Source: a bacterium SCSIO 12643 (GTDB taxonomy: Bacteria; Bacteroidota; Bacteroidia; Flavobacteriales_G; Salibacteraceae). From it: DNA of 64,000 nt. Within the stretch, counting starts at the first letter, position 1; every line of letters begins with the position of its first letter. A model generated the notes under the pieces. It ran no database searches. It was not told where the DNA came from and worked only from the letters and a program-made list of their open reading frames with translations. The stretch lies in assembly GCA_024398135.1 (NCBI GenBank), contig CP073750.1, forward strand, positions 2,542,001 through 2,606,000, given 5' to 3'. A program made the translations under genes and the position numbers. Shown one piece after another: positions 1 through 64,000 of the stretch.

Positions 1-1
1 T

Positions 2-973
2 GCATACTGGAAAGAAACGGGAGATATTTCTGTATGGAAAGGTATTGCGCAGGATGCTCTAATTATGAATATAGATGACCTACTTTGTGTTGGTGCTACC
101 GGACCAATAATGTTATCTTCAACTATTGGTCGTAATAAAGGTTTGATTCCGGGAGAGGTGATCAAAGCGATCATTGAGGGAACGGAAGAGCTGATTGAAG
201 ATTTACGTCAGTATGGGGTAGATATTATATCAACTGGTGGAGAAACAGCGGATGTCGGAGATTTGGTAAGAACCATTATTGTGGATTCTACTGTGGTGGC
301 TAGAATGAAGAAGTCTGATGTTGTGGATAATGCCAATATTAAACCTGGGAATGTCATCGTTGGTTTGGCTTCTTTTGGTCAGGCGACATATGAAAAAGAA
401 TACAATGGTGGTATGGGAAGTAATGGATTGACTTCTGCTCGCCATGATGTATTTAATAAAGAAACGGCTGAGAAATACCCGGAAACTTATGATGCATCCA
501 TCGATAATGATTTGGTTTATTCAGGATCAATGGGTTTGACGTCAGAGGTAGAAGATGCACCATTAGATGCGGGTAAGTTGGTGTTGTCACCAACAAGAAC
601 ATATGCACCAGTAATAGCGGCTATTTTAGAAAAGTATAGAGACCAGTTAGATGGTATGGTACATTGTTCAGGAGGAGCACAGACAAAAATTTTACACTTT
701 GTTGGTGAACATCGTGTAATCAAAGACAATTTGTTTGAGGTACCTCCACTATTTAAATTGATCAAAGAGCAGTCAGAGACAGAGTGGAAAGAAATGTATC
801 AGGTGTTTAATATGGGACACCGTATGGAAATCTACACGGATGAAGATACGGCCCAGAAAATAATTGAAATATCAAATTCATTTAATATCCCAGCTCAAAT
901 AGTGGGTAGAGTAGAAGAAGCTGAAAAAAGAGAGCTCATTATTAAATCTGAATTTGGTGAATTTACCTATTAA
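2..973 (+). CDS. purM: PurM-like AIR synthase (phosphoribosylformylglycinamidine cyclo-ligase), 5' truncated by window edge
   Basis: The reading frame is open from the first complete codon (base 2), so the gene starts upstream; about 323 residues are present and roughly 60-70 N-terminal residues are probably missing. The visible part has the AIR synthase-type segments MNIDDLLCVGA, ISTGGETADVGD and the glycine-rich GGMGSNGLTSARHD. PurM closes the imidazole ring, turning FGAM into AIR with ATP in purine synthesis in the cytosol. prfA follows after 12 bases and pyrF after that, an order I know from other Bacteroidota. An ATG at 65 is internal and should not be taken as the start, because conserved-looking sequence precedes it. 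Confidence 0.88.
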   Translation, partial: AYWKETGDISVWKGIAQDALIMNIDDLLCVGATGPIMLSSTIGRNKGLIPGEVIKAIIEGTEELIEDLRQYGVDIISTGGETADVGDLVRTIIVDSTVVARMKKSDVVDNANIKPGNVIVGLASFGQATYEKEYNGGMGSNGLTSARHDVFNKETAEKYPETYDASIDNDLVYSGSMGLTSEVEDAPLDAGKLVLSPTRTYAPVIAAILEKYRDQLDGMVHCSGGAQTKILHFVGEHRVIKDNLFEVPPLFKLIKEQSETEWKEMYQVFNMGHRMEIYTDEDTAQKIIEISNSFNIPAQIVGRVEEAEKRELIIKSEFGEFTY

Positions 974-985
974 AAAGGCTAAGAT

Positions 986-2053
986 ATGATTGAGAAATTA
1001 GAGTTGATTAAAGAGCGGTTTGGAGAAGTTTCTAAAATGATCGTTGATCCGGAAGTTATAGCGGACATGAAGCGTTATGTGAAACTGAACAAGGAATATA
1101 AAAGCTTAGGTAAGATTGTTGAAGAATATGACAAGTACCAGGAGGTCATTGAAAATATTAGTAACAATAAAGAGATCATTGCTACAGAGGATGATCCGGA
1201 ATTTAAGCAAATGGCCGAAGAGGATCTAAAAGAATTAGAACCTCGTAAAGTGGAGTTGGAAGAAAACTTGAAGCAGTTGTTAATTCCTAAAGATCCAGAA
1301 GATGAAAAGAACTGTGTAATGGAATTCCGTGCGGGAACAGGTGGCGATGAAGCATCTATTTTTGCGGGTGATCTGTTTAGAATGTATACCAAGTACTGTG
1401 AAAGTCGTGGTTGGACGGTATCTGTGATGGATGTGAATTACGGGACACAAGGAGGGTACAAAGAGGTAATCATGGAAGTGTCCGGAGAGGATGTGTATGG
1501 TGATTTGAAGTTTGAAGCCGGAGTACACCGTGTGCAACGTGTGCCGCAAACAGAAACCCAGGGTCGGGTGCATACCTCTGCTGCAACGGTAATGGTATTA
1601 CCTGAAGCAGATGAGTTCGATGTAGAGATAAAAACCTCAGATATTAGAAAAGATTTATACTGTGCATCAGGACCTGGTGGGCAATCAGTAAATACAACAT
1701 ATTCAGCGGTTAGATTGACGCATATTCCAACAGGAATTGTCGCGCAATGTCAGGATCAAAAATCACAACCTAGAAACTATGAAAAAGCACTACAGGTTTT
1801 GAGATCAAGAATCTATGACATGGAGCTTCAAAAGAAATTGGAAGCGGATTCTGAGAAAAGAAAAGGAATGGTTTCCAGTGGTGATAGGTCTGCAAAGATT
1901 AGAACCTATAACTATCCGCAAGGACGTGTAACTGATCATAGAATTGGTCTAACGCTTTATAACTTGTCATCGGTTATGGATGGAGACATTCAGAAATTGG
2001 TTGATGAGCTGAAAATAGCAGAGAATGCTGCCAAATTACAAGAAGGAGAATAA
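986..2053 (+). CDS. prfA: Peptide chain release factor 1
   Basis: At 355 residues it has the normal RF1 length. The GGQ motif that triggers peptidyl-tRNA hydrolysis is at residues 231-233, within [11 protein letters not shown]. The codon-reading tripeptide at 187-189 is PQT, which fits the PxT pattern of RF1 (UAA/UAG) and not the SPF of RF2. An acidic coiled N-terminal domain (about 1-110) comes first. The phrase [15 protein letters not shown], in place of the enterobacterial GAGGQHVNTTDSAIR, is what I recall for Bacteroidota. The ATG follows purM by 12 bases and pyrF starts 23 bases after the stop, so the three genes probably share a transcript. Confidence 0.96.
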
Positions 2054-2076
2054 ACAGAAAAAACCATTCCACTGAG

Positions 2077-2898
2077 ATGACCAGATCAGAATTAGTTGCA
2101 GAGATCAGGAGAAAAAGATCTTTTCTGTGTGTTGGACTAGATACAGATATTAATAGAATTCCGAAACATTTATTAGATTCAGAAGATCCAATATTTGAAT
2201 TTAATAAAATGATCATAGATGCTACCAAAGATTATTGTGTCGCATATAAACCAAATATTGCTTTTTACGAAAGTTTGGGTGAAGTTGGTTGGAAGAGTTT
2301 GAAGAAAACCTTGGACTATATTCCGGATAATATCTTCACTATAGCAGATGCTAAAAGAGGAGATATTGGGAATACTTCAAAACTATATGCCAGAGCATTT
2401 TTTGAAACCCAAGATTTTGATTCGATCACGGTAGCTCCATATATGGGAGAAGATTCAGTAACACCATTTTTGTCATATGAGAATAAATGGGTGATTTTAC
2501 TAGCACTAACTTCAAATAAAGGCGCATTAGATTTTCAGCAACAAGAATTGCAAAGTGGAGGTAAAGTATTTGAGAAAGTATTGACTGTTTCTGCGCAGTG
2601 GGGATCAGATGAAAATATGATGTATGTGGTTGGTGCGACTCGTGGAGAAGATATTGGTGAAGTGAGAAAGCATGTACCCAATCATTTTTTCTTAGTGCCG
2701 GGAGTTGGTGCGCAAGGAGGAAGCCTGGAAGAGGTTGTCAAGTTTGGAATGAATAAGGATTGTGGTTTATTGGTGAATTCTTCACGAGGAATTATTTATG
2801 CATCCGATAAGGAAGATTTTGCAGTACAAGCCGGAAAAGAAGCTGAGAAAATTCAAATTCAAATGGCTTCATATCTAAAAGAATACGGGATGATATAA
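2077..2898 (+). CDS. pyrF: Orotidine 5'-phosphate decarboxylase (type 2, long form)
   Basis: The protein decarboxylates OMP to UMP, the last step of de novo pyrimidine synthesis. The catalytic DAKRGD signature is at residues 91-96 within [11 protein letters not shown], with Lys93 as the catalytic lysine. The C-terminal phosphate-binding segment VPGVGAQGG and the SSRGIIYAS stretch are also present. At 273 residues it belongs to the longer subfamily 2, not the roughly 230-residue E. coli type. It is the third gene of the purM-prfA-pyrF run. A strong inverted repeat begins right after its stop. Confidence 0.95.
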
Positions 2899-2906
2899 GT
2901 TAAAGA

Positions 2907-2950
2907 TTTTTGGGAGCGTCATAAATTATATACTTTTATGACGCCCAAAA
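2907..2950 (+). terminator. Long hairpin between pyrF and the DUF2851 gene
   Basis: TTTTGGGaGCGTCATAAA at 2907-2924 pairs with TTTATGACGCCCAAAA at 2935-2950, with one bulged A and a loop of about 10 bases. Flanking GTTAA (2899) and TTAAC (about 2953-2957) extend the symmetry to the edges of the intergenic region. It probably terminates the purM-prfA-pyrF transcript. It has no strong U-run, and its right arm ends 9 bases before the next start codon, so it could instead affect translation of the next gene. Confidence 0.6.
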
Positions 2951-2959
2951 ACTTAACTT

Positions 2960-4237
2960 ATGACAGAAGAATTCTTATACCATATTTGGAAGTATAAACT
3001 ATTTAACCTTAATAATCTTAAAACAACATTTGGAGAATCTATTCGGATTCAATCTGTAGGTAGAAGAAACAATGAATCTGGCCCGGATTTTATTGATGCC
3101 CAAATTCAAATTGACAATGTCCTATGGATTGGACTGGTAGAGATACATGTAAATGCATCTGATTGGTGGAAACATAAACATCAATTAGATCCTATATATC
3201 AAAAAGTGATTTTACATGTCGTATGGAATTACGACAAAGATGTATTTGATTGTAACGAGAATAAAATTCCTGTTTTAGAATTAAAAGGTAGGGTGTCAAA
3301 ATCCCTAGTATCGACTTTTTACAAGAAAGGAAATCCAGTTGATAGTTTCGTGTGTAGTGGATTAACACATTACTTAAATGACTTTGAAACACAAAATTGG
3401 TTGAGCAGACTATTGGTTGATCGATTGGAGAAGAAAGTCAAAATTATTGAGCAGGTATATCAACATTTTAAAGGAGATTGGTCTCAAACCTTTTATAATA
3501 TGTTATTGAAGAATCTGGGCTTTAAAGTAAATGCATTACCCATGCAATTAATGGGGCAAAATGTGCCGTTTCGAATTTTACTGAAATCTAGTGATCATTT
3601 AGAAAGGTTAGAAGCAATTCTTCTTGGGTGCGGAGGTTTTCTAGAAGGAAAAATGGAGGACGAATATGCGTATCAACTCCAAAAAGAATTTAAACATCAA
3701 CAACATAAATATGAATTGGTGATTTTAGATAAAAGCTTGTGGAAATTGGGTAAAGTGCGGCCTGGTAACTTTCCGCAGATTCGCTTATCTCAATTGGCAC
3801 GAATCATTCATGATTATGGTGATTTGTTTCAAAAGTTCATCCGAGATTTTAAAATAGATATGGACTTAAATGAACTTAATGTAAAAGCTACTGATTATTG
3901 GGATACACATTATACATTCGGAGAAGTGTCTTCAAGAAAAGAAAAAAGGTTAGGACGTAATTCTGTACAGAATATTTTGATCAATACTGTGGCGCCAATG
4001 CTCTTCTTTTATGGTAAAGAAATGGGTGCGCATTTTTATCAGGAACTGTCTATAGATTTATTAGAAAGATTACCAGGAGAAAACAATTCGATAATAAAAG
4101 CCTGGGAGGAAAACAATATTTTTGCAAAGCAAGCGTCAATTGGTCAGGCGCTCATTGAGTTAACTCATACTTATTGTGACAGAAAAAAGTGTTTAGAGTG
4201 TGGGATCGGTATTCAGATTTTAAGACGAGGAGTTTAA
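2960..4237 (+). CDS. DUF2851 family protein
   Basis: This 425-residue protein starts MTEEFLYHIWKYKLFN and continues with LVEIHVNASDWWKHKHQ, both of which I recognise from the Bacteroidota family DUF2851. The C-terminus carries a cysteine group (CDRKKCLECGIG) that could bind metal. No signal peptide or membrane segment is visible, so it is probably cytosolic. The conserved E and HxxxxxWW residues near 60-75 look nuclease-like to me, but I cannot assign a function. It directly follows the pyrF hairpin and is followed by a separate pspC gene. Confidence 0.8.
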   Translation: MTEEFLYHIWKYKLFNLNNLKTTFGESIRIQSVGRRNNESGPDFIDAQIQIDNVLWIGLVEIHVNASDWWKHKHQLDPIYQKVILHVVWNYDKDVFDCNENKIPVLELKGRVSKSLVSTFYKKGNPVDSFVCSGLTHYLNDFETQNWLSRLLVDRLEKKVKIIEQVYQHFKGDWSQTFYNMLLKNLGFKVNALPMQLMGQNVPFRILLKSSDHLERLEAILLGCGGFLEGKMEDEYAYQLQKEFKHQQHKYELVILDKSLWKLGKVRPGNFPQIRLSQLARIIHDYGDLFQKFIRDFKIDMDLNELNVKATDYWDTHYTFGEVSSRKEKRLGRNSVQNILINTVAPMLFFYGKEMGAHFYQELSIDLLERLPGENNSIIKAWEENNIFAKQASIGQALIELTHTYCDRKKCLECGIGIQILRRGV

Positions 4238-4309
4238 AAATTGTAAAGTCTTATAATTATGTTTTAAAATTTCCTGAATAATCTTTATTTTGAAACGAGA
4301 TTTATAGCC

Positions 4310-4531
4310 ATGGTAAAACGGATGATAAAAGAAATAGAACTTCGCGCATTTGGAGTATGCGATTGGTGGGGTGAAAAGCTAAATATTGATACCAATAGTA
4401 TTCGCGTGTATTTTATTTACTTGTCATTTTTAACTCTGGGTTCCCCATTGGTTATATATTTGATGATGGCCTTTATATTGAAAAACAAAAACTGGTTTAA
4501 ATATAAGCGCACAACAATCTGGGAGTTTTAA
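4310..4531 (+). CDS. PspC-domain small membrane protein
   Basis: This 73-residue protein consists of a single PspC-type domain. A short amphipathic N-terminus (FGVCDWWGEKLNIDTNSIR) is followed by a hydrophobic segment of about 25 residues (VYFIYLSFLTLGSPLVIYLM). PspC domains sit in the inner membrane and in Proteobacteria take part in the phage-shock response; here there is no pspA/pspB nearby, so only the fold can be claimed. The stop is 3 bases before the GTG start of the channel gene, suggesting co-translation. Confidence 0.8.
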   Translation: MVKRMIKEIELRAFGVCDWWGEKLNIDTNSIRVYFIYLSFLTLGSPLVIYLMMAFILKNKNWFKYKRTTIWEF

Positions 4532-4534
4532 TAA

Positions 4535-5548
4535 GTGACAATCGCATTTAAATATTTTAAGGAGCTATACTTCTCGCTCTTCCTATTGTCTATGGTTATT
4601 ATAACCGGGGTAATGGGATATATGGTTATTGAAGACTACAATTTAGTAGATGCATTTTATATGACTATTATAACCGTTTCTACGGTGGGATTTAAAGAAG
4701 TGCAACCTTTATCTGTAGAAGGTAGAATTTTTACATCATTTTTGATTATTTTCAGCTTTGGTATTTTTGCCTATACAGTTAGTTATATTACCAGATATAT
4801 TGTTAACGGAGATTTACAGAATTACTTTAAAAACTACAAAGTGGACGCATACATCGATAGAATTTCAGACCATGTAATTGTATGTGGTTATGGCCGTAAT
4901 GGAGCTCAGGCAGTAAAAACCCTTTTGGCTTACGGCAAAGAATGTGTTATTATCGAAAATAACGATGATATTCTGGCGCGTTTAAAGGAGGCAAATTTGC
5001 TTTATATTAAAGGAGATGCAACTGCCGAGAAGACTTTGATTCGTGCAGGAATCAAGCGTGCAAAGTCAATTATTTCGACTTTACCAAATGATGCTGCTAA
5101 TGTTTTTGTGGTATTAACAGCAAGAGAATTAGCCACGAATATTCATATTATTAGTCGCGCATCTGAAGATAGTTCTGAAAAGAAACTCAGAATTGCGGGT
5201 AGTGATAATGTAATTATGCCGGATAAAGTGGGTGGTGCACATATGGGATCGTTGGTAGTTACTCCGGATGTATATGAGTTCTTAGATCATATTTCGGTCA
5301 TGGGGTCTAATGAGGTAAACCTGGAAGAAATCGCATATAAGAATATTCCTACCCAGTTTCATGGAAAGACCCTTGAGGAATTAGATAAAAGTTATGATTC
5401 AGGTTGTTTGATTATTGGATTTAGAACCCCTGAAGGCGACTATAAAGTAAACCCAAGTAGAGAATTAGTACTTGTTCCGGGATGTAAAATATTTGTACTG
5501 GGAACACAAAGTCAGATTCGTCAAATCAATACCCTCTTTCAGATATAA
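4535..5548 (+). CDS. Two-TM potassium channel with RCK/TrkA domains
   Basis: The protein has 337 residues: TM1 (about 11-32), a pore loop with T50-V-G-F-K54 at the selectivity-filter position, TM2 (about 65-90), an RCK/TrkA-N Rossmann domain starting at VIVCGYGRNGAQAV (about 113-127), and a TrkA-C domain (about 250-337). This is the MthK-like layout of a ligand-gated K+ channel of the inner membrane. The filter reads TVGFKE, not TVGYGD or TVGFGE, so the second glycine is a lysine. The start is GTG, three bases after the pspC stop; a later Met would cut into TM1. The epimerase gene starts three bases after its stop. Confidence 0.87.
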   Translation: MTIAFKYFKELYFSLFLLSMVIITGVMGYMVIEDYNLVDAFYMTIITVSTVGFKEVQPLSVEGRIFTSFLIIFSFGIFAYTVSYITRYIVNGDLQNYFKNYKVDAYIDRISDHVIVCGYGRNGAQAVKTLLAYGKECVIIENNDDILARLKEANLLYIKGDATAEKTLIRAGIKRAKSIISTLPNDAANVFVVLTARELATNIHIISRASEDSSEKKLRIAGSDNVIMPDKVGGAHMGSLVVTPDVYEFLDHISVMGSNEVNLEEIAYKNIPTQFHGKTLEELDKSYDSGCLIIGFRTPEGDYKVNPSRELVLVPGCKIFVLGTQSQIRQINTLFQI

Positions 5549-5551
5549 AAG

Positions 5552-6463
5552 ATGAGAGTAGTTTGGGTAACTGGAACCAATGGGTTTATAGGTTCCCATG
5601 TGGTTGAAAGACTAATCTCTGAAAAATCGTATCATGTGGTTGGACTTTCTAAAGGAGAAAATAGATTAAGTTCTATCCCGGAATTGGAATATTTTGAAAT
5701 TGATTTATCAACTGATTTTGACTCGAAAGTTACAGAGTTGCTCCCTCAGCCTGATATTATTGTTCACTGTGCAGCAATATCTCAGGTAGATCTTTGTGAA
5801 CGCGATCCTGGATTATGTGAAAGTATAAATGTAGTTGCGACTGAGAAGCTAGTAAAGATTGCTAAAGAGTATCAGGCACAGTTTATATTTTTCTCTTCTG
5901 ATTTTGTTTTTGATGGAAGCAAAAAAGAAATTCATGAACATGATCAAACAACCCCGATAAGTGTATACGGTAGGAGTAAAGAAAAAGCAGAATATCTGGT
6001 TCAGAGTTCTGGATTAAAATGGAGTATCATACGTCCGGTTTTGGTGTACGGATATTCGCGTGCTGCATCCCGAAATAATATCTTTTCATGGGTATATACA
6101 GCGTTACGAAACGAGGAGAAGCTGCAAATTGTAAATGATCAATTTCGTACGCCTACTTTTGTTATGGATGTGGTGGAATTGGTAAGTGGGATTTTAAATA
6201 AAAAGAGTACAGGGATTTATCATATAGGAGGAAATGATGTGGTGTCTGTATGTGATTTTGCTCAGTACATTGCTGTTGCTTCTGGTGTAGACGAAGAATT
6301 AATACAACCGAAGTCAAGTGATTTAGTAAGTGGTGGAAAATTAAGACCTCAATATTCCTGTGTAAATAACTCTAAGATTAATAAAGAGTTTCAAATGACT
6401 CCATTAGGATTCAAAGAAGGAATTTTAAAGGCGATTCAGCAGATTGAAAATCGTGGTAGATAA
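5552..6463 (+). CDS. NAD-dependent epimerase / dTDP-4-dehydrorhamnose reductase-like SDR
   Basis: This is an extended SDR of 303 residues. The N-terminal nucleotide-binding motif TGTNGFIGSHV is at about 6-16, and the active-site YxxxK (YGRSK) follows SVYG at about 140-145. VHCAAISQVDLCERDP and the DQFRTPTF segment resemble RmlD/GalE-type enzymes that act on nucleotide sugars. No other sugar-biosynthesis genes adjoin it, so the substrate is unknown. It lies three bases after the channel gene and ends the pspC-channel-epimerase run. Confidence 0.82.
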   Translation: MRVVWVTGTNGFIGSHVVERLISEKSYHVVGLSKGENRLSSIPELEYFEIDLSTDFDSKVTELLPQPDIIVHCAAISQVDLCERDPGLCESINVVATEKLVKIAKEYQAQFIFFSSDFVFDGSKKEIHEHDQTTPISVYGRSKEKAEYLVQSSGLKWSIIRPVLVYGYSRAASRNNIFSWVYTALRNEEKLQIVNDQFRTPTFVMDVVELVSGILNKKSTGIYHIGGNDVVSVCDFAQYIAVASGVDEELIQPKSSDLVSGGKLRPQYSCVNNSKINKEFQMTPLGFKEGILKAIQQIENRGR

Positions 6464-6512
6464 GTTATTCCGAATTAGATTGGGGTAATTGAAGATTTCT
6501 CAGATAGATATT

Positions 6513-6520
6513 TATATTTG
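6513..6520 (+). promoter_or_regulatory. Candidate -7 element (TATATTTG) before the AGCS symporter gene
   Basis: TATATTTG matches the Bacteroidota -7 consensus TAnnTTTG and lies 17 bases before the ATG at 6538. I see no TTTG at the expected 18-21 base distance upstream, so support is moderate. Confidence 0.45.
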
Positions 6521-6537
6521 ACGATATAATTTTTTTT

Positions 6538-8061
6538 ATGAAAAACACTATAAGTTTATTATTGGTTACCCTTGGTAGTATCACTACTGTATTTGCTCAA
6601 GAAGCTTCTGATGAAAAAAATATTGGACAGATAATTGACTCCTGGTTTGCACCAATTGTAGATGTTTTAGCGGTAGTGTTTTTCGCAGACCCTTTGAAAT
6701 TATTGGGTATTGATATAGGCGCAGATGTGCCATTCATTGTGGTATGGCTGGTTTTCGGAGCGGTGTTCTTTACCTTTAAAATGAGGTTCATCAATTTTAG
6801 AGGATTTAAACATTCAATCCAGTTGGTTCAGGGGAAATTTGATGACCCAAATGACAAAGGAGAGGTGTCGCATTTTCAAGCATTAACTACAGCGCTTTCA
6901 GCTACTGTAGGGTTGGGAAATATAGCGAGTGTAGCAGTAGCCATAACAATAGGAGGTCCCGGAGCAACTTTTTGGATGATTCTGGCTGGATTATTAGGGA
7001 TGTCTACAAAATTCACGGAATGTACCCTGGGAGTAAAATACAGAGAAATTCACGAAGATGGAAGTATTTCAGGTGGTCCAATGTATTATCTAACCAAAGG
7101 ACTCAATAGACGTAATATGGAAATGCTAGGTAAAGCTTTGGCTTTATTATTTGCGGTATTAGCTGTACTAGCTTCTTTCGGGGGTGGAAATATGTTTCAA
7201 TCTAATCAGGCTTTTTCACAGATGGCCGGACAGCTACCTGCTATTGCGGAGTATGGATTTTGGTTCGGATTAGGAATGGCCATTTTAGTAGGAGTTGTGA
7301 TCATTGGTGGAATTCAATCCATCGCTAAAGTAACAGAGAAGATTGTTCCATTTATGGCTTTCCTTTATGTAATCTCTGCAATTATCATTTTGGGAATGAA
7401 TTACGATAGAATATTTGACGCATTTGGGTTAATCATTCAAGGTGCTTTTGCTCCTGATTCTATTGCTGGTGGTTTTGTAGGTGTGTTAATGACCGGTTTT
7501 AAAAGAGCATCATTTTCCAATGAAGCTGGAGTAGGTTCAGCTGCAATTGCTCACTCTGCGGTGAAAACACACGAGCCTGTAAGTGAAGGTTTCGTGGCAT
7601 TATTGGAGCCGTTTATTGATACAGTGATTATTTGTACCATGACGGCATTGGTGATTATCATAACCGGACAATATCAAAATGTAGGTCTAGAAGGTGCGCA
7701 ATTAACATCTGCTGCATTCGAAAGTGCTTTTAATTGGTTCCCGATGGTACTGGCAGTGGCCGTGTTCTTGTTTGCATTTTCTACGATGATTTCTTGGTCC
7801 TATTACGGATTAAAAGCATGGACGTACTTATTTGGAGAGTCAAAACTTTCAGAAAATACGTATAAAATGATTTTCTTGGTGTTTGTTGTGGTTGGAGCTT
7901 CTACCTCTATGAGTGCGGTGATTACATTTTCAGATATGATGATTCTGGCTATGGCTTTCCCTAATATTATAGGTTTGTTGATTATGTCGTCTGAAGTTCG
8001 AGAAGACTTAAGAGTTTATGTGTATAAGGTGAAAACCGGTGTAATAAAACAATTTAAATAG
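6538..8061 (+). CDS. Alanine/glycine:cation symporter (AGCS family)
   Basis: This 507-residue transporter probably imports alanine or glycine with Na+ across the inner membrane. The family signature region is clear: ALSATVGLGNIASVAVAI, IGGPGATFWM, EDGSISGGPMYYL, and later FSNEAGVGSAAIAHSAV. At least ten hydrophobic segments are visible. It is longer than many AGCS members because of an N-terminal leader ending FAQEASDEK that looks like a signal peptide, then a short extra segment before the core. It stands alone between the epimerase and the HHH gene, with its own candidate -7 element. Confidence 0.92.
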   Translation: MKNTISLLLVTLGSITTVFAQEASDEKNIGQIIDSWFAPIVDVLAVVFFADPLKLLGIDIGADVPFIVVWLVFGAVFFTFKMRFINFRGFKHSIQLVQGKFDDPNDKGEVSHFQALTTALSATVGLGNIASVAVAITIGGPGATFWMILAGLLGMSTKFTECTLGVKYREIHEDGSISGGPMYYLTKGLNRRNMEMLGKALALLFAVLAVLASFGGGNMFQSNQAFSQMAGQLPAIAEYGFWFGLGMAILVGVVIIGGIQSIAKVTEKIVPFMAFLYVISAIIILGMNYDRIFDAFGLIIQGAFAPDSIAGGFVGVLMTGFKRASFSNEAGVGSAAIAHSAVKTHEPVSEGFVALLEPFIDTVIICTMTALVIIITGQYQNVGLEGAQLTSAAFESAFNWFPMVLAVAVFLFAFSTMISWSYYGLKAWTYLFGESKLSENTYKMIFLVFVVVGASTSMSAVITFSDMMILAMAFPNIIGLLIMSSEVREDLRVYVYKVKTGVIKQFK

Positions 8062-8182
8062 GCATTGTTTAGAATACATTCTTATTGTTAACCCTAACAT
8101 TTGATCATATTCTATAAAGTGTTATTTTAGAGCTTGCTTAGTTCAAGGTTGAAAAGCCACTTAATTCTTAAAATAACTCTGT

Positions 8183-9115
8183 ATGGAAGGAAATTGGAAA
8201 GACCTCTTCTATTTTCATAGAAGGGAGCGAAATGGGATTTTCGTATTATCAACTATTATTCTTTTGTTATTACTATTTCAATGCTTTATGCCATTACTGG
8301 TAGATAAAAGGTTGGAGAAGGATACGCAATATCTGGAAGCATATTGGGCGCAATTGAAAAAAGACTCTCTGGCTTATCGTCAAAAGTTAGAAGCTAAAAA
8401 GGCAGTGAGGTATCAGGAAAGAATAAAACAGTCTGTTGTTTCAAATAGCATGAAGGAGGAATTTAACCCCAACACATCAACTGTCGAAAATTGGATGCAA
8501 TTTGATTTAACCCAAAAGCAAGCAGAATCTATACTGAGGTACATTGATAAGGGAGGTGTATTTAAAGAGAAAAAAGATATACTTAAGCTATATGTGATTG
8601 ATCAGGAGAAATATGTGCAAATAGAACCATTTCTTAAAATAGTTCACGCTGAAAAAAAAGAAAAGCCATCTTTCAACTTAAAACAAGATTCAGATAAGGT
8701 GGTACAAAAAAGAATAGAGATTTTGGTAGAATTAAATAGTGCGGATACTACAGCGCTTAAAAAGTTAAAGGGTATAGGTAGTTATTATGCAACAAGAATT
8801 GTAAAGTATAGAGATCAATTGGGCGGTTTTTATGGAGTGCATCAATTGTTTGAAATTGAACGAATGAGAGAAGAAACGGTGGTGAGTATTCTGGATCAGG
8901 TTACCGTTGATACTAATTTGATTAGGAAACTGCATTTAAACTCTGATTCAGCTGTTAGGATGGTAAAACATCCGTACATCACGTGGAATATGGCAATTCG
9001 GATTCAGGATTTTCGCGATTTTCATAAGAAGTATAAATCAGCACATGACCTCGTCAAAAATGGGTTGCTCAATGAAGAATTATATAGTAAACTTGTACCA
9101 TACTTAGAATTATAG
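8183..9115 (+). CDS. Helix-hairpin-helix protein with N-terminal membrane anchor (ComEA-like)
   Basis: The 310-residue protein has a cytosolic start, one TM helix (about 18-37), a charged linker, and then several helix-hairpin-helix repeats: TQKQAESILRYIDKGGVF (about 110), LNSADTTALKKLKGIGSYYA (about 188), and a third near 265. The GIGSYYATRIVKYR part is a standard non-specific DNA-binding HhH. Membrane-anchored HhH proteins of this kind resemble ComEA, a DNA receptor for uptake, and a comEC gene lies elsewhere in the window (36951-39071), but the two are not linked. A role in transformation is inference. Confidence 0.75.
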   Translation: MEGNWKDLFYFHRRERNGIFVLSTIILLLLLFQCFMPLLVDKRLEKDTQYLEAYWAQLKKDSLAYRQKLEAKKAVRYQERIKQSVVSNSMKEEFNPNTSTVENWMQFDLTQKQAESILRYIDKGGVFKEKKDILKLYVIDQEKYVQIEPFLKIVHAEKKEKPSFNLKQDSDKVVQKRIEILVELNSADTTALKKLKGIGSYYATRIVKYRDQLGGFYGVHQLFEIERMREETVVSILDQVTVDTNLIRKLHLNSDSAVRMVKHPYITWNMAIRIQDFRDFHKKYKSAHDLVKNGLLNEELYSKLVPYLEL

Positions 9116-9142
9116 CAAGGATAATTTCAATTACGAATAAAC

Positions 9143-10282
9143 ATGAATTTCGAACAAACTGAGAATCAGCAGATGATCGCACAAATGGTGCGTGATTTTG
9201 CAGAAAAAGAGATAAAACCTAATATGATGAAATGGGATGAGGAACAAATTTTTCCGGTTTCTTTATTTAAAAAATTAGGTGAGTTAGGTTTAATGGGTGT
9301 ATTAGTGCCCACTGAATATGGAGGCTCAGGATTTGGATATCAAGAATACGTGACTGCAATTGAAGAATTATCAAAAGTAGATGGTTCTATAGGTTTGTCA
9401 ATGGCTGCACATAACTCATTATGTACAGGGCATATTCTACAATTTGGTAATGAAGAACAAAAGAAAAAGTATTTACCCAAGTTAGCTACGGCTGAGCATA
9501 TTGGTGCCTGGGGATTGACTGAGCAAGGGACAGGTTCAGATGCTGGAGGTATGGCCACTGTAGCTGTTCAAGATGGTGATTATTGGGTGATTAATGGTGC
9601 TAAGAACTTTATTACACATGGGATCACCGGAGATGTAGCTGTGGTTATCGTAAGAACTGGAGAGAAAGGAGCGTCAAATAGTACTACTGCTTTTATTATC
9701 GAAAAAGGAACCAAAGGATTCGAAGGTGGTAAAAAAGAGAATAAGCTGGGAATGCGTGCATCTGAGACAACAGCATTATTCTTTGATAACTGTCGCGTAC
9801 ATAAAGATCAAATTTTGGGAGAAGTTGGAGATGGATTTAAGCAAGCATTAAAAGTTTTAGATGGAGGTAGAATTTCTATTGCTTCTCTTGGAGTAGGTAT
9901 CGCAATGGGTGCTTATGAAGCGGCATTACAATATTCAAAAGAAAGAGAGCAGTTTGGTAAGCCAATTTCAGCATTTCAGGCGATTTCTTTTAAGTTAGCA
10001 GATATGGCTACGCAAATTGAAGCAGCACATTTATTAACGATGAATGCCGCGGATAAAAAGAATAGAGGAGAAGTAATTACAAAAGAAGGCGCAATGGCAA
10101 AGTTATATTCTTCTGAAATTGCAGTAAAAGTTTCAAATGAAGCGGTGCAAATTTTCGGTGGATATGGCTATACCAAAGACTATCCGGTGGAGAAGTTTTA
10201 TAGAGATAGTAAGTTATGTACAATCGGAGAAGGAACCTCTGAAATTCAAAAACTTGTAATTTCTCGACAAATAATTAAATAA
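9143..10282 (+). CDS. Acyl-CoA dehydrogenase (short-chain/butyryl-CoA type)
   Basis: This 379-residue flavoenzyme should oxidise acyl-CoA to trans-2-enoyl-CoA with FAD. The two family signatures are [17 protein letters not shown] (about 130) and, at the C-terminus, the [20 protein letters not shown] region. The catalytic base is probably Glu363 in IGEGTSEIQ, the position used by short- and medium-chain enzymes. The length and lack of extra domains fit the Bcd/SCAD group. No ETF genes or other beta-oxidation genes are adjacent. Substrate chain length cannot be fixed from sequence alone. Confidence 0.92.
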
Positions 10283-10284
10283 TA

Positions 10285-10315
10285 TTTGGTTTAAAGGATA
10301 ATCGCATTACCTTTG
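10285..10315 (+). promoter_or_regulatory. Consensus Bacteroidota promoter for rpsU
   Basis: A TTTG at 10285-10288 (-33 element) and TACCTTTG at 10308-10315 (-7 element) are separated by 19 bases, matching the Bacteroidota TTTG/TAnnTTTG pattern. The element lies 22 bases before the rpsU ATG. Confidence 0.75.
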
Positions 10316-10337
10316 CCGCCCTTAAAAAAGATTAAGA

Positions 10338-10529
10338 ATGTTAATTGTACCTGTAAAAGACGGAGAGCCAATAGAAAGAGCTCTAAAAAAATTCAAGAAA
10401 AAATTCGAGCGCACTGGTGTGATGAAAGAGATGCGTGCGAGAAAAAAATATATTAAGCCTACGGTAAGAAGAAGAGAAGAGAAACTTCGCGCGATCTACC
10501 GCGAGCAATATTTGAACAATCTAGATTAA
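10338..10529 (+). CDS. rpsU: 30S ribosomal protein S21
   Basis: This 63-residue, highly basic protein begins MLIVPVKDGEPIERALKKFK and has the RRREEKLRAIYREQY tail typical of bS21. S21 binds the 30S platform near the anti-Shine-Dalgarno end of 16S rRNA. It has its own consensus promoter and is followed by a clear terminator at 10554-10585, so it is monocistronic or only weakly coupled to xerC. Confidence 0.97.
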   Translation: MLIVPVKDGEPIERALKKFKKKFERTGVMKEMRARKKYIKPTVRRREEKLRAIYREQYLNNLD

Positions 10530-10553
10530 TTAGATTATTCGATAATATTAGTT

Positions 10554-10585
10554 AAAAAATCCTGCGATTTGTCGCGGGATTTTTT
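10554..10585 (+). terminator. Rho-independent terminator after rpsU
   Basis: AAAAAATCCTGCGA pairs with TCGCGGGATTTTTT (one G-T wobble) around the loop TTTG, and the descending arm ends in a T-run. It lies 24 bases after the rpsU stop. Confidence 0.85.
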
Positions 10586-10617
10586 AATTTTATACTCTAG
10601 CATTGCGTTTTCTTTTT

Positions 10618-11496
10618 ATGCATATAAGCGAATTCCAAAATTATTTAGAGTCAGAAAAGCGGTTCTCAAATCATACCGTGTTAGCCTATACTAATGATTT
10701 GAATCAATTTTTTAATTTTCTTGAATCCTACTACGAAATAAGTTCTATTCAGGAGATCTCTCATAGAATGATTCGGAATTGGTTGGTGCATTTGCTAGAG
10801 AGTGGAGTAAGTAATAATTCTGTTAACCGTAAACTTTCCACATTAAAAACCTATTACAGGTTTATTCTTTTGTCTGAAATCTCAGATGTCGATCCAACAG
10901 TCAAAGTGATCGCTCCTAAAATGAAGAAAAGGCTCCCTGAATTTGTAGATCAAGTATCTATGGATAAATTGATGAATCAGGAAATGTTCTCAGATGATTT
11001 TGAAGGAGTGCGAGATCAAACTATAATGGAGTTTTTGTATCAAACTGGAGTTCGTGTATCTGAAATGCTATCTTTAAAAGTATCGGATGTGCAGAATAGG
11101 AATACCTTTGTGAAGGTATTGGGGAAAAGGAATAAGGAGAGGTTTGTTCCTATAACAACAGAATTAGATCAATTACTCACCAAATACATAGATATTAGAA
11201 ATAAGCAGGTATCAACCTCAGATAGTTTATTCATTACTGCACGTGGTAAATCGGCTTATCCTAAACTAATTTATGGAGTGGTAAATAAGTATTTGGGAAT
11301 TATATCTACAATTAATAAAAAAAGTCCTCACGTCTTGAGGCATACGTTTGCAACTCATATGTTAAATAATGGGGCAGACTTAAATACAATAAAAGAATTA
11401 TTAGGTCATGCGAATTTATCCGCTACACAGGTCTATACACATAATTCTTTTGAGAAACTAAAAACAATTTATAACCAAGCTCATCCCAGAGCGTAA
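10618..11496 (+). CDS. xerC: Tyrosine recombinase XerC/XerD family
   Basis: The 292-residue protein has an N-terminal SAM-like core-binding domain (about 1-85) and a C-terminal catalytic domain. All catalytic residues are visible: Arg146 (TGVRVSEML), Lys170 (LGKRNK), His238 and Arg241 (HVLRHTFATH), His264 (LLGHANL) and Tyr273 (VYTHN). It fits a chromosome-dimer resolvase of the Xer type, not a phage integrase: there is no att repeat nearby and the neighbours are housekeeping genes. I chose the ATG at 10618 over an in-frame TTG at 10603. It cannot be split confidently between XerC and XerD. hpf starts 19 bases after its stop. Confidence 0.88.
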   Translation: MHISEFQNYLESEKRFSNHTVLAYTNDLNQFFNFLESYYEISSIQEISHRMIRNWLVHLLESGVSNNSVNRKLSTLKTYYRFILLSEISDVDPTVKVIAPKMKKRLPEFVDQVSMDKLMNQEMFSDDFEGVRDQTIMEFLYQTGVRVSEMLSLKVSDVQNRNTFVKVLGKRNKERFVPITTELDQLLTKYIDIRNKQVSTSDSLFITARGKSAYPKLIYGVVNKYLGIISTINKKSPHVLRHTFATHMLNNGADLNTIKELLGHANLSATQVYTHNSFEKLKTIYNQAHPRA

Positions 11497-11515
11497 AATT
11501 TCGGAGGATTAATTT

Positions 11516-11815
11516 ATGAAATTAAACATTCAGTCTATTCATTTCGATGCAGATCAAAAATTATTAGATATTATTCAAAATAAAGCAGATAAATTGGACA
11601 CTTATTTTGATAGAATTGTTTCAGGAGATGTTTTCTTGAGATTAGAAAAGTCGGAAAACAGAGAGAATAAACTTGTTGAAATAAAATTAACGGTTCCTGG
11701 AAACGATCTTTTTGCTAGTAAAAAATCTTCAAGCTTTGAAGAAGCGGCTGATGAGGCAGTAGAGGCTCTAAGAAGACAAGTTAAAAAATTAAAAGAGAAA
11801 TTAGCTGAGCGTTAA
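11516..11815 (+). CDS. hpf: Ribosome hibernation-promoting factor (short HPF/RaiA family)
   Basis: This 99-residue protein matches the short HPF/YfiA fold: MKLNIQSIHFDADQKLLDII, then DVFLRLEKSE, and a basic C-terminal helix EALRRQVKKLKEKL. It binds the 30S decoding region in stationary phase and blocks translation. It lacks the C-terminal dimerisation domain of long HPF. A GGAGGA at 11503-11508, seven bases before the ATG, is a good Shine-Dalgarno, which is unusual among the genes here. It probably shares the xerC transcript, and the tRNA promoter follows. Confidence 0.9.
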   Translation: MKLNIQSIHFDADQKLLDIIQNKADKLDTYFDRIVSGDVFLRLEKSENRENKLVEIKLTVPGNDLFASKKSSSFEEAADEAVEALRRQVKKLKEKLAER

Positions 11816-11867
11816 ACGCTGGTTTTTAAGGGATAAAAAAACTTTCAAAAAAAAGTATCAAATTGTG

Positions 11868-11898
11868 TTTGGAGAAACGTATTTCTTTTCTACATTTG
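11868..11898 (+). promoter_or_regulatory. Consensus promoter of the tRNA-tuf operon
   Basis: TTTG at 11868-11871 and TACATTTG at 11891-11898 are 19 bases apart, the same spacing as at rpsU. The pair lies about 60 bases before the first tRNA and should drive the tRNA-tuf-secE cluster. Confidence 0.78.
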
Positions 11899-11959
11899 CA
11901 TTCCTTTTTCAAGGAGGGTTTTAAGAAAAGAAAATCTGAACTGAATTTGGAGAAAGTTT

Positions 11960-12033
11960 GCCGATGTAGCTCAGCTGGCTAGAGCAGCTGATTTGTAATC
12001 AGCAGGTCGGGGGTTCGAGTCCCTTCATCGGCT
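11960..12033 (+). tRNA. tRNA-Thr (anticodon TGT)
   Basis: A 74-base cloverleaf. Acceptor GCCGATG (11960-11966) pairs fully with CATCGGC (12026-12032), with discriminator T. The anticodon stem GCTGA/TCAGC encloses the loop TTTGTAA with anticodon TGT. The T-arm carries GTTCGAGTC. The 3' CCA is not encoded. Confidence 0.96.
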
Positions 12034-12117
12034 CATTTTTTTAGATGTTTCAAGGTTGAAAATCTAAACAAAATTCACCAGTATCTGGTGTGGGTTCTTT
12101 TAAGTATTGAAAGATTT

Positions 12118-12200
12118 GGGGGGATACTCAAGCGGCCAACGAGGACAGACTGTAAATCTGTTGGTTTTTACCTTCGCAGGTTCGAATCCTGCTCCCCCCA
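12118..12200 (+). tRNA. tRNA-Tyr (anticodon GTA)
   Basis: An 83-base class II tRNA. Acceptor GGGGGGA (12118-12124) pairs with TCCCCCC (12193-12199), with discriminator A. The anticodon loop CTGTAAA holds GTA. A long variable arm (TTGGTTTTTACCTTCG) precedes the T-arm GGTTCGAATCC. CCA is not encoded. Confidence 0.96.
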
Positions 12201-12218
12201 CATTAATTTTATTTTAAC

Positions 12219-12291
12219 GCGGAAGTAGCTCAGTTGGTAGAGCATCAGCCTTCCAAGCTGAGGGTCGCGAGTTCGAATCTCGTCTTCCGCT
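12219..12291 (+). tRNA. tRNA-Gly (anticodon TCC)
   Basis: A 73-base tRNA. Acceptor GCGGAAG (12219-12225) pairs with CTTCCGC (12284-12290), with discriminator T. Stem TCAGC/GCTGA encloses CTTCCAA with anticodon TCC. CCA is not encoded. Confidence 0.96.
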
Positions 12292-12306
12292 CGAAATAAA
12301 ATAAAT

Positions 12307-12333
12307 GAAAAAGCCCCGTACGGGAGTTGCTTT
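12307..12333 (+). other. Interrupted inverted repeat between tRNA-Gly and tRNA-Thr(GGT)
   Basis: AAAAGC...GCTTTT encloses the perfect palindrome CCCGTACGGG. The two arms could form one stem with a bulge (AGTT) or a cruciform-like hairpin. It is more likely a processing or partial termination signal inside the tRNA operon than a full terminator, since another tRNA and tuf follow closely. Confidence 0.4.
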
Positions 12334-12352
12334 TGTGAAAGATGAATCTATT

Positions 12353-12424
<72 letters not shown>

Positions 12425-12481
12425 CTAATTGAAAGTGAAAATATTGTAAATAAATAGAAACGTAAATTAAAACTTATAGCT

Positions 12482-13669
12482 ATGGCTAAAGAAATGTTTG
12501 ACCGGTCGAAACCACACGTAAACATCGGTACTATCGGGCACGTGGATCATGGAAAAACTACCTTGACCGCAGCAATCGCGAAAGTGTTATCTGATCAAGG
12601 ATTGGCGGAAAAAAGAGATTTCGACACGATCGATAATGCTCCAGAAGAAAAAGAAAGAGGTATTACAATTAATACTTCGCACATTGAGTATGAGACTGCA
12701 AATCGTCACTACGCTCACGTTGATTGTCCTGGTCACGCGGATTACGTAAAAAATATGATTACTGGTGCCGCTCAAATGGACGGTGCAATCTTAGTTGTAG
12801 CTTCTACAGACGGACCAATGCCACAAACTCGTGAGCATATCCTATTAGCTCGTCAGGTAAACGTACCTGCAATTGTTGTTTTCATGAACAAGGTTGACTT
12901 AGTTGATGATGAGGAGTTGTTAGAGTTAGTAGAAATGGAAGTTCGTGAGTTGTTATCTTTCTATGAGTATGATGGAGACGACTTACCAGTTATCCAAGGT
13001 TCTGCTTTAGGTGGATTAGAAGGAGATGATAAATGGGTTGGTAAAATCAACGAATTGATGGAAGCTGTGGATAACCACATTCCACTACCTCCTCGTGATG
13101 TAGATAAAGAATTCTTGATGCCTGTTGAGGATGTATTCTCAATTACTGGTCGTGGTACTGTTGCAACTGGTAGAATCGAGTCTGGTGTAATTAACACTGG
13201 TGATGAGGTTGAGTTGTTAGGTATGGGAGCAGACAAAATGAAATCTGTAATTACAGGTGTTGAGATGTTCCGTAAGATTCTTGATAGAGGTGAGGCTGGT
13301 GATAACGTTGGTCTACTTTTAAGAGGTGTCGATAAAGATAAAATCAAAAGAGGAATGGTGATCGCTAGAACTGGTACAATCACTCCTCATACAAAATTCA
13401 AAGCTGAGGTTTATATCTTGAAGAAAGAAGAAGGTGGTCGTCACACTCCTTTCCATAACAAGTACCGTCCTCAGTTCTACATCCGTACTACTGACGTAAC
13501 TGGAGAGATCCAATTAGAAGAAGGTCGTGAGATGGTAATGCCTGGTGATAACTTAACTATTACAGTTGAGTTGATCAACCCAGTAGCAATCAACTTAGGT
13601 CTTAAATTCGCTATCCGTGAAGGAGGTCGTACAGTAGGTGCTGGTCAAATTACTGAGATCATAGAGTAA
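12482..13669 (+). CDS. tuf: Elongation factor Tu
   Basis: The 395-residue GTPase delivers aminoacyl-tRNA to the ribosome. The GTP-binding motifs are GHVDHGKT (about 19-26), the switch region with [21 protein letters not shown], and NKVD (about 136-139). Domains 2 and 3 follow, ending [11 protein letters not shown]. It sits between tRNA-Thr(GGT) and tRNA-Trp, so it is co-transcribed with tRNAs, as tufB is in E. coli. No second tuf copy is present in the window. A hairpin follows at 13692-13736. Confidence 0.98.
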
Positions 13670-13691
13670 TTCTAGGTCTTTAAATAAAGAA

Positions 13692-13736
13692 AAACAGCAA
13701 AAAGGTGTCCGTCAAATGACGGATACCTTTCTGTTT
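13692..13736 (+). terminator. Hairpin after tuf
   Basis: AAAGGTGTCCGTCA (13701-13714) pairs with TGACGGATACCTTT (13717-13730), and outer AAACAG/CTGTTT arms extend the stem. It lies 22 bases after the tuf stop and 6 bases before tRNA-Trp. It has no strong T-run, so it may be an attenuator or processing site that tunes tuf against secE-nusG. Confidence 0.65.
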
Positions 13737-13742
13737 AAATAA

Positions 13743-13815
13743 ACGGGTGTAGCTCAATTGGCAGAGTAGTGGTCTCCAAAACCATTGGTTGGGAGTTCGA
13801 GTCTCTCCACCCGTG
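13743..13815 (+). tRNA. tRNA-Trp (anticodon CCA)
   Basis: A 73-base tRNA. Acceptor ACGGGTG (13743-13749) pairs with CACCCGT (13808-13814), with discriminator G. Stem GTGGT/ACCAT encloses CTCCAAA with anticodon CCA. The 3' CCA is not encoded. secE begins 13 bases later. Confidence 0.96.
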
Positions 13816-13828
13816 CAAAATTTTGTCC

Positions 13829-14023
13829 ATGAATAAATTGAAAAGTTATATCGCGGACTCTTATAACGAACTTCGTTATAAAGTGAGTTGGCCAACATTA
13901 AAAGAGCTTCAAGGAAGTTCTGTATTGGTGTTAGTGGCATCATTTATTATGGCTGGTATTGTGTATCTTTTAGATGCTAGTTTTGGTCAGGTAATGAAGC
14001 TTATTTACGATACGGTTTATTAA
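13829..14023 (+). CDS. secE: Preprotein translocase subunit SecE
   Basis: This 64-residue SecE has an amphipathic N-terminal helix containing YNELRYKVSWPTLKELQ and one membrane helix (SVLVLVASFIMAGIVYLLDA). It clamps SecY in the translocon. The ATG at 13829 is the right start: the frame stays open further upstream only because it reads through tRNA-Trp. nusG follows after 22 bases, the usual secE-nusG pairing. Confidence 0.95.
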   Translation: MNKLKSYIADSYNELRYKVSWPTLKELQGSSVLVLVASFIMAGIVYLLDASFGQVMKLIYDTVY

Positions 14024-14045
14024 TAACCTGCAAAAACAAGTTGCT

Positions 14046-14603
14046 GTGGCTGAAAGCAAAGAGATAAAAAAACGCTGGTATGTGGTTCGCGCTGTCAGTG
14101 GTAAAGAAAGCAAGGTAAGAGATTACATTGAAATGGAAATCAATCGTCTTAAGATGGGTGATTACGTTTCTCAGGTTTTAATCCCGAAAGAAAAGGTTTA
14201 CCAAATCAGAAATGGTAAGAAGATCCTAAAAGAAAGAAACTTTTTTCCTGGATACATTATGGTAGAAGCAGCTCTTGTTGGAGAGGTGCCTCACGTTTTA
14301 ACTAGTGTTCCAAATGTGATTGGCTTTTTAAGTGGAACTAAAGGTGGTGAGCCTTTAGCAATGCGTGAAGCTGAAGTGAATAGAATTTTAGGAAAAGTAG
14401 ATGAATTAGCAGACGCAGATGAAGGAGTAGAAATTCCTTATATCGTTGGTGAGACTGTTAAGGTTATTGATGGACCTTTCAATAGCTTCTCTGGAATTAT
14501 CGAAGAAGTAAATGAAGAGAAGAAGAAGTTGAAAGTAATGGTGAAGATTTTCGGTAGAAAAACACCATTAGAGTTGGGGTATCTACAAGTAGAAAAAGAA
14601 TAA
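14046..14603 (+). CDS. nusG: Transcription termination/antitermination factor NusG
   Basis: This 185-residue protein has the NGN domain (RWYVVRAVSGKESKVRDYIE, about 10-30; FFPGYIMVE, about 66-74) and a C-terminal KOW domain (GETVKVIDGPFNSFSGII, about 138-155). NusG binds RNA polymerase and couples it to Rho or the ribosome. The start is GTG (GTG GCT GAA). It precedes rplK by 77 bases, which may hold a ribosomal-protein operator. Confidence 0.97.
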   Translation: MAESKEIKKRWYVVRAVSGKESKVRDYIEMEINRLKMGDYVSQVLIPKEKVYQIRNGKKILKERNFFPGYIMVEAALVGEVPHVLTSVPNVIGFLSGTKGGEPLAMREAEVNRILGKVDELADADEGVEIPYIVGETVKVIDGPFNSFSGIIEEVNEEKKKLKVMVKIFGRKTPLELGYLQVEKE

Positions 14604-14624
14604 GTAAGTAATTAATAAAAATAT

Positions 14625-14662
14625 TGGGTGAAAGAGACTATAATGCTTCCCTCGGAAACCCA
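14625..14662 (+). promoter_or_regulatory. Candidate L1-type mRNA leader before rplK
   Basis: TGGGT (14625-14629) can pair with ACCCA (14658-14662), enclosing a 5'-side purine-rich internal loop of about 17 bases and an inner hairpin TTCC-CTC-GGAA (14647-14657). One-sided internal loops next to a capped hairpin are typical of ribosomal protein L1 sites that repress the rplK-rplA operon. The match is by shape only. Confidence 0.35.
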
Positions 14663-14680
14663 TGTATAACTTGAGTAAAA

Positions 14681-15103
14681 ATGGCAAAGGAAATAAGTGC
14701 GCTTATTAAGCTACAAGTGAAAGGTGGTGCGGCAAATCCGTCACCTCCGGTAGGTCCTGCTTTAGGTGCTAAAGGTGTGAACATTATGGAATTCTGTAAG
14801 CAGTTCAACGCCCGTACACAAGATAAAGCTGGTAAAGTTTTACCGGTAGTAATTACGGTTTTTGCTGACAAATCGTTTGAGTTTGTTGTAAAAACTCCAC
14901 CTGTTGCTGTTCAACTCAAAGAGGCTGCTAAATTGAAGTCTGGTTCTCCGGAGCCTAACAGACGTAAGGTAGCTACCGTTTCTCAAGATCAAATCAGAGC
15001 CATTGCAACTGATAAAATGCCTGATCTAAATTGTTTCACAGTTGAATCGGCTATGTCTATGGTAGCGGGTACAGCTAGAAGTATGGGAATTGTTGTAAAA
15101 TAA
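14681..15103 (+). CDS. rplK: 50S ribosomal protein L11
   Basis: The 140-residue protein has the N-terminal thiostrepton-region sequence [20 protein letters not shown] (about 19-38) and the C-terminal rRNA-binding domain ending [16 protein letters not shown]11 organises the GTPase-associated centre of the 50S subunit. It is followed 28 bases later by rplA, the usual pair. Confidence 0.98.
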
Positions 15104-15131
15104 TTCCTGGTAATTTTTAAATGGTATAAAA

Positions 15132-15827
15132 ATGGCTAAAATTTCTAAAAAAAGAAAAGAAGTTCTATCAAAGTATGATGCTCAAAATCAATATTCTTTG
15201 AATGATGCTTCAGGTTTAGTAAAAGAATTAAGTACTGCGAAATTCGATGAGTCTGTTGACTTGGCTGTTCGTTTGAATGTAGATCCTCGTAAAGCTAACC
15301 AAATGGTTAGAGGTACGGTTTCTCTTCCTCACGGAACAGGAAAGGATGTAAAAGTACTTGTTTTATGTACTCCTGATAAAGAGCAAGAAGCAAAGGATAA
15401 CGGTGCTGATTACGTAGGACTTGATGAGTATATCAATAAGATAAAAGGCGGATGGACTGACGTGGATGTGATCATCACAATGCCATCGGTTATGGGTAAA
15501 GTTGGTGCTTTAGGTCGTATTTTAGGACCAAGAGGATTAATGCCGAACCCTAAGACTGGAACAGTTACTATGGAAATTGGTAAAGCTGTGAAGGACGTAA
15601 AAGCTGGTAAGATTGATTTCCGTGTAGATAAATACGGAATTATTCATGCGGCTATCGGTAAAGTATCTTTTGATAAGGAAAAGATCGTTGAGAACGCTCA
15701 AGAGTTGTTACAGACGTTGATCAAACTAAAACCAGCTGCGGCAAAAGGAGCTTATATGAAAAGCATCACTATGTCCAGTACAATGAGCCCAGGCATTAAG
15801 GTAGAACTTAAAGCTGCTACGGTTTAA
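15132..15827 (+). CDS. rplA: 50S ribosomal protein L1
   Basis: The 231-residue protein contains the L1 signature [20 protein letters not shown] (about 127-146) and the [20 protein letters not shown] stretch. L1 forms the mobile stalk at the E site and commonly represses its own rplK-rplA mRNA. rplJ follows after 25 bases, so there is no long leader between them. Confidence 0.98.
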
Positions 15828-15852
15828 TGTTTAATGTGAAAAACCTGAGTAA

Positions 15853-16377
15853 ATGAATAAAGTAGAAAAAAATCAGGTCATTGATGACTTAGTAACTTTG
15901 TTGCAAGACAATTCGAACATTTATGTGGCGAATACAGCGGAGTTAGATGCTGAGTTAACTTCAGATTTGAGAAGAGCTTGTTTCAATAAAAACATTGAAT
16001 TACGAGTTGTAAAAAATACACTTTTAGCTAAGGCAATCGAAAAAGTTTCTGATAAGGACTTTGGAGATATTCCTTCAGTGTTAAAAGGGTATACCTCATT
16101 AATGACTGCTGAAGTATCAAATGCACCAGCTAAGTTAATCAAAGAGTTTAGGAAGAAAAGTGATCGACCTATTCTCAAAGCTGCTTATGTTGAGGAGTCT
16201 GTGTTTATCGGTGATGAAAACCTTGAAGCACTTGTAAGCTTGAAATCTAAAGACGAGCTTATTGGAGATGTTATCATGTTGTTACAATCACCTGCGAAAA
16301 CAGTTATTTCTCAATTAGAGTCTGGTAAGTCAACACTTGCGGGACTTGTGAAAACACTTTCAGAAAAAGAATCTTAA
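15853..16377 (+). CDS. rplJ: 50S ribosomal protein L10
   Basis: This 174-residue L10 shows the N-terminal region (LRRACFNKNIELRVVKNTLL) and the C-terminal stalk helix that binds L7/L12 dimers (LQSPAKTVISQLESGKSTLA, then GLVKTLSEK). It anchors L7/L12 to the ribosome. It is located between rplA and rplL, as in most bacteria. Confidence 0.97.
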   Translation: MNKVEKNQVIDDLVTLLQDNSNIYVANTAELDAELTSDLRRACFNKNIELRVVKNTLLAKAIEKVSDKDFGDIPSVLKGYTSLMTAEVSNAPAKLIKEFRKKSDRPILKAAYVEESVFIGDENLEALVSLKSKDELIGDVIMLLQSPAKTVISQLESGKSTLAGLVKTLSEKES

Positions 16378-16405
16378 TTAAGAACAATTATTAAAATTAA
16401 ATAAA

Positions 16406-16783
16406 ATGGCAGATTTAAAATCATTTGCTGAGCAACTAGTAAACCTAACAGTAAAAGAAGTTAGTGAATTAGCTGACATCCTAAAAGACGAGTACGGAAT
16501 TGAGCCTGCTGCTGCTGCTGCAGTTGCTGTTGCTGGTCCTGCTGGTGGAGCTGGAGAGGCTGCTGAAGAGAAAACTGAATTTGACGTAATCTTGAAAGCT
16601 GCTGGTGGTCAAAAACTTAAAGTTGTAAAAGCGGTTAAAGAATTAACTGGTTTAGGACTTAAAGAAGCTAAAGAAATCGTTGACGGTGCTCCTAAAGCAA
16701 TCAAAGAAGGCGTAGCTAAAGACGAAGCAGAAGCACTTAAAACTCAACTAGAAGAAGCAGGAGCTGAAGTTGAGCTTAAGTAA
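16406..16783 (+). CDS. rplL: 50S ribosomal protein L7/L12
   Basis: The 125-residue protein has the N-terminal dimerisation domain, an Ala/Gly-rich hinge ([20 protein letters not shown]) and the C-terminal factor-binding domain with [20 protein letters not shown]. It recruits translation GTPases. Two hairpins separate it from rpoB. Confidence 0.98.
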
Positions 16784-16812
16784 TATTATCATTCACATTT
16801 GTGACATTTAGA

Positions 16813-16839
16813 GGTTTAGACCCATTTTGGGTCTAAACC
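16813..16839 (+). terminator. Hairpin 1 between rplL and rpoB
   Basis: GGTTTAGACCC (16813-16823) pairs perfectly with GGGTCTAAACC (16829-16839) around ATTTT. It has no T-run of its own. It may be a processing site or the first half of an attenuator. Confidence 0.6.
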
Positions 16840-16842
16840 CTT

Positions 16843-16870
16843 ACGTGTTTATACACGTTTTATTTTTTTA
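16843..16870 (+). terminator. Hairpin 2 (attenuator-like) between rplL and rpoB
   Basis: ACGTGT (16843-16848) pairs with ACACGT (16853-16858) around TTAT, followed by TTTATTTTTTT. The short stem with a T-rich tail looks like a leaky terminator, which could reduce transcription into rpoBC relative to the ribosomal genes. Confidence 0.6.
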
Positions 16871-16894
16871 GTTCTTCAATAAGATCATACTTAC

Positions 16895-19800
16895 ATGGCA
16901 GAATTGGCAAAACAGGAAAGGGTAAATTTTGGAACAGCGAAGAATTTATTGGAGTATCCGGATTTCTTGGATATTCAATTAAAGTCGTTTCAAGATTTTT
17001 TCCAGCTGGAGACTACAGCTGATAGCAGGGAGACAGAAGGCTTATTTAAAGTTTTTAACGAGAACTTCCCAATTACAGATTCAAGAAACAACTTCGTTTT
17101 AGAATTTTTGGATTATTTCATTGATCCTCCTCGTTACGATATAAAGGAAACTATTGAAAGAGGTTTAACTTATAGTGTACCACTAAAGGCGAAACTTAAG
17201 TTGTATTGTACGGATCCAGAGCACGAAGATTTTGAAACTATTATTCAAGATGTTTATCTAGGAACCATTCCTTACATGACCCCAAGTGGTTCATTTATTA
17301 TTAATGGTGCCGAGCGTGTAATTGTATCTCAGTTACACAGATCTCCAGGGGTATTCTTTGGACAGAGCTACCACGCAAATGGTACAAAATTATATTCAGC
17401 GAGAATCATTCCTTTCAAAGGTTCTTGGATTGAATTTGCTACCGACATCAACAATGTGATGTTTGCGTATATTGATAGAAAGAAAAAGCTTCCAGTAACT
17501 ACATTGTTGAGAGCAATTGGTTATGAAAGCGATAAAGACATTTTAGAGATTTTCGGATTAGCTGATGAAGTTAAGGTTTCTAAAGCAGGTTTAAAACGTA
17601 TCATTGGAAGACGTTTAGCTGCAAGAGTTTTAAAAACCTGGTTCGAGGATTTCGTAGATGAAGATACTGGTGAAGTAGTATCTATTGAGCGTAATGAGGT
17701 CATTATTGATCGTGAGACTATCGTGGAAAACGAGCATGTTGATTTGATTTTAGATTCTGGTGCTAAGACCATTCTTTTACATAAAGAAGATGTAAATAGT
17801 ACAGACTATACGCTTATCTACAATACATTACAAAAAGACCCGTCTAATACTGAAATCGAGGCGGTTGAACATATTTACCGTGTATTACGTAACTCTGAGC
17901 CGCCAGATGAAGAGACAGCTCGTGGAGTAATCGATAAATTGTTCTTCTCTGATAAGAGATATGACCTTGGTGAAGTAGGACGTTTTAGAATTAATAAGAA
18001 ATTAAAGATTGAAACTGGTGAGGACAGTAGAGTTCTTACTAAGGAAGATATCATTTTAATTATAAAATATTTGATCGAGTTGGTAAACTCTAAAACAGAT
18101 GTTGACGATATCGATCACTTGAGTAATAGACGTGTACGTACAGTAGGTGAGCAATTACACAACCAATTTGGTGTGGGATTGGCACGTATGGCGCGTACAA
18201 TTCGTGAGCGTATGAACGTACGTGATAACGAAGTATTTACTCCTATTGATTTGATTAATGCAAAAACTTTATCTGCAGTAATCAATTCATTCTTTGGAAC
18301 CAACCAGTTATCTCAATTTATGGATCAAACGAATCCATTATCTGAGATTACACACAAGCGTAGATTATCTGCCCTTGGACCAGGTGGTTTATCTAGAGAA
18401 AGAGCAGGTTTCGAGGTACGTGACGTTCACTATACACACTACGGACGTTTATGTACAATTGAAACACCTGAGGGACCAAACATTGGTTTGATTTCTTCTC
18501 TTTGTTCATATGCGAAAGTGAATAAACTTGGATTTATCGAAACTCCATACCGTAAGGTAAGAGATGCTAAAGTAAGCTACGCTTCTGAAGATCTGGTTTA
18601 CTTATCAGCAGAGGAGGAAGATGGAATTAACATTGCGCAGGCAACTGCTCAGGTTAAGGATGATGGTGAATTCGCAAATGATGCGGTAATTGCACGTTAC
18701 GAAGGTGACTTCCCAATTATCTCTAAAGAGGAAATCGGATTGATTGATGTCGCTCCAAACCAGATTACTTCAATTGGAGCATCGTTGATTCCATTCCTGG
18801 AGCATGATGATGCGAACCGTGCATTGATGGGATCGAACATGCAGCGTCAGGCAGTTCCACTTTTACGTCCGGAAGCTCCGATTGTAGGAACAGGATTAGA
18901 AGGTGATGTAGCGCGTGACTCTCGTGTATTGATCAACGCAGAAGGACCAGGTGTGGTGACTTATGTGGATGCATTAGAAGTAACAATTAAGTACGATCAG
19001 AATGATGATGACCGTTCAGTAAGCTTTAGAGGACCTTCTAAAACTTACCAATTGGTGAAGTATGCGAAAACCAACCAAAATACGATGGTGAACTTGAAGC
19101 CAATCGTGAGAGTTGGAGATCGTGTAGAGAAAGATCAGGTATTGTGTGAAGGTTATGCAACCCAACAAGGTGAGTTAGCACTGGGACGTAATCTGAACGT
19201 AGCATTCATGCCTTGGAAAGGGTACAACTTTGAGGATGCGATCGTTATTTCAGAGAAAGTAGTAAGAGATGATTATTTTACTTCTTTACACGTAGAAGAA
19301 TTCAGCTTAGAGGTGCGTGATACTAAACGTGGTTTAGAGGAGTTGACTGCTGATATTCCTAACGTAAGTGAAGAAGCAACAAAAAATCTTGATGAAAACG
19401 GATTAGTTCGTATTGGTTCAAGAATTAAAGCAGGTGATATTTTAATTGGTAAGATTACTCCAAAAGGTGAGAGTGATCCAACTCCGGAAGAAAAATTATT
19501 ACGTGCGATCTTTGGTGATAAAGCAGGTGATGTAAAAGACTCTTCTTTAAAAGCAGGTCCATCAATGGATGGAGTTGTGATTGGAAAGAAACTTTTCTCA
19601 AGAGCAATCAAAGACAGAAGACAAAGAAACAGCGAGAAGGAAATCATTGCGGAAATCGATTATAAATACGGAAAACAAGTAGAAGAAATCAAAGGAATTC
19701 ACGCAGAGAAATTATTTGCTTTGGTGAATGGAAAAACTTCTCAAGGTGTATTTAATAACTTCCGTGAAGAAATCATTCCTAAAGGAACGAAGTTTACTTT

Positions 19801-20707
19801 AAAACTTCTAATGACTCTTAATTATGATGAGTTGAATCCTGCAGGATGGACGACAAGTGATCATACCAACGTATTAATTAAACGTTTATTCGTAAACTTT
19901 AATTCTCGTGTGAACGATGTTCTTGGAGTTTGGAAAAGAGAGAAATTCCAAATTTCAATTGGTGATGAGTTACCAGCAGGTATTGTTCAGTTAGCGAAGA
20001 TTTACGTAGCTAAGAAACGTAAGTTGAAAGTAGGTGATAAGATGGCAGGTCGTCACGGTAACAAAGGTATCGTAGCACGTATCGTCCGTCAGGAAGATAT
20101 GCCTTACCTGGAAGACGGTTCACCGGTAGATATTGTATTGAATCCGCTAGGGGTACCATCTCGTATGAACTTGGGTCAGATTTATGAAACAGTACTTGGA
20201 TGGGCCGGTAGAAAATTAGGTGTCAAATTTGCGACTCCAATTTTCGATGGTGCTTCAGTTGCTGAGATTGAATCTTGGACTAAGAAAGCTGGTATTAATG
20301 ATTTCGGTAGAACATATTTATATGATGGTGGTACCGGTGAGCGCTTTGACCAACCGGTAACTGTAGGAATTATCTATATGTTGAAACTTCACCACTTGGT
20401 TGATGATAAGATGCATGCGAGATCTATTGGACCATACTCATTGATTACACAACAACCATTGGGTGGTAAAGCTCAAATGGGTGGTCAAAGATTTGGTGAG
20501 ATGGAGGTATGGGCACTTGAAGCATTCGGTGCGTCACATATCTTACAGGAGATCTTAACGATCAAGTCGGATGATGTTATTGGCCGTGCAAAAGCTTATG
20601 AAGCTATTGTAAAAGGTGAGTCTATGCCTAAACCTGGAATTCCAGAGTCATTTAATGTATTGTTACATGAAATGAGAGGATTAGGATTGAACATCACCAT
20701 GAATTAA
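16895..20707 (+). CDS. rpoB: DNA-directed RNA polymerase subunit beta
   Basis: The 1270-residue protein is full length for this phylum. The rifampicin-binding cluster reads [20 protein letters not shown], then LSALGPGG. The positions equivalent to E. coli Asp516, His526 and Ser531 all carry the sensitive-type residues, so the sequence predicts no classic rifampicin-resistance change. Downstream active-site segments include [13 protein letters not shown] and [14 protein letters not shown]. It follows rplL after a double hairpin and precedes rpoC by 34 bases. Confidence 0.98.
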
Positions 20708-20741
20708 TTGTTGAACTAAAGGACTTAAATTAGCATAAGCT

Positions 20742-23700
20742 ATGGCTTTTAAGAAAGATACAAAACAACAAAGCAGTTTTAGTAAAATCACCATTTCGTT
20801 GGCGAGTCCGGAGATGATCCGTAACGCATCTAGTGGTGAGGTATTAAAACCAGAAACTATAAATTATCGTACTTACAAACCGGAACGTGACGGACTATTC
20901 TGTGAGCGTATTTTCGGACCGGTAAAAGATTACGAATGTCACTGTGGTAAATACAAAAGAATCCGTTATAAAGGAATCGTTTGTGACCGTTGTGGGGTTG
21001 AAGTTACTGAGAAAAAAGTAAGACGTGAGCGCATGGGGCACATCGCTTTAGTGGTGCCTGTCGCGCATATTTGGTACTTTAAATCATTACCAAACAAAAT
21101 CGGTTATCTTTTAGGTCTACCTTCTAAGAAATTGGATACTATCATTTATTATGAAAAATATGTGGTAATCCAGGCAGGTATGGCAACTAATGATGATGGA
21201 GAACCTTTAAACTATCTTGATTTCTTAAGTGAAGAAGAATATCTTGATGCTTTAGACAGACTTCCTCAGGATAACCAGTATTTAGAAGATACAGATCCAA
21301 ACAAATTCATCGCTAAGATGGGGGCTGAGGCTCTGGAAGATTTGTTACGTAATTTGGATTTGGATTCTCTATCTTACGAGTTACGTCATAAAGCAAATAT
21401 TGAAACATCTCAACAACGTAAAGCGGAAGCGTTAAAACGTCTTCAGGTGGTTGAAGGTTTCAGAGATGCAAATCAAAGATTAGAAAACCGTCCGGAATGG
21501 ATGATCATTAAAGTGGTTCCTGTAACTCCACCGGAATTACGTCCATTGGTACCTCTTGATGGTGGTCGTTTTGCAACATCTGATTTGAACGATTTATATC
21601 GTAGAGTGATTATTCGTAACAACCGTTTGAAACGTTTGATCGAAATTAAAGCTCCTGAGGTAATCCTTCGTAATGAGAAACGTATGCTTCAAGAAGCTGT
21701 GGATTCGTTATTGGATAACTCAAGAAAATCAAGTGCTGTTAAAACAGATTCTAACCGTGCTTTAAAATCACTTTCAGATTCATTGAAAGGTAAGCAAGGT
21801 CGTTTCCGTCAGAACTTATTGGGTAAACGTGTGGATTATTCAGCACGTTCGGTAATTGTTGTTGGACCAAACTTGGAAATGCACGAGTGTGGTATTCCTA
21901 AGAACATGGCAGCAGAGCTTTACAAGCCGTTTATTATTCGTAAGTTGATTGAGCGTGGAATTGTTAAGACGGTTAAATCAGCGAAGAAAATTGTAGATAA
22001 AAAAGAACCTGTTGTTTGGGATATCCTGGAAAATGTACTGAAAGGTCATCCGGTATTACTGAACAGGGCTCCTACACTTCACCGTTTAGGTATTCAAGCA
22101 TTCCAACCTAAGTTAGTAGAAGGAAAAGCAATCCAACTACACCCATTAGCATGTTCGGCATTCAACGCGGATTTTGATGGGGACCAGATGGCAGTTCACT
22201 TACCATTAGGTAACGCTGCAATTTTGGAAGCTCAGGTATTGATGTTAGGATCTCACAACATTTTGAACCCTGCGAATGGTGCGCCAATTACGGTACCATC
22301 TCAGGATATGGTTTTAGGTCTGTATTACATTACTAAAGCTAGAAGATCAGAAGGAGATCATAAGATTATCGGTGAGGATATGACTTTCTACTCTCCAGAA
22401 GAAGTGGAAATTGCATTCAACGAGAAGAAATTAGAGCTTCATGCAAATATCAAGTGTAGAGTTCCTGTACTTGAGAATGGTGAGCGAGTAGAAAAAATCA
22501 TTGAGACTACTTGTGGTAGAGTAATGTTCAATGAATTCGTTCCTGAAGAAGTTGGATTCATTAATGAGGTATTAACGAAAAAATCTCTTCGAGATATTAT
22601 CGGTAAGATCATTAAGATTTCAGGGGTTACCAGAACCGCAAGATTCCTGGATGATATTAAGAGCTTAGGTTTCTACTGGGCATTCAAAGGTGGATTATCT
22701 TTTAACATCAATGATGTGATGATTCCAGCTGAAAAAGAAACTTTAGTAGATTCTGCGAAAGCGAAGGTAGCGGAGATTATGGGTAACTATAACATGGGTT
22801 TAATTACCAATAATGAGCGTTACAACCAGATTATTGATATCTGGACGCATACCAACTCAAAATTGACAAACATTTTGATGAATGCGTTAGAGAACGATAA
22901 TCAAGGTTTCAACTCGATCTATATGATGTTCCACTCAGGTGCAAGGGGATCGAAAGAGCAAATTCGTCAGTTAGCAGGTATGAGGGGATTGATGGCGAAA
23001 CCGAAAAAATCGGGAGCGCAGGGAGGATCGATTATTGAGAATCCAATTCTTTCTAACTTTAAGGAAGGTCTATCCATTTTAGAGTACTTCATTTCAACGC
23101 ACGGTGCACGTAAAGGTCTTGCGGATACGGCATTGAAAACGGCAGATGCGGGTTACTTGACAAGAAGACTTGTTGATGTATCTCAAGATGTTATTATCTC
23201 TGCTGAAGATTGTGGTACTTTAAGAGGATTGAATGTATCAGCGTTAAAGAAAAATGATGACATCGTTGAAAGTTTGGTAGATAGAATTGTTGGTCGTACA
23301 GCAGTTCACGATGTATACCATCCGGAAAGTGATGAAATGCTTCTTGCAACTGGTGATGAAATAACAGAAGAAGTAGCAAAACAAATCGAAGATAGCGGTA
23401 TTGAGTCAGTTGAAGTACGTTCAGTATTGACTTGTGAGACTGTTAGAGGAGTTTGTGCGAAATGTTATGGAACAAACCTGGCAACAAATAAGAGAGTTCA
23501 GAAAGGTGAAGCAGTCGGGGTTGTGGCAGCACAATCAATTGGTGAGCCGGGTACACAGTTGACACTTCGTACATTCCACGTTGGGGGTACAGCGAGTAAC
23601 ATTGCGGCTGAATCTAGTCACATTGCTAAATTCGATGGTAAACTTGTTTTAGAAGATGTTAAAACAGTTGAACATGTAAATGCTGAAGGAGAAACTGAGC

Positions 23701-25043
23701 ATGTTGTTGTTGGTCGTGCAGGAGAGATGAGAATCATCGATCCAACTACGAATATGACATTGATGTCAAACAACATTCCTTACGGATCTATTCTTTTGAT
23801 TACTAAATCTAAGAAGATCAAGAAAGGTGAGGTAGTTTGTTCCTGGGATCCATATAACGCAGTAATCGTTTCTGAATTTGATGGTGTGATCGGATTCCAA
23901 AATATTGAGGAAGGTCGTACATACCGAGAAGAATCAGATGAGCAAACTGGTTTCTCTGAAAAAGTAATTATTGAGAGAAAGGATCGTAAAATGGTTCCAT
24001 TAATCAAAGTATCAGATGGTGATGGAAATCAATTACGTTCATACAACTTACCGGTTGGAGCGCATATTATCACTGATGAAGGAGATAAAGTAAAAGCTGG
24101 ACAAATCTTAGTTAAGATTCCTCGTTCTGCGGGTGGTTCTAGTGATATTACAGGTGGTCTGCCTCGTGTAACTGAGTTATTTGAGGCTAGAAATCCATCA
24201 AACCCAGCAGTTGTTTCAGAGATTGATGGTTACATTTCTTTTGGTAAAATTAAAAGAGGTAATCAGGAAATTATAGTAACATCTAAGTCAGGTGAAGTGA
24301 AGAAGTACTTGGTTTCATTATCTAAGCACATCTTAGCTCAAGAAAATGACTGGGTAAAAGCTGGACAGCCATTATCTGATGGTGCGATTACACCAAGCGA
24401 TATCTTATCGATTAAAGGACCTACAGCGGTTCAGGAATACATTGTAAATGAAATTCAGGAGGTATATCGTCTACAAGGTGTGAAAATTAATGATAAGCAC
24501 TTCGAGGTGATCGTTAGACAAATGATGCGTAAAGTAGATGTTGTTGATGCTGGAGATACTAAATTCTTAGAGAAGCAAATCATTAACAAAAGTGATTTCC
24601 AGGCTGAGAATGATTGGATCTACGGAAGAATGGTTATTACAAACGCTGGAGATTCTAACGAATTAAAAGAAGGTCAAATTGTTTCTGCTAGAAAACTGCG
24701 TGATGTAAACTCTAGACTGAAAAGAAATGATCAGAAATTGGTTGAATATAGAGAAGCGTTACCTGCTACTTCTAAACCAGTACTTCAAGGTATTACCAGA
24801 GCATCACTTCAAACCGGAAGTTTCATTTCTGCGGCTTCGTTCCAGGAAACTACTAAAGTGTTGAATGAAGCAGCAGTAAAAGGTAAAGAAGATCACTTGT
24901 TAGGATTGAAAGAAAACGTTATCGTTGGACACTTGATCCCAGCAGGAACAGGATTAAATGAGTATGAAAAACTAGTTGTAGGTTCTAAACAAGAATTCAA
25001 TCAATTGGTAGAATCAGATAGTCCGGATATTATTGATTTATAA
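20742..25043 (+). CDS. rpoC: DNA-directed RNA polymerase subunit beta'
   Basis: The 1433-residue subunit holds the catalytic Mg-binding motif NADFDGDQM, the N-terminal zinc-binding cysteines ([20 protein letters not shown]), and a second zinc-binding cluster around [13 protein letters not shown]. The trigger loop and bridge helix region ([20 protein letters not shown]) is intact. rpoB and rpoC form one transcription unit ending at the terminator at 25061. Confidence 0.98.
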
Positions 25044-25060
25044 TAATTATTGAACACAAG

Positions 25061-25087
25061 AAAAGCCCCGTTTATCGGGGCTTTTTT
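25061..25087 (+). terminator. Rho-independent terminator after rpoC
   Basis: AAAAGCCCCG, loop TTTAT, then CGGGGCTTTTTT. This is a textbook GC stem with a T-run, 17 bases after the rpoC stop, ending the ribosomal/RNAP operon. Confidence 0.92.
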
Positions 25088-25107
25088 GTAAACTAAAAAA
25101 TTTAAAG

Positions 25108-25431
25108 ATGGAAGAAAAAGACGCAAAACCAGGACAATTAAACATTGAACTAAGTGAAGAGATGGCTGAAGGAACATATTCTAATTTAGCTATTTTGACC
25201 CATTCACTTTCTGAGTTTATTGTGGATTTCGTACAAATTATGCCGGGTGCACCTAAAGCAAAAGTGAAGTCCAGAGTTATTTTAACTCCGCAACACGCAA
25301 AGAGATTGTTAATTGCATTGCAGGATAATATCCAGAAATATGAGCAGATTCATGGTCATATTAAAGAAGGTGAACCACAAGGTGGAGGTTCTATTCCAAT
25401 GAATTTTGGAGGCCCAACAACACAGGCTTAA
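25108..25431 (+). CDS. DUF3467 family protein
   Basis: The 107-residue protein has the DUF3467 core: LNIELSEEMAEGTYSNLAIL, FIVDFVQIMPGAPKAKVKSR and ILTPQHAKRLLIALQDNI. The tail is Gly/Pro rich. Its function is unknown. It follows the rpoC terminator, a position I recall as conserved in Bacteroidota, and its 3' end nearly touches the convergent patatin gene. It has no signal peptide or membrane helix. Confidence 0.85.
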   Translation: MEEKDAKPGQLNIELSEEMAEGTYSNLAILTHSLSEFIVDFVQIMPGAPKAKVKSRVILTPQHAKRLLIALQDNIQKYEQIHGHIKEGEPQGGGSIPMNFGGPTTQA

Positions 25432-25434
25432 TCA

Positions 25435-27756
25435 CTATTTGTAAGCCGATTTGTTGAAAATGATATAACCGAAATTAACCAGTAACGTAAGAGGGAATTC
25501 ATCTTCGGGACTTACGGTTTGTTCATTATAGTAATAGTTCGCAGAAAAACTTAGCGGTCCAAAAGGTGTTTGGTAAGATGCCACAGCAGAGAGAATAGAG
25601 AATCGATCTGCGAATGGAGTCCCAAACGCCACCTGGCCATCCTGATCCCGTTTAAAAGCCCGATAAGGTTGGAAAATATAAGCTTCGGCCCGAATCTGAA
25701 AATTCTTTACTGGTAATAAAACCAATTGCCCTCCAGCGCCAATAAACTTATTGGCATGGAAACTTTCCAAAAATAAAGTTTTACTATCCGGTGTTGGTTT
25801 AAATGATGGAGATTGAATTACGGTTGAAGTGTAGTTCTTAAAAAATGTCATTCCCGAATAAGCTCCAGAAAGAGTCATTCCCGCACGAAGTTTCGAGTTG
25901 ATTCTAAAGTATTGTTGGTAATCCAGTTTTAGTTGTAAAAACGAGTGAGAAGTTCTGGCTTCTTCATTACCGGGTGTTATTGAACCCGGATGATAGAATT
26001 CGTTTCCACTGGTGTAAGTGGCTTGTGCAACCAAACTACGACCACTGTATGGGTATTGCTTTAAATTAAGTGAGTTGGATGATATGGTAACCTTATTATT
26101 TATAGAATTAAATAAGGTATAGTCAGTCGTATCTGTTGGTGAGAAGTTTCTGGTTTGATAATAATCCGATTGCATTTGAAGATAAGCAACTTCTCCGGTT
26201 AGTTTCAGATGATTTCCTATTGCGGTACCAAATTCGGCTCCGGCATACGTTTCACCTTCAATAATATAATTGGGCTTTTCAGATACAAAAAGATTGGATT
26301 GTCTACTTTCAAACCAGTTCCATTTATGTGTCACGAATTTTGGCATGATATAAAACGGAAGTTTTGAAGGAATATCAAATCTCGTAAAAATATTTAAAGC
26401 CTGATACATTTTTCCAAAATGCGTGTTCAATCCAAATTTAAAACCATAAGTAGAAAGGTTATTGTAGCTAAAACCTGCATAGCCGGTAGTAATAGGACGT
26501 GAAGCAATGTTTCCGCCCAGATCAAGTGTTAAAGATTTAATTGGTTCTATCTCTACGTGTGCATCATACTTTTGAGTGGTAGGATTGTAATGCATTGTCG
26601 TCCGTATATCTTCGATGTAAGACTCCTGAAACAAACGATAATAGTTTCGTTCAAAAGTCTTTAAATCCAGCTCTTTTTGCTTCTTTTTTTTGTGTTGGAG
26701 TGCAGACCCTGCGTAGGTAGCTTGTTTTTGATTGATGCCCTTAAAGGTGATGTCACCAATATTAATATCATTCTTTTTATGATAGAACTTGTTGGATAAA
26801 TCAATATTACTGGTGGTTGTATCTACATTTAATGTTGCCACGTGAAATTTGATATGTTCTATATGTCTTAGAGCTGCAACATAACCCGAATCAATAGCTT
26901 CCTGAGCATGGGAAAAATTAAAGACACCAAAATTGGTTTCAGGTTCAATAAGCTCTCCTTCGCTACAATAGATGCTATAATCAGTGGGTTTAATTAAAAT
27001 ATTTTGTAGTTGGCTAAACAAGTCATCATCATCTGGTGCGTCCACGTTTTGTGAAACATTACTACCAATGATGTAATCCGGTTTAAAGTCCGAACACATG
27101 ATATCCACAGGGAAATTATTATAGATTCCTCCATCGTACATCAAGTGTCCATTAATTTTTATAGGTCTTACAAAAAACGGATAAGACATAGAAGCTCTTA
27201 ATGCTTCTGTTAGACTTCCGTTTTTGAACACAACAAGTTCCTTGGTCACCAAATCTGCTGCAACACATCTAAACGGAATCATCAAACTATCGAAGTTATA
27301 ATTGGCAAGTTTTTCAGCTTCAGCTAAGAACTTAACCGCTTCAAAATCCATGGCCTCAGAGGAGATTACTTGCGAAGGCAGTAGAATGCTATAGCCTTTT
27401 TGAGACTTCTTGAAACGCAAAGAAATCATACTGGGCGAAGGATCCGGATGCGGATAGAAGTAATGAAACTGTTTGGGGATATCTCCGGTACTGATGTCTA
27501 AAAAATATCTGGATACAAAATACTTTTCAATATGATCAATAGGTACTCCCGTAGCATATAAGGCTCCGATCATAGCCCCCATGGAAGTTCCAGTGATGTA
27601 GTCGATGGGGATATGATGCTCTTCCAATGCTTTAATCACTCCGATATGCGCCAAAGCATCTGTCCCTCCACCGCTTAGAACCAGACCTACTTTTTGAGCA
27701 GGAAGCCAAAAGTTAATGAACATGGCTAGAATGGATAGGAGAATTATTTTACGCAT
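25435..27756 (-). CDS. Patatin-like phospholipase fused to an Omp85-type outer-membrane barrel
   Basis: A signal peptide (1-20, ending LPAQK) leads into a patatin domain with nucleophile Ser58 in GTSMG and Asp208 in YDGGIYNNFPVD. A POTRA-like linker (about 320-400) and a C-terminal beta-barrel (about 410-773) follow. The barrel strands alternate aromatic and polar residues and end in LVNFGYIIFNKSAYK. This is the layout of type Vd (PlpD/FplA-like) patatin autotransporters and of related Bacteroidota proteins, so it probably sits in the outer membrane. The oxyanion-hole sequence is GGGTDALAH, where the family usually has GGGx(R/K)G. It is transcribed toward DUF3467, with three bases between the genes. 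Confidence 0.85.
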   Translation of the reverse strand: MRKIILLSILAMFINFWLPAQKVGLVLSGGGTDALAHIGVIKALEEHHIPIDYITGTSMGAMIGALYATGVPIDHIEKYFVSRYFLDISTGDIPKQFHYFYPHPDPSPSMISLRFKKSQKGYSILLPSQVISSEAMDFEAVKFLAEAEKLANYNFDSLMIPFRCVAADLVTKELVVFKNGSLTEALRASMSYPFFVRPIKINGHLMYDGGIYNNFPVDIMCSDFKPDYIIGSNVSQNVDAPDDDDLFSQLQNILIKPTDYSIYCSEGELIEPETNFGVFNFSHAQEAIDSGYVAALRHIEHIKFHVATLNVDTTTSNIDLSNKFYHKKNDINIGDITFKGINQKQATYAGSALQHKKKKQKELDLKTFERNYYRLFQESYIEDIRTTMHYNPTTQKYDAHVEIEPIKSLTLDLGGNIASRPITTGYAGFSYNNLSTYGFKFGLNTHFGKMYQALNIFTRFDIPSKLPFYIMPKFVTHKWNWFESRQSNLFVSEKPNYIIEGETYAGAEFGTAIGNHLKLTGEVAYLQMQSDYYQTRNFSPTDTTDYTLFNSINNKVTISSNSLNLKQYPYSGRSLVAQATYTSGNEFYHPGSITPGNEEARTSHSFLQLKLDYQQYFRINSKLRAGMTLSGAYSGMTFFKNYTSTVIQSPSFKPTPDSKTLFLESFHANKFIGAGGQLVLLPVKNFQIRAEAYIFQPYRAFKRDQDGQVAFGTPFADRFSILSAVASYQTPFGPLSFSANYYYNEQTVSPEDEFPLTLLVNFGYIIFNKSAYK

Positions 27757-27761
27757 ATATG

Positions 27762-27769
27762 CAAATCTA
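27762..27769 (-). promoter_or_regulatory. Candidate -7 element (TAGATTTG) just before the patatin gene
   Basis: On the minus strand TAGATTTG ends five bases before the ATG, which would give an almost leaderless mRNA. I see no -33 element at the proper distance. Confidence 0.35.
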
Positions 27770-27791
27770 CATATTGAAAAGCAAAGAAGGC

Positions 27792-28541
27792 TTATGATAC
27801 AGATGAAGCTTCTGTCAATAAATCAATAAAATAAGAGGGAGCGAGTTTCATTCGAGAACCATACCATGAAAACATTTCACCATCGACTAAAATAATCTTA
27901 GAATTGGGAAATTCACTTTTGAATTTGGGAAGGTGCTTTTCTTTAAATGGATACGGTTCGGAAGAAAGCAGAATATAATCGGGTTGGAGTTCTTTTAGTT
28001 GTTTTGATTCCATCATGGGATACCTGGAATCCGGCTCTTTGATCATATTTGTCCAACCCAATTCTTCTATCATGTGATGGATGAAAGTATTTCTTCCGGC
28101 AAGCATTATGGGTTCGTCCCAGATGAGATATGCTACTTTTTTTTGCGAAGGAGTGACCTGTGCAGATAATTTCTTGAATTCTGCTTTAATTTGAGTAATT
28201 AGCGCTTGTGCCTGATCCGTTGTATGCGTTTTAATTCCAAGCTCGGAGACCATATCCAATGCATCAGATAAAGTGAAAATATCTGTCACCCAGACATTAC
28301 AATGTTTCTGTAGTTCTTCAATATCTGCTTGAGCATTCTCTTCTTTATTCGCAATGATCAGATCAGGTTTAAGATCAATTATTCGGTCAATCTTAAGAGA
28401 TTTTGTCCCGCCTACTTTAGTAACTTTTCTGGTCTTTTCTGCGGGATGAATACAGAATCGGGTAACCCCAATAATATGAGCATCTAAACCAAGATCAAAT
28501 AATAATTCTGTTAACGAAGGAACTACGGATATAATTTTCAT
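27792..28541 (-). CDS. Helical-backbone metal receptor / BtuF-like protein without signal peptide
   Basis: The 249-residue protein has the class III periplasmic binding protein layout: an N-terminal lobe (SVVPSLTELLFDLGL, then IIGVTRFCIHPAE), a central helix, and a C-terminal lobe (SEPYPFKEKH). It resembles cobalamin and iron-siderophore binding proteins. It starts directly with MKIISVVPSLTELL, with no leader, and no ABC permease or ATPase gene is next to it. Either it works in the cytosol or the true export signal is missing. An upstream start is blocked by the short intergenic region. The patatin gene follows on the same strand 35 bases later. Confidence 0.78.
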   Translation of the reverse strand: MKIISVVPSLTELLFDLGLDAHIIGVTRFCIHPAEKTRKVTKVGGTKSLKIDRIIDLKPDLIIANKEENAQADIEELQKHCNVWVTDIFTLSDALDMVSELGIKTHTTDQAQALITQIKAEFKKLSAQVTPSQKKVAYLIWDEPIMLAGRNTFIHHMIEELGWTNMIKEPDSRYPMMESKQLKELQPDYILLSSEPYPFKEKHLPKFKSEFPNSKIILVDGEMFSWYGSRMKLAPSYFIDLLTEASSVS

Positions 28542-28560
28542 ATGTAAAAGATGATAAAGA

Positions 28561-28568
28561 CAAACGTA
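28561..28568 (-). promoter_or_regulatory. Candidate -7 element (TACGTTTG) for the BtuF-like gene
   Basis: On the minus strand TACGTTTG lies 19 bases before the ATG at 28541. It lies close to and divergent from the + strand element at 28600. No clear -33 box is seen. Confidence 0.45.
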
Positions 28569-28599
28569 TAAATGTTAAATGAAAGTACATGTAATTTGT

Positions 28600-28607
28600 T
28601 AGATTTG
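28600..28607 (+). promoter_or_regulatory. Candidate -7 element (TAGATTTG) for the PorT-like barrel gene
   Basis: TAGATTTG lies 22 bases before the ATG at 28630. The upstream -33 box is weak. Confidence 0.45.
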
Positions 28608-28629
28608 TGAACACAGCAAGTAACGGAGT

Positions 28630-29340
28630 ATGGCCAAAAAACTGATATTCATTTTAACTTTATTATTATCCGGTTATTCTGCTCAATCACAAATTTTGAT
28701 TTCCATAATCTTTGGGGATAAATTAAACTCTGAAGGGTTAGAGTTTGGTTTGGATGGAGGTGTGAACTTTTCTCAAATGACCGGAATGGAATCAAAGAAC
28801 TATGCGAGCAATTTCCATCTGGGATTTTATTTTGATATCAAATTAAAAAATCAATTTTGGTTGAACACCGGAGTTCTGGTTAAATCCAGCCAGGGGGCTG
28901 CTGAGCTAACCAAAAACGATGTGCTGGGCTTATATCCTGATATCAAAGCCTATCTTGATTCTGGGAGCTATAGTCAATCATTTGGGTATTTCAATGTTCC
29001 ATTGATGTTAAAGTATAGATTAAAAAATCATTTTTTTATTGAAGGAGGGACACAGATGGCTATTATGATTAATGCCAGATTAAATTACGAATACAGTTTC
29101 GATGGAGTAGATGTTACGAGTTCTGCCGATAATATGGGCTCTTTTAATCGATTTGATATGGGGCTTATTGGAGGAATTGGATACAAATTGAGAAAAGGAA
29201 CTGGGATGAATATCGGGTTGAAATATTATCAAGGTATGATTGATATTACCAAATCCGAGAATTTAAACAATAAGAATAGGGTAATATACTTAAAAGTAGA
29301 TATCCCGATTGGAAAAGAAAAAAGTGAGTCAGGTAAATAG
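28630..29340 (+). CDS. PorT-family outer-membrane beta-barrel protein
   Basis: The 236-residue protein has a signal peptide (MAKKLIFILTLLLSGYSAQS, then Q) followed by alternating beta strands typical of the 'outer membrane protein beta-barrel' (PorT-like) family: GLDGGVNFSQMTGME, FHLGFYFDIKLKNQFWLNTG, and a C-terminal NIGLKYYQGMIDITKS. PorT-like proteins form small eight-stranded barrels. No specific T9SS function should be inferred from the fold alone. The gene for a Ppx/GppA phosphatase follows after 5 bases on the same strand. Confidence 0.75.
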   Translation: MAKKLIFILTLLLSGYSAQSQILISIIFGDKLNSEGLEFGLDGGVNFSQMTGMESKNYASNFHLGFYFDIKLKNQFWLNTGVLVKSSQGAAELTKNDVLGLYPDIKAYLDSGSYSQSFGYFNVPLMLKYRLKNHFFIEGGTQMAIMINARLNYEYSFDGVDVTSSADNMGSFNRFDMGLIGGIGYKLRKGTGMNIGLKYYQGMIDITKSENLNNKNRVIYLKVDIPIGKEKSESGK

Positions 29341-29345
29341 AGATA

Positions 29346-30257
29346 ATGAGTAAAGGTTCGCAGATTGGAATTCGAAAGTTCGCGGCAATTGATATTGGTT
29401 CAAATGCGATGCGATTATTAATTGTGATGGTAGTGGAGAGTGGAGATCAGACCGACTTTAAAAAGGTTTCTTTAGTCCGCTTACCTATCCGTTTAGGACA
29501 AGAGGCATTTACCGGGCATAAGCTAAAAAAGTCTACTGTATCTAAGTTTTTGGAAGGTATGAAAGCCTTTAAAATCATCATGGATATTCACGAGGTGGAG
29601 GATTATATGGCCGTAGCGACTTCTGCTATGAGAGAAACTCAGAATGGAGATGGTATCATTCGATTTATCAAGAATAATACCGGGTTAGATATTAATATCA
29701 TTGATGGAAAAGTAGAAGCTGAGATTATATTCAAAGCACATTTCAGGAAAAGTGTTTATAAGGATATCAATTATGTCTACGTGGATGTGGGTGGAGGTAG
29801 TACTGAAATTACAGTGCTTTCCGGACAAAAAATTTTGGATTCCAAGTCGTTTAAGATTGGAACAATTCGTTTAATGAACGATATGGTTTCGAAAGACAAA
29901 TGGAAGGAGATGAAGGAATGGGTGAAGAAAAAAACTGAAGGTTTGGAACATGTAGAAATGATAGGTTCAGGAGGAAATATCAATAAGATATATAAACTCA
30001 TGAATGCGACATATCCGCAGCCGGTATTGTATCATGAATTCAAAGCCATTAAACAGACATTGTCTAAAATGAGCTATGAACAAAGAATTAAAAGTTTCCA
30101 ATTAAATCCGGATCGAGCGGATGTGATTGTTCCAGCGTCAGAAATTTATTATTCGGTAATGAAATGGGCCGATAGTAGTATTTTACATGTGCCTAAGATT
30201 GGGTTATCGGATGGTATGGTACAGTTGCTTTATGAAAAAAGTGAAGAGACGGTTTAA
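29346..30257 (+). CDS. Ppx/GppA-family phosphatase (exopolyphosphatase-like)
   Basis: The 303-residue protein starts with the actin-fold phosphate-binding loop FAAIDIGSNAMRLLI (about 12-26). It has the second phosphate loop YVDVGGGSTEITVL (about 140-153) and the adenosine-side segment EMIGSGGNINKIY. Ppx/GppA enzymes hydrolyse polyphosphate or pppGpp. This short form lacks the C-terminal HD-type extension of E. coli Ppx (513 residues). Its last four bases overlap the convergent lipoprotein gene. Confidence 0.87.
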   Translation: MSKGSQIGIRKFAAIDIGSNAMRLLIVMVVESGDQTDFKKVSLVRLPIRLGQEAFTGHKLKKSTVSKFLEGMKAFKIIMDIHEVEDYMAVATSAMRETQNGDGIIRFIKNNTGLDINIIDGKVEAEIIFKAHFRKSVYKDINYVYVDVGGGSTEITVLSGQKILDSKSFKIGTIRLMNDMVSKDKWKEMKEWVKKKTEGLEHVEMIGSGGNINKIYKLMNATYPQPVLYHEFKAIKQTLSKMSYEQRIKSFQLNPDRADVIVPASEIYYSVMKWADSSILHVPKIGLSDGMVQLLYEKSEETV

Positions 30258-30661
30258 GAATCCGTCTTTTTCAATTCACCTGTAAAAGTCTCGCTTCCTT
30301 TTACTGCGGTAAAGGAATAACTGGTGCGTGAGACTTCATTGATCTTTACCCACATCGTATCACCTTTGGTGAAATTCAAATCATGTGCGTGATCCGTACT
30401 ATCTAAAGTGAGGTAATATTCGCAATCTCCCACCCATTCTATATGATAGTAATCTGTGTAGATATACCCACCGTCTCCATGTAGATTATATTCTATTTGA
30501 CGGTCTTTGGTACGTTCTACACGGACATCCTCACTGCCGGCATATTTGAAAGTACCTACTTTGAAGTATCCACAGGTGTTTTTATTGGGCTGTTGGCCTT
30601 CACCTTGACATCCGGTGAAGACCACAGCAAAAAATATGATAAACGAAAACCAGTATCTCAT
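30254..30661 (-). CDS. Small lipoprotein of unknown function
   Basis: A 135-residue protein with a lipoprotein signal (FFAVVFTGC, acylated Cys18) and a compact beta-rich domain with CGYFKVGTFKY and HIEWVGDCEYYLTL. It resembles small Flavobacteriia lipoproteins that I recall are sometimes labelled 'DNA topoisomerase IV' in error; nothing in it looks like a topoisomerase. It overlaps the last base of purB on the same strand and overlaps the end of the Ppx gene by four bases. Function unknown. Confidence 0.7.
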   Translation of the reverse strand: MRYWFSFIIFFAVVFTGCQGEGQQPNKNTCGYFKVGTFKYAGSEDVRVERTKDRQIEYNLHGDGGYIYTDYYHIEWVGDCEYYLTLDSTDHAHDLNFTKGDTMWVKINEVSRTSYSFTAVKGSETFTGELKKTDS

Positions 30662-32004
30662 TAAATACCTGTATAGTTAGAAGGTGTGATTTGAGATAGT
30701 TCAGTTTTAAGTTCAGAACTGATTTCCAAACTTTCAATAAATTCTTGCATTACCTGACCATCAATTTTCTTATTGGTACGTGTTAAACCTTTTAACATTT
30801 CGTAAGGATTTGGAACACCCTCTCTACGTAATACGGTTTGAATCGCTTCTGCTACAACCGCCCAGTTATTTTCCAAATCAGCTGCAATTTTTTCTTCATT
30901 TAATAAAAGTTTACCTAAACCTTTATTCAAAGAACTTAAAGCAATCAGAGTATGTCCAAAAGGAACGCCTACGTTTCTAAGAACTGTAGAGTCGGTTAAA
31001 TCACGTTGTAATCTTGAAATCGGTAACTTGGCACTTAAGTGTTCGAAAATGGCGTTGGCAATTCCGAGGTTTCCTTCGGCATTTTCAAAATCAATTGGAT
31101 TTACTTTATGCGGCATCGCAGAAGAACCTACTTCTCCGGCTTTAATCTTTTGTTTGAAATAATCCATGGAGATATAAGTCCAGATATCTCTACTGAAATC
31201 GATTAAAATGGTATTGATTCTTTTACATGTATCGAATAGGTGTGCCATGTGGTCATAATGCTCGATTTGTGTAGTAGGATGCGAACGATATAACCCTAAA
31301 TGTTTATCTAAAAACGAATCTCCAAATACTTTCCAGTCCTGACCAGGATAAGCCACATGGTGTGCGTTAAAGTTTCCTGTTGCACCACCAAATTTTGCAG
31401 CCCATTTGATTTGATTTAAAATATCCAATTGCTCATCGATTCTAGAAACAAATACTTCAATTTCTTTTCCTAAACGCGTAGGAGAAGCTGGTTGACCATG
31501 CGTTCTGGCCAACATAGATATTTGAGACCATTCCTGAGAGAAATGAACCAATTTGCTTTTTACTTCCTGAATAGCTGGAACGATATTGTCAATGACACTA
31601 TCCTTCATTGAAAGTGGAATAGCTGTATTATTGATGTCTTGAGAAGTTAATCCGAAGTGAATAAACTCTTTCCATTGACTAATTCCTAATTCATCGAATC
31701 TTTCTTTAATGAAATACTCTACAGCTTTAACATCGTGATTAGTCACTTTCTCGATGTCTTTCATAGCCTGCGCATCATCTGGAGAAAAGTTGCGATAAAT
31801 ATCTCTAAGCGCTTCAAATTTTTGCGAATCAAAATCCGCTAATTGTGGTAATGGAATTTCACACAATGCAATAAAATATTCAATCTCCACAAGTGTTCTG
31901 TATTTGAATAAAGCCCACTCCGAGAAATATTTCGAAAGAGATTCAGTTTTAGATTGATAACGCCCGTCAATTGGGGTGATGGCTGTCAAAGCTGTAAGTT
32001 CCAT
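30661..32004 (-). CDS. purB: Adenylosuccinate lyase
   Basis: The 447-residue enzyme carries the fumarase/ASL superfamily signature GSSAMPHKVNPIDFENAEGN (about 282-301). SMLARTHGQPASPTRLGKE (about 160) includes the catalytic His region, and TSQDINNTA holds the second signature. PurB splits SAICAR and adenylosuccinate with release of fumarate in purine synthesis. It is apart from purM in this window. The lipoprotein gene overlaps its stop. A TACTTTTG element lies 21 bases upstream. Confidence 0.96.
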   Translation of the reverse strand: MELTALTAITPIDGRYQSKTESLSKYFSEWALFKYRTLVEIEYFIALCEIPLPQLADFDSQKFEALRDIYRNFSPDDAQAMKDIEKVTNHDVKAVEYFIKERFDELGISQWKEFIHFGLTSQDINNTAIPLSMKDSVIDNIVPAIQEVKSKLVHFSQEWSQISMLARTHGQPASPTRLGKEIEVFVSRIDEQLDILNQIKWAAKFGGATGNFNAHHVAYPGQDWKVFGDSFLDKHLGLYRSHPTTQIEHYDHMAHLFDTCKRINTILIDFSRDIWTYISMDYFKQKIKAGEVGSSAMPHKVNPIDFENAEGNLGIANAIFEHLSAKLPISRLQRDLTDSTVLRNVGVPFGHTLIALSSLNKGLGKLLLNEEKIAADLENNWAVVAEAIQTVLRREGVPNPYEMLKGLTRTNKKIDGQVMQEFIESLEISSELKTELSQITPSNYTGI

Positions 32005-32025
32005 TACTTTAAAATTTTAGAGCTG

Positions 32026-32033
32026 CAAAAGTA
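32026..32033 (-). promoter_or_regulatory. Candidate -7 element (TACTTTTG) for purB
   Basis: On the minus strand TACTTTTG fits TAnnTTTG and ends 21 bases before the purB ATG. No -33 TTTG is seen at 18-21 bases. Confidence 0.45.
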
Positions 32034-32218
32034 CATTTTTCATATACAAGAAAAGTATTATTTGACTGATAAATTGGAGGTGAAAACGGTCTTTTTTTGT
32101 TACTAAAAATCAAAAAAAGAAGAAATATATATCGGGTGTCGAAAAAAAAATGTTTGTTCGCAATAATTAAGAAGCAACCATCATACAACTTTACGTTTAA
32201 GATAACAGTAATACGTTA

Positions 32219-32782
32219 ATGAAGAATAAATCTCAGGATTTACATGAGATTATTGCTCGATGCAAAAAGGGTGATAGAAGGGCTCAGAATCTAATTTTTG
32301 AAAGATTTTTTGGGAAGATGAGTAGTGTGTGCAGACGTTATATCTCTGATATGGATGAAGCGCAGGATGTTTTGCAGGCAGGTTTTATTAAAGTATTTTC
32401 GAATATCGGAAGATATAATGGAGAAGGTTCTTTTGAAGGTTGGATTAGACGAATCATATCGAATACAGCGATAGATCATATACGTAAACAAAAAAAGATT
32501 TTCGTTTCTATTGATGCATCAGATTATGATTGGTTGGCTGAACAGGAAAATGAAGAGTTGGCATGGAATAAAACGCTGGTAAATGAAACTGAGCGTGTCA
32601 TGAACGAAATTCAAAACCTGTCACCAGCTTATAGACTGGTTTTTAATATGTATGTCATTGAGGATTATTCGCACAATGAAATTGCAGATATATTGGGAAT
32701 TAGCGTAGGGACATCAAAATCAAATTTGTCCAAAGCCAAGAGAAACCTTTTAAAGAACTTAGTGAAATTAGAAGAACAATAG
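32219..32782 (+). CDS. ECF-type RNA polymerase sigma factor
   Basis: This 187-residue sigma-70 family protein has region 2 (MDEAQDVLQAGFIKVFSNIG, about 41-60) and region 4 with a helix-turn-helix (YSHNEIADILGISVGTSKSN, about 147-166). It lacks regions 1.1 and 3, so it is an ECF sigma factor. The next gene begins one base after its stop and encodes an anti-sigma-like membrane protein, so the pair should be co-expressed and may act together. The 215-base upstream region separates it from divergent purB. Confidence 0.9.
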   Translation: MKNKSQDLHEIIARCKKGDRRAQNLIFERFFGKMSSVCRRYISDMDEAQDVLQAGFIKVFSNIGRYNGEGSFEGWIRRIISNTAIDHIRKQKKIFVSIDASDYDWLAEQENEELAWNKTLVNETERVMNEIQNLSPAYRLVFNMYVIEDYSHNEIADILGISVGTSKSNLSKAKRNLLKNLVKLEEQ

Positions 32783-32783
32783 A

Positions 32784-34058
32784 ATGTCAAATAAATTAAA
32801 TCCATTCGAGGAGCAATTACGAAAAGCTGCGGAGAACCACGAGGTACCGTATGACGCAAGTCAATGGGACAAATTGGAGCGCCAGTTAAATCAAAGTGGT
32901 GGAGCCCAAAGTTCTTCTGTGAAATGGGGATTATCAGCTGTAGCAGTAATGGTTATTGGTTTGGGTGTATATTTTTATCAAGATACAACACCTGAGGCAG
33001 CTCAACAATCTGAAGTATTAGTTGAAAGTAAATCAGTCTCTACCGAACAAGTAGTGAAAGATGAAAAAGAAACTATTGATATTTCAAATGAAATAGAAGC
33101 ACCTAAAACAGAAGAAGAAATTCAGAATGATGAGGTAAAAGGTTCTGATGACAGTTCATCAAAACAAAAAACATTGGCGTCTACGACTGTAAAAGAAGTG
33201 GAACCAATTGAAGAAAAAGAAAGCGTAACTGAAACTGCTGAAGAAACAGAAAATAGTATTGCGGTTGAAGAATCCACTGAGGATCAAAAATCAACTGTAG
33301 ATGTTCCTCAAGTTCTTTTAGCTAAAGAAACCATATGTGCAGGTGTAGAGTTAACAGGAACATTAGATGGTTTAGAAAGCGAAGATATCATATGGCATCT
33401 TGGAAATGGAGAGACGTTTGAAGGCTCTGAATTGAAGTATACATATTTAACAGATGGTGATTATGAAATCAAAGCTTATATCCCTTCTTTAAATCAATAT
33501 GCAAAATCTGCTCATGTGACGGTACACCCGAAACCTGATGCGCAATTCTCTTATATTGAAAACATAGAGCGTGGTGCGATTCCGGTGGTTTATTTTTCGG
33601 CCAATACAGGTGGCGAGAAATATTATTCATGGGATCTGGGAGATGGACATAAAGTACGCGCAGAAGGTGTCGCACATACTTTCCGCAAACAAAAAGATTA
33701 TGAAGTATCGTTGAGGGTAATGAATAAGTACGGATGTTTCTGGACAAGTTACCAACGATATACCAATGAGAAAGAATACAATTTATTAGCTCCAAATAGC
33801 TTCAGCCCCAACAGTGATGGCACCAATGATCAGTGGTTCCCTAAGTCTTTGACCACAGGGTACTACAACTTTGAATTAGTGGTGTATGATAGAAATCACA
33901 AAGAAGTATTTAGAACATCAGATCCTAACGTTCAATTTGATGGAAGAGTGAATGGTACCATTGCACCTTCCGGTGAGATGTTTATTTGGAAAGCCGATGT
34001 GGTAGATCCGGGTGGTATTCGACAAGAGTTTGGCGGAACAATAATTTCTATTTATTAA
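32784..34058 (+). CDS. Single-pass membrane protein with PKD-like repeats and a T9SS type B/CHU_C-like C-terminal domain
   Basis: The 424-residue protein has a cytosolic N-terminus (1-45; PFEEQLRKAAENHEVPYDAS, like Bacteroidota anti-sigma-type proteins), one TM helix (about 46-65) and a long acidic Glu/Lys/Thr linker (about 70-180). Two PKD-like beta domains follow (about 182-250 with WHLGNGETF; about 250-330 with YYSWDLGDGH). The end (about 332-424) has APNSFSPNSDGTNDQW and ends in GGTIISIY, matching the CHU_C/type B sorting domain. It starts one base after the sigma factor stop. The topology puts the PKD and CHU_C parts in the periplasm. A role as anti-sigma sensor is inference. Strong terminator downstream. 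Confidence 0.8.
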   Translation: MSNKLNPFEEQLRKAAENHEVPYDASQWDKLERQLNQSGGAQSSSVKWGLSAVAVMVIGLGVYFYQDTTPEAAQQSEVLVESKSVSTEQVVKDEKETIDISNEIEAPKTEEEIQNDEVKGSDDSSSKQKTLASTTVKEVEPIEEKESVTETAEETENSIAVEESTEDQKSTVDVPQVLLAKETICAGVELTGTLDGLESEDIIWHLGNGETFEGSELKYTYLTDGDYEIKAYIPSLNQYAKSAHVTVHPKPDAQFSYIENIERGAIPVVYFSANTGGEKYYSWDLGDGHKVRAEGVAHTFRKQKDYEVSLRVMNKYGCFWTSYQRYTNEKEYNLLAPNSFSPNSDGTNDQWFPKSLTTGYYNFELVVYDRNHKEVFRTSDPNVQFDGRVNGTIAPSGEMFIWKADVVDPGGIRQEFGGTIISIY

Positions 34059-34081
34059 AAATAAACCATAGTAATTGCACG

Positions 34082-34112
34082 AAGGATATCTAAACATAGA
34101 TATCCTTTTTTT
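34082..34112 (+). terminator. Terminator after the sigma/anti-sigma-like pair
   Basis: AAGGATATCTA and TAGATATCCTT pair around AACA, followed by a T-run. It lies 23 bases after the stop. Confidence 0.88.
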
Positions 34113-34223
34113 ATGGAATTGAATTTTTATTTAATTCCGGATGTAATAATGCAATTATGGTTAAACACATTGACTTTGCTCTTTTGTCGATTCACTTTTT
34201 ATTTGTGGTAAACCTACTACAAA

Positions 34224-34793
34224 ATGATCGCACAAATAGAAAACTTTTTTACAACCATATTCTCGAGTCGAGATGATGAGCGATTAAATCGCTTTGGTGA
34301 AGAGTCTGTTTTGAGACTCCCATTAGAAAGAACTGCTTTAGAACAAATTAGTTATACCAATTGGTTATATGGTGGTGGTATCACAAAAACTTTAGAAGAA
34401 ATCAGACATACTCAGCTTCTGGAAGAGGAAGAACAAAGTATGCGTTTTGATTATGAAGATAATAGTTTTTGTATTCGACAAACGATCGATACTAAATTGG
34501 ATGAATTTTATTTCTTATTTGATTATGTTAAAGAGATTTATTTGGGAGAAGGGTATCGGGTAACCGATGCGATCAAAGAATCAAAATCAGATCTGGATAG
34601 GTATATTGAAACAGAACGTTATGTGTTGATTGATTCAAGTACCCATCATTTAGTGAAGTTAGAGATCATCTCAGAGCATGGTCAACCGCTGAAAATTGTA
34701 GGATGGGGATATCCTACAGATGATGACGTTTCACACGTGAATCAACCAAGGTTTTTTAAGATCGTAAGTGAGATTTTTGATAAGGTATACTAG
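34224..34793 (+). CDS. Hypothetical protein
   Basis: A 189-residue acidic protein without signal peptide or membrane helix. It has a predicted mixed alpha/beta fold with a run of Glu near the middle (LLEEEEQSMRFDYEDNSF). I do not recognise the family. It is flanked by terminators at 34082 and 34840, so it is a single-gene unit. Codon use looks like that of its neighbours, so I regard it as real. Confidence 0.65.
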   Translation: MIAQIENFFTTIFSSRDDERLNRFGEESVLRLPLERTALEQISYTNWLYGGGITKTLEEIRHTQLLEEEEQSMRFDYEDNSFCIRQTIDTKLDEFYFLFDYVKEIYLGEGYRVTDAIKESKSDLDRYIETERYVLIDSSTHHLVKLEIISEHGQPLKIVGWGYPTDDDVSHVNQPRFFKIVSEIFDKVY

Positions 34794-34839
34794 AAAGTAT
34801 GCCAGTGTAGTAGAACATTAAAAAAGTATAAAATCCCCT

Positions 34840-34872
34840 AAAGCTCTCATCGAAAGGTGAGGGCTTTTTTAT
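34840..34872 (+). terminator. Terminator after the hypothetical gene at 34224
   Basis: AAAGCTCTCA pairs with TGAGGGCTTT (one T-G pair), followed by TTTATTTT. It begins 46 bases after the stop. Confidence 0.82.
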
Positions 34873-34921
34873 TTTGATCATTTACATTTGCTCGCAAGAA
34901 ACTTTAAGGTCAAGAATTATT

Positions 34922-35554
34922 ATGAGAATTAGAGGATATAGAGCATTAGTAGGGATTGGATTACTGTCTGTTGTGATGGTGGCTTGTGAGACAAATAAAG
35001 AAGAGGCGAAGCCAAATGAAGTAGCTCCTGTTGTTGAAGAAAAAAAGCCGGTTGTTGAAGAAGGACAAAAGATGAGAGTGGTTGCAATGATCAATTCTGA
35101 TACGATTATGGGGCAGTATGAGTATGCAATATTCTTAAGAGATGAACTTACAGCCCAAAAATTAAAATATGAAGGTTTATTGCGTCAAAAGGAATCTAAA
35201 CTTCGTGCAGATATGGAAAAGTTCCAAAGAGAAGCGAGTACTTTAACGCAGTTCGAAGGACAGGTTAGACAAAAAGCTTTGTATGAAGCCCAAGATAAGT
35301 TTCAAATGAAGCAAGAGGAATATGCGCGTAAATTATATGAGTTAGAAGAAAGTTATAATCGTGACATTGACCGCGCCATTAATGAGTTTTTAGATAGGTA
35401 TTGTGAAGACAAACCTTATGAAATGGTTTTGAGTAATTCTAATTTGGGAATTATACGTTGGGCGCATGAAAGTTTAGATATTACCAATGCGGTATTGGAA
35501 GGTTTAAACGCGGAATACGCTGAGCAAAATACAACTGAAAAATCAGCGGAATAA
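34922..35554 (+). CDS. OmpH/Skp-like lipoprotein
   Basis: From the ATG at 34922 the protein has 210 residues: MRIRGYRALVGIGLLSVVMV, then AC gives a lipoprotein signal with acylated Cys. An acidic/Pro linker follows, then a long coiled coil (about 60-150: RDELTAQKLKYEGLLRQKES) and a small C-terminal domain, as in the OmpH/Skp periplasmic chaperone family. I preferred 34922 to the upstream in-frame ATG at 34874, because only 34922 puts the lipobox at a normal distance. Skp-type proteins hold outer-membrane proteins during transit; here that is inferred. The DUF4924-like gene starts two bases after its stop. Confidence 0.8.
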   Translation: MRIRGYRALVGIGLLSVVMVACETNKEEAKPNEVAPVVEEKKPVVEEGQKMRVVAMINSDTIMGQYEYAIFLRDELTAQKLKYEGLLRQKESKLRADMEKFQREASTLTQFEGQVRQKALYEAQDKFQMKQEEYARKLYELEESYNRDIDRAINEFLDRYCEDKPYEMVLSNSNLGIIRWAHESLDITNAVLEGLNAEYAEQNTTEKSAE

Positions 35555-35556
35555 AT

Positions 35557-36102
35557 ATGTTAGAAGCAGATAAAAAGCGTTCTGAGAATATCATTGAATA
35601 TTTGCTGTATATGTACCACACCGAAGATGTGATACGTTCATGTCAATTAAATCTGGACTTAATAAAGTCTGCGATTATTGACCCTTCCGGGTTGAAGGAT
35701 GAAGAGAAGAAAGAACTAATGTCCTGGTACAAAGAGATTGTACATAAAATGGAACAGGATAATATCGAGGATAGAGGTCACCTTCAGGAGTTGATTGATA
35801 TTATAGGCGAGCTGTCATATTTGCATAGCAGACTGATTAGTGATCAAACCAACGACAAGTACAAATCCAAGTATGATGCCGCAAATTCACATTTAGTAGA
35901 GATTTCTCAGAAATCTTCTGGAGCCACTTTGAATCCAATTGAGTTGGCTTTGAATGGAATTTACGGAGTGATGACTTTGAAAATGAAAAAGCAGGATGTA
36001 TATCCGGAAACGATAGAAGCAGTAAAGACTTTTACGGAGTTCTTAGCCTATTTAGGAAAAGTATATCACCTGGTAAAAAGAGGTGAGTACAGATTAAATT
36101 AA
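35557..36102 (+). CDS. DUF4924-like protein
   Basis: The 181-residue all-helical, soluble protein begins MLEADKKRSENIIEYLLYMY, a pattern I recall from Bacteroidota DUF4924 proteins. No catalytic motif is visible. It lies between the OmpH-like gene (2-base gap) and the MBL gene (11-base gap), so the three genes are probably one operon. Function unknown; the family name is from memory and is moderately sure. Confidence 0.7.
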   Translation: MLEADKKRSENIIEYLLYMYHTEDVIRSCQLNLDLIKSAIIDPSGLKDEEKKELMSWYKEIVHKMEQDNIEDRGHLQELIDIIGELSYLHSRLISDQTNDKYKSKYDAANSHLVEISQKSSGATLNPIELALNGIYGVMTLKMKKQDVYPETIEAVKTFTEFLAYLGKVYHLVKRGEYRLN

Positions 36103-36113
36103 AAGATGATCAT

Positions 36114-36980
36114 ATGAGAATTTATCCATTAAATACCGGGAATTTTAAACTAGACGGAGGCGCTATGTTTGGGGTAGTTCCAAAGAAACTGTGGGAGCGA
36201 ACCAATCCGGCAGATGAGAATAATCTATGCAACTGGGCGATGCGTTCCATGTTGATTGAAGATGGTGATCGTTTGATATTAATTGATAATGGTATTGGGG
36301 ATAAACAAGACGATAAATTCTTTAGCCATTATTACTTAAATGGAGATGATTCTTTAGATGGAAATCTGGCGAGGTTAGGATATCATAAAGATGATATTAC
36401 AGATGTATTTCTTACGCATTTACATTTTGATCATTGTGGAGGAAGTGTCGTTTGGAATAAGGATAGGACCATGCTTCTACCTGCATTTAAAAATGCAAAG
36501 TTCTGGAGCAATGAGAGGCATTGGAAATGGGCTACTGAACCTAATGCCAGAGAGAAAGCATCATTCTTAAAAGAAAACATTTTACCGATTCAGGAAAGTG
36601 GACAATTAAATTTTATTCAAAGATCTGAAGGTGATTTTTTAAAAGACTCAGAATTGGGATTTGATATTTTATTTGCGGATGGCCATACGGATGCGCAGAT
36701 GATTCCGCATATTAAATACAAAGACCAAACGATTGTATTTGCTGCTGATTTGTTACCATCAACAGGACATATTCCATTGCCATATGTCATGGGATATGAT
36801 ACACGTCCGTTACTGACTCTGACTGAAAAAGAGAAGTTCTTAAAATCTGTTGCAGATAATAAGTACATGATCTTCTTTGAACATGATTCTGTAAATGAAT
36901 TATGTACTCTAAAACATACTGAAAAAGGTGTGCGTTTGGATGAAACTTTTTCATTTAGCGAGGTTTTTGGTGGTAAATAA
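36114..36980 (+). CDS. Metallo-beta-lactamase-fold hydrolase
   Basis: The 288-residue cytosolic protein contains the zinc-binding motif THLHFDHCGG with His102, His104, Asp106 and His107. Later metal ligands are in ADGHTDAQMIPH and the C-terminal FFEHDS. The layout is that of the glyoxalase II/AHL-lactonase-like branch. The substrate is not known. The 3' end overlaps the comEC gene on the other strand by 30 bases. Confidence 0.85.
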   Translation: MRIYPLNTGNFKLDGGAMFGVVPKKLWERTNPADENNLCNWAMRSMLIEDGDRLILIDNGIGDKQDDKFFSHYYLNGDDSLDGNLARLGYHKDDITDVFLTHLHFDHCGGSVVWNKDRTMLLPAFKNAKFWSNERHWKWATEPNAREKASFLKENILPIQESGQLNFIQRSEGDFLKDSELGFDILFADGHTDAQMIPHIKYKDQTIVFAADLLPSTGHIPLPYVMGYDTRPLLTLTEKEKFLKSVADNKYMIFFEHDSVNELCTLKHTEKGVRLDETFSFSEVFGGK

Positions 36981-39071
36981 TTCTGGTTCTTGTTGCTCAT
37001 TTAATTTGATCTTGATTGCTCCGACATCACTTAAAGAAAAGAGTTTCCATTTATTCTTCTTACAGACCTTTTGTAGCTGAATCCTCGTGTATTTTTTTAC
37101 GAATGGGCCAGCAATGATGCTAGGTGTAGTTTCTAGACCAGTTGTTGGGAATTCTACTTCCTTATTGGTGTTTACATAAATGAGATGAGGTTGAAAAGCT
37201 TTGATTTGTTGGGGTGAGTACAACTGATTTTTATCAATATAGAGAATTCTGGTGTTTCCAAATTCATACACTGGAGATTGATGTGTTTTAATGTTTGAAT
37301 TAAAAATATTTAGCCCCTTAGACCACCAATGATGGAAAACAAAAAATTGCATTTGTTCTGTATTTTTAGTGAGCCTCCTCGAACCGTAAAATGTGTTTTG
37401 ATAACCCGAGTTAAACTCCATTGAAAATTGTTTGCCTGTATGATAGAAGGTGATTTCATTTTGATGTAGTTGCTCCCATTTTTCTATGGTTTGGGTTATT
37501 GTAATACAGCATAGAAAAATCAAAGTATAAATCACGAATTTAGGTTTAAACTGAGTGAACCATATAATAACTGAAATGGTGAGTAAATAAATGATCCAGG
37601 TTTCTAAAACAGAGATATCTAACCCTTGAATGAGCGCCTTCGGAAGATCATGAATGAAGGCTACAAATTGATTTAGTATAGAAATACTATGATAAAGTAT
37701 TTCAGATAGAACAGATGAAATAAAAGGGATCCCGTGAAATAACTGAAAACAGATCGCAATTGAGATTAAAAGAAAACCAGCAGGAATGATGACCAGATTC
37801 GAAAGCAAAAAGTAAGAAGGGAATTGATGGAAGTATAGAATTCCTAAAGGTGCTGTCGCGATTTGGGCACAAATTGAGACGCAGGTAATGCTCCATGCTT
37901 TATCCAATAAAGTGTATCTAAAAGTAAGTAGTTGATATAAGAAAGGATATAAATATAGTATCCCGATTACAGCTAAATATGAAAGTTGAAAGCCTACTTC
38001 CAAAAGCATATAAGGTCGAATGCATAAAATGGCAAAGGCGGATAGCGCAAGCGTGTTATAGACATTGCTCTTTTTATCTAGTAGTCGTGCTAGAATTAGA
38101 AAAGAAAACATGGTCGCAGCTCTAAGTACTGAAGGAGATAATCCGGAAATGAATGTGTAGCCCCAAACACTAAGTATTAATAACATAGATAGAATATGAG
38201 AACCATGTTGGAGTTTTTTTAGCCAGGAAAAACAGAACTGTATTATCATAAGAATAATGCCTACATGAAGTCCGGAAACAGCTAGAATATGCATCGCTCC
38301 TGCACTGGAATATGCTTGCTTAATGTCGGTGCTGAGAGTATCCTTTTTACCTAAAGTTAAAGCACTGATTAAAGCCAGTTCATCGTTTTGTAAACCAAAA
38401 TCTATATAATTCTGAAGTAATTGATTTCTTATCAGAATTGATAGATCTCTTATGGAGAAATCATTGTTGGGTGAAGTTGTAAATTGATCCGATTGGAGAT
38501 AAATTCGATGATAAATGTAGTGATGTGCGAGATATCTTTTATAGTCAAACTCATTAAAGTTTTGAGGAGGATCAATCTCTTGAGGGTGGGATTTAAAGGA
38601 GAGTACGTCTCCAAATGAAATATGTACTGAGCTATCTTTTTGAATGTAAACCAAACATTTACCAGAAGCCGGAATCCAATTATAATCATCTTTTATTTGG
38701 ATGATTTCTAAAGTGGTTTTGATCGATTTGCCCTTGATTTCAGGTTCGGAAATGACGCGGCCTATATAGGATTGAATTTGGGCAGAAGGTTGATGAGAGA
38801 AATGATCTGAATTGAATTTTTCAATTTTACTGTTGGCTAGAAAATAGCCTATTCCAAAAAACAAGGAAATGCAAAATATGCCGAAATGCCATCTACTTTT
38901 ATATTGGGTCCCAAGTTTCGAAAAGTATAGATAAACGATTTGAAATCCCCAAAGACCAACGATGGTATACAAAAATGGAAATACCTGATTAGGGTAATAA
39001 AACGATACTATAATTCCTATGCAAAAAGGAATGAGTAGCCGGATTAAGGGTACTTTATTGAGCCAAGACAT
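36951..39071 (-). CDS. comEC: ComEC/Rec2-family DNA uptake channel
   Basis: A 706-residue inner-membrane protein with two N-terminal TM helices, a DUF4131-type soluble domain (about 50-200) and a Competence domain with many TM helices (about 210-520: HILAVSGLHVGIILMIIQF, ATMFSFLILARLLDKKS). ComEC carries single-stranded DNA across the inner membrane in transformation. The C-terminal part (about 530-706), where a metallo-beta-lactamase domain sits in long ComEC, has no HxHxDH motif here, so it looks degenerate or replaced. It is the last gene of the surE-lpxB-spoIID-comEC run. Confidence 0.87.
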   Translation of the reverse strand: MSWLNKVPLIRLLIPFCIGIIVSFYYPNQVFPFLYTIVGLWGFQIVYLYFSKLGTQYKSRWHFGIFCISLFFGIGYFLANSKIEKFNSDHFSHQPSAQIQSYIGRVISEPEIKGKSIKTTLEIIQIKDDYNWIPASGKCLVYIQKDSSVHISFGDVLSFKSHPQEIDPPQNFNEFDYKRYLAHHYIYHRIYLQSDQFTTSPNNDFSIRDLSILIRNQLLQNYIDFGLQNDELALISALTLGKKDTLSTDIKQAYSSAGAMHILAVSGLHVGIILMIIQFCFSWLKKLQHGSHILSMLLILSVWGYTFISGLSPSVLRAATMFSFLILARLLDKKSNVYNTLALSAFAILCIRPYMLLEVGFQLSYLAVIGILYLYPFLYQLLTFRYTLLDKAWSITCVSICAQIATAPLGILYFHQFPSYFLLSNLVIIPAGFLLISIAICFQLFHGIPFISSVLSEILYHSISILNQFVAFIHDLPKALIQGLDISVLETWIIYLLTISVIIWFTQFKPKFVIYTLIFLCCITITQTIEKWEQLHQNEITFYHTGKQFSMEFNSGYQNTFYGSRRLTKNTEQMQFFVFHHWWSKGLNIFNSNIKTHQSPVYEFGNTRILYIDKNQLYSPQQIKAFQPHLIYVNTNKEVEFPTTGLETTPSIIAGPFVKKYTRIQLQKVCKKNKWKLFSLSDVGAIKIKLNEQQEPELFTTKNLAK

Positions 39072-39114
39072 GACTCTAAATTAATGAAAATAAATAGAAT
39101 ATGAAATTAGATGT

Positions 39115-40281
39115 CTATTGCCCGGATTCTAAAAGGTCCATTGTGCTTAGATTAACAAGATGGACGTCTTTGTAATAGAACATTAAAATGTCTTCAAATG
39201 GAATCCCCATCAAAGCCATTTTCATAGCTCCCTCTTGAGATAAGCCGACCCCATGACCAAAACCTTTTCCTTCGATGATTACATTGTCTCCTTCTGTTTT
39301 AACACAGAAGTCGGTAGAACGTAGTCCAAATCTGGAACGTACGGTAGTCAACTTGATGGTGTCTTTAGGTAGAAAATAGTTCTGACGTTTCACTGGACAG
39401 TAGCTTAAAAGATATTCTCTAATTTTTGGGTCTTTTACGTTTACATGATACTTTGTTTCAAATGTCCCCAGCCATTTTTCAATACTAATTTTTTTCTCCC
39501 ATAGATAATGGGGTTGACCGATACTGAAGGTATCCTCAACTGATCTTAAGTATGGCATTTTACGTGTCCAAACCTCTTCAGAATTATGCGTTTGCCCACC
39601 TGAATTAGAATGAAAAACTGCTGAGATTAAGTTCATATGATCATCCACTAAAACCAGATCTTTGGTTTCTTTTACTGCACGCAGAATATCCTTGTTTTTT
39701 GTGCGGCCTTTATATACCTGAGAATCTACTCGGTCACAAAGATTGAATCCTTCCGATTCATACTTGTTGATATTTCTTAGCGCATAAGTTCTGGTGATGA
39801 TGGCCTGTACTTTATAGTATTCCAGATCATTTCCATTACCGGATTCCCATTGAACCACTCCTGCAACATAGTTTGCTAGTTTGGCATCGTTTAGAATTTT
39901 AAGTCTGTTTTCTGACGCATAGATTCTAAAATTATCTTCATACACCCGATTAGGTAGTTTGGGTTTACTGGACTTGATATTTAAGCTACTGGTATCATTA
40001 ACTTCAATGATCTCTACTTTGTTAAACGAACCAAAAGTTGTACTTAAGTTTTTGACTTTGACTTTTTTACCATCTGTACTGATATGGAACATATCACTGG
40101 TTCCAAATGGAATTTCAAGTTTGCCATCTGCAATTAACTTGTATTCACCTCCACGTACAGAAACAATAATGGTTTGCGGGCGTTCATTCCAAAACAGCCC
40201 TAAAACGAGATGTTCTCTTTGCTGACCAATTGCAAAGAATGAACTCAGGAAGAGAAAAAGTAAGATGAAACGTTGTGTCAT
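39115..40281 (-). CDS. SpoIID/LytB-domain lytic transglycosylase-like exported protein
   Basis: The 388-residue protein has a signal peptide (MTQRFILLFLFLSSFFAIGQ) and a SpoIID domain. The probable catalytic Glu146 lies in VVQWESG, followed by IITRTYALRN, FHSNSGGQTHNSEEVW and GKGFGHGVGLSQEGAMKMAL. SpoIID cleaves glycan strands stripped of stem peptides. In a non-sporulating bacterium it is a cell-wall remodelling enzyme. It is located between lpxB and comEC on one strand. Confidence 0.87.
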   Translation of the reverse strand: MTQRFILLFLFLSSFFAIGQQREHLVLGLFWNERPQTIIVSVRGGEYKLIADGKLEIPFGTSDMFHISTDGKKVKVKNLSTTFGSFNKVEIIEVNDTSSLNIKSSKPKLPNRVYEDNFRIYASENRLKILNDAKLANYVAGVVQWESGNGNDLEYYKVQAIITRTYALRNINKYESEGFNLCDRVDSQVYKGRTKNKDILRAVKETKDLVLVDDHMNLISAVFHSNSGGQTHNSEEVWTRKMPYLRSVEDTFSIGQPHYLWEKKISIEKWLGTFETKYHVNVKDPKIREYLLSYCPVKRQNYFLPKDTIKLTTVRSRFGLRSTDFCVKTEGDNVIIEGKGFGHGVGLSQEGAMKMALMGIPFEDILMFYYKDVHLVNLSTMDLLESGQ

Positions 40282-40335
40282 ATGGGACTAAAAACCTGAA
40301 AATGATGCCAAAAATAATATTTTCAAAAATCCATT

Positions 40336-41457
40336 CTAAGATTGCAAATATTTTAACATCATTTTTGCGGTTCTTTCCGAAGCACCAGGATTTCCAAGTG
40401 CTTTTCGAAGCGCCACATATTCGTTCATCATTTTGGTATGATAATCAGGATTCTTTAAGATTAACTTTAGTTCTGCAGATGTTTTTTGAACGGTAAGATC
40501 CCCTTGTATAAGCTCCTTAACCACCTCGGCATCTAAAACCAGGTTTACCAATGAAATGTATTTGACTTTTACGAGTCTTTTTGCGATTTCATATGAAATA
40601 GAATTTCCCTTATAACAAACCACTTGAGGTACATTGAACAATGCTGCTTCTAACGTGGCGGTACCAGAGGTGATTAACCCGGCTGTACTATGATGCAAAA
40701 GATCATACGTCTTACCAAAAAGAATAGGTAAATCAGTTGTTCCAGCTACATGATGATAAAATTCTGTTTTTTGAGAAGGAGCTCCGGCAATGACAAATTG
40801 ATATTCCGGGAATTGTTTAGCAGTTTCTAACATTACGGGTAGCATATGACGAATTTCATCATTACGACTTCCAGGTAACATAGCTACAATCGGTTTATCT
40901 CCAAGTTGATTTTCTTTTGTGAAATCTTTAAATGATTGACTCTCATTTTGGAATTGATCAATCGCATCCATAAGAGGATGACCTATGAACTCCACATCAT
41001 AATCGTAGTTTTTATAGAATGGAACCTCAAATGGAAAAATGACAAACATTTTGTCAATCGTCTTTTTGATTTTCCATGCGCGACTTTGTTTCCATGCCCA
41101 CACTTTAGGAGAGATATAGTAAAGTGTTTTAAAATTGTTTTTCTTGGCCCATTTCGCGATGCGTAAATTGAACCCCGGGTAATCTATGAAGATCACAGCA
41201 TCGGGTTGAAACTCCGCAATCTGAGATTTACAAAGTTTTTCATTATTCAAAATTGTTCTGATGTTTTGAAGAACAACTAAAAAACCCATGAATGCCAAAT
41301 CTTTATAATGCTTCAAGATTTTAGCTCCGGATTGCTCCATTAAGTCACCACCCCAGGCCATAAACTCAGCATTCGGATCTTCTTTTTTTAGAGTTTTGAT
41401 GAGGTTACTTCCATGTAAATCTCCGGAAGCTTCCCCTGCTATTAAAAAGTATTTCAT
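40336..41457 (-). CDS. lpxB: Lipid-A-disaccharide synthase
   Basis: The 373-residue enzyme joins UDP-2,3-diacylglucosamine and lipid X. Recognisable segments are FLIAGEASGDLHGSNLIKTL at the start, VIFIDYPGFNLRIA (about 87-100), YISPKVWAWKQSR and MLPGSRNDEIRHMLP. It is the GT19 family, peripheral on the inner membrane, and shows that this is a Gram-negative with lipid A. The small membrane gene at 41472 lies 14 bases upstream. Confidence 0.95.
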   Translation of the reverse strand: MKYFLIAGEASGDLHGSNLIKTLKKEDPNAEFMAWGGDLMEQSGAKILKHYKDLAFMGFLVVLQNIRTILNNEKLCKSQIAEFQPDAVIFIDYPGFNLRIAKWAKKNNFKTLYYISPKVWAWKQSRAWKIKKTIDKMFVIFPFEVPFYKNYDYDVEFIGHPLMDAIDQFQNESQSFKDFTKENQLGDKPIVAMLPGSRNDEIRHMLPVMLETAKQFPEYQFVIAGAPSQKTEFYHHVAGTTDLPILFGKTYDLLHHSTAGLITSGTATLEAALFNVPQVVCYKGNSISYEIAKRLVKVKYISLVNLVLDAEVVKELIQGDLTVQKTSAELKLILKNPDYHTKMMNEYVALRKALGNPGASERTAKMMLKYLQS

Positions 41458-41471
41458 GGGTATTAAATCAA

Positions 41472-41759
41472 TTATAAATATTTAAACATATCCGTATAAT
41501 AATACAGCATATGTAACATGACGCCCAGGAAGGTCACAATCAAAATTCCTTTTCCAATATTATCCTGATTACGTTTAATCATAAATTGTCTCATTACAAT
41601 AGCGTTGACAGCAATAAGCACCAATTGGAATTTTTCACTGATTTCACTAGAAACATATCGATCGGCCATATCCATTCCCAAAATAAAGATGGTATAAATT
41701 GCCAATGGAAGCAATGTACCAATGACTAAGCCGACCCAAATTTTATCTTTCTCCAACAT
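41472..41759 (-). CDS. Small three-helix membrane protein between surE and lpxB
   Basis: A 95-residue protein with three hydrophobic segments (VGLVIGTLLPLAIYTIFIL; FQLVLIAVNAIVMRQ; GILIVTFLGVMLHMLYYY). It overlaps the end of surE by 17 bases and lies 14 bases before lpxB. I recall a similar small membrane protein between surE and lpxB in other Bacteroidota, so the arrangement is probably old and functional. Function unknown. Confidence 0.72.
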   Translation of the reverse strand: MLEKDKIWVGLVIGTLLPLAIYTIFILGMDMADRYVSSEISEKFQLVLIAVNAIVMRQFMIKRNQDNIGKGILIVTFLGVMLHMLYYYTDMFKYL

Positions 41760-42525
41760 GATTAAAAAGTTTTGTCATATTCTTAATTGAACTGTGGGCA
41801 GTCATATCAAATTGCGTAGGAACTATTGACACATATCCATGATCTAAGGCCCATAAATCCGTGTCATCTCCAACTTCATAGTTTACAAAATCTCCAGTCA
41901 ACCAGTAATATACATGTCCACTAGGATTGGTTCTTTTATCAAACTTTTCCTCCCAGTTGGCATTGGCCTGATGACATACCTTGATACCTTTCACTTCGCT
42001 TAAAGGTAGCTTCGGAATATTTACATTTAAACAGATTCCGGAAGGAAGTCCATTTTTTAAAACATGAGGAATAATAAGTTCAGCAAAATGTTTTGAAGCG
42101 GTGAAATCGGCATCTGCGCTATAATCTAACAAAGAGAACCCTATCGCAGGAATGCCCTCAATACACGCTTCAACTGCAGCAGACATGGTCCCTGAGTAAA
42201 TGACATTGATAGATGCATTTGAACCGTGATTAATTCCGCTAACTACTAAATCCGGTTTTCTATCCAGAATCTCATTTACCGCTAATTTTACACAATCCAC
42301 TGGAGTACCACTGGTACTTAAAGTTTTGACATTTCCATTTTCCGAAACTTCATTTACATGTAAAATTGAATTGATGGTGATTGCATGACCCATAGCCGAT
42401 TGAGGCTTGTCTGGAGCAACTACAATAACATCTCCAAATTTCTTTGCAACTTCTACAAGTGAGTTGATTCCTTTGGCTGTAACACCATCATCGTTGGTAA
42501 CCAGAATTAGTGGTTTTTTTGACAT
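41743..42525 (-). CDS. surE: 5'/3'-nucleotidase SurE
   Basis: The 260-residue protein begins KPLILVTNDDGVTAKGINSL, with the metal-binding Asp12-Asp13, and has APDKPQSAMGHAIT and VSGINHGSNAS, all SurE motifs. SurE dephosphorylates nucleoside monophosphates. It is the first gene of the minus-strand run to comEC. The upstream 211 bases are shared with the divergent DUF4139 gene. Confidence 0.94.
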   Translation of the reverse strand: MSKKPLILVTNDDGVTAKGINSLVEVAKKFGDVIVVAPDKPQSAMGHAITINSILHVNEVSENGNVKTLSTSGTPVDCVKLAVNEILDRKPDLVVSGINHGSNASINVIYSGTMSAAVEACIEGIPAIGFSLLDYSADADFTASKHFAELIIPHVLKNGLPSGICLNVNIPKLPLSEVKGIKVCHQANANWEEKFDKRTNPSGHVYYWLTGDFVNYEVGDDTDLWALDHGYVSIVPTQFDMTAHSSIKNMTKLFNHVGER

Positions 42526-42736
42526 AGTTTTTTCAATTTGGTACGAAAGTAAAGCTTTTGATTAGGGTGTATCCATTTTTTGTGATGAAGGTGTTTTTTT
42601 TCGTTAAAAGCTGGATAAATCTCGTTTTATTTGAAGTGTCAAATGCTATTTTTATAGTTTGATATAAGAGCTGAAAATCGCGCTTTTTCGAAACGGCATG
42701 TTTTTTGGCTAACCGAACTTAAAATATAATCTGAGT

Positions 42737-44377
42737 ATGAAAAAGGCATTGATTTTTGGTTTTTTATTCTTTTTGTTTACCCATGCATTTGCTGAAAAAA
42801 AGATAGTAGAAAGTAAGATTTCTAATGTAACCGTTTATCCGGTGGGAGCTATGGTGAACAGAACAGTAAACGTTAAGATTCCTACAGGAACACATACCAT
42901 TGTATTGGATGCGTTAACTGCATCCATTGATCCAAATACCATACAAGTTGAAGGCAAAGGAAACTTCGATATTCTATCCGTGAAGTTTGAACACTTCTAT
43001 CCGTACCAAACAACGAAACCAAAAGGAATCGAATTGATTGAAGACTCTTTAAAAATGTATAGAGATCAACGCTATCTTTTAGAAGCTGAAGACAAAGCTT
43101 TTGATCAGGAAAGACAGATGATTTTAGCCAATCAAAAAATTTCAGGGGCAAACTCTAGTGTATCTGTAGAACAGTTAAATGCAATGGCAAAATATTACAG
43201 ATCGAGATTGAATGAGATCAGTAAAGAAAAGTTGAGAAATAAAAATGAACGAACCAAAGTAATCGCAGAAGAGAATAGACTCTCAGGTACTTTAGCTGGT
43301 ATGAATAATTATAAGTATGAAAAAGTAGGACGCATTCTGGTAGAGACTTCTAGTAAGACTTTAACATCTGCTACATTTAACTTTTCGTATTTTACACATT
43401 TAGCTGGATGGCAACCGAAGTATAATATTAAAGCTAAATCAGATCAGGAGAATATTGATGTAGATTATCACGCATTGGTATATCAGAATACCGGATTGGA
43501 TTGGAACAAAGTGGACTTGGTTCTATCGACTTCAAGACCTACTTACAATAATCAGAAACCAGAATTACATCCATGGTATTTGAGCTTTTATCAGAAAGGA
43601 GCCAAAGCGCAGGGAACCTATGCCTGGTCTTACGGGACAGCTCAGGTTGAAGTAGAGGAGGATATGGAGGCTACACCAGAAGCTGGAAATGTATATTATA
43701 ATGATGGACAATATAAAAAACTAGAGAAAAGGAAGGATGCCAATTTTGTGGGAGCAGGTGTTTTGATGAATGCATTGAATACTTCTTACAAGATTGATCA
43801 GAAGTATACTGTGGTGAGTAATAATACGCAGAAACAGGTATTTATTAAGAACATAAAGATTCCAGCAATGTTTAATCATTATTCTGTGCCAAGTATGGAA
43901 AAAGAAGCCTTCTTAACGGCATCTATTGAGAATTGGGATTCTTATGATTTAGTACCAGGGAATGCAACACTGTTTTATAACAATACTTACGTAGGTAGAT
44001 CGTATATATATTCGAATACAACTGATGATACCTTACAGATTTCTTTGGGAAGAGATCAGGGAGTAAAATTAACCAGAGATAAGGTGCAGGATTTGTGTTC
44101 GCATAAAAAGATTGGAAGCAATATTAAAAAGACATTTACTTATGAATTAGCTGTAAAAAACACGAATAGAGAAGAGATCACTATAGTGATCTATGATCGT
44201 GTACCTGTCTCTAAAATCGATAAGATTGAAGTTACGATTGGAGACATTGCAGGGGCGGAGTTAGATAAAGAAACCGGTATTTTAAAATGGACGAAAACCA
44301 TTCCTGCGGGTGAACGAATGAGTTGGAGATTCAATTATGAGGTCAAGTATCCAAAAGGCGCTAGCATCAATCTGTAA
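42737..44377 (+). CDS. DUF4139/DUF4140 (MuiA-like) exported protein, copy 1
   Basis: The 546-residue protein has a signal peptide (MKKALIFGFLFFLFTHAFAE), an N-terminal DUF4140 domain (IVESKISNVTVYPVGAMVNR, about 22-120), a coiled-coil region (about 95-200), and a C-terminal DUF4139 beta domain (about 205-546). The family is called 'mucoidy inhibitor A' after a Rhizobium protein, but its role in Bacteroidota is unknown. It is followed by a terminator, then by a clear paralogue at 44525. Confidence 0.85.
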   Translation: MKKALIFGFLFFLFTHAFAEKKIVESKISNVTVYPVGAMVNRTVNVKIPTGTHTIVLDALTASIDPNTIQVEGKGNFDILSVKFEHFYPYQTTKPKGIELIEDSLKMYRDQRYLLEAEDKAFDQERQMILANQKISGANSSVSVEQLNAMAKYYRSRLNEISKEKLRNKNERTKVIAEENRLSGTLAGMNNYKYEKVGRILVETSSKTLTSATFNFSYFTHLAGWQPKYNIKAKSDQENIDVDYHALVYQNTGLDWNKVDLVLSTSRPTYNNQKPELHPWYLSFYQKGAKAQGTYAWSYGTAQVEVEEDMEATPEAGNVYYNDGQYKKLEKRKDANFVGAGVLMNALNTSYKIDQKYTVVSNNTQKQVFIKNIKIPAMFNHYSVPSMEKEAFLTASIENWDSYDLVPGNATLFYNNTYVGRSYIYSNTTDDTLQISLGRDQGVKLTRDKVQDLCSHKKIGSNIKKTFTYELAVKNTNREEITIVIYDRVPVSKIDKIEVTIGDIAGAELDKETGILKWTKTIPAGERMSWRFNYEVKYPKGASINL

Positions 44378-44395
44378 GGATTGTTAGTTATAATC

Positions 44396-44426
44396 AAAAA
44401 AAGGGACTGATTTCAGTCCCTTTTTT
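44396..44426 (+). terminator. Terminator between the two DUF4139 genes
   Basis: AAAAAAGGGACTGA and TCAGTCCCTTTTTT form a near-perfect stem around TT, with a T-run. It separates the two paralogues into different transcripts. Confidence 0.9.
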
Positions 44427-44524
44427 ATGGCATAAAATCGATAACCCAATTTTTCTATGGAATCCTACGTGTATATAAGTGCCCATTGAAATACCCTGTA
44501 ATTATTAATCTTAATCGTGTTGCT

Positions 44525-46288
44525 ATGAAAAAAATGTTGTTAACTCTAATCTGTATGACCTCACTAATACTCTATGCCAAAGAAGGTCAAAACATTGTAG
44601 AAAGTGAAATCTCAAAAATTACAGTTTATCCCAAAGGAGCGGTGATTCACAGAAACGCTCAGGTGGATTTAAGAAAAGGACTGAATACTTTGATCATTGA
44701 TAATTTAACCACGACCGTGGATGTGCAAACATTGCAAATAGGTGGTTTGGGAGATTTTGAAATTCTATCGATGAAGTTTGAATTATTCTTTCCCTACCAA
44801 AAAACAAAACCTAAAGCACAGGAATTGATAGAAGATTCTTTAGAAATTGTTAGTGATGCGTTATTTATCTTAAAACAAGAAAAAGAAGCGCTTTATGAAG
44901 AGTATGCAATGATTTTACTCAATAATAGTTTGTCGAATGATCATGGATTTAGTGTTACAGAAATAAACGAAATGGCTAATTATTATCGTGAAAGGTTTCG
45001 AGATATTGGTGTTTTGAAATTAAGAAATCAGAAAAGAATAGACTCTACTATGATTCAGGAACGTAGACTGAAGTCTGAATTGGATAAAATTGAGCAATCC
45101 AAATTCGAACAGGTGGGGAGGGTTATTGTTGAGATCAATTCGGAGTTCAAGAGCAAAGCATTATTGAAGTGTAGATTCTATACACCAATGGCGGGTTGGA
45201 CTCCTATTTATAATATTAAAGCAACAACCGGGAAGGATGAAATTGAAGTAGATTATAATGCTTTGGTGAGTCAGGAAACCGGAGTGAAATGGGATGAGGT
45301 CAGGTTGGAATTATCAACCACTAAAGCAAATTTGACCAGTCAAAAACCGGAAGTGCGCCCATGGTATTTGGATTATTATTCCTCTTATTCTTTGACGGAA
45401 TATCATAATAAGTTAATTGATAAAGGAAATACATCGGTAAATGGAACTTATGTAGAAGAGGATTTTCAAAACATGGCGGTTAGATCAGCTACTGACGTAG
45501 CGAAAAATACAGCGGGTGTATATTCTGCTGATGGAGGTTCCGGGTATCTAGCTATTGGAGCAAGAACAGATGCAAACTATTATTATATTGATGGAATGAG
45601 GGTTTCTTCAATTCCACCTAATTATTATAGAACATATACACCTTCACAACCTAAGTATGCTACTGGTGAATTGGTGTTCAATGCCTTGAATACGACCTAT
45701 GATATTGAGAATAATTACACCATTTTTAGTCATCAAAACCCAAAACAGGTTTTTATAAAGCAAATCTCAATTCCAGCGAGTTTTAATCATTATTCTGTAC
45801 CGGGAAAAGAACGAGAGTCATTCCTGACTGCTTCCATCTATGATTGGGGTTCATATGATTTAATTCCTGGAAATGCGACTTTGTTTTATAACAATACTTA
45901 TGTGGGAAAAACCTTTGTTTTGACTCACACGCTGGATGATACATTACAAGTTTCTTTAGGGAGAGATCAAAGTGTGGTAGTGGAGCAGAAAAAGATTTCA
46001 GGATTATCAACTACGAAAAAGACGGTGAAGAGCGTTAAGAAGAAACAGGTGTATGAAATCACAGCTCGAAATAATGGAAAGAGTGAAGTGGAGATAGAAA
46101 TTTATGATCGAATTCCGGTTTCAAAAAGAAAAGAAATTGTAGTAACGGTTGAAGAACTGGCAGGCGCAGATTACAATGAAGAAACAGGAATATTAAAGTG
46201 GAAAAAAGTACTTAAACCGGGTGAACATTTGACCTGGAGAATAGAATATGATGTAAAGTATCCTAAAGGAAAAATCGTAAACATATAG
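44525..46288 (+). CDS. DUF4139/DUF4140 exported protein, copy 2, with inserted TonB-plug-like segment
   Basis: From the ATG at 44525 (chosen because MKKMLLTLICMTSLILYAKE is a normal signal peptide; the longer 44486 start adds 13 non-hydrophobic residues) the protein has 587 residues and aligns with copy 1 along its length. Examples are PASFNHYSVPGKERESFLTA versus PAMFNHYSVPSMEKEAFLTA, and GADYNEETGILKWKK. In the middle (residues about 317-362) it has MAVRSATDVAKNTAGVYSAD, then GGSGYLAIGARTDANYYYID and GMRVSS, which copy 1 lacks. This resembles the plug domain of TonB-dependent receptors. The frame is unbroken. Function unknown. Confidence 0.85.
   Translation: MKKMLLTLICMTSLILYAKEGQNIVESEISKITVYPKGAVIHRNAQVDLRKGLNTLIIDNLTTTVDVQTLQIGGLGDFEILSMKFELFFPYQKTKPKAQELIEDSLEIVSDALFILKQEKEALYEEYAMILLNNSLSNDHGFSVTEINEMANYYRERFRDIGVLKLRNQKRIDSTMIQERRLKSELDKIEQSKFEQVGRVIVEINSEFKSKALLKCRFYTPMAGWTPIYNIKATTGKDEIEVDYNALVSQETGVKWDEVRLELSTTKANLTSQKPEVRPWYLDYYSSYSLTEYHNKLIDKGNTSVNGTYVEEDFQNMAVRSATDVAKNTAGVYSADGGSGYLAIGARTDANYYYIDGMRVSSIPPNYYRTYTPSQPKYATGELVFNALNTTYDIENNYTIFSHQNPKQVFIKQISIPASFNHYSVPGKERESFLTASIYDWGSYDLIPGNATLFYNNTYVGKTFVLTHTLDDTLQVSLGRDQSVVVEQKKISGLSTTKKTVKSVKKKQVYEITARNNGKSEVEIEIYDRIPVSKRKEIVVTVEELAGADYNEETGILKWKKVLKPGEHLTWRIEYDVKYPKGKIVNI
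45473..45610 (+). other. TonB-receptor plug-like insert inside DUF4139 copy 2
   Basis: Residues 317-362 of the host protein read like the plug core of Bacteroidota TonB-dependent receptors (TAGVYSADGG, GARTDANYYYIDGMRV; typical plugs have AGV..DGG..IRGAR.DA.YYIDGVRV). Copy 1 has an unrelated acidic stretch at this place. Confidence 0.65.
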
Positions 46289-46335
46289 TAGGGGTGTGAA
46301 AGTCGTGATCTATCGGTTTAGATTGCGGCTTTTTT

Positions 46336-47085
46336 CTAATCGTTTAATTCCCAACCCTGATCTGCTATAAATTTTTCAGCGATCATATCAGAACTTACGA
46401 TGGACTTCATTGTCCAATCTAATAATAAATCTTGTCTTTCGGATTCTGATAATTTCCAATTGATATCACTTTTACGTAATCGGTTGATTAATTCATGAAG
46501 TAAGATAGCATTGGCGACTGATACGTTATAACTTTCAGTGAACCCATAAATAGGCATACTGATATAAGTATCTGCTTCTTCCATCACAAAATCCGAAATT
46601 CCTGTTTTTTCAGCGCCTAAAAAGAATGCGGATTTCTTAGAAATATCGAAATCGTGAATGGTATGTCCATCTTTATGTGGAGATGTTGCAACAATTTGAT
46701 AGCCTTGACTACGCAAATGATCAATGCACATTTTGGCACCATTATCTACATCATCATGTTGCGTTTTAGTGACCCATTTTTCAGCTCCTTTGGAAATGAT
46801 ATTGGTGACCTTAGATTTGAAAGAGTCGCGTGGTTCGATCACATGGATATTTTGAATTCCATAGCCATCTGCGGTTCTAATAATGGCACCTGAGTTTCTT
46901 TCATAAAACAAATCTTCAATCGCCACACAAAAGTGATTTGTTCGATTGTCTAGTACAGAATGTAATCGTTCTCTACGTTGATCTTTCAAAAAAGTATCCA
47001 TGTATGCAAAGAGTTCAGCTCTTTGCTTCGGATTCAATCGCATTAATATATGCGAAATATCTTTTCTTTTTTTGGGTGCGCTCAT
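46336..47085 (-). CDS. trmH: TrmH-family (SpoU) tRNA/rRNA 2'-O-methyltransferase
   Basis: The 249-residue SPOUT enzyme has the three SpoU motifs: NSGAIIRTADGYGIQNIHVI (about 63-82), FFLGAEKTGIS (about 153) and MPIYGFTESYNVSVANAILL (about 178-197). The trefoil knot binds SAM and methylates a ribose 2'-OH, most likely G18 of tRNA. The substrate cannot be settled from sequence. It is divergent from the thioesterase gene, with 92 bases between start codons. Confidence 0.88.
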   Translation of the reverse strand: MSAPKKRKDISHILMRLNPKQRAELFAYMDTFLKDQRRERLHSVLDNRTNHFCVAIEDLFYERNSGAIIRTADGYGIQNIHVIEPRDSFKSKVTNIISKGAEKWVTKTQHDDVDNGAKMCIDHLRSQGYQIVATSPHKDGHTIHDFDISKKSAFFLGAEKTGISDFVMEEADTYISMPIYGFTESYNVSVANAILLHELINRLRKSDINWKLSESERQDLLLDWTMKSIVSSDMIAEKFIADQGWELND

Positions 47086-47164
47086 AGCGCGAATGTAGTC
47101 AAAGCCTTGTGATTCGGAATAATAAGTCGAACAAAAAATACCGAAGGAATTACAGCTAAAATTC

Positions 47165-47172
47165 TAATTTTG
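47165..47172 (+). promoter_or_regulatory. Candidate -7 element (TAATTTTG) directly before the thioesterase ATG
   Basis: TAATTTTG fits TAnnTTTG and ends five bases before the ATG at 47178, so a transcript from it would be leaderless or nearly so. A -33 element is not evident. Confidence 0.4.
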
Positions 47173-47177
47173 GCGGC

Positions 47178-47660
47178 ATGCATAAGATTTTACGACTATA
47201 CAACAGCATTAATAAGTATGGAACCCTGAATGAATTGGATCTGGAAGTAATAGGTCCTGGGCATATTAGATACATTATGCCCGTTCAGGAAAAGCATTTG
47301 GCTACTCCAATTGCGATTCATGGAGGTGTACTCTCTGCTATGATGGATGCTATTTTAGGAGTAGCTTCTTTATCGATGTCCTGTGAAGATGGGAAGCTGG
47401 TTTCCACGGTCGAGTTTAAGATCAACTATTTGGCTCCTGCCAGACTTGGAGATATTTTAGTTGGTGAGGGGAAGGTGATACAAAAAGGGAATCGTCTGAT
47501 TATTGCAGAAGGAGATATCAAATTACAGGGCGCAGATAAATTTATCGCAAAGGGATTTGGAACTTTTTCGGCTTACCCGATTGAGAAAAGTGGAATTCTA
47601 GAACATTTAAATCAGGAGCAAAAAGAAATTTTGGGGAAAGAATATTTCCCGGATTTATAA
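47178..47660 (+). CDS. Hotdog-fold thioesterase (PaaI-like)
   Basis: The 160-residue protein has the hotdog-core segment IAIHGGVLSAMMDAILGVAS (about 47-66), where HGG and the following Asp-containing helix form the active site, then VSTVEFKINYLAPARLGDIL. It probably hydrolyses acyl- or aryl-CoA thioesters; the substrate is unknown. It starts next to a -7 element and is followed by a hairpin terminator shared with the convergent acyltransferase gene. Confidence 0.85.
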   Translation: MHKILRLYNSINKYGTLNELDLEVIGPGHIRYIMPVQEKHLATPIAIHGGVLSAMMDAILGVASLSMSCEDGKLVSTVEFKINYLAPARLGDILVGEGKVIQKGNRLIIAEGDIKLQGADKFIAKGFGTFSAYPIEKSGILEHLNQEQKEILGKEYFPDL

Positions 47661-47833
47661 GCAAACGACCTCCTTTTGTCATAGAAATATCAGCTTTTAG
47701 GCTTTAAAACCGTCTATACCGAAAAATGTCGTGCATCCAACATTTCGCATTCCAAAGATGCGGCATATTTGTATCATATATTTTTCTTGGATAATAATCT
47801 AAGGGTTATTACCTGAGGGTTCGGGTTAATGTG
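47661..47833. other. Intergenic region after the thioesterase gene
   Basis: No gene is visible. The stretch has a loose imperfect repeat around CGTGCAT/GATGCGGCAT (about 47730-47765) that I cannot interpret, followed by the terminator. Confidence 0.3.
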
Positions 47834-47866
47834 AAAGCCTCTTGTTTCAGACTTGAGGCTTTTTTT
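47834..47866. terminator. Bidirectional terminator between thioesterase and acyltransferase genes
   Basis: AAAGCCTC (47834-47841) and GAGGCTTT (47855-47862) pair, followed by TTTT on the + strand. On the minus strand it overlaps the last codons of the acyltransferase gene. Confidence 0.75.
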
Positions 47867-48644
47867 CTGCCGTACCGTTTCTGAGTTTCCTTTTTAATTT
47901 TTCAGGATAGAATTCCTCACTTTGCTCAATTGAATACATTACCTGATGTAAAATCGTATCAACATCATCTTCATAATTGATATTCAATGCGGGTTTAAAT
48001 GTCATGCTGATTGTAGAACCTTTTTTCTTTACTAAAAGCCCTTTCTTGTCAAATGATCGTCTAAAACCATCAATGACAACAGGAATAACTACAGGTTTAT
48101 GTTTTTTGATGATGTGTGCAGTCCCTTTTCGACCTCTTACATACGGTGTTGTCGTTCCTTGAGGAAAAGTAATTACCCATCCATCTGTTAACGCATCACC
48201 GATGGTATCAGAATCTGTGGTGTCTACTTTTAGGTTGGTCGCTTTTCCTTCTTTTTTCCAGGTACGTTGGACCAAAATACCACCAGCTCTGGTCATTACT
48301 TTGGTTAAAGCACTTTTCTTCATGGTTTCTTTAGCCGCTACGAAATACACTCTGAAGTTGGCGTTTAATAGGTGATAAAGCGGACCTAATTTATCTTTAA
48401 AACCGTTTTTAGCGCTAGAAATCGCGATGAGCATCATTGTCACATCTGCGAAATACGTTTGATGATTTGAAACAAATAAAACGTTCCGCATCGGTAGTTG
48501 ACGGATGATTTCAGTTCCGTGTAACTTGACTGTAAACAGGTGTTTAAATCTGGTGTTGGCTACCGCGCCAAAAGCGATAAAGAGAATCCTCTTAAATAGG
48601 ATGAGGTTTCCTAAAACGTCCCGTTTAAAAAGTTTATTTGACAC
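47847..48644 (-). CDS. 1-acyl-glycerol-3-phosphate acyltransferase-like (PlsC family)
   Basis: The 265-residue protein has a PlsC-type active site NVLFVSNHQTYFADVTM with His61 and Asp67, and a second block VITFPQGTTTPYVRGRKGTA (family FPEGT). The spacing between His and Asp is five residues, not the usual four (HX4D). A third block IPVVIDGFRRSF follows. The start is GTG (MSNKLFK). It probably acylates lysophosphatidic acid or a related lipid at the inner membrane. Confidence 0.8.
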   Translation of the reverse strand: MSNKLFKRDVLGNLILFKRILFIAFGAVANTRFKHLFTVKLHGTEIIRQLPMRNVLFVSNHQTYFADVTMMLIAISSAKNGFKDKLGPLYHLLNANFRVYFVAAKETMKKSALTKVMTRAGGILVQRTWKKEGKATNLKVDTTDSDTIGDALTDGWVITFPQGTTTPYVRGRKGTAHIIKKHKPVVIPVVIDGFRRSFDKKGLLVKKKGSTISMTFKPALNINYEDDVDTILHQVMYSIEQSEEFYPEKLKRKLRNGTAEKKPQV

Positions 48645-48704
48645 AAATGGTGACTTAAAAAATTGGCTGTAAAGGTAAGAAGTCTGGTATTTTTAACCTC
48701 AAAT

Positions 48705-48734
48705 TTTGTGGGCTTATTAATGATTTTACTTTTG
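48705..48734 (+). promoter_or_regulatory. Promoter for the serine hydrolase gene, near-leaderless
   Basis: TTTG at 48705-48708 and TACTTTTG at 48727-48734 are 18 bases apart. The -7 element ends five bases before the ATG at 48740. Confidence 0.65.
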
Positions 48735-48739
48735 CCGCC

Positions 48740-49870
48740 ATGAAATTTTGGACAGGGATATTCTTGGTTTTATTTGTTTTTATTAGTGCTTGCTCTGGTG
48801 AATCAACTCAAAAACAAATGCAAGATACGGATGAAGAGAAAATTTTCATTGAGCCGGTATTTAAAAGTTTTGACACAATAATTAAAAAACAGATTGATCA
48901 GTATTTTCAATCTAAGCTCAGAGCCGGAGTTTTTAATGGGAATGTTTTGTTTTATAAAGAAGGCAAAATGTTCCAATCGAGTTATGGGGTGAGTAACTAT
49001 ATAGAGGAAACACCTTTGAATGATTCTTGTGTTTTTCAATTGGCGTCAGGATCGAAACCCATAACAGCAATTGCCATTATGCAATTGGTAGAAGAAGGTA
49101 AATTAAACTTAACCGATACCGTATCGCACATTTTGGAGCGTTTCCCTTATGATGGAATTACAGTTGAAATGCTTCTAAGCCATAGATCGGGATTGAGCAA
49201 TTATATGTATATCACTGATTCGTTATGGCTAGACCAGGATATTCCAATTTGTAATGATAACCTGCTGGATAGTTTTATTGTAAAACAACCATTGCCATAT
49301 TATCCGGTTAACAAGAAGTTTAATTACTGTAATACCAATTATTTTCTTTTGGCAGCAATTGCGGAAAAGGTTACCGGACGTGAGTTCGGTAGTTTGTTAG
49401 ATGAAAAAATATTTGCCCCATTAAGGATGACAAAAACTCAGGTGTATAGTGATATGGATATGCGTAGTATTCCAAATCTGGCTATAGGAAGTGAGAATAA
49501 ACGTTGGCACATTCCCGATTATTATTTGAATGGAGTTACCGGAGATAAGGGGGTGTATTCATGTACCGAAGATTTACTCAAATTACATTTGGCTTTACAA
49601 TCCGGAGAAATATTGGATTCTGCGAGTATTCAAAATATGTATGCTCCGAGGTCTGATTTTAATTATAAAAATGGAAGTTATGGTTTGGGGTGGCGTATTG
49701 TGAAAGAACGAGAAAATTATCCTAGAATCATTTACCATTTAGGTTGGTGGCGAGGTTACAGATCCTATTTTATTCGAATTCCGGAGCAGGATATTGCTAT
49801 TATTCTCTTGTCGAATCTATCCAGAGGGAAGTTTTTACCTAAAGATGATTTATTGGATTTAATCTTATAA
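48740..49870 (+). CDS. Serine hydrolase (class C beta-lactamase-like) lipoprotein
   Basis: The 376-residue protein has a lipoprotein signal (LFVFISAC, acylated Cys18) and the beta-lactamase fold: SxxK at Ser103-Lys106 (LASGSKPITA), YxN at Tyr196-Asn198 (FNYCNTNYF), and the third motif around YHLGWWRG. Members include peptidases, esterases and penicillin-binding proteins, so antibiotic resistance cannot be claimed. A consensus promoter lies directly upstream, with almost no leader. Confidence 0.85.
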   Translation: MKFWTGIFLVLFVFISACSGESTQKQMQDTDEEKIFIEPVFKSFDTIIKKQIDQYFQSKLRAGVFNGNVLFYKEGKMFQSSYGVSNYIEETPLNDSCVFQLASGSKPITAIAIMQLVEEGKLNLTDTVSHILERFPYDGITVEMLLSHRSGLSNYMYITDSLWLDQDIPICNDNLLDSFIVKQPLPYYPVNKKFNYCNTNYFLLAAIAEKVTGREFGSLLDEKIFAPLRMTKTQVYSDMDMRSIPNLAIGSENKRWHIPDYYLNGVTGDKGVYSCTEDLLKLHLALQSGEILDSASIQNMYAPRSDFNYKNGSYGLGWRIVKERENYPRIIYHLGWWRGYRSYFIRIPEQDIAIILLSNLSRGKFLPKDDLLDLIL

Positions 49871-49919
49871 ACCCATAAAACTGTTTATTATTTAATCCGA
49901 ACATCCGTAACAAATATCA

Positions 49920-49950
49920 TTTGTAAATGCTTTGATCTCCATTATTTTTG
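49920..49950 (+). promoter_or_regulatory. Consensus promoter for the VPS10/BNR gene
   Basis: TTTG (49920-49923) and TATTTTTG (49943-49950) are 19 bases apart, 20 bases before the ATG. Confidence 0.7.
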
Positions 49951-49970
49951 ATGACTTTCAAAATTAAATT

Positions 49971-52900
49971 ATGAGAACAAGATATATGATACAAATGGCG
50001 CTGGCCATTTTATGTATCCCTCAAATGTTGTTAGCTCAGGTGGCTAAAGAAGATTTAGGGATTTTTAAGTTTAGAGAGATTGGCCCGGCTTTAACTTCCG
50101 GTCGATTAATTGATATGGCCGTAAATCCGGAAAATGTATCGGAGTTTTATGTGGCTTCTGCTTCTGGAGGTGTATGGAAAACCCAAAATGCCGGAGTGAC
50201 CTTTAATCCGATTTTTGATGGAGAAGGTTCATATTCTATTGGTTGTGTAACATTAGATCCTAACAATCCACATACGGTTTGGGTAGGAACCGGGGAAAAT
50301 AACAATCAGCGTTCCGTAGCTTATGGTGATGGTGTATATCGTTCTCGTGATGGTGGAAAATCCTGGAAAAAAATGGGATTAGAAAATTCAGAGCATATCG
50401 GAATGATTAAAGTGGACCCAAGAAATTCAAATGTGGTTTATGTAGCTGCATATGGACCACTTTGGAGTGAAGGTGGAGATAGAGGTCTATACAAGACTGA
50501 AGATGGTGGAGAAACCTGGAATAAGATCCTGGAAATCGATCCATACACAGGAGTAAATGAGGTGCATTTTGATCCTAGAAACCCAGATGTGATTTATGCA
50601 ACTGCGCACCAAAGAATGCGTAAAGTATGGACTTATGTAGGTGGTGGACCTGGTTCTGCGATGTACAAAAGTACTGATGGTGGGAAGTCATTTCGTAAAT
50701 TGACCAGTGGATTACCAAATGGAAAAATGGGTAGAATCGGAATGGTTGTGTCTCCAGTAAATCCGGATATTTTATACGCGATTGTAGAAGCGGAAAATGA
50801 AGCAGGTGGATTTTTCAAATCAACGGATAGAGGAGAGAGCTGGAATAAAGTAAATAAATACAAGACCAGTGGAAACTATTATCAGGAATTATATGCTGAC
50901 CCGGTAGATGTAAACAAAGTGTTTATGATGGATACCTGGGCACATGTAACGTATGATGGAGGTAAGACGATTAAAAAATTAGGAGAGACAAACAAGCACG
51001 TGGATAATCATTGCATGTGGATTGATCCAACAAACACAGATCATTACTATATGGGGTGTGATGGTGGAATGTATGAGACATTTGATAATGCAAAGAACTG
51101 GCAATATTTCCCGAATTTACCGGTAACGCAGTTCTATAAAGTGGTTACAGATAACAATGTACCATTTTATGGTGTATATGGAGGAACACAAGATAACTTT
51201 AGTTTAGGAGGTCCTTCAAGTACAAGAAAGAAATCAGGAATTGATAACTACGATTGGTATGTGACCAATGAAGGTGATGGATTTGAATCTGCTTCTGATC
51301 CTGAAAATCCAAACATTGTATATGCGCAGGCACAATACGGATGGTTGGTGAGATATGATAAAGCCTCAGGACAAAAAGTACCAATCCAACCACAACCTGG
51401 AAAAGATGAACCAGCATATCGTTGGAACTGGGATGCTCCATTAATTGTGAGTCCACATAAAGCAACCAGATTATACTTCGCAGCGAACAAACTATTTAAA
51501 AGTGATGATCGCGGAAATACCTGGCAAACCATTAGTCCGGATTTAACCAGACAATTAGATCGTAATACCATGAAAATCATGGGAAGCGTACCAAGTGTGG
51601 ATGTGGTAATGAAAAACCGCTCAACAACTATTTACGGAAACATCGTGGCGCTTTCAGAGTCACCTAAAAAAGCAGGATTGATTTACATCGGAACAGATGA
51701 CGGATTAATTCAGGTGACTGAAAATGATGGTGGAGAATGGCGAAAAATTGAAGGGATCAAAGAAGTACCGGAACGGACTTATGTGAATGATGTAAAGGCG
51801 TCATTACATGATGAAAATGTGGTGTATGCGGTATTTAATAATCACAAAAGTGGAGATTTCAAACCATACATTTATAAGTCTGAAAATAAAGGAAAGTCAT
51901 GGGTAAAAATGACCAATGGATTACCTGAGAGAGGTTCTGTATATAGTCTTGCGGAAGATCATAAAGATCCAAAATTACTTTTTGCTGGAACTGAATTTGG
52001 TGTATTTGTGACTGTAGATGGTGGCGCTAACTGGTTGCCGTTAAAAGGTGGTTTACCAACAGTAGCGGTACGTGATATCGATATTCAAAGACAACAAAAT
52101 GATTTGGTGTTGGCCACATTTGGACGTGGTTTCTGGGTGTTGGATGATTACTCTGCATTGAGAGAAATCAACGCAGAAGCGAAAGGTAAAGACGCGGTAT
52201 TCTTTAACAATAGACCTGGTTTGACATTCATTTATGATAGTAAATATGGATATCAGGGAACGGGATTTCAAGGCGCTTCTTTCTGGGTAGGTAAAAACCC
52301 GGCAATGGGGGCACGTTTTACTTATTTTGTAAAAGATGTTCCTAAAACGTCAAAAGCAGCCAGACAAAGTGCAGAATCAGAAGCACGTAAAAATGGTTCC
52401 GATGTAGTGTACCCAACTAAAGAGGCGTTAAGAAAAGAAGATGTGGAAGAAGCTCCATATTTCATCTTTGTGATTAAAGATGCAACTGGTCAGGAAGTAA
52501 AAAGATTCACAAAAGTAGCGCAAGCTGGAGTTCAAGCAGCGATGTGGGATGGTAAATGGAGTGAGTTTAATGTGAATAACTCTGCTTCACCATTAAGTAA
52601 AACCGGTTCGGCATATTTAGCTATTCCAGGAAACTATTCTGTAAGCTTGATTTTAAATGTAAATGATGAGGTGACAACTCTTGTAGAAAATCATCCATTT
52701 GAATTAACGGTTTTAAACTTAAATACTTTACAAACAGATCCAGCTAAACTAATTGCTTTCCAACGTGATTTAAATGCGTTGGATAGAGCTGCAAATGGGG
52801 TAAATCAGTATTATAAAAACGTAAGCGAACGAGTAAAAGCTGCTAAAGGCGCAGCAAGAGTTTCTACCAATGGTGATATGAGCGCGCTAAAATCATTACA

Positions 52901-53201
52901 TGATTTAGAAGTAGAATTGCAAGCCATGAGTATCAAACTATATGGCGACAAAACCCTGGGGAAACATCAATTTGAGATTGAGCCAAGTACTATGGATAGA
53001 GTAGGGCTTGCAGCCTGGAGTAGTTATTCAAATCAAAATGAAAGCACGCAGATTCAAAGAAACGACTATGCGATTGCGAAGGAAGAGTTGAAAGCTATGA
53101 TCGCGCAATTGCAAACAATCAATGAAAAGCTGGTAGCTATTGAGCGTGTATTAAATATGAAGGGAGCACCATATTTAAATAAAGAGCTTCCAAAATTGTA
53201 A
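49971..53201 (+). CDS. Large exported VPS10/sortilin-type BNR-repeat protein
   Basis: The 1076-residue protein has a signal peptide (MIQMALAILCIPQMLLA, then Q) and a two-propeller-like beta region with at least seven Asp-box repeats: SRDGGKSW, TEDGGETW, STDGGKSF, STDRGESW, SDDRGNTW, SENKGKSW and TVDGGANW. A C-terminal all-helical domain follows (about 900-1076). Such proteins are often labelled 'glycosyl hydrolase', but no catalytic residues can be assigned. No T9SS C-terminal domain is present; the end is GAPYLNKELPKL. A copy of this 3' end recurs at 55436. Confidence 0.85.
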   Translation: MRTRYMIQMALAILCIPQMLLAQVAKEDLGIFKFREIGPALTSGRLIDMAVNPENVSEFYVASASGGVWKTQNAGVTFNPIFDGEGSYSIGCVTLDPNNPHTVWVGTGENNNQRSVAYGDGVYRSRDGGKSWKKMGLENSEHIGMIKVDPRNSNVVYVAAYGPLWSEGGDRGLYKTEDGGETWNKILEIDPYTGVNEVHFDPRNPDVIYATAHQRMRKVWTYVGGGPGSAMYKSTDGGKSFRKLTSGLPNGKMGRIGMVVSPVNPDILYAIVEAENEAGGFFKSTDRGESWNKVNKYKTSGNYYQELYADPVDVNKVFMMDTWAHVTYDGGKTIKKLGETNKHVDNHCMWIDPTNTDHYYMGCDGGMYETFDNAKNWQYFPNLPVTQFYKVVTDNNVPFYGVYGGTQDNFSLGGPSSTRKKSGIDNYDWYVTNEGDGFESASDPENPNIVYAQAQYGWLVRYDKASGQKVPIQPQPGKDEPAYRWNWDAPLIVSPHKATRLYFAANKLFKSDDRGNTWQTISPDLTRQLDRNTMKIMGSVPSVDVVMKNRSTTIYGNIVALSESPKKAGLIYIGTDDGLIQVTENDGGEWRKIEGIKEVPERTYVNDVKASLHDENVVYAVFNNHKSGDFKPYIYKSENKGKSWVKMTNGLPERGSVYSLAEDHKDPKLLFAGTEFGVFVTVDGGANWLPLKGGLPTVAVRDIDIQRQQNDLVLATFGRGFWVLDDYSALREINAEAKGKDAVFFNNRPGLTFIYDSKYGYQGTGFQGASFWVGKNPAMGARFTYFVKDVPKTSKAARQSAESEARKNGSDVVYPTKEALRKEDVEEAPYFIFVIKDATGQEVKRFTKVAQAGVQAAMWDGKWSEFNVNNSASPLSKTGSAYLAIPGNYSVSLILNVNDEVTTLVENHPFELTVLNLNTLQTDPAKLIAFQRDLNALDRAANGVNQYYKNVSERVKAAKGAARVSTNGDMSALKSLHDLEVELQAMSIKLYGDKTLGKHQFEIEPSTMDRVGLAAWSSYSNQNESTQIQRNDYAIAKEELKAMIAQLQTINEKLVAIERVLNMKGAPYLNKELPKL

Positions 53202-53219
53202 ATGCATTTAAATACTATT
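53171..53219 (+). repeat. Direct repeat, copy 1 (3' end of the VPS10 gene)
   Basis: This 49-base stretch covers the last ten codons of the VPS10 gene (YLNKELPKL and stop) plus 18 bases. It recurs at 55436-55484 with two mismatches. Confidence 0.85.
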
Positions 53220-53265
53220 AAAAAAAGCCCTCCCTCCCCAATCATTGGGGAGGGAGGGCTTTTTT
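53220..53265 (+). terminator. Strong terminator after the VPS10 gene
   Basis: A perfect 20-bp stem (53221-53240 with 53246-53265) of AAAAAAGCCCTCCCTCCCCA and its complement, loop ATCAT, ending in a T-run. Confidence 0.95.
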
Positions 53266-53559
53266 ATGTCTTAACTTAAAACAGAATTATTTCATATTGT
53301 ATAAATGTTTTAAAATCAAAAAATATGAGTGTAGAAGGATCTATAGCCAAATAATGGACTCCAGTCTGGTTAAAACCGCAGGTTGTTCAAATGACATTCA
53401 ATTTTTAATTGTAATCTGTAATATGACTTCCCAATTCCGTAAAATGGCTTCGTGCCCCAATATCTCCCAATCTACTTTTGTCACAGTGAGTTAAAGAGGA
53501 TCGAATGGTAGTGAAAGATCAACTATTTGACTTAAATGTTTAATAACAAAACGAAAATT
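53266..53559. other. Intergenic region before the SDR gene
   Basis: About 290 bases without a gene I would support. An open frame at 53297-53494 codes for a Cys-rich sequence of no recognised family. I see no TAnnTTTG promoter here. Confidence 0.35.
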
Positions 53560-54327
53560 ATGACTGAAATTAAGAAATCAGCAATTATTACAGGTGGAGG
53601 TACAGGAATGGGGGCTGCCACAGCTAAAAGACTCGTAGAAGATGGTTGGGCTGTAACCATTTTTGGTCGTAGAAAAGCCAAACTTCAAGAAGTTATTTCG
53701 GACATCTCAAAACCCAATCAAACTCTTGCGGTACAAGGAGACGTGACCAATCGTGATGACGTCAATAGATTAATCAACGCCCACCTTGAAAAGTTTGGTC
53801 GTTTGGATGGCCTTATTAATAATGCGGCAGTAGTTGCAGGTGGTCCTATCGGTAATGTATCAATTGAAGACTGGAAACAGGTAATGGCAATAAACGTAGA
53901 AGGGGTCTTTAATACCATTAACATGTCTATCGAATATTTAAAGAAGGTAAAGGGATCAATTGTGAATGTATCCTCAGTGTCTGGAGTTCGTGGAGATTGG
54001 AATTTTAGTCCATACTGTGCATCTAAAGGGGCGGTGACGAACTTCACACATTCTTTAGCCCTTGAATTAGGAGCGCAAGGTATACGTATTAACGCTGTTG
54101 CCCCTAGTTTGACAGATACGGATATGGCTTCATTTGTAACAGAGAGTGACGAAATGATGGCTAAAATCAAGAATCGTATGCCATTAGGTAGAGCTGCTAA
54201 ACCAGAGGAAATTGCTGCTCCAATCGCATTCCTTTTAAGTGAAGACGCAAGCTTTATCAATGGAGCAATTTTACCTGTAGATGGAGGAGTAATGGCTTCA
54301 AATGGTCAACCAAATTTTGCAGGGTAA
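53560..54327 (+). CDS. SDR-family oxidoreductase
   Basis: From the ATG at 53560 the enzyme has 255 residues (MTEIKKSAIITGGGTGMGAA). The classic SDR motifs are TGGGTGMG for cofactor binding, NNAAVVAG (about 88), VNVSSVSGVRG and the catalytic YCASK (Tyr about 157), followed by PVDGGVMASNG at the C-terminus. It probably uses NAD(P)H on an unknown ketone or alcohol. An upstream ATG at 53536 is possible but adds only eight residues. It is followed after 178 bases by an AraC regulator, which may control it. Confidence 0.88.
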   Translation: MTEIKKSAIITGGGTGMGAATAKRLVEDGWAVTIFGRRKAKLQEVISDISKPNQTLAVQGDVTNRDDVNRLINAHLEKFGRLDGLINNAAVVAGGPIGNVSIEDWKQVMAINVEGVFNTINMSIEYLKKVKGSIVNVSSVSGVRGDWNFSPYCASKGAVTNFTHSLALELGAQGIRINAVAPSLTDTDMASFVTESDEMMAKIKNRMPLGRAAKPEEIAAPIAFLLSEDASFINGAILPVDGGVMASNGQPNFAG

Positions 54328-54505
54328 AAAACGTAGTTCATTAAAAAGTCTCACTGCCCTAATCCAAAAATTAAGGTGGTGAGATTTTAAAGTTGTTACC
54401 TATTAAGAAATTAAGGAGGATCGTATAACTGAATATATCTAATTGGAGATGTAAACTAAGTGTTGAAGAAAACATCGTAATTTAGATATTCTAAAGACAA
54501 AGTGT
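54328..54505 (+). other. Intergenic region between SDR and AraC genes
   Basis: 178 bases. The part around 54345-54385 carries a loose inverted repeat (GTCTCACTGCC...GGTGGTGAGAT) that could be a weak terminator. No gene is seen. Confidence 0.35.
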
Positions 54506-55426
54506 ATGAGCGAAACGGTTAAAATAAATTCTGTCGGTAAACTTCATGAGTTTTATGGGTATTCTGATAAACCGACACATCCTTTAATAACGTTGATCGA
54601 TTTTTCAAAAATTGATTTGAACGCTATTAAAAGTGGTACACGCAAAATTTTTGGTTTTTATTCTATTGCCCTAAAGAAAGTCAAGGGAGCTGGGGTTATT
54701 TATGGACGAAAAGATTATGATTTTTCAGAGGCATCTCTTTTATGTATGGCTCCCGAACAGATGAGTATTGTAACCGATATTGAAAAAGAAGCTTTTATGG
54801 AGGGCTGGGGATTGTATTTTCACCCGGAATTAATTCGCTCAAGTCCGTTAAACGCTAAAATGAAGGAGTACACTTTCTTTTCATACAATATGAATGAGGC
54901 GCTTCATTTATCCGACAATGAAAAAAATACCATTTATTCTGTGGTTCAAACAATTTATGAGGAGTTTAGTGGTAAACTCGATCATTACAGTCACGATTTA
55001 ATTGCTTCAAATATTGAAGTTTTACTTAATTATTGTAATCGTTACTATGGTCGACAATTTATAACTCGTAGTCACCATAGTAAAGGTATTGTGGTCCAGT
55101 TTGAAGAGATACTAATCGATTATTTTGAGTCAGATCAGGCAAAACAGAATGGATTGCCATCGGTTAAATATTGTGCGGATCAATTACACTTGTCATCAAA
55201 TTATCTTGGAGACTTATTAAAGCAGGAAACGGGTAAAAGTGCAATTGATCATATTCACTATTACCTGATTGAAAGAGCAAAAAACTTACTATTAAATTCA
55301 TCGGGTTCAATAAGTGAGATCGCTTATGATTTAGGATTTGAACAGCGTCAGAGTTTTAGTAAACTCTTTAAAAAGAAAACAGGAATGAGCCCGAAGTCTT
55401 ATATAAATTCAGTGTCATCAAACTGA
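54506..55426 (+). CDS. AraC-family transcriptional regulator
   Basis: The 306-residue protein has an N-terminal sensing domain (about 1-190) and a C-terminal double helix-turn-helix: SVKYCADQLHLSSNYLGDLL (about 220) and ISEIAYDLGFEQRQSFSKLF (about 270-289), ending FKKKTGMSPKSYINS. The sensor part is of the cupin-like kind common in Bacteroidota AraC proteins paired with SDR enzymes. It is likely to control the upstream SDR gene. Its stop is followed nine bases later by a duplicate of the VPS10 gene's 3' end. Confidence 0.87.
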   Translation: MSETVKINSVGKLHEFYGYSDKPTHPLITLIDFSKIDLNAIKSGTRKIFGFYSIALKKVKGAGVIYGRKDYDFSEASLLCMAPEQMSIVTDIEKEAFMEGWGLYFHPELIRSSPLNAKMKEYTFFSYNMNEALHLSDNEKNTIYSVVQTIYEEFSGKLDHYSHDLIASNIEVLLNYCNRYYGRQFITRSHHSKGIVVQFEEILIDYFESDQAKQNGLPSVKYCADQLHLSSNYLGDLLKQETGKSAIDHIHYYLIERAKNLLLNSSGSISEIAYDLGFEQRQSFSKLFKKKTGMSPKSYINSVSSN

Positions 55427-55435
55427 TGATATCCA

Positions 55436-55484
55436 ATATTTAAATAAAGAGCTGCCAAAATTGTAAAGGCATTTAAATACTATT
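55436..55484 (+). repeat. Direct repeat, copy 2 (fossil of the VPS10 gene 3' end)
   Basis: It matches 53171-53219 in 47 of 49 positions. In the same frame it still reads YLNKELPKL and stop (a Leu codon changed CTT to CTG). No start or other VPS10 sequence precedes it, so it is an orphan tail. Confidence 0.85.
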
Positions 55485-55535
55485 TTGGAAAGCCTACTCT
55501 CCTCAATTATTAAGGAGGGTGTTTTTTATTTTGAA
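55485..55535. terminator. Degenerate terminator (copy of the VPS10 terminator)
   Basis: It follows the orphan tail and aligns with the terminator at 53220. Only a short stem remains (CTCCTcAATTATTaAGGAG), ending in TTTTTTATTTT. It may serve the AraC gene and, on the other strand, the DUF4386 gene. Confidence 0.55.
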
Positions 55536-56194
55536 TAATTGAGTCCTTTGAAAATTAACCAGAATGCGAGAGTGAGTTCTTGAATTCCGGTAGGTGCATT
55601 TAGCAATAAATACTCTGGAGTTATAATATCCATTCTCCCAAATAAGACGAGCAAACTGGCTAAAACGGATAAACTGCAACTGATGATTCCGAAAATAGAG
55701 AGCCAACGGGGAATTAGTTTGGATTTAATAAATGTGAGGTATAAAAATATGTTTCCAAGACATAAAACAACGACCATAAAAACATGATTAATATAGTCTC
55801 TCATAGATTTTAGTAAATGACCGATGATTTCATAGCGAGCTATGTTTGTTGATGGTAATTGAGCTGTGAAATCTTGACTCAAAATAAGTGTGGATAATAA
55901 AAGAAGCGTCCCCACAATGGATAAGGTTACGGCAATGATTCTAAAACTTAAGAATCCAAGAGACAGATGGGTATTAAAACCTCGAATGATAGGGTATAGT
56001 AGGATGGCGATCCCCATATATGTTAATGACATGAGTAATTGAAAAATAGCAGCAAGGATCACCTGGTTGAAATTTGCTGCTCCGAGAGTGAGATAATCGG
56101 TTGAATCAATAGCCGGTGCTACACTAAAAATACCGGCTATCATGCCCAAAAGGATAAGGCTCCCTGTGGCCTTTGAAATTTGTTTTGCGTTCAT
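55526..56194 (-). CDS. DUF4386 family membrane protein
   Basis: The 222-residue protein begins MNAKQISKATGSLILLGMIA and has six hydrophobic helices, as in the DUF4386 family (integral membrane proteins of unknown function). The conserved segments include ILLYPIIRGFN and IPRWLSIFGI. It is followed downstream by a degenerate terminator. The upstream gene on the same strand is an AraC regulator, 70 bases away. Confidence 0.82.
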   Translation of the reverse strand: MNAKQISKATGSLILLGMIAGIFSVAPAIDSTDYLTLGAANFNQVILAAIFQLLMSLTYMGIAILLYPIIRGFNTHLSLGFLSFRIIAVTLSIVGTLLLLSTLILSQDFTAQLPSTNIARYEIIGHLLKSMRDYINHVFMVVVLCLGNIFLYLTFIKSKLIPRWLSIFGIISCSLSVLASLLVLFGRMDIITPEYLLLNAPTGIQELTLAFWLIFKGLNYSK

Positions 56195-56264
56195 CTTTTA
56201 TATATTCATCTGAGGATACAAGATTAGAATGTATCCGATTAGATGAATTGTAAAAAATGGACAT

Positions 56265-57080
56265 CTATTGATTTAGTTTCCAAAAGTCTTGGGGACTGAA
56301 TCCCGTAAACGATTTAAAATCATGAATAAAATGGGACTGATCGAAATACCCATTTTCATAAGCGACTTCGGTGAGGGTTTTATGACCAGGGAAACTCTTC
56401 AACATAGATTCAAAGCGCAAAATCCTGGAATATAGTTTAGGATTGAATCCAGAGAACTCTTTAAATCGCCTATTGAATTGTTTATGCGAAAGGTGATGTT
56501 GATCTGCTAATAATTCAATTTTTATCGCTCCATTCTGCTTTTTTATTTCACTAATAGCATTGGCGATTAATGGATCTTTTAATTTCTGATGATTGATTCG
56601 GTTTTCAAAGTAATTAGATAAGATTTGAATTCGCTTCGCTGTACTTTCAGCTGTAGCTAATTGATCATTTAGGTAATCTCCTTCCGAACCTAAAAATGTA
56701 TTCAGAGAGATAAACTCTTGATTTAGGTCTGACGAAGGAATATTAAATAGCAGAGGAATAGCATATGAATAAAAGGCTACACCAATGAGATGATAAAACC
56801 CCGTTACATGATACTGAGCAGGTAGATGGGTATGACCTTGTATCACCGAAAATAGAAGCTCCGCATTTTGATTTGAACTTTCAAAAGCAAAAGTGATCTC
56901 GGTTAAACTACTGGCGATGGAATAGTGGGTGGTGTTTGGCTTTTGAACAGTATTATCCCAGGAAGCTACCCAAAAATGACTGATGTAGTTTTGGAGTTTT
57001 TGATTGGGAGGAATAACCTGATAATTCACTTGGTTGAATTTGCGTCTAAAGATATGTAACAGTAGGGTTATGTAAAACAA
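56265..57080 (-). CDS. AraC-family transcriptional regulator with DUF6597-like sensor
   Basis: The 271-residue protein has an N-terminal sensor starting YQVIPPNQKLQNYISHFWVA (DUF6597-like, about 19-110) and a C-terminal HTH pair (KIELLADQHHLSHKQFNRRF; LTEVAYENGYFDQSHFIHDF). The first 17 residues (MFYITLLLHIFRRKFNQ) are hydrophobic and atypical; a GTG at 57029 (VNYQVIPP) is an equally plausible start. It may control the DUF4386 gene behind it. Confidence 0.82.
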   Translation of the reverse strand: MFYITLLLHIFRRKFNQVNYQVIPPNQKLQNYISHFWVASWDNTVQKPNTTHYSIASSLTEITFAFESSNQNAELLFSVIQGHTHLPAQYHVTGFYHLIGVAFYSYAIPLLFNIPSSDLNQEFISLNTFLGSEGDYLNDQLATAESTAKRIQILSNYFENRINHQKLKDPLIANAISEIKKQNGAIKIELLADQHHLSHKQFNRRFKEFSGFNPKLYSRILRFESMLKSFPGHKTLTEVAYENGYFDQSHFIHDFKSFTGFSPQDFWKLNQ

Positions 57081-57127
57081 AAAGCCACTTCTAATAAGAA
57101 ATGGCTTTTCATGAAATTGATTTCAGA

Positions 57128-57421
57128 TTAAAATCCTTTTTCGAAAATGACAGAATCACTTTCACTCACCTGTTGGCGCCATTTTTTGATAGGTTGATAA
57201 TCAGGATCATTATAAAAATCCTCAGCAGCTTGTTTAGAATCAAACTCTACAATCACCACACGACCACCAGGAACTTCCCCTTCAATCGTGCTTGGGTTTT
57301 CATCTACGGCCACAGTAACTCCTCCATGACGTTCTACAATTGGAACTGCTTTTTCGATATACTCTCTATTAAAAGTGTCCAAATCGTTTACTCTTACAAA
57401 TGCTAGCATATATGCTTTCAT
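57128..57421 (-). CDS. DUF1330 family protein
   Basis: The 97-residue single-domain protein has the DUF1330 pattern: MKAYMLAFVRVNDLDTFNRE, then PGGRVVIVEFDSKQAAEDFY and NDPDYQPIKKWRQQ. It is a dimeric ferredoxin-like fold related to the EthD/ABM families. Function unknown. It lies between the AraC gene and a Crp/Fnr gene, all on the minus strand. Confidence 0.88.
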   Translation of the reverse strand: MKAYMLAFVRVNDLDTFNREYIEKAVPIVERHGGVTVAVDENPSTIEGEVPGGRVVIVEFDSKQAAEDFYNDPDYQPIKKWRQQVSESDSVIFEKGF

Positions 57422-57498
57422 GACTTCTTAATTTGTTGATTATTAATAAGCCAAAAGTATTTTGGGGTTAAAAGCTGTGCATTAATAAATATTAAGGA

Positions 57499-57972
57499 TT
57501 AAGACGAAGAGCGGATTTTATCACCCTTGGCTTTACTGAGTGCTTCGGGAGTGACACCCAGATAAGATGCAATCATTCTTTGGGATACACGTTGCGTTAA
57601 ACTGGGGTATGTTTTTATGAAATGTTCATAGCGTTGTAGCCCTGAATAACTCATCAACATGATGATACGTTTTTGAAGGACTAACATGCGATTCGCGATA
57701 GCTTCAATATTTCCACTTGCGGTATTTAATTCTTTATCTCTCACATTTATGGTAGAATCTTCTAACGCTTCAATAAAGAATTCACAGGGTTGACTGACCG
57801 GAACAGAGTCTGCAATAATCCATCCCTCAGGTGCAAACATGAAAATATGCTCTTTCCCTTTTTCATCAATGGTATAGCTTCTTAATAATCCTGAAATCAC
57901 TTCATATACTTTGTCATTTACTTCTCCTTCATGTTGAAGAATCGTTCCTTTTTTAACGTTGATGGTTTTCAT
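57499..57972 (-). CDS. Crp/Fnr-family regulator (short)
   Basis: The 157-residue protein has the cyclic-nucleotide-binding fold (TILQHEGEVNDKVYEVISGL; EHIFMFAPEGWIIADSV) and a C-terminal winged HTH (VSQRMIASYLGVTPEALSKA). It begins about 20-30 residues later than typical family members, so the N-terminal helix is missing or reduced. The residues that bind cAMP in E. coli Crp are not recognisable. It follows the SRPBCC gene on the same strand by 24 bases. Confidence 0.8.
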   Translation of the reverse strand: MKTINVKKGTILQHEGEVNDKVYEVISGLLRSYTIDEKGKEHIFMFAPEGWIIADSVPVSQPCEFFIEALEDSTINVRDKELNTASGNIEAIANRMLVLQKRIIMLMSYSGLQRYEHFIKTYPSLTQRVSQRMIASYLGVTPEALSKAKGDKIRSSS

Positions 57973-57996
57973 CTTTTGTCTGGTAAATGAAGTTTA

Positions 57997-58485
57997 TTAA
58001 GACTCTGCTTTTTTCTTTAAGTCTTGTGTGAACTGCTCAAAAGATGCATCAAAAGAAGGAATTTTATTGGCAAACAATGGAAACATAAATCCTCCAATTT
58101 TTTCAGTCATGGTAAATAGAACCTGTCCATCCTTTTGTTCCAAAGTGTAGGTTCTTTGCCCCATTGCATCTCCCCAAACAAGTTTTTGATTTGGAACAAA
58201 TTCTTTGACTTTAAGTTTAAAAGTACGTGTGGAGTCTAATGTGCTTTTAAGTCTGATTTTCTCTCCATCCTGAATTTCACCTTCAATAGAAATAACTGTA
58301 GAATTCCATTTCGGATAATCTGAAGCATTGGTCAATAAAGCCCAAATAATAGCTGGTTCCGCATTAATGGTTTGGCTAATGGTAGTCGTGCGGTTAAAAG
58401 TTTTTTTAATAGTGGTCGCTTTTCCGTTTTGAGCCATAACTGAAATACTTGTGATGAATGTGAAAAATAAGATGAGTCTTTTCAT
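57997..58485 (-). CDS. Exported SRPBCC (START-like) protein
   Basis: The 162-residue protein has a signal peptide (MKRLILFFTFITSISVMAQN) followed by an SRPBCC lipid/ligand-binding fold (IWALLTNASDYPKWNSTVIS; FVPNQKLVWGDAMGQRTYTL). Proteins of this fold are usually cytosolic; here a signal peptide makes it exported. The ligand is unknown. It lies between two Crp/Fnr genes on one strand. Confidence 0.8.
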   Translation of the reverse strand: MKRLILFFTFITSISVMAQNGKATTIKKTFNRTTTISQTINAEPAIIWALLTNASDYPKWNSTVISIEGEIQDGEKIRLKSTLDSTRTFKLKVKEFVPNQKLVWGDAMGQRTYTLEQKDGQVLFTMTEKIGGFMFPLFANKIPSFDASFEQFTQDLKKKAES

Positions 58486-58555
58486 TTTTTGTTCAATAAT
58501 TAAAATTCAAAAGTAGGTGTCTCGTTAAAAATCGCACTTTACATATGTTAAGAAA

Positions 58556-59140
58556 TTACTTCTTCAGTTGTTTTCCTGCGCGAATTCTGGAAAGACTCAC
58601 CGGAGAAATTTGAAGCATGGATGCAATGTCTTTTAAAGGCGCTACCTGAATAAATCTGGGGAACATATATTCAATGTATTGATAATTACGTGTAGCATCA
58701 TTTGCAAGTAGATTTACAAAAACGTCAATTAATGTAATGTGGACATGTTCCATCAACGCGTTACCAAACAAACTCCAATTTTGAGATTCCCGGTACAAAC
58801 GTTTTAGGTTCTTTCTGGAAATCATCATCACTTTGGTTTTCTCATAAAATTGGAGCGAAAACATAGAGGCTTCCTCATGGACAAAACTTTTGTATTCAGA
58901 TATAAAAGTTTGCTCCGGTTTCATCCATAAAGTATGTTCCTGACCATCCTCTCCGGAATAATAACAACGGGTAATAGAACGATCCGCATAGAATAAATAT
59001 TCTGTGATTTCACCAGCCTTTGAAATGAGTTCGTTGGCCTCAAATTCTTTTTCCTCAAAAAGTGAAAGTCCGAGTTCTATTTCTTCTGTGGTAAATGCGT
59101 CATTATACTTTAACAGTTCTTTGGTGATTTGTTGCTTCAT
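58556..59140 (-). CDS. Crp/Fnr-family regulator
   Basis: The 194-residue protein has a cyclic-nucleotide-binding-like domain (ELISKAGEITEYLFYADRSI) and a C-terminal winged HTH (LKDIASMLQISPVSLSRIRA, then GKQLKK). It belongs to the same group as the shorter regulator at 57499. It starts the minus-strand run Crp-SRPBCC-Crp-DUF1330-AraC-DUF4386 and is divergent from the membrane protein gene at 59318. Confidence 0.85.
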   Translation of the reverse strand: MKQQITKELLKYNDAFTTEEIELGLSLFEEKEFEANELISKAGEITEYLFYADRSITRCYYSGEDGQEHTLWMKPEQTFISEYKSFVHEEASMFSLQFYEKTKVMMISRKNLKRLYRESQNWSLFGNALMEHVHITLIDVFVNLLANDATRNYQYIEYMFPRFIQVAPLKDIASMLQISPVSLSRIRAGKQLKK

Positions 59141-59317
59141 AATTGTCGGTTTACGTGAGACTAAAACTAATGTTTTTCATAGGAACATTAAATAATATCG
59201 AATGCTAATGTTTAAATCATGTGAGCTTGAATAAAGAGGTCATAAAGGTGTATTTTTAGGGATTAATTGTGATCCGTTAAAAATTGAAATAACAATTCTT
59301 ACAAGAACATAAACCAG

Positions 59318-59842
59318 GTGTATAAAGAAATTAAATTTAAAAAGAATCGAGTTATATTAGGTATACTTTTTTTTAGTTTGATGCTTTGTGTTTCAGTTTT
59401 TTTTGTCGTTAATCCTGAAATTTTTGTTAGAAATGTATTTATTAAAATCTGGTATATTCAGTTTATCGGACTAGCAGGAATAGTGTATTATTTGACTCTT
59501 CTGTATTCCTTTTTTAGAATTCTTCCAAGAAAATATGCGATTATAATTACTGATGATTATCTGATAGATAATTCGAAATATGAGTCATTAGGGAAAATTA
59601 GGTGGACTGATATTTCCAAAATTCAGAGACTAAAGAAAAGAAGCATTGAGATGTTTTTGAGAATGGACGGATACAAAACAGAAAAAAAAAGTTTTCTCAA
59701 AAGATTTCTGTCTATGCTGCATAACTGGAACTATAAAAAAAGTATTTTAATATCGAGTGCGTTAATGGAATGTAGTGTTGAGGAACTTTTTGACTTAATA
59801 GTAAGAACTTATAGATTGAATAAAAAGTTACAGGATGCCTGA
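59318..59842 (+). CDS. STM3941-like membrane protein
   Basis: The 174-residue protein has two hydrophobic helices (about 14-33 and 45-68) followed by a soluble domain with AIIITDDYLIDNSKYESLGK and IRWTDISKIQRLKKRSIEMF, which looks like the STM3941 family. The start is GTG (MYKEIKFKKNRVILG), and no in-frame ATG precedes it. Function unknown. Confidence 0.65.
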   Translation: MYKEIKFKKNRVILGILFFSLMLCVSVFFVVNPEIFVRNVFIKIWYIQFIGLAGIVYYLTLLYSFFRILPRKYAIIITDDYLIDNSKYESLGKIRWTDISKIQRLKKRSIEMFLRMDGYKTEKKSFLKRFLSMLHNWNYKKSILISSALMECSVEELFDLIVRTYRLNKKLQDA

Positions 59843-59903
59843 TTGGCTCAAAGAGATTAAGGAATACAGAAAAAAGCTTTTGGGTAGAACTCAAGTAGTT
59901 TAA
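59835..59903 (+). CDS. Possible 22-codon small ORF overlapping the end of the STM3941-like gene
   Basis: ATG at 59835 overlaps the last bases of the STM3941-like gene and reads MPDWLKEIKEYRKKLLGRTQ plus two valines to TAA. It could be a small translated peptide or, more likely, a chance or remnant tail. Support is weak. Confidence 0.2.
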   Translation: MPDWLKEIKEYRKKLLGRTQVV

Positions 59904-59939
59904 ATAATAATCAAAATAGAATTAGATAAATTAAAAGAC

Positions 59940-60455
59940 ATGGAAATATTAAAAATAGCTACAGAATAGGCCAAAGACGAAGTTTTTTCGTCAAAATTCT
60001 TTATTCTCTTCGGGATTATGTTTGTATTAGCCACTATAGGATTTTGGCAATTGGGAAAAACGGAAGTCGCAAAGGCATTTGTTTACCCAACTTTAGTTGC
60101 AGGTATCTTGCTATTGATGGTAGGCGTTGGAATTTTATATGCCAACTCATCCAGAGTACCCTGTTTTGAAGTCGCTTACAATGAGGATGCCTCTGATTTT
60201 GTGAAATCGGAGATCATACGTACCGAAAAAAGTATGGGAGAGTATAGGAACATTGTTTTTAAAATCATTCCTTTCATTATTGTGGCGGCAGCGTTGTTAA
60301 TCGTTTTTGTGGATAAACCAATTTGGCGAGCAGCTGCAATTACCACCATTGCGATGATGGTGTGTATTTTGTTTGTGGACAGCAATGCCGATGCCAGAAT
60401 CAAAGCTTACAAAAAACAATTGGAGTTAGTGAATGAAAGTGATGGTTCAAATTGA
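59940..60455 (+). pseudogene. Membrane protein gene interrupted by an in-frame TAG
   Basis: From ATG 59940 the frame reads MEILKIATE, then TAG at 59967-59969, then AKDEVFSSKFFILFGIMFVL and on without a break to 60455. The remaining frame codes for a protein with TM helices (FVLATIGFWQ; LLLMVGVGILYA; IIVAAALLIVFV; AITTIAMMVCILFVD). In relatives I recall this position as Trp (TEWAKAEVFS), so a TGG-to-TAG change would explain it. Translation could still restart at ATG 60018 (145 residues), losing the first 26 codons. I call it a pseudogene with reserve. Confidence 0.6.
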
Positions 60456-60632
60456 TGTTGAGAGAGATAAGTTGTGATAAAACTTGATAGTTTAGTTGCT
60501 CAAAGACATGTTGCTGGCTCCAAACTGGTATTTATCATGGAAGTTTTGTTTGAATGGAATTTTTAGTCTAAGTAATTGAGCGACCTACTATGAAATGGTA
60601 TACAAAGACAGTTTTTATGAAAGAATTCGTGA
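60456..60632. other. Intergenic region between the interrupted gene and the minus-strand gene at 60633
   Basis: 177 bases. No gene, hairpin or repeat that I can support. Confidence 0.3.
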
Positions 60633-61037
60633 TCAATTGATTATTTGTATATGTATGGAAGAGTTAGAAAAACATCCAGTATATTCTAGTTTATAGGTCT
60701 TATAATCATTTTTTAATAAAGTGAATCGTAAAAAATCTGAGAAGTCACCTTCCTGTTTTTGTATCAATACACTTTTGTTATTGGTAACTTCATATAAGTT
60801 GACGAAACCATATGTAGTAAGGATAGGAATAAATACAATTACTGAGTCATTTCCTGATAATCTGACTAGAATAGAATCTTGGTAATCATAAGCATTTGAG
60901 TCAGTTTGTATAAAAAGATAATTCGGCATTTGTTTGTAATACTCAATGGTCGTTTCCAATTTTTTTAAAGGATCATTTTGAGCTTTTGCGACTATAAAAA
61001 TGAATAGGGATAAAGAAAGAATAAAAATAGATTTCAT
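60633..61037 (-). CDS. Hypothetical exported protein
   Basis: The 134-residue protein has a signal peptide (MKSIFILSLSLFIFIVAKAQ) and a small beta-rich mature part with one Cys. I do not recognise the family. Codon use is AT-rich, like the nearby accessory genes. It is followed by the convergent intergenic region. Confidence 0.55.
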   Translation of the reverse strand: MKSIFILSLSLFIFIVAKAQNDPLKKLETTIEYYKQMPNYLFIQTDSNAYDYQDSILVRLSGNDSVIVFIPILTTYGFVNLYEVTNNKSVLIQKQEGDFSDFLRFTLLKNDYKTYKLEYTGCFSNSSIHIQIIN

Positions 61038-61091
61038 TGATTATATAGGATTTAATCTAAGGTATAACAGGCATTAAAGATAAAACATTCG

Positions 61092-61574
61092 TTAGTCATA
61101 TAACCATTCAACGTCTAGTACATCTCGTAATCTATTTAAACTTTGTTTGGAGAGTACTTTAAAAGAAACCCCAACATAGAAATATCTAGTAAAAAAGACT
61201 AGCAAAAGCAGGAGCCCAATATTAGGCATTTGAGACTCTTCCCATCCTAAAAGTGGCGAAATCAGGGACAGAATAATAAGTACTAAAACGGGAATACCAA
61301 TAAGAAGTTTAAATGCAATATGGACTTTAACCTGAACGAATCCTTCGTTATTATTTATTTCTCCAGTTAGAACGCAAAAAGCTCCAGTTCCAATTACAGA
61401 AGATATTATTCTAAATCGATTGTTATGTATATCTCCTATAAAAGATTTGTCTGTTCGTTTAGAGGCTAGAATATAAGATTCTTCAGTTCTTCTCCTTAAT
61501 CTGTCAATCGTGTCTTCTTGAGAATCATGAAGAACGAATTTTCTTTTGGTTGTAGGGAAAAGTTCGAATTTCAT
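61092..61574 (-). CDS. Hypothetical membrane protein
   Basis: The 160-residue protein has a basic N-terminal region (MKFELFPTTKRKFVLHDSQE) and two hydrophobic helices (FKLLIGIPVLVLIILSLISP; NIGLLLLLVFFTRYFYVGVS). It starts 90 bases downstream of the icd stop on the same strand, with a terminator between. Function unknown. Confidence 0.55.
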   Translation of the reverse strand: MKFELFPTTKRKFVLHDSQEDTIDRLRRRTEESYILASKRTDKSFIGDIHNNRFRIISSVIGTGAFCVLTGEINNNEGFVQVKVHIAFKLLIGIPVLVLIILSLISPLLGWEESQMPNIGLLLLLVFFTRYFYVGVSFKVLSKQSLNRLRDVLDVEWLYD

Positions 61575-61613
61575 TTAAATGATTTTAAAGGTCAAACATA
61601 ATGTTTTATATAA

Positions 61614-61644
61614 AAAAAGCCACCCTCAAACGAGAATGGCTTTT
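61614..61644 (-). terminator. Terminator after icd (minus strand)
   Basis: On the minus strand AAAAGCCA pairs with TGGCTTTT, with inner CTC/GAG extending the stem, followed by a T-run. It lies 20 bases after the icd stop. Confidence 0.8.
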
Positions 61645-61664
61645 CTTTTCAAAGAAATTTAAAC

Positions 61665-63905
<2,241 letters not shown>

Positions 63906-64000
63906 TTAGTCCTCTAAATATGAGTGAGAAATAACCAGTTTATGAACTCTGAAAATTTGCAGGCGAAGGTAACTTTTTCCGTACTAAAATGAATGCGATT

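Follow-up and report, generated by a model that had tools for sequence, protein, structure and literature searches.

What does a piece of a TonB-dependent receptor plug do inside a DUF4139 protein? The question is raised by two tandem genes in a 64,000-nt stretch of the genome of bacterium SCSIO 12643 (contig CP073750.1, positions 2,542,001 to 2,606,000; the whole stretch is called the window below). Bacteroidota DUF4139 proteins are, to our knowledge, poorly understood, as are YfbK-type vWA and bacterial alpha-2-macroglobulin (A2M) proteins, which also enter the argument. The relevant features, in window coordinates except for the last line, are as follows.

42737..44377 (+): ORF1, 546 aa, tandem paralogue lacking the module (alignment, Pfam, TIGR02231)
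43547..43774 (+): ORF1 linker, residues 271-346, without a confident fold (AlphaFold2)
44525..46288 (+): ORF2, host of the module, 587 aa, DUF4140 + coiled coil + DUF4139 (Pfam, TIGR02231)
45335..45685 (+): ORF2 linker, residues 271-387, no predicted fold (AlphaFold2, pLDDT about 30)
45386..45403 (+): YSLTEY, degenerate, at the position of the Ton-box-like strand FVKVAY of receptor R0 (by position only)
45401..45604 (+): plug-derived module YHNKLIDKGNT...YYYIDGMRV, 68 aligned residues (own-genome match to R0, alignment A2)
45449..45622 (+): Pfam Plug match, residues 309-366, plug positions 12-70 of 107 (profile; six-frame scan within one codon)
L040:3064-6945 with L148:1482-6952 (+): R0 triad, comprising the receptor, then a 1450-aa exported protein, then a PorV/PorQ protein

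The host protein, the segment and its source

ORF2 passes the curated cut-offs for DUF4140 (51.7 bits, cut-off 27), DUF4139 (151.6 bits, cut-off 31.8) and TIGR02231, the 'mucoidy inhibitor MuiA family' (222.6 bits, cut-off 112.6). We chose ATG 44525 as its start; the list of open reading frames begins at TTG 44486. By eye, the N-terminus resembles a signal peptide. ORF1 is 48% identical to ORF2 overall and lacks the module, as the first-pass annotation had observed. In a tree of protein bodies, ORF2 groups with ORF1 and a protein of the same-genus genome G002 (support 100/100), and the tree does not separate these two as its nearer relative (89/38). Each of two same-genus MAGs has a single DUF4139 match, which is plain, so that ORF2 is seen in just one genome. 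Judging by the intervening DNA, ORF1 and ORF2 may be transcribed apart; promoter and terminator scans yielded site numbers no higher than in shuffles. Between the two genes, an inverted repeat with a T run (gggactg-attt-cagtccc-tttttt, window 44396-44426) is seen by eye and is not in the terminator scan list.

The plug-like segment had been placed at 45473-45610. This range covers the last two thirds of the module, but the homology begins 24 residues earlier, at 45401, and it ends with IDGMRV at 45604 or perhaps with SSIP. The frame is open, the peptides quoted in the first-pass annotation are present, and the Pfam Plug profile matches the whole protein with E=0.0018, although the score of 19.2 bits does not reach the cut-off of 23.9. 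The profile search suggested for the segment alone (94 aa) does match, with E=1.1e-4, but its 23.2 bits are still slightly below the cut-off. A six-frame Plug scan of the genome gave 33 places, including the module at 22.2 bits, again below the cut-off. Since the Pfam score itself falls short, homology to a receptor plug rests on the match to R0, a 1294-aa frame that is the best own-genome match after the module itself (99.3 bits, E=4.3e-28, 80% identity over 69 aa). The module profile (A2) also matches the plugs of two receptors with solved structures, HasR (E 0.005) and Cir (E about 9e-4; 9nn6, 2hdf), in agreement with the proposed origin from a TonB receptor. Next in the own genome comes an NTE-bearing YfbK-type vWA protein of 652 aa (50% over 46 aa, E=3e-9), and four other places all have E of at least 0.5; matches other than R0 are at 30-50% identity. 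Identity of the module to the receptors of G000, G001 and G002 is 79%, 74% and 79%, respectively.

The slightly low Pfam score of the segment could suggest chance resemblance or an assembly artefact. Both are excluded for practical purposes by the R0 match (E=4.3e-28), by homologous inserts that exceed the cut-off in DUF4139 and vWA proteins of other genomes, and by the assembly, in which the genome is a single 4.1 Mb contig. The in-frame segment is thus, as originally proposed, an insertion and not an error.

What ORF2 carries is only part of a plug. Positions 12-70 of 107 are present and the second half is absent; the module has no NTE, the IRG stretch is short by one residue in the alignment, and the strand at the Ton box position (SYSLTEY) is degenerate. 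Therefore, a folded plug is unlikely in ORF2. The Ton box position was set by comparison with Bt1763, whose Ton box VDEVVV comes after the NTE according to the accessible part of PMC7782687. No beta-barrel profile matched ORF2 at E<=10, and the remainder of DUF4139 comes after the module.

In AlphaFold2 models of ORF1 and ORF2, the linker is flanked by two confident halves (block means mostly 70-94). Modelling of both paralogues had been proposed as a check for an ordinary loop; the linker is of low confidence in both, while the module is found only in ORF2. Low confidence is partly expected, as no homologous alignment rows cover the insert. The insert site is thus a variable loop throughout the DUF4139 family, with plug pieces in some members only. 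A Foldseek search with the DUF4139 fold gave no match at E<=0.001, the best being MacA and AP2 mu (E 0.008-0.01), and phmmer gave 0 matches of ORF2 to the PDB at E<=0.1. With VIA-align, residues 91-195 matched helical structures (Z up to 11.0), and the region around residues 484-577 gave AP-mu/Ig-like rows (Z 7-8), the latter arrangement being noted as common. We derive no function from these fold comparisons.

R0 contains the Pfam families CarbopepD_reg_2, CarboxypepD_reg and Plug (NTE 63.9 bits, Plug 39.7 bits), and in the about 1000 residues after the plug no barrel family is reported at E<=0.05. By its sequence it appears to be an Oar-like TonB-dependent receptor, the barrel family being unreported at this threshold. 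In the R0 triad, the PorV_fam match scores 139.8 bits (cut-off 90), and the exported protein is a putative T9SS substrate whose sorting tail (TIGR04183) scores 19.6 bits, below the cut-off of 23. The triad gene order is maintained in 12/12 genomes examined, the source genome and 11 others. An R-type receptor of at least 96 bits is found in 33 of the 35 genomes of the family, some as short or cut frames (1149 aa in G002, 824 aa in G020, 274 aa in G023); none was seen in G019 and G034. BamG of the F. johnsoniae BAM complex, as presented in the accessible part of PMC12611786, is a candidate identity for R0.

Recurrence in DUF4139 linkers and other host proteins

The family of the source genome (35 genomes, 14 genera) has 46 DUF4139 matches in 33 genomes. 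The module profile lies within eight of them (G000, G012, G014, G019, two in G020 and two in G023), that is, in 6/35 genomes and 3/14 genera; the overlap of intervals was judged manually, and the 46 matches include fragments. In G049, from another family of the class, the linker holds an NTE and a plug under the cut-off. In other families, the G042 linker holds an NTE and the G055 linker a plug piece under the cut-off, while those of G045 and G050 have short stretches resembling their own receptors. The inserts of G013 and G008 consist of the NTE only. In G005 (L094:1225-3018 (-)), the linker contains a plug stretch of a different receptor type, which we take to be SusC-like (Pfam Plug 53.8 bits), so the DUF4139 linker also accepts other pieces.

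The survey of homologues suggested in the first-pass annotation thus found, among the DUF4139 proteins scanned, 11 inserts with the NTE above the Pfam cut-off (L085, L086, both of L087, L088, L089, L090, L091, L092, L093, and L130) and two with Plug above it (L089 and L094 only). Plug is below the cut-off in ORF2, L079, L086, L087 (677 aa), L088, L092, and L103, and unreported by Pfam in L060, L085, L087 (686 aa), L090, L091, L093, and L130. Plug pieces claimed in proteins of the last group rest on resemblance to receptors, G045 (L060) being, together with G050 (L103), the weakest case. The notion of an insertion hotspot holds insofar as the linker repeatedly takes CarboxypepD_reg and plug pieces, but plug pieces occur in some members only. 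In particular, 40 linker rows from 39 of the 41 named contigs had no obvious module by eye (49-78 residues by BLAST ends), and hence a plain linker is the usual state. The linker list comprises the 30 best loci, 20 taken mostly for long frames, and a few duplicates, and no rate was derived from it. V0 and the DUF4139 copies of g13 are decayed. There is no stretch common to all copies, as some DUF4139 linkers hold the NTE and box only and others RG...YIDG only; a single common docking motif is therefore unsupported.

The plain DUF4139 linkers of G001 (L077 / L150) and G002 (L078 / L149) hold the stretches GARADAYYYES and NRSDGYYVADI, reminiscent of GARSDANYYYIDG. These very short stretches are possible plug remnants.

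The module is also present in other protein families. YfbK-type vWA hosts were found in G000, G001, G002, G004, G012, and G049, with Plug above the cut-off in all but G000. In G002, an A2M protein with bMG10 (1889 aa, L074:4487-10153 (-)) has an NTE and half a plug directly before the A2M domain. In addition, G042 encodes a protein with an NTE and Plug that is macroglobulin-like by eye, with no such profile match, and in G014 the C-terminal third of a SIMPL/DUF541 protein (L136:1545-2294 (-)) includes a short plug-like fragment, HYFIDGIKVRGSSSLP, about 16 residues long. Finally, barrel-less stand-alone proteins with an NTE and a whole plug occur in G008 (L137:1172-1990 (-), by eye) and G013 (L138:825-1565 (-), Plug 37.3 bits). 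Frames of 238-252 aa with a module match in G003, G011, G015, G018, and G025 may be stand-alone plug proteins too.

Genome matching, age and constraint

We compared 22 non-receptor copies with 16 receptors. The top-scoring receptor came from the same genome for 11 copies, with about 1.4 expected (binomial p 2.1e-8, a rough value, as same-genus copies are not independent), and from the same genus for 16 of the 22, including ORF2. The ORF2 scores are 266 with the receptor of G002, 259 with R0, 249 with G001, and 180 with the next genus. The six copies with a top receptor from another genus are two stand-alone plugs (X8, X13), D5 and D42, which carry pieces of another receptor type or the NTE only, and two G020 copies. 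In this set D19 has no own receptor. The 22 do not include X14 (27 residues), for which the own receptor shared first place.

The module tree gives a similar picture. With 12 genome or genus groups it requires 13 changes, against a minimum of 11 and a mean of 24.7 over shuffles (0/200 of which were as low). With five host types it requires 15, against a minimum of 4 and a mean of 17.6 over shuffles (13/200 as low). Among the four groups with at least three rows, modules cluster by genome and not by host in three. These are g1 (three receptors, three vWA proteins, the A2M protein, and ORF2; one group, 100/99), G049 (receptor, DUF4139, and vWA; one group, 100/100), and g11 (one group, 24/25 with the long row D19 and 100/98 without it). 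The fourth, g13, is not one group in either tree, and its copies do not group clearly with their own receptors. Of five genomes with two rows, G042, G045, and G055 pair weakly (60-76 bootstrap), while G008 and G013 are unpaired; in both of the latter, the second row is a stand-alone plug protein. The module trees do not include D5, D42, X14, and the too short D50.

By contrast with the modules, the DUF4139 bodies of D12, D19, D20a/b, D23a/b, and D49 form one clade (94/93). A single ancient insertion into DUF4139, with the nine DUF4139 module rows together, is rejected (AU p 2.1e-44). Module monophyly is likewise rejected for the seven rows with bodies in the clade (AU p 4.3e-8), and for six of these seven after dropping long, short, and odd rows (AU p 5.8e-8). 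For the five vWA rows, a single ancient insertion is rejected as well (AU p 1.3e-64, and 1.9e-81 after row dropping). These p values apply to groups partly chosen after the sequences had been seen, with D23a/D20a on a long branch. These comparisons show that such modules were acquired or homogenised repeatedly, across several lineages and families of host protein.

Homogenisation might mean that recent or ongoing gene conversion with the receptor gene makes the copies alike without any function. The clustering of modules by genome in g1, g11, and G049, while the DUF4139 bodies form one clade, is what such conversion could produce. However, the identical residues share codons little beyond chance. 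The ORF2 module and R0 are identical at 54/68 residues, and the codon is the same at 32/54 of these. In the longer local alignment (D0-R0), the same codon is used at 33/57 = 0.58 of identical residues vs. 0.50 expected from R0 codon usage; the counts for D49-R49 and D12-R12 are 44/123 and 53/113, the chance expectation having been computed for R0 only. As recent conversion would leave synonymous sites alike, it is disfavoured, and we consider this account quite improbable, although old conversion events are possible.

The same comparison bears on age. For the ORF2 module and R0, the NG86 estimates are dN 0.172 and dS 1.36; since maximum likelihood (ML) dS estimates reach 42, this dS is a lower bound and the resulting dN/dS an upper bound. 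Four-fold sites are identical at 10/25 positions, so that synonymous sites are near saturation, and this is similar to the identity between the receptors of the three genus genomes (11/28, 14/29, and 11/31). In a neutral simulation that uses the G002 receptor module in place of the ancestor and assigns half of the distance to the ORF2 branch, the expected residue identity is 0.20 (99th percentile 0.32). At a deliberately low distance, which takes a four-fold identity of 0.61 as the upper bound, it is 0.49 (99th percentile 0.62, maximum 0.72 of 2000). The observed identity to the G002 receptor, 54/68 = 0.79, exceeds both expectations. The retention of 54/68 residues, as against near-saturation at synonymous sites, means that the copy dates back about as far as the genus itself and has been held by selection at the protein level. 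Its substitution pattern thus shows the ORF2 module to be an old, constrained copy.

Constraint of this kind must be weighed against the possibility that the insert is a spacer or a local folding piece between the two DUF4139 halves. The linker would then take any exported-protein sequence, to be kept for stability or length. A linker that is variable and modelled with low confidence in both paralogues fits this, and so do the 40 named-contig rows with no obvious module, the lack of a minimal motif common to the copies, and the inserts that are NTE only (G013, G008) or derive from another receptor type (G005). Still, a spacer needs no particular sequence, yet 54/68 residues were kept over a time that saturated synonymous sites, and the inserts come mostly from one receptor lineage, many of them resembling the resident version. 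We therefore regard a spacer as possible, if on the unlikely side.

Possible roles and comparison with known systems

The reading that we prefer, with a probability of roughly 0.4 for the whole, is the following. ORF2 arose within its genus by tandem duplication of an envelope protein of the DUF4140/DUF4139 type. A copy of the N-terminal module of the resident Oar-like receptor, namely the segment after the Ton box and the first half of the plug, entered the disordered linker in the middle of its domain. The module would serve as a docking segment, either for the receptor itself or for a periplasmic partner that also binds the receptor N-terminal region. Such docking would hold the DUF4139 protein at the receptor / PorV-family unit, against the inner face of the outer membrane, and the match to the resident receptor would persist because the partner is shared. 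As far as the function of the module can be read from sequence, docking to the partners of the receptor is the most likely one. One option raised in the first-pass annotation was that ORF2 may interact with TonB-receptor partners. The selection acting on the copy makes this plausible, as does its similarity to the receptors of the genus.

A different role would follow if the copied Ton box allowed TonB-ExbBD to pull or position the YfbK-type vWA, A2M, and some DUF4139 proteins. A hydrophobic, Ton-box-like strand after the NTE is kept in five vWA, two A2M-type, and five DUF4139 copies listed (by eye; weak in D23b). There are also precedents in the accessible parts of two papers: the Ton box of Bt1763 mentioned above (PMC7782687) and the Oar N-terminal region, which binds TonB1 (PMC6434023). 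On the other hand, the strand is degenerate in two proteins, ORF2 and the DUF4139 protein of G045 (NYSMQKY), and by eye absent in D19, D23a, D20a, and D55; all these assignments are by position only. TonB coupling as a general account thus seems improbable. It is more credible for the vWA and A2M proteins, while TonB pulling of ORF2 is doubtful. Because the box is degenerate in ORF2 and absent in other DUF4139 linkers, docking is favoured over TonB coupling for ORF2.

The docking reading may be extended to the other hosts. In Bacteroidota, one near-universal Oar-like receptor would then lend its N-terminal module to unrelated envelope proteins (DUF4139, YfbK-type vWA, alpha-2-macroglobulin, and SIMPL), making them clients of the TonB- or PorV-linked machine that the receptor itself uses. 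Kept matched to the resident receptor, the module would act as an address tag, specific to each genome, for the inner side of the outer membrane. We think this broader scheme rather unlikely. Even so, the repeated reuse in related bacteria suggests that the pieces do a job outside the receptor. The pieces of a receptor N-terminus shared by several lineages independently are a testable lead to the partners of DUF4139, vWA, and A2M proteins, and a plug piece under selection outside a barrel bears on what plug segments can bind.

The NTE, the plug, DUF4139, and Oar-type receptors are already known, and Pfam reveals plugs in vWA and macroglobulin proteins. The repeated, genome-matched reuse of a receptor module appears to be new, with none reported in the literature searched. 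We found no report of plug pieces in DUF4139 proteins, or of their genome-matched recurrence, in the openly accessible papers searched, other than preprints. Searches linking DUF4139 to Bacteroid* returned nothing, the DUF4139 papers found being eukaryotic by their titles. The combination of YfbK, CarboxypepD, TonB, and macroglobulin gave no literature, and papers on the plug domain with vWA or macroglobulin included none relevant by title and the beginning of the abstract. In the PorV/PorQ context, TonB is unmentioned in the accessible part of PMC12618676, and neither TonB nor the plug is mentioned in PMC7323717. The accessible part of PMC7782687 terms the role of the NTE ahead of the plug unknown.

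Compared with PF07715 plugs and Oar-type receptors, the ORF2 module is homologous over about plug positions 12-70, with R0 as its closest own-genome relative, but ORF2 has no barrel, NTE, or full plug, and the module sits in a DUF4139 linker. ORF2 differs from other DUF4139 / TIGR02231 proteins in its plug insert, the linkers of 40 named relatives being plain. With the YfbK-type vWA and alpha-2-macroglobulin proteins it shares a module from the same receptor lineage; unlike ORF2, they keep the NTE and Ton-box-like strand, and their module is N-terminal (vWA) or precedes the A2M domain. vWA folds have been proposed as force transducers in proteins that are membrane-tethered (2025, PMC12204202); the accessible part of that paper does not establish their identity with the module-bearing vWA proteins. 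Finally, Oar of M. xanthus is required for the secretion of PopC, which is reduced by Ton box substitutions (PMC6434023, accessible part). R0 shares with Oar the architecture of an NTE with CarboxypepD_reg, a Ton box, and a plug, but differs from it in adjoining a putative T9SS substrate and a PorV/PorQ protein.
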